Positions 1 through 20,032 of a DNA stretch of 20,032 nucleotides are shown one piece after another (the stretch's first letter is position 1; each line of letters starts with the position of its first letter). The notes under the pieces were generated by a model. That model did not search any database, was not told the origin of the DNA, and was given only the letters and a program-made list of their open reading frames with translations. The translations under genes and the position numbers were made by a program. Origin of the DNA: a virus; IMG/VR virus record IMGVR_UViG_3300009420_000129, positions 1 through 20,032 of that record; one strand, 5' to 3'.

Positions 1-189
1 AGAAGCTGCTTCTCGTGTTTTGCAGGAAATAGATCCACGTGCTGTGAATATATCGATTTGCCATCCTTGGTTATATAGATTGTTAAGCTTATTAATCAGC
101 GGCTCGTTGGGCACGGCCTCGTTAAACTTGCGCCCTTTGTGCCACGCTAAGGTGTCATCAAAATCAACAACAATTCGTTTATAGTACAT
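1..189 (-). CDS. HAD-family phosphatase, N-terminal part (gene runs off the window)
   Basis: Only the first 63 codons are present; the rest lies beyond base 1. The N-terminus carries HAD motif I (D9-F-D11-D-T) and, near residues 49-52, the T-A-R-G of motif II. This pattern is typical of small HAD phosphatases of the polynucleotide kinase or capsule-biosynthesis type, which use the first Asp as nucleophile. The ATG (187-189) overlaps the TAA stop of the glucosyltransferase gene by one base (TAATG), so it is the last visible gene of the modification operon. Its substrate cannot be inferred; a phosphorylated sugar or nucleotide would fit the neighbours. A second, different HAD protein lies at 19579-19917. 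Confidence 0.75.
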   Translation of the reverse strand, partial: MYYKRIVVDFDDTLAWHKGRKFNEAVPNEPLINKLNNLYNQGWQIDIFTARGSISCKTREAAS

Positions 190-1607
190 TAGAAAAAGCC
201 TTCGAGTGACGCGACATCTTTGACTGGTTTAATTTCATTGTTTTTACCTGCTACAAGCGTCATAGGCTTTTTGTTCAATATAGATGTACCAGAGCTTACA
301 ATGATTTCGCCGTTTGCGCGCCGCGCGGCCGCGTCTGGAAAGAAATCAGAAATAGCTTCAATATAATTAATCTTATCACTTCTCTTGCCTTTTGTCAACA
401 CAAAATCTAAAAACTTTGGAGCAAGGACGTCAATATTGTTAAATTTGTTGATTAATTCTTGGCATGCTCGTGTACGTTCATTAAACTCGTTTGGCGATGC
501 GGCTATGCGTTTCATTTCATCAGCTATGAACGCTTCTTCTCTGGCCTCTGCAATAATAGGTCCATCATATTCACCCCACAATTTGCCTTCAGGTGATTTT
601 GCGTTTTCTGCAAAATGTCGTTGGATAATTGGCATAGATAATAGATACGACTCAATCATAGTATATTCCATACGATTACCATATTCTTCTGAATTTCTAA
701 GACGGTATCCGCACCAAGAACCCATCGATTTACCAAGAGTTTCCATACCCCAATCATAAGCATATTTTTCATATGAATTTATTTTAGTATTAGTTTTGAG
801 AGCTTCGGCGCGAGGAACTCTAATTTCACCCTTAACATTCACACTGTGGATACGAATTAAATTGCGATAAGCTGGGATATATGGTGCTGTGCACAAATCA
901 AGCGGTTCAGTTACTGTTGCGCCCGAGATAGACCTTTCACACCCAATCAACGACAAGTCCCATTCGTCTATATCAACATGCGGTAGCAAGCGACATATCA
1001 TCGCCGGATCTTTAATGCTTGACATTCTACCCATATAAACAATGTGCTTGCGGCGTTCTTCGGCCGAAGCCCTGAACTTGTCATATAACTGAGTATCAAC
1101 CCAAATTGGATTTTCGTATAGGTTTGATTCCATACTCTTATCGATTGCAGTATACATTTGTTTTGAATGACCATTCAACGATTGAACTACACCAACATCA
1201 GCCATAGACATAATTTCACCACCCTGCGGAATCATATTAATATTACTCTTTGTAATTCCATGGTCATGTACAACAATAATTGGATCGTGTACTCGCGACA
1301 TAAACTCACGGCACCGGTCGATATATTTTTCTTGCTTACGTGTTGGCACTGAATGCAATATTGCTATATCGCAGCTATTGACTTCTGCTAAAATATCTTT
1401 ACAATCGTCTACGGTCCAGTTTTTCTCGCACTTTAATATGGGCCCGGTAAAGCTAAGATTCCTAGCGCGGTAAAATATCTGACCGCAATCAAAATCGATG
1501 TTAACGGTTTGGTGACCGTGTTCAGTCAGCCACTTTTCTAAAATAGTAGCTCCGCGAGTAACACCACAACCTTCAATTCCTTTACCAAAAATAAACGCTA
1601 CTTTCAT
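189..1607 (-). CDS. agt: Agt-like DNA alpha-glucosyltransferase (T4 Agt / GT72 type)
   Basis: Predicted GT-B glycosyltransferase that moves a sugar from a nucleotide sugar to 5-hydroxymethylcytosine in phage DNA. It is recognised by resemblance to T4 Agt as I remember it: an N-terminal G-x-E-G-C-G-V-T (about 10-17), an H-S-V-P segment (85-88), H114-D-H116 after a hydrophobic strand, a G-R-M-S-S strand start near the C-terminal Rossmann domain, and a later G-K-S-x-G-x-x-x-G-Y region followed by R-M-E-Y-T-x-I-E. At 472 residues it is longer than T4 Agt (about 400), and the extra length is mostly C-terminal. The ATG overlaps the methyltransferase stop by one base. Co-transcription with dCMP hydroxymethylase supports a DNA substrate. 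The sugar donor (UDP-glucose or another) cannot be read from sequence. Confidence 0.8.
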   Translation of the reverse strand: MKVAFIFGKGIEGCGVTRGATILEKWLTEHGHQTVNIDFDCGQIFYRARNLSFTGPILKCEKNWTVDDCKDILAEVNSCDIAILHSVPTRKQEKYIDRCREFMSRVHDPIIVVHDHGITKSNINMIPQGGEIMSMADVGVVQSLNGHSKQMYTAIDKSMESNLYENPIWVDTQLYDKFRASAEERRKHIVYMGRMSSIKDPAMICRLLPHVDIDEWDLSLIGCERSISGATVTEPLDLCTAPYIPAYRNLIRIHSVNVKGEIRVPRAEALKTNTKINSYEKYAYDWGMETLGKSMGSWCGYRLRNSEEYGNRMEYTMIESYLLSMPIIQRHFAENAKSPEGKLWGEYDGPIIAEAREEAFIADEMKRIAASPNEFNERTRACQELINKFNNIDVLAPKFLDFVLTKGKRSDKINYIEAISDFFPDAAARRANGEIIVSSGTSILNKKPMTLVAGKNNEIKPVKDVASLEGFF

Positions 1608-2248
1608 TATAAATTATTCTCCATATTAACACGCCACTCTTCATAATTATCTTCCAAGTTAACCCACTGTAAGTTTTGTGACGTTTTATTTTTATCCCAC
1701 ACGATCCACATATAAGCAATCATACCACCAATTTGGTCCTTCTTTTTAATAGGCTCAGCGACGTCAGCGCTAAATCTAACCCTGTCAGATAGGAATATTA
1801 TATCATTAGGTGGATGTTTTGTAAACAGTTTATTTCGCTTTTTACCTTCTAAAAAAGTAAGCCTTAGAAACATAGCAACGTAGTCGTATTCTTTAATCCA
1901 CTTTTCAGCGAGCTTGTGCGGTAAGTTTTTATGGTACGGCGGGTTTGTAACAACGCCTGTGGCTAAAGGATGTTTTGTCATATCTAAAGCGTCATATGGT
2001 GTATTTATAGCACACAATGGATCGTCATATTGATTCAAATCATATGATGCAACTTCATGTCCATTCCGCAGTAGCTCTGCTGATATATGGCCGCGGCCCG
2101 CGCAAGGTTCAATAATACTTGTAGGGACGCTGCCGTATTTACATAGCACATAAGTTGCTAAAGGCGGAGTCGGATAAAAATCGTTCGCCCGCCTATTTGG
2201 ATCGTTTTTCTTTACACCAGTATAGATGTCTGTTAAGTTATTCGCCAA
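1607..2248 (-). CDS. SAM-dependent DNA amino-methyltransferase
   Basis: A Rossmann-fold methyltransferase of 213 residues. Motif I is E47-P-C-A-G-R-G (SAM binding) and the catalytic motif IV is N102-P-P-Y105, the signature of enzymes that methylate exocyclic amino groups (N6-adenine or N4-cytosine). The N-D-F-Y-P-T-P-P segment (22-29) is common in phage methyltransferases of this class. The start appears to be TTG (2246-2248), overlapping the 3' end of the dCMP deaminase gene by 11 bases; no ATG lies upstream of motif I. No separate target-recognition domain is evident, so it is probably a small orphan enzyme. It may protect phage DNA; T4 likewise combines Dam with glucosylated hydroxymethylcytosine. 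A non-DNA NPPY substrate is possible but less likely here. Confidence 0.8.
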   Translation of the reverse strand: MANNLTDIYTGVKKNDPNRRANDFYPTPPLATYVLCKYGSVPTSIIEPCAGRGHISAELLRNGHEVASYDLNQYDDPLCAINTPYDALDMTKHPLATGVVTNPPYHKNLPHKLAEKWIKEYDYVAMFLRLTFLEGKKRNKLFTKHPPNDIIFLSDRVRFSADVAEPIKKKDQIGGMIAYMWIVWDKNKTSQNLQWVNLEDNYEEWRVNMENNL

Positions 2249-3029
2249 GAATCATTACCACAATACCAGCTTCTTTAAACATAGGGCTTGTGCGTGTAAT
2301 CCATAAATCTTTCCAGTGAGCGTTTGAATTAACAAGATCGTTAATAACAACTCTACGTACGCCTGCTTGAATAATAAGCTTAGCGCATTCAGGACACACC
2401 GGTAAACCGTGAACATACATAGTTGCATCTTTTAGGCTAACACCAGCATATAGTGCATTCATTAAAGCATTCGTTTCAGCATGCACGATGCGCGGATACT
2501 TTTCTTCGCGATCGTTTAAACGTTCTTCAGTATCAGCAATACCCTTAGGAAACCCGTTATAACCAGTTGCAAGAATGCGTCGCTCGTCGTTAACAGCTAC
2601 AGCGCCAATTTGGCTTGACGGATCTTTGCTCCACTTAGCAATCATTTTGCACATTTCCATGAAACGTTGATCCCATTTAAGTTGTCGCCCTACACAATTC
2701 TGATGGATCTGATCCCATTTGAGTTGCCGAGCGTCTTCCTCGCGGTGCATACGTTTCATAGTTTCGTCATACGGTTCTTGCCTATTCACAGCTTCGGAGC
2801 GAGGATAATCTTTTTCAAATACTGGAGAAAAAACAGCCGCTTTGGCCCATCCTCTTTCTCCTTCATACGTAGAACAGTTATTGAGTTTTTCTTGTACGTG
2901 AAACAAAACTTTATACAAATCCTGTTTGCAACCAAACGTAGTGTAGCCATCCATTCGAGGATCTGACTCACCGTACGCAATTTTATTAATTTCATTTTTA
3001 ATTGTATCAAGCGACCAATCTTTAATCAT
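2238..3029 (-). CDS. cd: dCMP deaminase with an N-terminal extension
   Basis: Zinc-dependent deaminase converting dCMP to dUMP, feeding thymidylate synthesis. The catalytic domain starts near residue 122 and shows H183-A-E185 (zinc ligand and proton shuttle) and C212-P-E-C215 (zinc ligands), plus the T-G-Y-N-G-F-P-K-G strand-loop typical of the family. T4 Cd is about 193 residues; this one is 263 because of roughly 120 extra residues at the N-terminus, where the heptapeptide R-Q-L-K-W-D-Q occurs twice (101-107 and 115-121). The extension has no function I recognise. The start overlaps the upstream coiled-coil gene by 8 bases. Its place between the hydroxymethylase and methyltransferase genes fits dNTP pool control in a phage with modified cytosine. 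Confidence 0.9.
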   Translation of the reverse strand: MIKDWSLDTIKNEINKIAYGESDPRMDGYTTFGCKQDLYKVLFHVQEKLNNCSTYEGERGWAKAAVFSPVFEKDYPRSEAVNRQEPYDETMKRMHREEDARQLKWDQIHQNCVGRQLKWDQRFMEMCKMIAKWSKDPSSQIGAVAVNDERRILATGYNGFPKGIADTEERLNDREEKYPRIVHAETNALMNALYAGVSLKDATMYVHGLPVCPECAKLIIQAGVRRVVINDLVNSNAHWKDLWITRTSPMFKEAGIVVMILGE

Positions 3030-3246
3030 CGGGTTTTCCTATCATGCGTTTTTCCATTGAGCTTTTAATGTCAAGCACTGCTTCTTTCTCAATTATATTA
3101 ATGATGATATTTGTAACATCAATATCCTTTTGAATAAAAAACATTTTTCGCTGTAGTTTTTTTAGTTCTTCTGTATAAAACTCGAGTTCTTTTTCTTTAC
3201 GAATTTTCTGCTCAAGAATATCAGTTATTTGAATAAGCTCAACCAT
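3022..3246 (-). CDS. Small predicted coiled-coil protein
   Basis: A 74-residue hypothetical protein rich in Lys, Glu, Ile and Leu. Residues about 10-55 have regular hydrophobic spacing suggesting a long alpha-helix or coiled coil. No catalytic motif, signal peptide or cysteine pair is visible. The ATG overlaps the dCMP hydroxymethylase stop by one base (TAATG) and its own stop overlaps the deaminase start by 8 bases (ATGATTAA), so it is translated as part of this operon. It could help assemble a nucleotide-synthesis complex, as T4 dNTP enzymes are known to associate, but that is inference from position only. Confidence 0.7.
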   Translation of the reverse strand: MVELIQITDILEQKIRKEKELEFYTEELKKLQRKMFFIQKDIDVTNIIINIIEKEAVLDIKSSMEKRMIGKPDD

Positions 3247-3956
3247 TAAACTACTAAATCAAAGTGGCGAGAATATACGTGCAAATTCATCACAGACCAA
3301 ATAAGATCACCTTTGGTAATAAGCTGGACAGGTTCTCCAAAAGTTGATGTTGTGTTGCGAATATTAGCTTCAGTGTTGTAATCTTGAACAAACTTGTCCA
3401 TAAGATATTGGGCCCAGGCGTAATCGTTTTTATAGCCAAACACTACATCGTTCGAACGCATCTGCGATACCATATGCAATTTGCCATCGCGAATATAAAC
3501 AGCCTGCGCGTTAGTGCAAATGAAATCAGACTTGCCGCCTTCATCAAACTCAACCCAAATAGATGGGCGGTTATATACCATTTGAGCACGACGGCTATCT
3601 GGATTTCTCCATAGTTCATTAAACGCATTTTGATATTGAGTATGATATTTGCTAGAAAACACCAAATGGCCGTAATTAGAATTGATGTTTCCATATTCGT
3701 CAGCGGCATATTGCCATGCGGCAGGCGGAGCTTTATCCTTGCCATGTATATCATTAATGTTAGTAGAGCCAGATTCATACCAAGCAAGCTCAGCATCAAT
3801 ATAAGATTGGACTGGCGTGCCAAAGATAGCTGGTTCGTCTGCAATAAAGGTTGCGCCAAGCATTTCAATTGTTTTAGCACCAGTTTTATCAGTAGTAAAG
3901 CGTTCAGCTTTTAGTTCTTCAACAAAGTACTCGCGAATATCATTTACATTTTGCAT
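3246..3956 (-). CDS. 42: dCMP hydroxymethylase (T4 gp42 homologue)
   Basis: A thymidylate synthase-fold enzyme that adds a hydroxymethyl group to dCMP using methylenetetrahydrofolate, the committed step to hydroxymethylcytosine DNA. It has 236 residues against 246 in T4 gp42. The catalytic cysteine is C147 in S-D-F-I-C-T-N. The stretch M-R-S-N-D-V-V-F-G-Y-K-N-D follows at about 166-178, where D178 takes the position of the dUMP-binding Asn of thymidylate synthases; this Asp marks the dCMP-specific enzymes. The N-terminal D-K-T-G-x-K-T-I-E and the N-P-D-S-R-R segment also match. The ATG overlaps the stop of the DUF5664 gene (TAATG). This gene is the strongest evidence that the phage carries modified cytosine. 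Confidence 0.95.
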   Translation of the reverse strand: MQNVNDIREYFVEELKAERFTTDKTGAKTIEMLGATFIADEPAIFGTPVQSYIDAELAWYESGSTNINDIHGKDKAPPAAWQYAADEYGNINSNYGHLVFSSKYHTQYQNAFNELWRNPDSRRAQMVYNRPSIWVEFDEGGKSDFICTNAQAVYIRDGKLHMVSQMRSNDVVFGYKNDYAWAQYLMDKFVQDYNTEANIRNTTSTFGEPVQLITKGDLIWSVMNLHVYSRHFDLVV

Positions 3957-4276
3957 TATACATCCTCTACTTTAAATCTATCATCAGTTAATTCAGTGTT
4001 ACCCTGCATTTCGCACATAACCAAGATCATCATTTGAGTCAATGCATGGTGTGTATGAGGCAGGCCGCTTTCAGGATCCATGTCTTCACCTGAATGAAAT
4101 GCTAAGAGGTGTCGCATAATAGAAGCATAATGGCGCGAATATGGAAACTTATCAAGATCCATGCGCCAGTTGTTTTCACCATATTTTTCAGCACCAAAAC
4201 CAAACACGTTCGCAGCAGAAACGATTACCTCGGGTGGAACAAGATTAATCGGTGGTTTGCCATTATCAAATTTCAT
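3956..4276 (-). CDS. DUF5664 / MazG-like dNTP pyrophosphohydrolase
   Basis: A 106-residue all-alpha protein matching the family known as DUF5664 or dATP/dGTP diphosphohydrolase N-terminal domain. The pattern G-A-E-K-Y-G (28-33), N-N-W, R55-H56, and G-E-D-x-D-x-E-S-G (63-71) followed by H74 is characteristic; the acidic and His residues are presumed metal ligands. Members related to MazZ hydrolyse purine dNTPs in other phages. Here it lies directly upstream of dCMP hydroxymethylase, with a one-base TAATG overlap, where T4-type logic needs a dCTPase (gp56) to remove unmodified dCTP. Acting on dCTP is my inference; dGTP, dATP or dUTP remain possible. The upstream leader carries AAGGAAATA before the ATG. 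Confidence 0.8.
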   Translation of the reverse strand: MKFDNGKPPINLVPPEVIVSAANVFGFGAEKYGENNWRMDLDKFPYSRHYASIMRHLLAFHSGEDMDPESGLPHTHHALTQMMILVMCEMQGNTELTDDRFKVEDV

Positions 4277-4288
4277 ATACTTATTTCC

Positions 4289-4900
4289 TTAAAGATCATC
4301 ATTGTATATAGCGCGGCTATCACCGCTTTTATCATAAAAGAACTTTAAACGTTCAACACCAGTGTGGTCAGTTGTCCAGTTATTAGAGAACTGCTTTTGG
4401 CAAGGGCGAAGATTTTGGCGAATAGTATCAAAAGGTACTACTGCGCGCCATCGAACATCAAACGTATTTTCAGATAGTTTATTATAACATCCAAAGATCA
4501 CAATGTCAACACAATTAGGGTACAACTTAAAATTTCTTGCAAGTTTATTTCCCATATAGTTAGGAACAGTTAGCCATTTCTTTTGAAATTTTTCTGGAAG
4601 CTGATCCGGATCTTGAACGTTTTTAACTTCACCTCTCCAACCACTCCAATCAGCATCCCAATTATGAGTTTCTGGTTTGGTGTGATCAAATACGGCAGGG
4701 TTCATAACACCACCTTGCCTAACTAAAGCAAACTCAAGAATAACGCCAGAATACGTATGAGATAATACTGTTGAATGACTTCTACCACGTCGACGGTTTG
4801 GGCATTCGAACATTTCTTGTGCCATAGTCTCTATATGGTCAATCTCATTATTGGTTAATTCAAGAATAAGTGGCTTAGGCAATTGTAATGGTAGTTTCAT
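4289..4900 (-). CDS. Possible PD-(D/E)XK-type nuclease
   Basis: A 203-residue protein with no family I can name. It shows an arrangement resembling the PD-(D/E)XK core: E56 in a hydrophobic helix (G-V-I-L-E-F-A-L-V), D82/D84 in W-D-A-D-W, then E91-V-K93 in R-G-E-V-K-N-V, followed by a strand C-V-D-I-V-I-F-G. A basic patch R-R-R-G-R lies at 36-40. The ATG is inside an ATGA overlap with the zinc-knuckle microprotein gene. Within a hydroxymethylcytosine operon, a nuclease that attacks unmodified host DNA would make sense (T4 uses DenA and DenB), but the assignment rests on motif spacing alone. It could also be a structural or DNA-binding protein. Confidence 0.5.
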   Translation of the reverse strand: MKLPLQLPKPLILELTNNEIDHIETMAQEMFECPNRRRGRSHSTVLSHTYSGVILEFALVRQGGVMNPAVFDHTKPETHNWDADWSGWRGEVKNVQDPDQLPEKFQKKWLTVPNYMGNKLARNFKLYPNCVDIVIFGCYNKLSENTFDVRWRAVVPFDTIRQNLRPCQKQFSNNWTTDHTGVERLKFFYDKSGDSRAIYNDDL

Positions 4901-5004
4901 AGTTTAGGATATCCATAATATAATTTGTTAGATCTTTCGTCAGCCTCGCGTTCACACGCAAAACACTTCTTGTTTCCGTGGTAGTTGCATTTCCTACATG
5001 CTAT
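4897..5004 (-). CDS. Zinc-knuckle microprotein, ATA start (paralogue of the 12386-12517 gene)
   Basis: A 35-residue reading frame with four cysteines (C-x2-C then C-x2-C: residues 3, 6, 14, 17), suggesting a small zinc-binding knuckle, followed by E-x-E-A-D-x-R-S-N-K. It is clearly related to the 43-residue product of 12386-12517, which has an ATG exactly where this one has ATA (5002-5004). The stop TGA overlaps the ATG of the next gene (ATGA), and the start region overlaps the stop of the upstream gene, just as at the other locus. It may be translated from ATA by coupling, or be a decayed copy with a lost start codon. The intact frame, conserved cysteines and perfect downstream overlap favour expression. 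Confidence 0.55.
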   Translation of the reverse strand: MACRKCNYHGNKKCFACEREADERSNKLYYGYPKL

Positions 5005-5239
5005 TGTAATGCTTTTTCCAAGATGAACCAAGAGTTCCATGACCAGAACCAGACATATATACTGCCCACATAATACGCATCACTTCTTGAGAGTTACGAG
5101 CAACTGAAATATCGTAATTCAAACGATTAAGAACAACTTGTTTTGTTTTCTTTACATCAATCAAACAAATTGCTTCTTTACGAGCTTTATCAAGTGGCAT
5201 TTTTTCAAGCGAATCTAAAATGTTTCTATCCACGATCAA
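4994..5239 (-). CDS. Small hypothetical protein
   Basis: Up to 81 residues, no recognised family. The N-terminal half is charged and probably helical; the C-terminus has an S-G-S-G-H-G-T-L-G-S-S-W segment. The most upstream start is TTG (5237-5239), which makes a four-base TTGA overlap with the stop of the 5236-5502 gene; a GTG two codons later is the alternative. It ends in A-T-G-T-A-G, inside which the zinc-knuckle frame begins. Position and tight overlaps on both sides support it as a real member of the 5.5-kb operon; function unknown. Confidence 0.6.
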   Translation of the reverse strand: MIVDRNILDSLEKMPLDKARKEAICLIDVKKTKQVVLNRLNYDISVARNSQEVMRIMWAVYMSGSGHGTLGSSWKKHYNSM

Positions 5240-5502
5240 TAACGACGCTGTACATAGACATCAAAGTGTGTTGCGTCTTTAGTCAAAGTGTGGTAAGAAG
5301 ACGAAGTACGAGGACCGCGCGGTTTAACACAAACACGTAAGAATTCAGTATTTATTTTTTCATTAATGTCGAAACAATGGGGCCAGTAGAAATTGTGTTT
5401 TGCAATAGCATTTTTCAGCGCAATTAACATTTTATCATTTTTAGTGTTAATAGTAAATTGGTAAGCGTCTGAAGTGCGAATTACGTTATTTTTGTAAGCC
5501 AT
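5236..5502 (-). CDS. Small hypothetical protein, first gene of the modification operon
   Basis: An 88-residue basic protein without recognised domains; an aromatic- and His-rich middle (F-Y-W-P-H-C-F near residue 40) is its most notable feature. The ATG follows a leader nearly identical to that of the 6683-7018 gene (AACGAAAGACTACA). A sigma70-type promoter at 5543-5571 lies just upstream, so this is the first gene of the transcription unit running to base 1. It overlaps the next gene by four bases. Confidence 0.7.
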   Translation of the reverse strand: MAYKNNVIRTSDAYQFTINTKNDKMLIALKNAIAKHNFYWPHCFDINEKINTEFLRVCVKPRGPRTSSSYHTLTKDATHFDVYVQRRY

Positions 5503-5504
5503 GA

Positions 5505-5537
5505 TGTAGTCTTTCGTTTTTTCTGATTCTCTTTATA
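5505..5537 (-). repeat. Duplicated promoter-leader cassette B, copy 1
   Basis: This 5' leader matches 7021-7052 base for base except for one extra T in a T-run, although the genes that follow are unrelated. It lies between the -10 box and the start codon, so the two mRNAs would share almost the same 5' untranslated region. Confidence 0.85.
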
Positions 5538-5542
5538 TACTT

Positions 5543-5571
5543 ATTCTACACTATTTTAATGATTTTGTCAA
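5543..5571 (-). promoter_or_regulatory. Sigma70-type early promoter for the 5502-to-1 operon
   Basis: TTGACA (5566-5571), a 17-base spacer and TAGAAT (5543-5548), read on the minus strand. No other convincing promoter appears before base 1, so it probably drives all of the modification genes. An 8-base inverted repeat of A/T (5551-5558 with 5572-5579) brackets the -35 box. Confidence 0.8.
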
Positions 5572-5607
5572 TAAAATAGCTGAGCAATTTTACCTGTTGA
5601 GAACAAA

Positions 5608-6003
5608 TTATTCATATTTTACTATGGAGCAAAGCTCTGTTACGAGAGCTTTGCCATAATCTGTGAACAATATTCCTTTATCCCAAATCCAGCTCTCTAC
5701 ACACTGGCCGGTGTAGAATGTACAAGTACCTGTCATCCAGCGGAGAGCAGTAGTTCGATCACCTGCGCCTAGTGTAATATAAGTTTCTATAGCAGCTTTA
5801 AACTGGTCAACCTGAGCAACTGCGAATGCGTTTTCGCGCTTAGTGTTTTCTTTCAGCTCATCACAAAGAGCATCCCAAAGTTCTTGCTTTTTATCAGGAT
5901 CAGTTACGGCGCGCCAATCATCCATTAGAGCTCCGCGTGGACGGTAACCGTTTACGTCTTTAAAAAGATCTGAAAACGCGTCGTCACTGTAAGTATATTC
6001 CAT
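5608..6003 (-). CDS. Hypothetical protein (131 residues)
   Basis: No recognised family. The product is acidic in its N-terminal half and holds a few Cys and Trp residues in its C-terminal half (C-T-F-Y-T-G-Q-C near 102-109, E-S-W-I-W-D). I place the start at the ATG 6001-6003 because it follows AAGGAATC at the right distance and because the bases upstream are shared with the unrelated 7313-7597 gene, so they are leader and not coding. It is transcribed from its own promoter (6036-6064), directly behind a terminator, as an independent early unit. Its small size and strong promoter fit host-takeover genes of T4-type phages, without specific evidence. Confidence 0.75.
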   Translation of the reverse strand: MEYTYSDDAFSDLFKDVNGYRPRGALMDDWRAVTDPDKKQELWDALCDELKENTKRENAFAVAQVDQFKAAIETYITLGAGDRTTALRWMTGTCTFYTGQCVESWIWDKGILFTDYGKALVTELCSIVKYE

Positions 6004-6065
6004 AACTGATTCCTTTTTCGTTACCTTATACAATTAATATAAACTATTTAGAAACGAATGTCAAC
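6001..6065 (-). repeat. Duplicated promoter-leader cassette A, copy 1
   Basis: These 65 bases match 7595-7659 with two differences, covering the -35 and -10 boxes, the leader, the ribosome-binding site (AAAGGAATCAGTT) and the start codon. The coding sequences that follow are unrelated, so a regulatory module was duplicated, not a gene. Confidence 0.9.
6036..6064 (-). promoter_or_regulatory. Sigma70-type early promoter
   Basis: TTGACA (6059-6064), 17-base spacer, TATATT (6036-6041) on the minus strand. The -35 box follows directly on the T-tract of the terminator at 6070-6110, giving a compact stem-loop plus promoter module upstream of 5608-6003. Confidence 0.9.
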
Positions 6066-6069
6066 TAAA

Positions 6070-6110
6070 AAATAAAAAATAGGGAAACTAAATTAATAGC
6101 TTCCCTATTT
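6070..6110 (-). terminator. Rho-independent terminator
   Basis: On the minus strand a perfect 10-bp stem (AAATAGGGAA at 6101-6110 pairing with TTCCCTATTT at 6077-6086) with a 14-base loop is followed by a long T-rich tract. It ends the transcript carrying the small genes at 6208-6625 and the candidate structured RNA. Confidence 0.9.
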
Positions 6111-6111
6111 C

Positions 6112-6200
6112 TTGATCCCAAAGGATCCTCTGGTTGTTGACCACGTTGTTAATCCGAGTCTTACTCAGCGATAATTAGGTCTCCGTAGAGCCGTGGTTTT
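6112..6200 (-). ncRNA. Candidate structured RNA upstream of a terminator
   Basis: This gene-free stretch folds well only as minus-strand RNA. In order: a six-base arm A-C-C-A-C-G (6192-6197) that can pair with C-G-T-G-G-T (6140-6145); inside it a hairpin with C(UACG)G, an extra-stable UNCG tetraloop, on a G-G-C-U-C/G-A-G-A-C-C stem (6178-6192); a second hairpin C-U-G-A-G-U/A-C-U-C-G-G with an AAG loop (6154-6168), whose U-G wobble would be a mismatch in the other strand; then a small U-G-G-U/A-C-C-A hairpin (6131-6143) competing with the outer arm, and a 5-bp G-A-U-C-C/G-G-A-U-C hairpin (6114-6127). The terminator follows at once. No tRNA, ribozyme or riboswitch class that I know matches. It may be a small RNA or an elaborate 3' UTR. 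Confidence 0.55.
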
Positions 6201-6207
6201 CCTATTC

Positions 6208-6408
6208 TTAAGCCATTTGAACTCTAACAACTTGACCTTCAGGGTTCCACATAGTGTGAACTCTCTTTTGAGCGCACTGTTGCTGAGTTCTGCAAGTCCA
6301 CCATTCTTCGGCTTCTTGCTGAGTATCAACGTAAACGGCACCACATTCCAGACTATTAGTTTGGCTGTTTGGATTAACTCTGTTCATTTGAACTCTAACT
6401 TCCCACAT
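6208..6408 (-). CDS. Small hypothetical protein, Trp/Gln-rich
   Basis: A 66-residue protein beginning M-W-E-V-R-V-Q-M and ending V-V-R-V-Q-M-A, so the terminal strands are near copies of each other. The middle has Q-E-A-E-E-W-W-T-C-R. Short proteins of this style, with an opening beta strand and a Q-E-A helix, occur widely in T4-type marine phages, with no function I know. The ATG is preceded by AAAGGAATTACT. It is the last protein gene before the structured RNA and terminator. Confidence 0.7.
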   Translation of the reverse strand: MWEVRVQMNRVNPNSQTNSLECGAVYVDTQQEAEEWWTCRTQQQCAQKRVHTMWNPEGQVVRVQMA

Positions 6409-6418
6409 AGTAATTCCT

Positions 6419-6625
6419 TTATATTTGATTTAGAAAAATAAGATCTTCTTCTTCAGTCTCTTCCCTTAGAAAAATAATATCTTCAATTTCTTCGAGAGTC
6501 TCTCTACATGTAGCTAGAATATGAGAATCTGTTGCAAGGATAAGTTTCTTAGCAGCGAAGATTTGGTCGTACCGATCTAGACCTTGAGGGATTTGGTCGG
6601 CGATTGTTTGAGTGAAGAGTTTCAT
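6419..6625 (-). CDS. Small hypothetical protein
   Basis: A 68-residue acidic protein. The start M-K-L-F-T-Q-x-I-A-D-Q-I-P resembles the opening of DUF2958-like phage proteins, but the rest of that family (about 100 residues or more) is missing, so it may be truncated or unrelated. The C-terminal third is Glu-rich. Its ATG follows AAAGGATTATAAA, and the promoter at 6651-6679 sits just upstream. Confidence 0.65.
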   Translation of the reverse strand: MKLFTQTIADQIPQGLDRYDQIFAAKKLILATDSHILATCRETLEEIEDIIFLREETEEEDLIFLNQI

Positions 6626-6650
6626 TTTATAATCCTTTGTTTATAGAATC

Positions 6651-6679
6651 AATATAACAAATCTAAAATGAAATGTCAA
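6651..6679 (-). promoter_or_regulatory. Sigma70-type early promoter
   Basis: TTGACA (6674-6679), 17-base spacer, TATATT (6651-6656) on the minus strand, about 25 bases before the ATG of 6419-6625. It begins just after the stop codon of the upstream gene and likely drives 6625 to 6208, the RNA and the terminator. Confidence 0.85.
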
Positions 6680-6682
6680 TAG

Positions 6683-7018
6683 TTAATTTATAAAACTTAG
6701 TGTTTTTTCAGTGATGTGGTCAATAGCCAAATCAAGGCTGTCAAAATCTTCTGTTTCCTGCATATCGCCTTCTTCGTAGAGAGTCACACAAAATTCAAGC
6801 ATTTCTTCTTCTTCACGCAATTCAGGATTTTTGTAATCGATGAAAAGCTGTAAATATGTTTCAGTACCTTCGTTAATCCATACGAGTATAGATGGGCAAG
6901 AATCATTACCATAAGTTGAATCTTCAACATTAAATTGGCTTAGCTGCTCAGCAGCTATATTAAAAGCTTTTACATTGTCGTAGCCGGGGTGCGTGTTATT
7001 TGCGAATGTAATTGTCAT
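6683..7018 (-). CDS. Acidic hypothetical protein
   Basis: A 111-residue, strongly acidic protein with an E-E-E-E-M run near the middle and no recognised domain. High acidity in a small early phage protein sometimes indicates DNA mimicry or binding to a basic host protein, but no specific inhibitor family is recognisable. It is transcribed from the promoter at 7058-7086 through a leader almost identical to the one before 5236-5502. Confidence 0.7.
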   Translation of the reverse strand: MTITFANNTHPGYDNVKAFNIAAEQLSQFNVEDSTYGNDSCPSILVWINEGTETYLQLFIDYKNPELREEEEMLEFCVTLYEEGDMQETEDFDSLDLAIDHITEKTLSFIN

Positions 7019-7020
7019 AG

Positions 7021-7052
7021 TGTAGTCTTTCGTTTTTCTGATTCTCTTTATA
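7021..7052 (-). repeat. Duplicated promoter-leader cassette B, copy 2
   Basis: Second copy of the leader seen at 5505-5537 (one T shorter in a T-run), placed between the -10 box at 7058-7063 and the ATG of 6683-7018. Confidence 0.85.
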
Positions 7053-7057
7053 CAACT

Positions 7058-7086
7058 AATTTAAACTGTTTGAAAGGAAATGTCAA
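7058..7086 (-). promoter_or_regulatory. Sigma70-type early promoter
   Basis: TTGACA (7081-7086), 17-base spacer, TAAATT (7058-7063) on the minus strand, between the stop of 7090-7311 and the gene 6683-7018. Confidence 0.85.
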
Positions 7087-7089
7087 CAG

Positions 7090-7311
7090 TTAATTTGATT
7101 TAATTCCAAGAAAATCAGATTTAAGAATTTCAAGTTGCTCGATTGCGTTTGGATAACGCGTAAGCAAATCATCGTCTTCTGTAGTGAATTCAGTGTCGAT
7201 AAGCACTTGATCGATGTCATTAAACATTATTTTTTCCATTTTCTTTTGATCGAGTTGGCGCAGAATTTGAAAATCCAATCTGTCGTTACTCATTATTTTT
7301 TCCATGTTCAT
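7090..7311 (-). CDS. Small hypothetical protein with a repeated start segment
   Basis: A 73-residue acidic protein with no recognised domain. The pentapeptide M-E-K-I-M occurs at residues 3-7 and again about 22 residues later, encoded by an exact 15-base direct repeat (7291-7305 and 7225-7239). Either ATG group could serve as the start. Upstream, AGG of the preceding gene's end lies about nine bases before the first ATG. It is probably cotranscribed with 7313-7597, whose stop is almost adjacent. Confidence 0.6.
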   Translation of the reverse strand: MNMEKIMSNDRLDFQILRQLDQKKMEKIMFNDIDQVLIDTEFTTEDDDLLTRYPNAIEQLEILKSDFLGIKSN

Positions 7312-7312
7312 A

Positions 7313-7597
7313 TTATTGTACCTGCTTATCTATAATTTTAACCAAATCTCCGGCAAATACGCTTTCAACTGTTTTTGAAACCTTAAATTCGAGTTTGCGA
7401 ATTTTACCAAAAATGATACTGTAAAGGTCTTGTCCTCTGTCATATTTGACCTGAACAAGACCTTTCCAGCCACACATGCCAGAAGATTTAAACTGTAGAC
7501 CATCTTCAATTGCCATCATATCTTTTGTTCCCCAGGCGTCGAATGCCCACGGATCAATTGCTTTGATTTGATTGCGAATTGTTGTTCCAATGTTCAT
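7313..7597 (-). CDS. Conserved phage hypothetical protein
   Basis: A 94-residue protein. The pattern I-x-x-I-K-A-I-D-P-W-A-F-x-A-W-G and later L-Q-F-K-S-S-G-M-C-G-W-K-G is one I associate with a widespread uncharacterised phage family. The second half looks like a small beta domain. The start is the ATG at 7595-7597 after AAGGAATC; upstream in-frame bases belong to the promoter-leader cassette shared with 6001-6065. Confidence 0.75.
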   Translation of the reverse strand: MNIGTTIRNQIKAIDPWAFDAWGTKDMMAIEDGLQFKSSGMCGWKGLVQVKYDRGQDLYSIIFGKIRKLEFKVSKTVESVFAGDLVKIIDKQVQ

Positions 7598-7659
7598 AAC
7601 TGATTCCTTTTTCTTTACCTTATACAATCAATATAAACTATTTAGAAACGAATGTCAAC
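7595..7659 (-). repeat. Duplicated promoter-leader cassette A, copy 2
   Basis: Matches 6001-6065 at 63 of 65 positions, including promoter boxes, leader, ribosome-binding site and start codon. Confidence 0.9.
7630..7658 (-). promoter_or_regulatory. Sigma70-type early promoter
   Basis: TTGACA (7653-7658), 17-base spacer, TATATT (7630-7635) on the minus strand. It drives 7313-7597 and probably 7090-7311. Confidence 0.9.
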
Positions 7660-7667
7660 AATTATTT

Positions 7668-7829
7668 TTATTTTTTTTCATTTTCTTCAAAAACAGAGAG
7701 TTTTTCTTGCGCTTTAATACGGCGCTGTTGTTGAATATTCATCTTCTTTTTCTTGCGATAATGATCTTCGTTATCATCCGCCCACTCGTCTTCATATTCT
7801 TCTCTGAATTTTTTAAATGACTTAGCCAT
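7668..7829 (-). CDS. Small, highly charged hypothetical protein
   Basis: A 53-residue protein opening M-A-K-S-F-K-K-F-R-E-E-Y, with an acidic stretch and then R-K-K-K-K-M and Q-Q-Q-R-R segments; probably helical. Similar short charged proteins sit beside DUF6433 genes in T4-type marine phages, as far as I recall. Its ATG lies two bases after the stop of the DUF6433 gene and follows a purine-rich AGAGAAAT. The stop lies ten bases before the next promoter. Function unknown. Confidence 0.7.
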   Translation of the reverse strand: MAKSFKKFREEYEDEWADDNEDHYRKKKKMNIQQQRRIKAQEKLSVFEENEKK

Positions 7830-7831
7830 TT

Positions 7832-8263
7832 TTATTTCTCTTTTTCTTCTAGTTTAATTAAGTTAGGAAAAGCTTGCAGTACGGTTTCTTTTGTTAATCC
7901 CTTAATAGGTTTTTGAGCAATCATTGTACACAAAAGATCTGCATCTTTATCATCAACATCTTGTAATAGGCTAATAAAAAGGTTTTCTCTTTTAACTTGA
8001 TTTAGGTTATCGTATCCACCACCTTTTATAAAAATGCGTAACCGCCTGGCTTCTTTAAATAACATTCCTTCAACGTCGAAGTAACCATTTTTTTTCCAGG
8101 GTGGCGCAACGCTAGGAATTAAAAATTCAACACTTTTATCGTATGTGTTTTTAAGAATTGTTCTCAACGGGGCAGTGTCGTTTTTACGCAACCACTCAAC
8201 TTTTTCTTCTTTTGTTTGCATTTTACATGCTTTGTTTATAATCTCAGATAGTGATAGTAACAT
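7832..8263 (-). CDS. DUF6433 family protein
   Basis: A 143-residue protein of a family conserved in T4-type marine phages (DUF6433), recognised by the opening helix, the K-E-E-K-V-E-W-L segment, L-R-x-I-L-K-x-T-Y-D-x-S-V-E-F-L-I-P and the P-P-W-K-K-N-G-Y motif after it. The biochemical role is unknown. It follows RNase H directly, its ATG (8261-8263) sharing one base with the RNase H stop, which suggests a place in replication or late transcription control. Confidence 0.8.
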   Translation of the reverse strand: MLLSLSEIINKACKMQTKEEKVEWLRKNDTAPLRTILKNTYDKSVEFLIPSVAPPWKKNGYFDVEGMLFKEARRLRIFIKGGGYDNLNQVKRENLFISLLQDVDDKDADLLCTMIAQKPIKGLTKETVLQAFPNLIKLEEKEK

Positions 8264-9123
8264 TAGAAATCCTGTATGTCAGTAATGAGGTTTTTCAACT
8301 TTTTTTCTACAAAATAATTGAATAGTTTAGATCGTCCAAATTCCTTTTCAACTTCATATTCAGAACGAATTTGGTCTTGGTATTTTTGAGGAACTAAAGA
8401 AAGATCAATCATAAGAGTATTACGATCGAAGTTAGCTTTTGTTTGGTGATCCATCGAGTCTGGATTTTCAGTAAAACTTGCAATTCTTTTTGCTGTCATT
8501 GGCTTTTGACGTTCTCCAACTGCGATGCAATTATCTGCAGAGAGAATGTTCGGTACGCCATCTCCAACGTCTCCTTTTAGTATATGTTCTGTCAAGTATT
8601 TATCAGGATTTGAATTTTGGATCCATTTTTTACGAACTGGGTCGTATTGCTTCACATTTGCGTATCTGTGTAACTGAATATAATCTTTATCTCCAGACAA
8701 GACAAGGAATTGCTCTGCGCCGATGTTCATTTCAGTGCCATGGTCGTGTAATACTGTACCAATGACGTCATCAGCCTCGCAATGGTCGATGTGAATCACT
8801 TTGTATGGAAAATAGTCTTTAAGTTCGGAACGAATTTTGTTTATAATACCGAACAGATGGTTCCAATCCAATTCTGATGCTTCACGCGTTTTCCTACGCG
8901 CAGCTTTGTAGTATGGATATATTTCGCGCCGCCACGACTTTTGTCCGTCTGCGCAAATTACAATTTCACCAAATTCTTCATTAAACTTTTTTCGATTTGA
9001 TCGAATAGAGTTAAGAAACATGTGACGTAGTAGATTTTCATCAACGTCAATGTTGTGGTGGTTTCCGATGCTAGCAAATAGGGACGCTAGCATTACTTGG
9101 TTAAAGTCAATTAAAATAGCCAT
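8263..9123 (-). CDS. rnh: RNase H / 5'-3' exonuclease (T4 Rnh type)
   Basis: A FEN-1-like nuclease that removes RNA primers and flap DNA during lagging-strand synthesis. It has 286 residues against 305 in T4 RNase H. Metal-binding acidic residues are in place: D6, D59 (C-A-D-G), E116-A-D118-D119, D145-K-D147 and D185-x-x-D188-G-V-P-N in the helix-hairpin-helix-like region. The basic Y-P-Y-Y-K-A-A-R-R-K segment (69-78) matches the helical-arch substrate-binding region. It is served by a promoter (9162-9190) inside the end of the preceding gene. The ribosome-binding site is weak (AAAGAAACG about ten bases before the ATG). Confidence 0.93.
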   Translation of the reverse strand: MAILIDFNQVMLASLFASIGNHHNIDVDENLLRHMFLNSIRSNRKKFNEEFGEIVICADGQKSWRREIYPYYKAARRKTREASELDWNHLFGIINKIRSELKDYFPYKVIHIDHCEADDVIGTVLHDHGTEMNIGAEQFLVLSGDKDYIQLHRYANVKQYDPVRKKWIQNSNPDKYLTEHILKGDVGDGVPNILSADNCIAVGERQKPMTAKRIASFTENPDSMDHQTKANFDRNTLMIDLSLVPQKYQDQIRSEYEVEKEFGRSKLFNYFVEKKLKNLITDIQDF

Positions 9124-9161
9124 GTTATATCGTTTCTTTCATATCTGTATTGTACAGATCT

Positions 9162-9190
9162 ATATTAATCTATAATCTCATTAATGTCAA
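9162..9190 (-). promoter_or_regulatory. Sigma70-type promoter inside a gene end
   Basis: TTGACA (9185-9190), 17-base spacer, TAATAT (9162-9167) on the minus strand. The -35 box is part of the coding sequence for the last residues of the 9165-9506 product, and the -10 box overlaps its stop codon. It would drive RNase H, DUF6433 and 7668-7829. Confidence 0.75.
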
Positions 9191-9506
9191 CAGTTTTTTT
9201 ATCTAAATCTTCTTCAATAACAAAATCTTTTGCAAAATCCTGGAGTGGGTGGTGAATATTGCTTGTGTGAAGATGAAGCGATTTAATTGCTTCGAGCAAA
9301 AGTATAATCGAAGGAAAATATTCTTCTGTGTTATCTTCAAATCTGCACCCAGATCTCACCATTTCAATGAGAACTAAATCCCACAACTGTTCAGCAACAT
9401 CAACAGAAAAGCTAGTCCTGTACTCAGCTAGTTTTTCAGCTAATTCAGCTGGAGACTGGGGAGGACTGTCTAATTTCATTTTTGGGAAGGTTATAAGTTC
9501 GCCCAT
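9165..9506 (-). CDS. Conserved hypothetical protein
   Basis: A 113-residue acidic, mostly helical protein opening M-G-E-L-I-T-F-P. The central segment L-A-E-Y-R-x-S-F-S-V-D-V-A-E-Q-L-W resembles small proteins I associate with T4-type marine phages, but I have no function for it. It has no signal peptide and no membrane segment. The start ATG lies just after the stop of the glycosyltransferase gene, so the two are likely cotranscribed; its own 3' end contains the RNase H promoter. Confidence 0.7.
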   Translation of the reverse strand: MGELITFPKMKLDSPPQSPAELAEKLAEYRTSFSVDVAEQLWDLVLIEMVRSGCRFEDNTEEYFPSIILLLEAIKSLHLHTSNIHHPLQDFAKDFVIEEDLDKKTVDINEIID

Positions 9507-10448
9507 TTAACGCCTCAATAAGTTATTCCAAGAGTTTGTAAAATTATTTATACCATTCTTTGGTAAGATAAAACGCTCAGAATTTGTCATGTTGTTAAAC
9601 AACTCGGGTTGAATTTTCTGAGCCGCTAATAAATTCTTTACGACGGAAAACGCCATATTTGCATGATCGTTCGCAACTTCAGTATATTCATACATAATTG
9701 TCGCGTCCACTGCAGTTTCTTGAAGGGCCCCATAACTTGGATGAACTACTAATACGCCAGACCGTATGGCTTCAATCATAGCAATACACGAGGTTTCTTG
9801 CCAAATAGACGGAAACAAAAATATATGAGAATCGCGCAAAGCTTCAAGAACTGTACTGTTACTTACCGCTCCGTGATACGCCATATGACTGTGATTTTTA
9901 ATTTTATCAAATAGCTCTTTATATGGTTCGTCTCGCTGTTCCCAGCCGTATACACCAAAAGAAGAATATACATCTAAGTGTATATTATCATATTCTTTTG
10001 ATAGTTCGTCCACGATTGGATAAACAAGCTCAAGACCTCGGTGTGGTGTTGTATGATATATTAGTCGAATTTTATCAGTTTGTTTTTGAAGTGGCGAATA
10101 CTCTAATTCAATAGAGTTTTGAATTACTGTGCACCTCGAATATGGTATACCATATATTAAAATGTACTGATCGCGTTGCCAATATGAAACGAATACGAAA
10201 TGGTCGAATTTTTCCCATCCGTTATCTTTTAAGATTTTATTTTCTGGATCCATCGCAAGGTCGTGACAATAAAGTATGTTTTTTACATTGTCGTATATTT
10301 TACGTGGCCGCGATAAATGTATCGCGTATTTTTTAAGTAAAGATTTATCTACATTCTTAACAAGGCGCTGCCTCATCATTTCACTGCCGCCGTTTGAATT
10401 TTTTGATAAATCTGTTTCTATTACTTTTCCCTTATAAACGCAGCTCAT
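9507..10448 (-). CDS. GT4-type glycosyltransferase
   Basis: A GT-B fold transferase of 313 residues. Visible features are an N-terminal G20-G-S-E motif, the donor-side strand Y-H-T-T-P-H-R-G-L-E (131-140), and the EX7E signature in S-I-W-Q-E218-T-S-C-I-A-M-I-E226 that binds the nucleotide sugar. It is unrelated to the Agt-like protein at 189-1607 except in overall fold. Possible substrates are the sugar already placed on hydroxymethylcytosine, a virion protein or a host surface glycan. The other modification genes make a DNA role plausible, but it is some 4 kb away and in another transcription unit. The start ATG overlaps the preceding stop by one base (TAATG). Confidence 0.85.
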   Translation of the reverse strand: MSCVYKGKVIETDLSKNSNGGSEMMRQRLVKNVDKSLLKKYAIHLSRPRKIYDNVKNILYCHDLAMDPENKILKDNGWEKFDHFVFVSYWQRDQYILIYGIPYSRCTVIQNSIELEYSPLQKQTDKIRLIYHTTPHRGLELVYPIVDELSKEYDNIHLDVYSSFGVYGWEQRDEPYKELFDKIKNHSHMAYHGAVSNSTVLEALRDSHIFLFPSIWQETSCIAMIEAIRSGVLVVHPSYGALQETAVDATIMYEYTEVANDHANMAFSVVKNLLAAQKIQPELFNNMTNSERFILPKNGINNFTNSWNNLLRR

Positions 10449-10711
10449 TAATTTATCCAGAAATCTACGCTAAATTCTTTAATTGAATCCCAGCGAAACG
10501 ACCGCCATCCACCAACATCACTGTCCCAGACTGCAAGAACGTCTTGATTTGGTTTTTTCTTTTGAATATGTTCTTCTACGTCAATCTGTTCTGGAAGAAG
10601 AGACTCGTGAAGGGTGCAGTTCATTACACGTTCATCGCCATTTACTTTTGTAAAGACAATTTTACAAGAGCCTTTCTTTAAAGACTCGGTAATTTCATTT
10701 CTATCGTACAT
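10448..10711 (-). CDS. WYL_2 (DUF2693)-like small beta-barrel protein
   Basis: An 87-residue protein matching the pattern of the family described as a Sm-like SH3 barrel: F-T-K-V-N-G-D-E-R-V-M-N-C-T-L near residues 20-34, then V-W-D-S-D-V-G-G-W-R-S-F-R-W-D-S-I toward the end. Family members occur widely in phages and are thought to be small binding modules, ligand unknown. A 10-base A/T-rich leader with AGGAAATT precedes the ATG, and the gene touches the glycosyltransferase start. Confidence 0.75.
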   Translation of the reverse strand: MYDRNEITESLKKGSCKIVFTKVNGDERVMNCTLHESLLPEQIDVEEHIQKKKPNQDVLAVWDSDVGGWRSFRWDSIKEFSVDFWIN

Positions 10712-10729
10712 AATATAATTTCCTGTAGT

Positions 10730-10963
10730 TTACATTTCTTCGGTTATAAGATTTAAATCTTTAAGTATTTTATAGCTTATTTCTGTAATTTCAAGTTGTG
10801 GATCTAATCTTAGATAAGCTACGAACTTGTCTATAAAGAGAAGTTCTTTATTTTGTTCTGAAGCAACTGATAATGATTCAAATATGGTTTCTAAATCATA
10901 TGGATTTTCGCAAAATATTCTAGACTTAACAGAACATTTTTTCTTCGCCTGATGCTCGCTCAT
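10730..10963 (-). CDS. Small hypothetical protein
   Basis: A 77-residue protein, basic at the N-terminus (K-K-K-C-S-V-K) and acidic afterwards, probably helical, no recognised domain. Its ATG lies 38 bases inside the 3' end of the kinase gene and follows AAGGAATACA, a good ribosome-binding site, which supports this unusually long overlap. Confidence 0.6.
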   Translation of the reverse strand: MSEHQAKKKCSVKSRIFCENPYDLETIFESLSVASEQNKELLFIDKFVAYLRLDPQLEITEISYKILKDLNLITEEM

Positions 10964-11573
10964 TGTATTCCTTTTCGTAAATATCTTTTAATACGCTGTG
11001 AAAAGCTCCGAGTTCGCCGTTGTTATGAATTCTATATGTTTTTACATTAAATTTGTGTGGTAAAACATATTTTTTTTGAATTGGCGTTTCGTGTGAATTT
11101 ATATATTGATGATGCAATTCGCCATCAAAATATCTTCTCGAGTCTGATGAATAATCGCAACCTTCTCTAGTAAGTTGCACCAAAACAAAATTATCGGAAC
11201 CAATTCTATTTATAACAGGCACGAGTTCGTCAATAAACCCGCCATCAGAAATGGCGTAGTCTTTGCTCAAATTAATTTCGTTTGCAACTTGTTTACCGAA
11301 ATAATCTAAGCCGTGCTTTGGCTTAATAACTTTTTCTGATACATATATCATTGCTTCACGGCATGACATATGACCTAGATCCATATGCGGAACTTCCTTT
11401 ACAGAACGGTTATCATAACGGTTCATGAACCATTCATAATTACAACCAAAATATTTTGCGGTTTCTTTGTATAATTGGTATTTAAAGGAAAGATGCTTAA
11501 AGCCGAGTTTTTTAAAAAAATCAGCTGCGGCATCTTTACCTGACCGAGGCGGTCCGTTAAATAAAACTATCAA
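10926..11573 (-). CDS. P-loop nucleotide kinase, candidate dNMP kinase (gp1-like role)
   Basis: A 215-residue protein with a Walker A loop at residues 7-14 (G-P-P-R-S-G-K-D) right after the first beta strand, the layout of deoxynucleoside monophosphate kinases. The middle holds R-x-x-R-Y-type basic residues and a D-G-G-F strand end. A phage making hydroxymethyl-dCMP needs a kinase that accepts it (T4 gp1); overall similarity to T4 gp1 is not obvious to me, so the role is inferred from fold and context. The start must be TTG (11571-11573): the P-loop lies only seven codons in and no ATG precedes it. It makes a TTGA overlap with the upstream stop. Confidence 0.7.
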   Translation of the reverse strand: MIVLFNGPPRSGKDAAADFFKKLGFKHLSFKYQLYKETAKYFGCNYEWFMNRYDNRSVKEVPHMDLGHMSCREAMIYVSEKVIKPKHGLDYFGKQVANEINLSKDYAISDGGFIDELVPVINRIGSDNFVLVQLTREGCDYSSDSRRYFDGELHHQYINSHETPIQKKYVLPHKFNVKTYRIHNNGELGAFHSVLKDIYEKEYNERASGEEKMFC

Positions 11574-11818
11574 ACCGCAAAATTTCTGTTTAGTACTGTA
11601 TCGGAAACAATATCGTCGATTGTTTCGGAAAATGCGTTATCCCATTCTTTAGTCGTTATTCCAGAAAGAATATATTCTTTATCAGAATCATTAAGATAAG
11701 GCATAACATCTTGAATACTATCTAAACCTGATTTCCATGCGGCGTAATCTTCAGGATTAACAGGAATATCTAGAGTACGAACAATTCCAGTAATAACACT
11801 TTTTCTTGTAATGAGCAT
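11570..11818 (-). CDS. Conserved phage hypothetical protein
   Basis: About 82 residues: M-L-I-T-R-K-S, then T-L-D-I-P-V, I-Q-D-V-M-P-x-L, and E-Y-I-L-S-G-I-T-x-x-E-W, a pattern I associate with a small uncharacterised family found across many phages (R-x-S-x-x-T-G ... G-I-T-P-E-E-W). I choose the ATG at 11816-11818 because it follows GGAGA at suitable distance and matches where relatives seem to begin; an ATG at 11831-11833 would add five residues. It is the first gene after the promoter at 11854-11882. Confidence 0.75.
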   Translation of the reverse strand: MLITRKSVITGIVRTLDIPVNPEDYAAWKSGLDSIQDVMPYLNDSDKEYILSGITTKEWDNAFSETIDDIVSDTVLNRNFAV

Positions 11819-11853
11819 CTTGCTTTTCTCCATAATGCTTTGATTCTATATTC

Positions 11854-11882
11854 AATATAACATAGTTAAACGTGAATGTCAA
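11854..11882 (-). promoter_or_regulatory. Sigma70-type early promoter
   Basis: TTGACA (11877-11882), 17-base spacer, TATATT (11854-11859) on the minus strand, just after the GIY-YIG gene stop. It drives 11570-11818, the kinase and probably onward through the glycosyltransferase. Confidence 0.9.
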
Positions 11883-11894
11883 CTACTTTAACTA

Positions 11895-12320
11895 TTATTT
11901 TTCAATTAGCCACTTTAGATTTTTAACATGCGATCTGTGGATTTTTGCTTGTACGATACCGTTATAATAGGAATCGTCTAACAAAGCGTGGCGCGTTATT
12001 TGTTCGTAAAGTTCAAGGTAACCCATTTCTCCTTTTTTATCGCATAGGTGAATAATTTCACGATAGAAGTTATCCACTCCTCTTTCTTCAACCACAAGTT
12101 TTACTTCTTCGCTTGAACCATAATACCTTTGCCAATCAGACTCTACAATTTTAGTTCTCCTACGAGTCTTGCCTTTTAAGGGAGGTAATCTTCTCTTGGA
12201 TTTAAAAATCTTTTTACCAATATATTTTTTATCATTACTTTTATCTGTGATGATATAAACAAAGCCAATATACTCGCCAATCATTTCTGAGGTAAATTCA
12301 TTACCTTTATAATGCCACAT
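11895..12320 (-). CDS. GIY-YIG endonuclease (Seg-like)
   Basis: A 141-residue protein with the GIY-YIG nuclease core: G19-F-V-Y-I replaces the GIY strand and K-Y-I-G-K-K (32-37) the YIG strand. Then comes a basic stretch (R-R-L-P-P-L-K-G-K-T-R-R-R-T-K, about 43-57), W-x-x-Y-Y-G-S-S, and an E-L-Y-E-Q helix near residue 105 where the catalytic Glu is expected. It resembles free-standing Seg-type putative homing endonucleases of T4-type phages. Its ribosome-binding site GAGG is buried in a strong hairpin (12326-12353), a control known from T4 homing endonuclease and late genes. It could instead be a host-DNA nuclease; no intron is visible nearby. Confidence 0.85.
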   Translation of the reverse strand: MWHYKGNEFTSEMIGEYIGFVYIITDKSNDKKYIGKKIFKSKRRLPPLKGKTRRRTKIVESDWQRYYGSSEEVKLVVEERGVDNFYREIIHLCDKKGEMGYLELYEQITRHALLDDSYYNGIVQAKIHRSHVKNLKWLIEK

Positions 12321-12325
12321 AAAAA

Positions 12326-12353
12326 AAATACCTCGTTGTTATACGAGATATTT
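12326..12353 (-). promoter_or_regulatory. Hairpin hiding the ribosome-binding site, with a late-like promoter on its 5' arm
   Basis: Minus-strand RNA gives an 11-bp stem (AAATATCTCGT with ACGAGGTATTT, one U-G wobble) and a 6-base loop. The 3' arm contains GAGG, the only ribosome-binding site for the GIY-YIG start nine bases beyond it. The 5' arm contains most of AATAAATA, close to the T4 late promoter TATAAATA. Transcripts begun there would lack the 5' arm and leave the site open. The T-run before the ATG could also make it a weak terminator. Confidence 0.65.
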
Positions 12354-12385
12354 ATTCATTACTATTTACTTTCCTATTACTCTCC

Positions 12386-12517
12386 TTAGCCAAACAACCA
12401 TATAAAAATTAATATGAATATAACCCATCCCCAAATCTTGTTCGAACGAATGTCTGCTTCGTGCTCGCAAGCGTAGCACTTTTTTTTGCCTCTATATCCG
12501 TGTTTTCTACATGCCAT
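12386..12517 (-). CDS. Zinc-knuckle microprotein with a membrane tail
   Basis: A 43-residue product beginning M-A-C-R-K and holding C14-Y-A-C17; the second cysteine of the first pair seen in its paralogue at 4897-5004 is replaced by His6, which could still bind zinc. E-H-E-A-D-I-R-S-N-K follows, and then, unlike the paralogue, a hydrophobic segment (W-G-W-V-I-F-I-L-I-F-I-W-L-F) that should span or anchor in the membrane. The ATG overlaps the stop of the upstream gene in the same way as at the other locus. Function unknown; a membrane-tethered zinc knuckle is unusual for a phage microprotein. Confidence 0.7.
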   Translation of the reverse strand: MACRKHGYRGKKKCYACEHEADIRSNKIWGWVIFILIFIWLFG

Positions 12518-12752
12518 TTGCTTTCCTCCCGGGGGAAAACCTTCCGTCTTTAGGTCGATACCAAACTTTTTGATTATGAATTCGACCTAACAGATCTCTT
12601 ATTTCTGTAATTTCATCTTGCAATTCTTTTGCATATACACTGCTAGGATCCATAGATACACTCATAGCACGTCTAGATATTTTGCCTTGCAGTGCAAGTT
12701 CAATCAATTCAACGTCTCGCACAGTAAGTTTAAATTTATCATTTGGCTTCAT
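12507..12752 (-). CDS. Small hypothetical protein, possibly DNA-binding
   Basis: An 81-residue basic protein. L-T-V-R-D-V-E-L-I-E-L-A-L-Q-G-K-I-S-R-R-A looks like two helices of a possible helix-turn-helix, followed by a longer acidic helix and a basic tail (R-P-K-D-G-R-F-S-P-G-R-K). I choose the ATG at 12750-12752 because GGAGG stands seven bases before it and the upstream stop overlaps it as ATGA. The HTH idea is from pattern alone. Confidence 0.6.
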   Translation of the reverse strand: MKPNDKFKLTVRDVELIELALQGKISRRAMSVSMDPSSVYAKELQDEITEIRDLLGRIHNQKVWYRPKDGRFSPGRKANGM

Positions 12753-12931
12753 ATGTCTTCCTCCGCCCATTTGATTTTTTCTAATGTAAACTCTTCAACA
12801 TCCCAGATATCAGGATTGCCAAATTTTCTTATGGATTTGCCAAGTGCTTCTTCTTTTGCAATTGCGTATTCATAGCCTAAAAATCTGTCTCCCGCAAAAA
12901 CTACCCACGTGCGTTGAACCGCAAAATCCAT
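12749..12931 (-). CDS. Small hypothetical protein
   Basis: A 60-residue protein with an N-terminal beta-like segment (T-W-V-V-F-A-G-D) and a charged C-terminus; no family recognised. The ATG at 12929-12931 overlaps the TGA of the upstream gene by one base (TGATG), and its own TGA overlaps the next ATG by four bases. Confidence 0.6.
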   Translation of the reverse strand: MDFAVQRTWVVFAGDRFLGYEYAIAKEEALGKSIRKFGNPDIWDVEEFTLEKIKWAEEDI

Positions 12932-13278
12932 CAACGGCGCATCTGCGCAGCATCAATAGCAGCTGTCTTATTGTCTTTGCGAATTGGCATAAGATTTGAT
13001 TTGTGTGTCGTAACAATGCCAGCAATTTCATTGCCAGTATATTTCATAGTTTCTTTCTTTATTCCGTTAGCAGCGACAATGTCAGAGGTAACACGCGGCC
13101 CTGTGCTGTAATCAGGTATATCCGTGCGATAACCTTTACCTTTACCAGTGTACCCTAAACGGGCTAGAAACACCGCATGCTCAGCCTCAGCTTTAAGTAA
13201 GCTTTTGCTTTTATTAGACTTTTTGCGTTTTGTAGAATTACCGTGTACTTGTACACCACGAATCATATGCATGCTCAT
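12931..13278 (-). CDS. Basic conserved hypothetical protein
   Basis: A 115-residue, strongly basic protein with a Lys-rich segment (T-K-R-K-K-S-N-K-S-K-S) near the N-terminus and a C-terminal Y-T-G-N-E-I-A-G-I-V-T-T-H-K-S-N-x-M-P-I pattern that I have seen in many uncharacterised phage proteins. The ATG at 13276-13278 is chosen because it lies in a four-base ATGA overlap with the coiled-coil microprotein gene; an upstream TTG would add six residues but lacks such support. Nucleic acid binding is possible from charge alone. Confidence 0.65.
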   Translation of the reverse strand: MSMHMIRGVQVHGNSTKRKKSNKSKSLLKAEAEHAVFLARLGYTGKGKGYRTDIPDYSTGPRVTSDIVAANGIKKETMKYTGNEIAGIVTTHKSNLMPIRKDNKTAAIDAAQMRR

Positions 13279-13418
13279 GCTAGTTTTTTCCGCCAATATG
13301 TTGGTGATGGCTGCTGTAGCGCTTTAATGAGTATTTCAACTCTTTTAAGTCTTTCTTCAACATCACCAAGACGATCATTGAGTTTATGTATTTTCATTTC
13401 TAATTGTGCAGTTGTCAT
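13275..13418 (-). CDS. Coiled-coil microprotein
   Basis: A 47-residue product, nearly all one amphipathic helix (L-E-M-K-I-H-K-L-N-D-R-L-G-D-V-E-E-R-L), with heptad-like spacing and a short Pro- and Trp-containing tail. It has ATGA overlaps at both ends: its ATG with the TGA of 13415-13651, and its TGA with the ATG of 12931-13278. These make it convincing despite its size. Small coiled coils of this kind often oligomerise or regulate partners; no partner is known. Confidence 0.7.
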   Translation of the reverse strand: MTTAQLEMKIHKLNDRLGDVEERLKRVEILIKALQQPSPTYWRKKLA

Positions 13419-13651
13419 TTAGATGCCTCGATAATTACGGTTTTTATGGTTTCTTCGTCAGCGTCACCGATAACTTGTCGGACGAGTTCGTCAAGGTTGT
13501 TATAATTTTTAGATTCAAAAATGTATAAAGGGTTGCCGCCTGCGGGACCAAATTCCTGGACGAGTATTGCCGTACAACCAAGGCCGTTAGCGAATTCTTT
13601 AACTTCGATTTCAGTATTTTCGGATGAGATGTCAAGTTGTGCGATGTACAT
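13415..13651 (-). CDS. Small hypothetical protein
   Basis: A 78-residue acidic protein with alternating strands and helices (I-A-Q-L-D-I, then G-L-G-C-T-A-I-L-V-Q-E-F-G-P-A-G-G-N-P). The G-P-A-G-G-N-P turn is the most distinctive feature. The ATG at 13649-13651 is preceded by AAAGGAATCATT, the same type of ribosome-binding site as in cassette A, so I prefer it to the upstream in-frame start. First gene after the promoter at 13684-13712. Confidence 0.65.
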   Translation of the reverse strand: MYIAQLDISSENTEIEVKEFANGLGCTAILVQEFGPAGGNPLYIFESKNYNNLDELVRQVIGDADEETIKTVIIEASK

Positions 13652-13683
13652 AATGATTCCTTTTTGTTTCACATTATGATTCT

Positions 13684-13712
13684 AATCTACACTATTTTAA
13701 AACGAATGTCAA
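13684..13712 (-). promoter_or_regulatory. Sigma70-type early promoter overlapping a stop codon
   Basis: TTGACA (13707-13712), 17-base spacer, TAGATT (13684-13689) on the minus strand. The TGA inside the -35 box is the stop codon of the 13709-13948 gene. It drives the run of tiny genes down to about 12386. Confidence 0.85.
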
Positions 13713-13948
13713 CTACTTTTTTTAGTTTCCTTTAGTTTTACATCTGGTACTTGTTCTGTATATACAAGCATATAATAATTAACTTTGTCTAAGTTTTCTA
13801 ACATTTTTTCAAGGTAGTCACACATGCTTAGCACTGAAGTTGTGTCGATACCATTTTTGTTAAAATCAAATTCCAAAGCCCGAAGAAGTGTAAAGTTTTC
13901 AACACGCATAATTTCAACAATGTAATTTTCGTAATGTGACGCATTCAT
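13709..13948 (-). CDS. Small hypothetical protein
   Basis: A 79-residue protein, probably helical, with no recognised domain; one cysteine in the middle and a Lys-Ser-rich end. AAGGAAAAAA precedes the ATG. It follows the glutaredoxin gene closely and is probably in the same transcript from the promoter at 14590-14618. Confidence 0.6.
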   Translation of the reverse strand: MNASHYENYIVEIMRVENFTLLRALEFDFNKNGIDTTSVLSMCDYLEKMLENLDKVNYYMLVYTEQVPDVKLKETKKSS

Positions 13949-13967
13949 TTTTTTTCCTTACATCGAT

Positions 13968-14240
13968 TTAAAATAAACCCTGACCAGCGTTAGCGCCTAA
14001 TGTGTCTTCAATTTCAGTAGAAAATTCGTTATATCCTCCAATATGCCGACCGTTCCAAAATACCTGTGGAACTGTTTTTGAGTCAGGCACTAATTCAAAC
14101 ATTTCGTTTCTAATTTCTGCAGTTCCCACATTTTTATATGTGAAATTAAGAGAATATCTTTCAGCAAGAGATTTTGCTTCTTTGCACCAATAGCAATTAT
14201 CTTTTCCGTAGATGGTTAATTTATTAGGCATCGTAGTCAT
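13968..14240 (-). CDS. Glutaredoxin (NrdC-like)
   Basis: A 90-residue thioredoxin-fold protein with active site C16-Y-W-C19, T-V-P with the cis-proline near residue 57, and G-G-Y toward the end of the fold, matching glutaredoxins. It would reduce disulphides, most likely recharging ribonucleotide reductase for dNTP supply, as T4 NrdC does; no nrd genes lie in the window. Two in-frame ATGs, three codons apart, could start it; the first overlaps the upstream gene end by 17 bases and follows GGAAAACAGCG. Confidence 0.9.
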   Translation of the reverse strand: MTTMPNKLTIYGKDNCYWCKEAKSLAERYSLNFTYKNVGTAEIRNEMFELVPDSKTVPQVFWNGRHIGGYNEFSTEIEDTLGANAGQGLF

Positions 14241-14559
14241 CGCTGTTTTCCTTCCAATCTTTTACCCAATTAATTTTTTGCTCTAACGACCAGCTTTTTA
14301 AATAATCGTTTTCTCTATCAAACAATTCTATCATTTCGCTTTCAGTTTTAACGTCAACGTCGATGATAGTTTCTCCTAACCATTCTTGAGAAAACTCTTT
14401 GACTTCGTTCATAGTTACTGAGTCCTTTGCCCACTCAAACGCAATATCGTCTGTAAGGGTAATATCTTCATTCATTTTTTGCAATTCGTCTTTGTGGATA
14501 ACGAACCGCATTTTGTGGGTTGATATCGCGGTTACGACAATAAAATCTTTATTATTCAT
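14224..14559 (-). CDS. Hypothetical protein
   Basis: A 111-residue acidic protein beginning with a beta-rich segment (D-F-I-V-V-T-A-I-S-T-H-K-M-R-F-V-I) and followed by helices containing several Trp and Glu. No family recognised. AAAGGTATAATTAC precedes the ATG, and it is the first gene after the promoter at 14590-14618; its 3' end overlaps glutaredoxin. Confidence 0.65.
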   Translation of the reverse strand: MNNKDFIVVTAISTHKMRFVIHKDELQKMNEDITLTDDIAFEWAKDSVTMNEVKEFSQEWLGETIIDVDVKTESEMIELFDRENDYLKSWSLEQKINWVKDWKENSDDYDA

Positions 14560-14589
14560 GTAATTATACCTTTAAATGTTTATATACTA

Positions 14590-14618
14590 ATTATATCATA
14601 TGAAACGTGTAATGTCAA
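14590..14618 (-). promoter_or_regulatory. Sigma70-type early promoter (consensus boxes)
   Basis: TTGACA (14613-14618), 17-base spacer, TATAAT (14590-14595) on the minus strand: both boxes match the consensus exactly. It follows directly on the helicase stop codon and drives 14559 to about 13709. Confidence 0.93.
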
Positions 14619-14621
14619 TTT

Positions 14622-15722
14622 TTAATTTTTAACTAACGTTACCTTTTCAGAGGCTCGAGTAATTGCGGTATACAACCAACGTTGCCAATCATCACGAAAG
14701 CACCACGATTCGTCATATATTAATACGTTATCCCACTGTGAACCTTGAGATTTATGACAAGTAATCGCGTAACCAAAATCGAATTGTTGGCTTCCCTTTA
14801 ATAATTTCCAATTTGGAACTGCAATTTCTCCACTGAACTGGCTTTTATGTACCTTTACCATAACAGGCATTCCGTCAGCGTCACCTTCAGGATCTAAACT
14901 CATATGTAAAAAATTGCTTTTGCGATTTGTATCAATCGCTCTATCGACTTTAAATAGCCCGCCGTTAAATATTCCTAACTCTTTATCGTTGCGAAGACAT
15001 ATAAGCTTTTCGTTTTGTATTGGATATTCACCGCCCATTTTCAAAAGTTTTCGCATTTTAGAATTCATATTATCGCGTGTAGCATTACGCCCAACTATAA
15101 TTTGGTTTGAATTTAAAGCGTCGGTCGATGCAATTTTAGAAACAATTCTTGATTCGCCGTAGGTTCCGTGATTCGGATATCGTCCTTCTCTAATTTCAGA
15201 AGCAAGGTAGACAATTGGATTATCCTTTGCCTGTCGATGGATTTCTGTTAACATAATATCTGGCTTTGATTCTGTAAAAAACCCTGCGCCTGAAACTGGA
15301 GGAAGCTGTGCTGGATCGCCGAGAACTAGGATAGGTATGCCAAAAGATAAAAGGTCGTTTGCTAAATCAGCGTCTACCATAGAACATTCATCAATTATAA
15401 GAAGGGACGCGTCTTTAAGAGAACTATCTTTATTTTTTCTCCAGGTAATATCTCCAGTCTTTTTATTTTGTTTTGCTATGTAAATCAAGCTGTGAATAGT
15501 TCTTGCACCCTCACAACCTCGTTTTTTCATTACAAGCGCAGCCTTGCCAGTAAAGGCAGCGAAAAGAACTAACCCGTCGATGTTTTGCGCAAAATGAGTT
15601 GCAAGTGTAGTTTTTCCAGTACCCGCGTATCCAAAAATACGAAAAATTTGTTTCTTTTTTGATTCAGTGAAGAACCATTTATCAACTGCCTTAAGCGCTT
15701 GTTCTTGTTGTGATGACCACAT
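14622..15722 (-). CDS. dda: Dda-like SF1B DNA helicase
   Basis: A 366-residue 5'-3' helicase of the Dda/RecD2 type, helping replication start and fork movement. Motifs in order: Walker A G-Y-A-G-T-G-K-T-T (31-39), Walker B D111-E-C-S-M-V-D117, motif III G-D-P-A-Q-L-P-P-V (135-143), motif V F-G-Y-A-I-T-C-H-K-S-Q-G and motif VI Y-T-A-I-T-R-A. T4 Dda is 439 residues, so one accessory domain is probably shorter. The ATG at 15720-15722 is chosen over an upstream TTG because AAGGG precedes it at normal spacing. It follows the 15725-16036 gene directly and likely shares its promoter. Confidence 0.93.
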   Translation of the reverse strand: MWSSQQEQALKAVDKWFFTESKKKQIFRIFGYAGTGKTTLATHFAQNIDGLVLFAAFTGKAALVMKKRGCEGARTIHSLIYIAKQNKKTGDITWRKNKDSSLKDASLLIIDECSMVDADLANDLLSFGIPILVLGDPAQLPPVSGAGFFTESKPDIMLTEIHRQAKDNPIVYLASEIREGRYPNHGTYGESRIVSKIASTDALNSNQIIVGRNATRDNMNSKMRKLLKMGGEYPIQNEKLICLRNDKELGIFNGGLFKVDRAIDTNRKSNFLHMSLDPEGDADGMPVMVKVHKSQFSGEIAVPNWKLLKGSQQFDFGYAITCHKSQGSQWDNVLIYDESWCFRDDWQRWLYTAITRASEKVTLVKN

Positions 15723-15724
15723 AT

Positions 15725-16036
15725 TCAACCCTTGTAATAATCATTGTATATTTTTTTAATTTTTAGAAGATCCGGATGATGCCTTACCCACTGCCCAGTA
15801 TTTGCGTCAAAGTTATTTTTAAAGAATCTATCCATTCGAGCGTGGCCGGTTTTTAATTTTGGTTGTACTTCTAAAGATTTTCTATCGTATTCGCCATCTG
15901 ATATTATTGAAACATTTTCATATTCATATGCGTAGGCCGCAACTGATAAATGAATACGCCTACGTATTTCAATTTCAACAGGAGAACCCCATTTTACAGA
16001 ATCATCTGCATCTTTTTTTGTAAATTGCTCTAACAT
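15725..16036 (-). CDS. Conserved phage hypothetical protein, probably leaderless
   Basis: A 103-residue protein with a W-G-S-P-V-E-I-E-I-R-R-R-I helix and A-Y-A-Y-E-Y, then I-S-D-G-E-Y-D, K-T-G-H-x-x-M-D-R-F-F and W-V-R-H-H-P-D-L. The pattern belongs to a family I recall from many phages without known function. The I-S-D-G-E-Y-D stretch resembles domain Ia of NAD-dependent DNA ligases, which binds NMN, but the ligase catalytic domain is absent. The start codon lies six bases after the -10 box, so the mRNA probably begins at or next to its ATG. It stands immediately upstream of the helicase and may belong to replication. Confidence 0.75.
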   Translation of the reverse strand: MLEQFTKKDADDSVKWGSPVEIEIRRRIHLSVAAYAYEYENVSIISDGEYDRKSLEVQPKLKTGHARMDRFFKNNFDANTGQWVRHHPDLLKIKKIYNDYYKG

Positions 16037-16042
16037 ATGATT

Positions 16043-16071
16043 ATTATATTACGCTTTGTGTTATTTGTAAA
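16043..16071 (-). promoter_or_regulatory. Sigma70-type promoter for the helicase unit
   Basis: TTTACA (16066-16071), 17-base spacer, TATAAT (16043-16048) on the minus strand. Predicted initiation, about seven bases downstream, coincides with the ATG of 15725-16036. Confidence 0.85.
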
Positions 16072-16094
16072 TAGATAAATATTGCATTGGTGAT

Positions 16095-16310
16095 TTATAT
16101 TTTAAGTTCAGAAGGATGCATCCATTCGTAGCATTCCAATTTTGTTAACTTATAATTAGAATAAGTAAACAGTGTACTATTTAGAAAATTAGCTATCGAG
16201 TCAGCGCATGCTGCTTCGTTTGCGTACAATACATTGCTCTGCATAATTACACAATTATTCGGTTCTACTGATGTGTTGTTAAGACACAAAAGAAGTAAAG
16301 CGCTATACAT
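16095..16310 (-). CDS. Small secreted-type protein with cysteines
   Basis: A 71-residue protein with a hydrophobic start (M-Y-S-A-L-L-L-L-C-L) that could be a short signal or anchor, then cysteines at N-N-C-V, A-A-C-A and L-E-C-Y positions that could form disulphides in the periplasm. No basic residue precedes the hydrophobic part, so export is uncertain. AGGAG stands seven bases before the ATG. It is divergent from the plus-strand lipoprotein gene with only 17 bases between the start codons, so its promoter must lie inside that gene. Confidence 0.6.
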   Translation of the reverse strand: MYSALLLLCLNNTSVEPNNCVIMQSNVLYANEAACADSIANFLNSTLFTYSNYKLTKLECYEWMHPSELKI

Positions 16311-16311
16311 A

Positions 16312-16322
16312 AGGATACTCCT
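16312..16322. promoter_or_regulatory. Palindromic ribosome-binding site shared by two divergent genes
   Basis: AGGATACTCCT: on the minus strand it reads AGGAG followed by TATCCTT and the ATG of 16095-16310; on the plus strand it reads AAGGA about 12 bases before the ATG of 16328-16825. The two genes share one site within 17 bases. Confidence 0.6.
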
Positions 16323-16327
16323 AAAAT

Positions 16328-16825
16328 ATGAAAATACTATTTTTATTTATTTTAACTTTTTTAGCTGGCTGCGGATCTTGGATTGAGCAGAATAAAAAAA
16401 CAAATAGAGTCGACAAATTAATAAACAGCGCAGACGCATATGTTGGCATGAACGAAAACACTAACAGATCTAAATTAAGATCCTTTATAGACTTAGATCC
16501 GGTAAACTATGAGTGGTGTGCTGCTTTTGTTAATGCGGCGCTCAAAACAGTAAACTTACCAGGGTCTGAAGCGTTTAATGATAATCCCTTATTAGCTAAA
16601 AGCTTTCTTAATTGGGGCGAAGAAGTAAAGTCGCCGCGCCGTGGAGATATAGTAGTGTTTTCGAGAGGTACAGAAGGGTGGCAAGGGCACGCCGGATTTT
16701 ATATAACTTCCTACACGGATGGAGAAACAGAATATTATATCATCTTGGGTGGAAACCAGAACGACGAAGTAAGTTACTCCGAATTTAATGTAAAAAAGGC
16801 TATCTCTATTCGGAGATGGCCTTAA
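16328..16825 (+). CDS. Lipoprotein peptidoglycan hydrolase (TIGR02594/CHAP-like)
   Basis: The only plus-strand gene. The N-terminus is a lipoprotein signal (K2, hydrophobic stretch, lipobox L-A-G-C15). The rest matches the TIGR02594 type of cysteine peptidase/amidase: Y-E-W-C64-A-A-F-V-N with the nucleophile, P-R-R-G-D-I-V-V-F, G-H121-A-G-F-Y with the catalytic His, and G-G-N143-Q. It should sit lipid-anchored on the periplasmic side of a membrane and cut cell wall, in lysis, entry or superinfection exclusion. Residues after Cys15 lack an Asp at +2, so outer-membrane sorting is expected. Opposite orientation and promoterless flanks suggest a separately acquired gene. Its stop overlaps the convergent 26-residue gene by three bases. 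Confidence 0.85.
   Translation: MKILFLFILTFLAGCGSWIEQNKKTNRVDKLINSADAYVGMNENTNRSKLRSFIDLDPVNYEWCAAFVNAALKTVNLPGSEAFNDNPLLAKSFLNWGEEVKSPRRGDIVVFSRGTEGWQGHAGFYITSYTDGETEYYIILGGNQNDEVSYSEFNVKKAISIRRWP
16792..16823 (-). terminator. Terminator embedded in the end of the plus-strand gene
   Basis: An 11-position stem (AAGGCTATCTC 16796-16806 with GAGATGGCCTT 16813-16823, six-base loop). Read on the minus strand it has one C-A mismatch but is followed by six Ts, so it can end the 26-residue gene transcript. Read on the plus strand the mismatch becomes a U-G pair, but no T-run follows. Confidence 0.6.
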
Positions 16826-16902
16826 TTATCAAACGTTTCATATATTGCGGTGGCAAGCACTAACAGTACAAAAAATACTGAACATCCAATTAAAGTTCCC
16901 AT
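16822..16902 (-). CDS. Membrane microprotein of 26 residues
   Basis: Product: a short N-terminus (M-G-T-L-I-G-C), a hydrophobic core (V-F-F-V-L-L-V-L-A-T-A-I) and a polar acidic end (Y-E-T-F-D-N), which should make a single membrane helix. AAAGGAATC precedes the ATG at normal spacing, a sigma70-type promoter (16934-16962) lies just upstream, and a terminator follows, so it has a full gene unit to itself. The cysteine near the N-terminus is not in a lipobox. Possible roles are membrane modulation or interaction with host envelope proteins. Confidence 0.7.
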   Translation of the reverse strand: MGTLIGCSVFFVLLVLATAIYETFDN

Positions 16903-16933
16903 AATACGATTCCTTTTTATTTATCGTATATAC

Positions 16934-16962
16934 AGTATAACCGATTTTTAATAGAATGTCAA
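16934..16962 (-). promoter_or_regulatory. Sigma70-type early promoter
   Basis: TTGACA (16957-16962), 17-base spacer, TATACT (16934-16939) on the minus strand, upstream of the 26-residue gene. A GATAAATA late-like element lies between this promoter and the ribosome-binding site. Confidence 0.88.
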
Positions 16963-16964
16963 CT

Positions 16965-16988
16965 AAAAAATGAAATTAAATCATTTTT
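16965..16988 (-). terminator. Weak A/T stem-loop at the end of the DUF454 gene
   Basis: AAAAATGA (16966-16973) and TCATTTTT (16981-16988) form an 8-bp stem with a 7-base loop, and a short T-run follows on the minus strand. It spans the DUF454 stop codon and directly precedes the next promoter, but it has only one G-C pair. Confidence 0.4.
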
Positions 16989-17406
16989 ATTTTAGCCAAC
17001 CTATTTTTTTACCTGCAGCCTGTCGAGTTTCCCATTCAACAACAGTTCCGGGGTAGCGCCAGGCCCATAGAGCAACTAGTGCCATAAAGCTTCCGCTCCA
17101 AAGTGTTGCCTTAATGTTTCCTGTACTGAAATACAAAAATGCAAGTGAACTGCTCATAACTAAGATCATTGCATATTTACCCTTAGTAGGGAATACACTC
17201 TTTTGTGTCCAATTAGTTAGAAACGGCCCAAAGTATTTGTGGTTATAAATCCAATCGTGCATTTTTTTAGAACTTTTAGCAAAGCAATACGCTGCGAATA
17301 CTAAGAAGATTGAAAACGGAATTCCTGGAACAATGACTCCTATGTATGCCATACCGAGACTAAGAAATCCAAGTACCAGCCAAATTGCCTTTTTAAGTTT
17401 AATCAT
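16987..17406 (-). CDS. DUF454 family inner-membrane protein (YbaN-like)
   Basis: A 139-residue membrane protein. The segment G-M-A-Y-I-G-V-I-V-P-G-I-P-F-S-I-F-L-V-F (first membrane helices) and then A-A-Y-C-F-A-K-S-S-x-x-x-H-D-W-I-Y-N-H-K-Y-F-G-P-F are the family hallmarks. Two more hydrophobic helices follow near 80-115. The function of DUF454 in bacteria is unknown. It is the last gene of the aldolase group, and AAAGGAAATAAT precedes the ATG about ten bases after the aldolase stop. Confidence 0.88.
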   Translation of the reverse strand: MIKLKKAIWLVLGFLSLGMAYIGVIVPGIPFSIFLVFAAYCFAKSSKKMHDWIYNHKYFGPFLTNWTQKSVFPTKGKYAMILVMSSSLAFLYFSTGNIKATLWSGSFMALVALWAWRYPGTVVEWETRQAAGKKIGWLK

Positions 17407-17416
17407 ATTATTTCCT

Positions 17417-18220
17417 TTATTTACAAGCTTCTGTTATCATTTTAATATTGCTCAGCATAGTTAAATTAAATTCGTCGTCAGTTTGGTCAGCTTTTAAGCT
17501 TTCACTCAATGCTCTACTAAAACTAGCGCTTACATTGTCGTTAAGACTTAGTCTGCTACACGCTTCTACTGTACTGTATCCACCACTCAGAAACACAATT
17601 TTTCTAACGTTATTATGACCAATCAAGTTATGATATGTATTAGGTACTTCAGGAGGCGTTAGTTTAAGTACACATTTGCCTGATAACGTATTTAAATAAT
17701 CCCATAGTCGCTCATAAAGCTCTTGTTCAATTAATTCTTTATCTGGATGGTCAATGGGAACTTCGGGCTCAATGATAGGCAGCAACTCGTATTCCATAAT
17801 AGTTCGAGCTAGTACAAACTGCTGTTTAAGAACTGCATCAACCATATCAACACTTTTAATAATGCTTCGCATTTTAGTGCCTAATATAGGTGCTCCGTAA
17901 GTTTGTGCAGCAGATCTACACATTTGGTGCACTGGAAACTGTTTAAGAGTTCCATCTTCTTTACAACCACTATCAATCTTTAAAAAAGTTTCAATACCTT
18001 TTTCACGTAATAAGTTAACCATTCCACGGTCAACTGTGTCTTTATAAAGGATTGCAGCCCAAATGTTTTTATCATTAAAATCCGGCGAGTTTACCATGCG
18101 CAAACGCATTTCATGAACTCTATCCATTTTATTTTTTTCTGTGTATTCACGACCGTAGCGCTCTAGCACACCACCAGTAGAACCACCACTGTGATCCATC
18201 GCCGCAATAAATTTACTCAT
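17417..18220 (-). CDS. Class I fructose-bisphosphate aldolase
   Basis: A complete 267-residue Schiff-base aldolase of the bacterial FdaB type, cleaving fructose 1,6-bisphosphate to two triose phosphates or running in reverse. Key positions are present: D9 in A-A-M-D-H-S-G-G-S-T, K81 in F-L-K-I-D, K116 and R118 in G-T-K-M-R, E151-P-E153, the Schiff-base K186 in V-L-K-L-T, and R236 in S-F-S-R-A-L. The start at 18218-18220 is chosen because the protein family begins here, AAAGGA precedes it and the ATG lies in an 8-base overlap with the upstream gene. As an auxiliary metabolic gene it may redirect host carbon toward pentose phosphates or energy during infection. Confidence 0.92.
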   Translation of the reverse strand: MSKFIAAMDHSGGSTGGVLERYGREYTEKNKMDRVHEMRLRMVNSPDFNDKNIWAAILYKDTVDRGMVNLLREKGIETFLKIDSGCKEDGTLKQFPVHQMCRSAAQTYGAPILGTKMRSIIKSVDMVDAVLKQQFVLARTIMEYELLPIIEPEVPIDHPDKELIEQELYERLWDYLNTLSGKCVLKLTPPEVPNTYHNLIGHNNVRKIVFLSGGYSTVEACSRLSLNDNVSASFSRALSESLKADQTDDEFNLTMLSNIKMITEACK

Positions 18221-18440
18221 TGTTCCAATCCTTTTTAAGATTCCAATCTTTTTTTTCTTCCAAAGCATGTTGGACAGCTTGATAATAGTCCTTATCTTCA
18301 TCGTACATATGTGCAAAGTAAATCGAAACGCTGCTTATCAGACTATGAATTTGAGAGTTTTCTTCGAGATGTGTGTTGCTTTCCATAACAGCTTGGATCT
18401 GATCCATATACACAGTGATTTTTTCTTGTATCTTACTCAT
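18213..18440 (-). CDS. Small hypothetical protein
   Basis: A 75-residue helical, acidic protein with no recognised domain, ending in two W-N-L-K/W-N-N-type repeats (K-D-W-N-L-K-K-D-W-N-N-E). The start ATG at 18438-18440 is in an 8-base ATGAGTAA overlap with the preceding gene; its own stop is in an identical overlap with the aldolase start. Function unknown. Confidence 0.65.
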   Translation of the reverse strand: MSKIQEKITVYMDQIQAVMESNTHLEENSQIHSLISSVSIYFAHMYDEDKDYYQAVQHALEEKKDWNLKKDWNNE

Positions 18441-18630
18441 CTTCAGTCTCATAATATCTACAATAAAAATTGGATCCGCAAGCATCAATTTCTGATTGCG
18501 GATAACCTTCATTTACTAACCACTCAAACATTTTAAATTTAAAACCTAATGTGTGGTATTCTTCAGGTAGTGGTTTTGGAAATCCATATTTCCATCCACT
18601 CGGTGGATCGATCATTAATACTTCAGTCAA
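18433..18630 (-). CDS. Conserved small phage protein
   Basis: A 65-residue protein with M-I-D-P-P-S-G-W-K-Y-G-F-P-K-P near the start and W-L-V-x-x-G-Y-P later, a pattern I remember from short T4-type phage proteins of unknown role. TTG at 18628-18630 is the likely start: GGAGG stands nine bases before it. An in-frame ATG five codons later is the alternative. It is the first gene after a 46-base gap. Confidence 0.65.
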   Translation of the reverse strand: MTEVLMIDPPSGWKYGFPKPLPEEYHTLGFKFKMFEWLVNEGYPQSEIDACGSNFYCRYYETEDE

Positions 18631-18676
18631 AGTCTTTTACCTCCAAAATAGTGTATTTTATATGTACATCCCGCTC

Positions 18677-18877
18677 TTAAGAAAAATACTTTGTTAGCAT
18701 TTCCATGCGATCATCTGCAGCGGCCATTTTATCAAGTTCTTCTTGAATAGCTTCTACAATATCACTATGCTCACCTATACCAGTTGCGTTGTGCATGTAT
18801 ACCATAATATTAGTTTTTGCTCTTTCGAGTTCGCCTTCGGCATGCATACGTGCCGCTTTAATTAATTGTTCTTTCAT
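18677..18877 (-). CDS. Conserved small phage protein
   Basis: A 66-residue helical, acidic protein with G-I-G-E-H-S-D-I-V-E-A-I-x-E-E-L in the middle. The same pattern (a helix, then G-I-G-E-H-S-D, then a second helix ending in K-Y-F) recurs in small proteins of T4-type marine phages that I recall; function unknown. AAAAGGAAACGAC precedes the ATG, and a late-like AATAAATA lies about 30 bases upstream. Confidence 0.7.
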   Translation of the reverse strand: MKEQLIKAARMHAEGELERAKTNIMVYMHNATGIGEHSDIVEAIQEELDKMAAADDRMEMLTKYFS

Positions 18878-18929
18878 GTCGTTTCCTTTTAATATGTAAC
18901 AATTTTATTATTTATTTTGCTCCGAAAAT

Positions 18930-19142
18930 CTACCTGTTGAAATGTATCCATGCCTTATGTAGAAAATAAAACCAAAATCCGTTAATAACTGGCTCAACAA
19001 GTGCATCAATAGCCGCTAATTCTAAACTTGCACCAGTAATCAGGCTTACACATATTATAGCAATTATAATGTGTCCAATGGTATATATAATTGCAAGTGA
19101 CAAACTACTGCCGCCTAGCGCTCGTTGTAACAGTCTAATCAT
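18930..19142 (-). CDS. DUF2061-like small membrane protein
   Basis: A 70-residue protein with two hydrophobic segments (about 14-38 and 44-62) and the ending F-Y-F-L-H-K-A-W, which resembles DUF2061 membrane proteins (two helices and a final H-E-R-x-W-like motif). Their function is unknown. The ribosome-binding site is poor; it may rely on translation of the upstream membrane-protein gene that ends nine bases away. Confidence 0.65.
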   Translation of the reverse strand: MIRLLQRALGGSSLSLAIIYTIGHIIIAIICVSLITGASLELAAIDALVEPVINGFWFYFLHKAWIHFNR

Positions 19143-19150
19143 AATCTGCT

Positions 19151-19438
19151 TTACTCATGTTCGCCTCCTTTGCCTCGCAAATTAAATACTTTTGGCTGGC
19201 GCTTAGCTGTTTCAAAAATAGCAACTGTTATTACAATGCCTGCAATCAATGCAGTATGTACAATAGCGTTGAGGCCAGCATATGCCCATGTGCCAGATGC
19301 AATCGTAAATACAATCACCCACATCCACGCAAGAACCTGCATAATCATATGACGTACTGGCAGTGATGGTATGTTTCTTAATGGATTATGATTATGATCC
19401 ATAATCAAGTTCCAATTTTCCGCAATAAATTTATTCAT
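19151..19438 (-). CDS. Two-helix membrane protein, conserved in phages
   Basis: A 95-residue protein with an N-terminal soluble part (N-P-L-R-N-I-P-S-L-P) and two membrane helices: M-Q-V-L-A-W-M-W-V-I-V-F-T-I-A and H-T-A-L-I-A-G-I-V-I-T-V-A-I-F, then a basic tail. The N-P-L-R-N-I-P and V-F-E-T-A-K style elements recur in T4-type marine phages as I recall. The ATG lies in an 8-base ATGAATAA overlap with the gene before it. Confidence 0.7.
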   Translation of the reverse strand: MNKFIAENWNLIMDHNHNPLRNIPSLPVRHMIMQVLAWMWVIVFTIASGTWAYAGLNAIVHTALIAGIVITVAIFETAKRQPKVFNLRGKGGEHE

Positions 19439-19586
19439 CCGACATCTCTTGTAGCATAATCTGCATGCTGTTAATTTTTTGTTCCATGGAGCTGATCCTA
19501 TTTGATGACTTCTCTTGTATCATAATAGATAGTATACACGCTACTATCAGCAAGCCCCAAAAGGCAATATTGAAATATTTATTCAT
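19431..19586 (-). CDS. Single-helix membrane protein with a coiled coil
   Basis: A 51-residue protein: one N-terminal membrane helix (I-A-F-W-G-L-L-I-V-A-C-I-L-S-I-M-I) followed by a short coiled coil (S-S-M-E-Q-K-I-N-S-M-Q-I-M-L-Q). This is an inner-membrane-spanin-like layout, but it is short and no outer-membrane partner gene is embedded in or beside it, so lysis is only a possibility. The start at 19584-19586 is chosen because of the 8-base ATGAATAA overlap with the HAD gene stop and the GGAGAAACTT before it. Confidence 0.65.
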   Translation of the reverse strand: MNKYFNIAFWGLLIVACILSIMIQEKSSNRISSMEQKINSMQIMLQEMSDE

Positions 19587-19917
19587 AAGTTTCTCCTGTT
19601 TCACGAAAGAAGTTTTCACTCCAAAATGCTTTATCATCAATCCAAATGTCGTAGTTTTCTTTTTCGCCAACGCTTAGTTCGTGATGCTTTGCACCCCAGT
19701 TTACGAGTTGATTGTGTGTTAGATTATAATAATCAACTCCACTTACACAACCACGTGCTGTCATATATTTGATAGTATGGCCAGCATCATATAATGCGTT
19801 TACTTTTGCAATACGTTCCGGCATTGGAATATGATTAGCGTAATCTTTCTTCCCACCGCTGTCTGGAAGTATTACTTCCTTGCAAATAGTGCCGTCAATA
19901 TCAATCACGTATTTCAT
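19579..19917 (-). CDS. HAD-family phosphatase, small
   Basis: A complete 112-residue minimal HAD hydrolase. Motif I is D6-I-D8-G-T, motif II the Thr of M-T53-A-R-G, a Lys-rich stretch (79-88) may hold motif III, and motif IV is D95-D96. There is no cap domain, as in the phosphatase domain of T4 polynucleotide kinase and related capless enzymes; a kinase domain is absent. Likely a sugar-phosphate or nucleotide phosphatase. AAAGGATAAATTTAAT precedes the ATG. Confidence 0.85.
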   Translation of the reverse strand: MKYVIDIDGTICKEVILPDSGGKKDYANHIPMPERIAKVNALYDAGHTIKYMTARGCVSGVDYYNLTHNQLVNWGAKHHELSVGEKENYDIWIDDKAFWSENFFRETGETYE

Positions 19918-19931
19918 ATTAAATTTATCCT

Positions 19932-20032
19932 TTATATGCTACCCGTGTCTCTGGCCAGAGCGTACGGGTCAAGGTTTAGTTTAGCAGCCATAATTGTTGC
20001 GTCTCTTAGTGTTCTACAGGTGCTAATTACAG
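19932..20032 (-). CDS. C-terminal end of an unidentified gene
   Basis: The last 33 codons of a frame that enters from beyond the window and stops at TAA (19932-19934). The visible end reads C-R-T-L-R-D-A-T-I-M-A-A-K-L-N-L-D-P-Y-A-L-A, helical and without a diagnostic motif. It is kept because spacing to the next gene (14 bases with a ribosome-binding site) and codon use resemble the neighbours; the product cannot be named. Confidence 0.5.
   Translation of the reverse strand, partial: VISTCRTLRDATIMAAKLNLDPYALARDTGSI

Follow-up and report, generated by a model that had tools for sequence, protein, structure and literature searches.

Does the minus strand of a T4-like phage, between the stop codon of a small early gene and an intrinsic terminator, encode a defined structured RNA, and what might such an RNA do at the end of a transcript? 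Little is known of the structured noncoding RNAs that lytic phages encode, and control by structured elements within bacterial 3' UTRs has been termed highly unusual (PMC2864571). The window analyzed here (the whole stretch of DNA, 20,032 nt) is a T4-like myovirus genome fragment (an IMG/VR record) with a G+C content of 36.6%; it encodes RNase H, a Dda-like helicase, dCMP deaminase, and thymidylate synthase-like and alpha-glucosyltransferase-like proteins, along with numerous small early genes on the minus strand. Its closest named relatives by RNase H, Sinorhizobium phages phiM12 and phiM7 and Methylophilales phage Melnitz, are only 47–49% identical, and two further IMG/VR contigs represent practically the same virus (99.8–99.9% identical). 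Genes for alpha-glucosyltransferase-like, DNA methyltransferase-like, dCMP deaminase and thymidylate synthase-like proteins are grouped at 189–3956, a gene set that suggests modified phage DNA.

The operon that carries the RNA starts from a sigma-70-like early promoter (TTGACA-17-TATATT, 6651–6679, minus strand, 11 of 12 consensus matches), and no comparable promoter was found between 6679–6651 and the RNA. The ORF list places two minus-strand genes behind this promoter, the operon's first encoding a 68-aa early protein (6419–6625) and the second, directly upstream of the RNA, a 66-aa early protein (6208–6408) whose stop codon UAA (6210–6208) lies 3 nt before the RNA. With the intrinsic terminator that follows (6074–6113, minus strand, 17 pairs with G-U allowed), promoter, genes and RNA make up a single predicted transcript of ~570 nt, and the gene downstream of the terminator has its own promoter (6064–6036). 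Family searches assigned neither protein to a family, and the 66-aa protein had no match among named phages; its gene contains the stretch GTTAGAGTTCAAATG at both start and end, and the protein carries VRVQM at both ends. Early promoter-leader repeats occur in the window at 6001–6065, 7595–7659, 13649–13715 and 16908–16975, the first two being 97% identical, and the genes at 5608–6033 and 7313–7627 begin with nearly the same residues (MYKVxKKESVM), probably due to the leader.

Read 5' to 3', minus strand 6204–6139 is the conserved core of the RNA and folds as a three-way junction (P1, P2 and P3) with a pseudoknot, in the order UAGG, AAA, ACCACG, G, CUC-UACG-GAG, A, CCUA, AUU, P3 AUCGCUGAGUAAGACUCGGAU, UAACAA and CGUGGU. 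The pseudoknot pairs strand a (PKa, UAGG, 6201–6204) with strand b (PKb, CCUA, 6176–6179), with which it covaries; the six base pairs of P1 join ACCACG (6192–6197) to CGUGGU (6140–6145); and P2 (6181–6190) is a hairpin with a UNCG loop that is variable across the family. P3 (6152–6172) is built of a 3-bp AUC/GAU stem, a GC bulge (GU once), five pairs (UGAGU/ACUCG) and a trinucleotide apex, and has at its tip U-N-R-G-A, which we take to be a T-loop-like sequence. Beyond P1, a linker with AGAG leads to a 14-nt hairpin between core and terminator (GAUCC-UUUG-GGAUC, 6114–6127), in place of which some relatives have a UUCG hairpin, and then to the terminator itself. The pseudoknot strand AAUAGGAAAA (6206–6197) is similar to the terminator 5' arm AAUAGGGAA (6109–6101) and could thus pair with the terminator 3' arm, a likeness that is not conserved in other family members.

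The original prediction, made from this sequence alone, had placed four hairpins and a long-range pairing at 6112–6200. The predicted RNA does cover that span, but its 5' start lies 4 nt further out, and the pseudoknot formed by UAGG (6204–6201) had been missed. The predicted hairpins at 6190–6181, 6168–6154 and 6127–6114, the long-range ACCACG/CGUGGU pairing and the terminator are all present on the minus strand; comparative data uphold the long-range helix but not the hairpin UGGU-CAACA-ACCA, which uses bases of the 3' strand of that helix, such that the two are alternatives. The G-U pair said to exist only in minus-strand RNA is U6167-G6155, and it is kept as U·G in 49 of 60 homologues, at a position that falls within our search patterns. 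As to stability, the RNA (96 nt) folded alone is only modestly better than shuffled sequence (z -1.76; 13 of 200 shuffles equally good) but stands well apart when folded with its terminator (z -5.26); the plus strand of the same stretch is unremarkable (z -0.61). From this single sequence the case for a structured RNA is weak, and it is the comparison with homologues that raises the RNA above chance.

We obtained these homologues by several routes. An nhmmer search of the loci around 80 related RNase H genes returned a single distant copy (L014, E 1.6e-5) with the same hairpins and different stem sequences. The shared core ATCGCTGAGTNAGACTCGGAT matched 21 viral-contig stretches, 20 of which we read and found to have the same architecture throughout (gene upstream, terminator downstream), the 21st being the window virus. 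A looser pattern yielded one more true copy (L115) and four contigs resembling chance, two additional patterns enlarged the set, and a gp32 scan supplied copies that had not been chosen by pattern (L116, which is Melnitz and was found via gp32, L126, L133, L134, L153, L171 and L200). Model R1, built from six sequences with the window left out, recovers the window copy (E 2.8e-14) as well as several groups outside its training; model R2 gives 75 matches at E ≤ 0.05, 60 of them distinct, in viral contigs and the isolate Melnitz, of which the two weakest (the partial L258 and L263) are probably due to chance. In whole-genome searches Melnitz was missed by both R1 and R2 and found by R3. A blastn search of named phages with the window stretch yielded no credible match, and the small neighboring proteins, used as queries, recovered only the same virus on other contigs, matches that at 99.9% identity are useless for covariation.

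The Rfam search that had been proposed for this RNA puts the family outside Rfam 15: the window has no match at the gathering threshold, a relaxed search of 6020–6260 gave only chance-level matches, 12 homologue loci contained only tRNA and tmRNA, and the Melnitz element has no credible match. We rejected a tRNA or tRNA remnant, for which there was no ARAGORN or Rfam match, and a bacterial chromosomal origin, the strict core being without a match in genome_contigs; a second core pattern gave 25 matches there against a chance estimate of ~30, and none of the four that were read has the family architecture. Sequence comparison gives good support to a real RNA that belongs to a family absent from Rfam.

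Covariation among related phages, on whose presence the original prediction had staked itself, is there: compensatory changes affect P1, P2, the pseudoknot and the base of P3. In an alignment of 17 distinct sequences, pairing holds for 98.5% of cells, changes are seen on both sides of 12 of 16 pairs, two-sided changes number 58 against 15.4 ± 3.1 in shuffled data, and sliding the partner by one column lowers pairing to 34–44%; across 60 distinct sequences, 97.1% are paired, with 230 two-sided changes against 61.3 ± 6.0, all of these shuffle statistics taking no account of relatedness among sequences. Because the alignments were fitted to the covariance model, we added an alignment-free test of P1, in which the best helix that the 45 upstream nt could form with the 22 downstream nt came to 13.3 for true combinations and 12.0 ± 0.26 for swapped ones (0/200). 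The pseudoknot is part of none of the models, and in a test anchored on GG and CC only, 44 of 58 sequences had the outer pair, as against 29.7 ± 3.5 after shuffling (0/5000), in the forms UAGG/CCUA, AAGG/CCUU, CAGG/CCUG or UUGG/CCAA. Most search patterns, two complementary versions among them, prescribed the bases of the P3 upper stem and bulge, so that invariance and covariation in this part of P3 are partly built in; P1, P2 and the pseudoknot were free of the patterns, as was the P3 base after the first pattern. The pattern-free finds Melnitz, L134 and L153 keep the form of P3 although its letters differ; they were flagged by a script that demanded the bulge G and the loop G, and R2, which does not demand these, finds Melnitz and L134. 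Together, the substitutions show that a minus-strand RNA fold is kept by selection, at what are predicted to be transcript 3' ends, and the defined noncoding RNA that had been proposed for the 3' end of this small early operon is borne out.

The same comparison removes the feature that had first seemed telling. P2 and its loop vary freely, P2 is absent in L200, and the only ones of the 60 distinct sequences with C(UNCG)G in P2 are the window copy and three others that closely resemble it. Because P2 and the UNCG loop are variable or missing, and C(UNCG)G is rare in the family, the link to the UUCG hairpins of T4 intercistronic RNA does not serve as an explanation. A variant in the gp32 3' UTR of L169 and L172 has the same pseudoknot and P1 with a different and much longer P3 (in L169, GAUGUGCAGUAAGUC...GUCGUAACACCACAUC).

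Nor are small early genes, the setting assumed at the outset, the usual neighbors of this RNA. Among the 55 distinct loci that pass the structural descriptor, gp32 is the gene just upstream in 33 (an assignment that PHROG 224 and Pfam PF08804 confirmed for L103), and in these the RNA mostly starts at the stop codon or a few nucleotides away, PKa beginning within 8 nt of the stop codon, and often overlapping it, in most gp32 loci. Small upstream genes other than gp32 are found in the window (66 aa), L256, L308 and L105, the gene in L105 and its relatives encoding ~126 aa. In G006 the RNA and gp32 are ~25 kb apart, and no such RNA is present at the 3' end of that gp32. Counterparts of the window genes at 16.1–17.4 kb flank the RNA in L105, indicating that its location has shifted between related phages. 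Of 54 members, 50 have a terminator 3' of the RNA, and the remaining four have a hairpin with a weaker U tract. Each carrier searched whole has one credible copy (Melnitz, 141 kb; G015, 174 kb; G016, 107 kb; G018; G006), and G017 (115 kb), likewise searched whole, has one full-length match. The RNA was not found in HTVC008M, P-SSM4, Bellamy, S-CREM1 or phiM12, and it had no match in four relatives of the window (G001–G004, RNase H 61–92% identical), which implies that it is dispensable.

In three phage contigs of 65–174 kb (G015, G016 and G018), in which gp32 had no match, the element terminates a noncoding region of ~1 kb that has no ORF of at least 45 aa on the RNA strand. This region is conserved at the DNA level among the three, belongs to no Rfam family, and in L369 lacks any ORF of 40 aa on either strand; it is possibly a new large phage RNA. 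The unit is located at L369:655–1640 (plus strand) and is also found in L368 and L370, and further promoter-led noncoding units seem to be present upstream of it in these contigs.

We rate the RNA, on its predicted fold and position, as a new family within a known kind, that of structured phage 3'-end RNAs, in which shape rather than sequence is conserved in dozens of aquatic phages. Text searches, mostly without subscription papers, found no published description, and one may exist; the deposited annotation of Melnitz has no feature at the place of the element, and the Melnitz publication lists a tmRNA and a glutamine riboswitch. The RNA combines a fold strongly supported by comparison, a tie to gp32, a gene central to replication, and a carrier in culture (Melnitz on strain H5P1), so that an isolate is available for transcript mapping and probing. 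It is also relevant to the handling of gene 32 mRNA by T4-like phages beyond enterobacteria, a subject for which a review of T4 wants more study (PMC3014915).

Several known RNAs resemble it in part. The autoregulatory operator in the gene 32 leader of T4, T2 and RB69 is likewise a pseudoknot, carried by mRNA of this gene family in T4-like phages, but it lies in the 5' leader and has no three-way junction, whereas the present RNA has a different fold, lies 3' of the stop codon and also occurs behind other genes or none. Flavivirus xrRNAs of class 1 share a three-way junction with pseudoknots, a location in a viral 3' UTR and a variable P2, and here, too, the 5' strand is paired into the junction, as seen in P1, P2, P3 and the PKa-PKb covariation. 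Their second pseudoknot, in which the P3 loop pairs with sequence further downstream, was not found by eye, the apical loop here being N-R-G (3–5 nt) and the sequence after P1 varying; the conserved bases differ, the carrier is a DNA phage, and any role for a 5'-3' exonuclease in its hosts would be putative. STAXI (RF01728) also has pseudoknots near genes for ssDNA-binding proteins and frequent UUCG loops, but it forms tandem repeats, unlike this RNA, and we rejected it when none of 11 records reached the cut-off, the best score among them (E 0.021, 12.1 bits, G010 2736–2840) lying away from the element. The manA, wcaG and glnA RNAs are structured RNAs of the same kind of phage, T4-like marine ones, but have mainly been described as riboswitch-like elements of 5' UTRs, unlike the 3'-end RNA here, and none had a match in the window or the Melnitz element. 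A manA-like RNA does lie between gp32 and the family RNA at L200:3043–3203 (plus strand; 48.1 bits, E 1.8e-11, against a gathering score of 55.2). The terminator-ended or 3'-derived sRNAs offer a further likeness: lambda PreS is a short phage-encoded regulatory RNA, Hfq-dependent, that regulates dnaN (PMC12197685), and bacterial 3'-derived sRNAs end at an intrinsic terminator, as does the RNA in the window and in most of its family. In contrast to PreS, the conserved part here is a rigid fold, and an obvious antisense seed was not seen.

A riboregulatory or protein-binding role, as suggested in the original prediction, is plausible. We tentatively favor a transcript 3'-end RNA that probably becomes free, or exposed, at the stop codon and may act in trans through its nearly invariant P3. 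RNA polymerase would pass the early operon, the stop codon of the 66-aa gene and the RNA before halting at the terminator; the fold would then present the P3 hairpin with its GY bulge and apical T-loop-like U-N-R-G-A; an endonuclease cut near the stop codon might free the folded 3' piece, or it could be kept as a tail; and P3 would be offered in trans to a protein or RNA partner. Acting in this way, the RNA could sit behind any well-transcribed phage operon. We infer a trans role from the single copy, the several unrelated transcripts that host it, the noncoding carrier, and a constraint on bases beyond what stem stability demands; single copies and a moving position speak for it only indirectly, and the greater part of the family loci are fragments. 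A mechanism for release is offered by T4, in which gene 32 mRNA is cut by RNase E near the stop codon, at a site that is conserved among five T4-related phages (PMC3014915).

The strong association with gp32, and the stop codon that often falls inside the pseudoknot strand, fit a cis role as well. The knotted fold might slow 3'-5' exonucleases or shield the mRNA end, prolonging or timing the expression of the preceding gene, be it gp32 or an early operon. In every case the RNA shares the coding strand of the gene ahead of it and directly precedes the terminator, and protection in cis is a serious rival, if a rather unlikely one, because gp32 is the commonest host and the pairing of the 5' strand into a three-way junction recalls exonuclease-resistant RNAs (PMC7527734). 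However, there is one copy per genome and gp32 is not always its host, the RNA also ends a noncoding transcript, the terminator hairpin already protects the 3' end, and the conserved bulge G and UNRGA loop exceed the needs of simple stability. A bolder form of the trans reading, which we consider somewhat less likely still, would extend to T4-like and other large phages a widespread, pseudoknotted, single-copy RNA machine, attached to any strong transcript, that binds and redirects a host or phage protein via P3 and in one group is fused to the conserved ~1-kb RNA.

Feedback coupled to translation seems improbable. Because the stop codon lies within PKa in many gp32 copies, a terminating ribosome might hold the RNA open; once gp32 represses its own translation, the RNA would fold and mark the mRNA for processing, or be bound by gp32. 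The proximity of PKa to the stop codon in most gp32 loci speaks for this, as do the autoregulation of T4 gp32 via a pseudoknot and the proposal that ribosomes obstruct the RNase E site located at the end of the gene (PMC3014915), but the T4 operator belongs to the 5' leader, the stop codon is likewise near a terminator in gp32 genes that lack the RNA, and copies behind unrelated genes or a noncoding transcript have no gp32 translation to sense. Control of transcription, by a put-like antiterminator or a riboswitch acting on the adjacent terminator, is very improbable despite the position of the RNA immediately ahead of that terminator and the riboswitch-like RNAs encoded by related phages (PMC9004378), given that the gene past the terminator is convergent in L105 and L115, where read-through would yield antisense RNA only, that the next gene in the window has its own promoter, that no Rfam riboswitch matched, and that a conserved alternative pairing between RNA and terminator was not seen. 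We rejected a stop-codon read-through element because UAA is followed in the window by GAA and an in-frame UAG, and some copies follow no gene.
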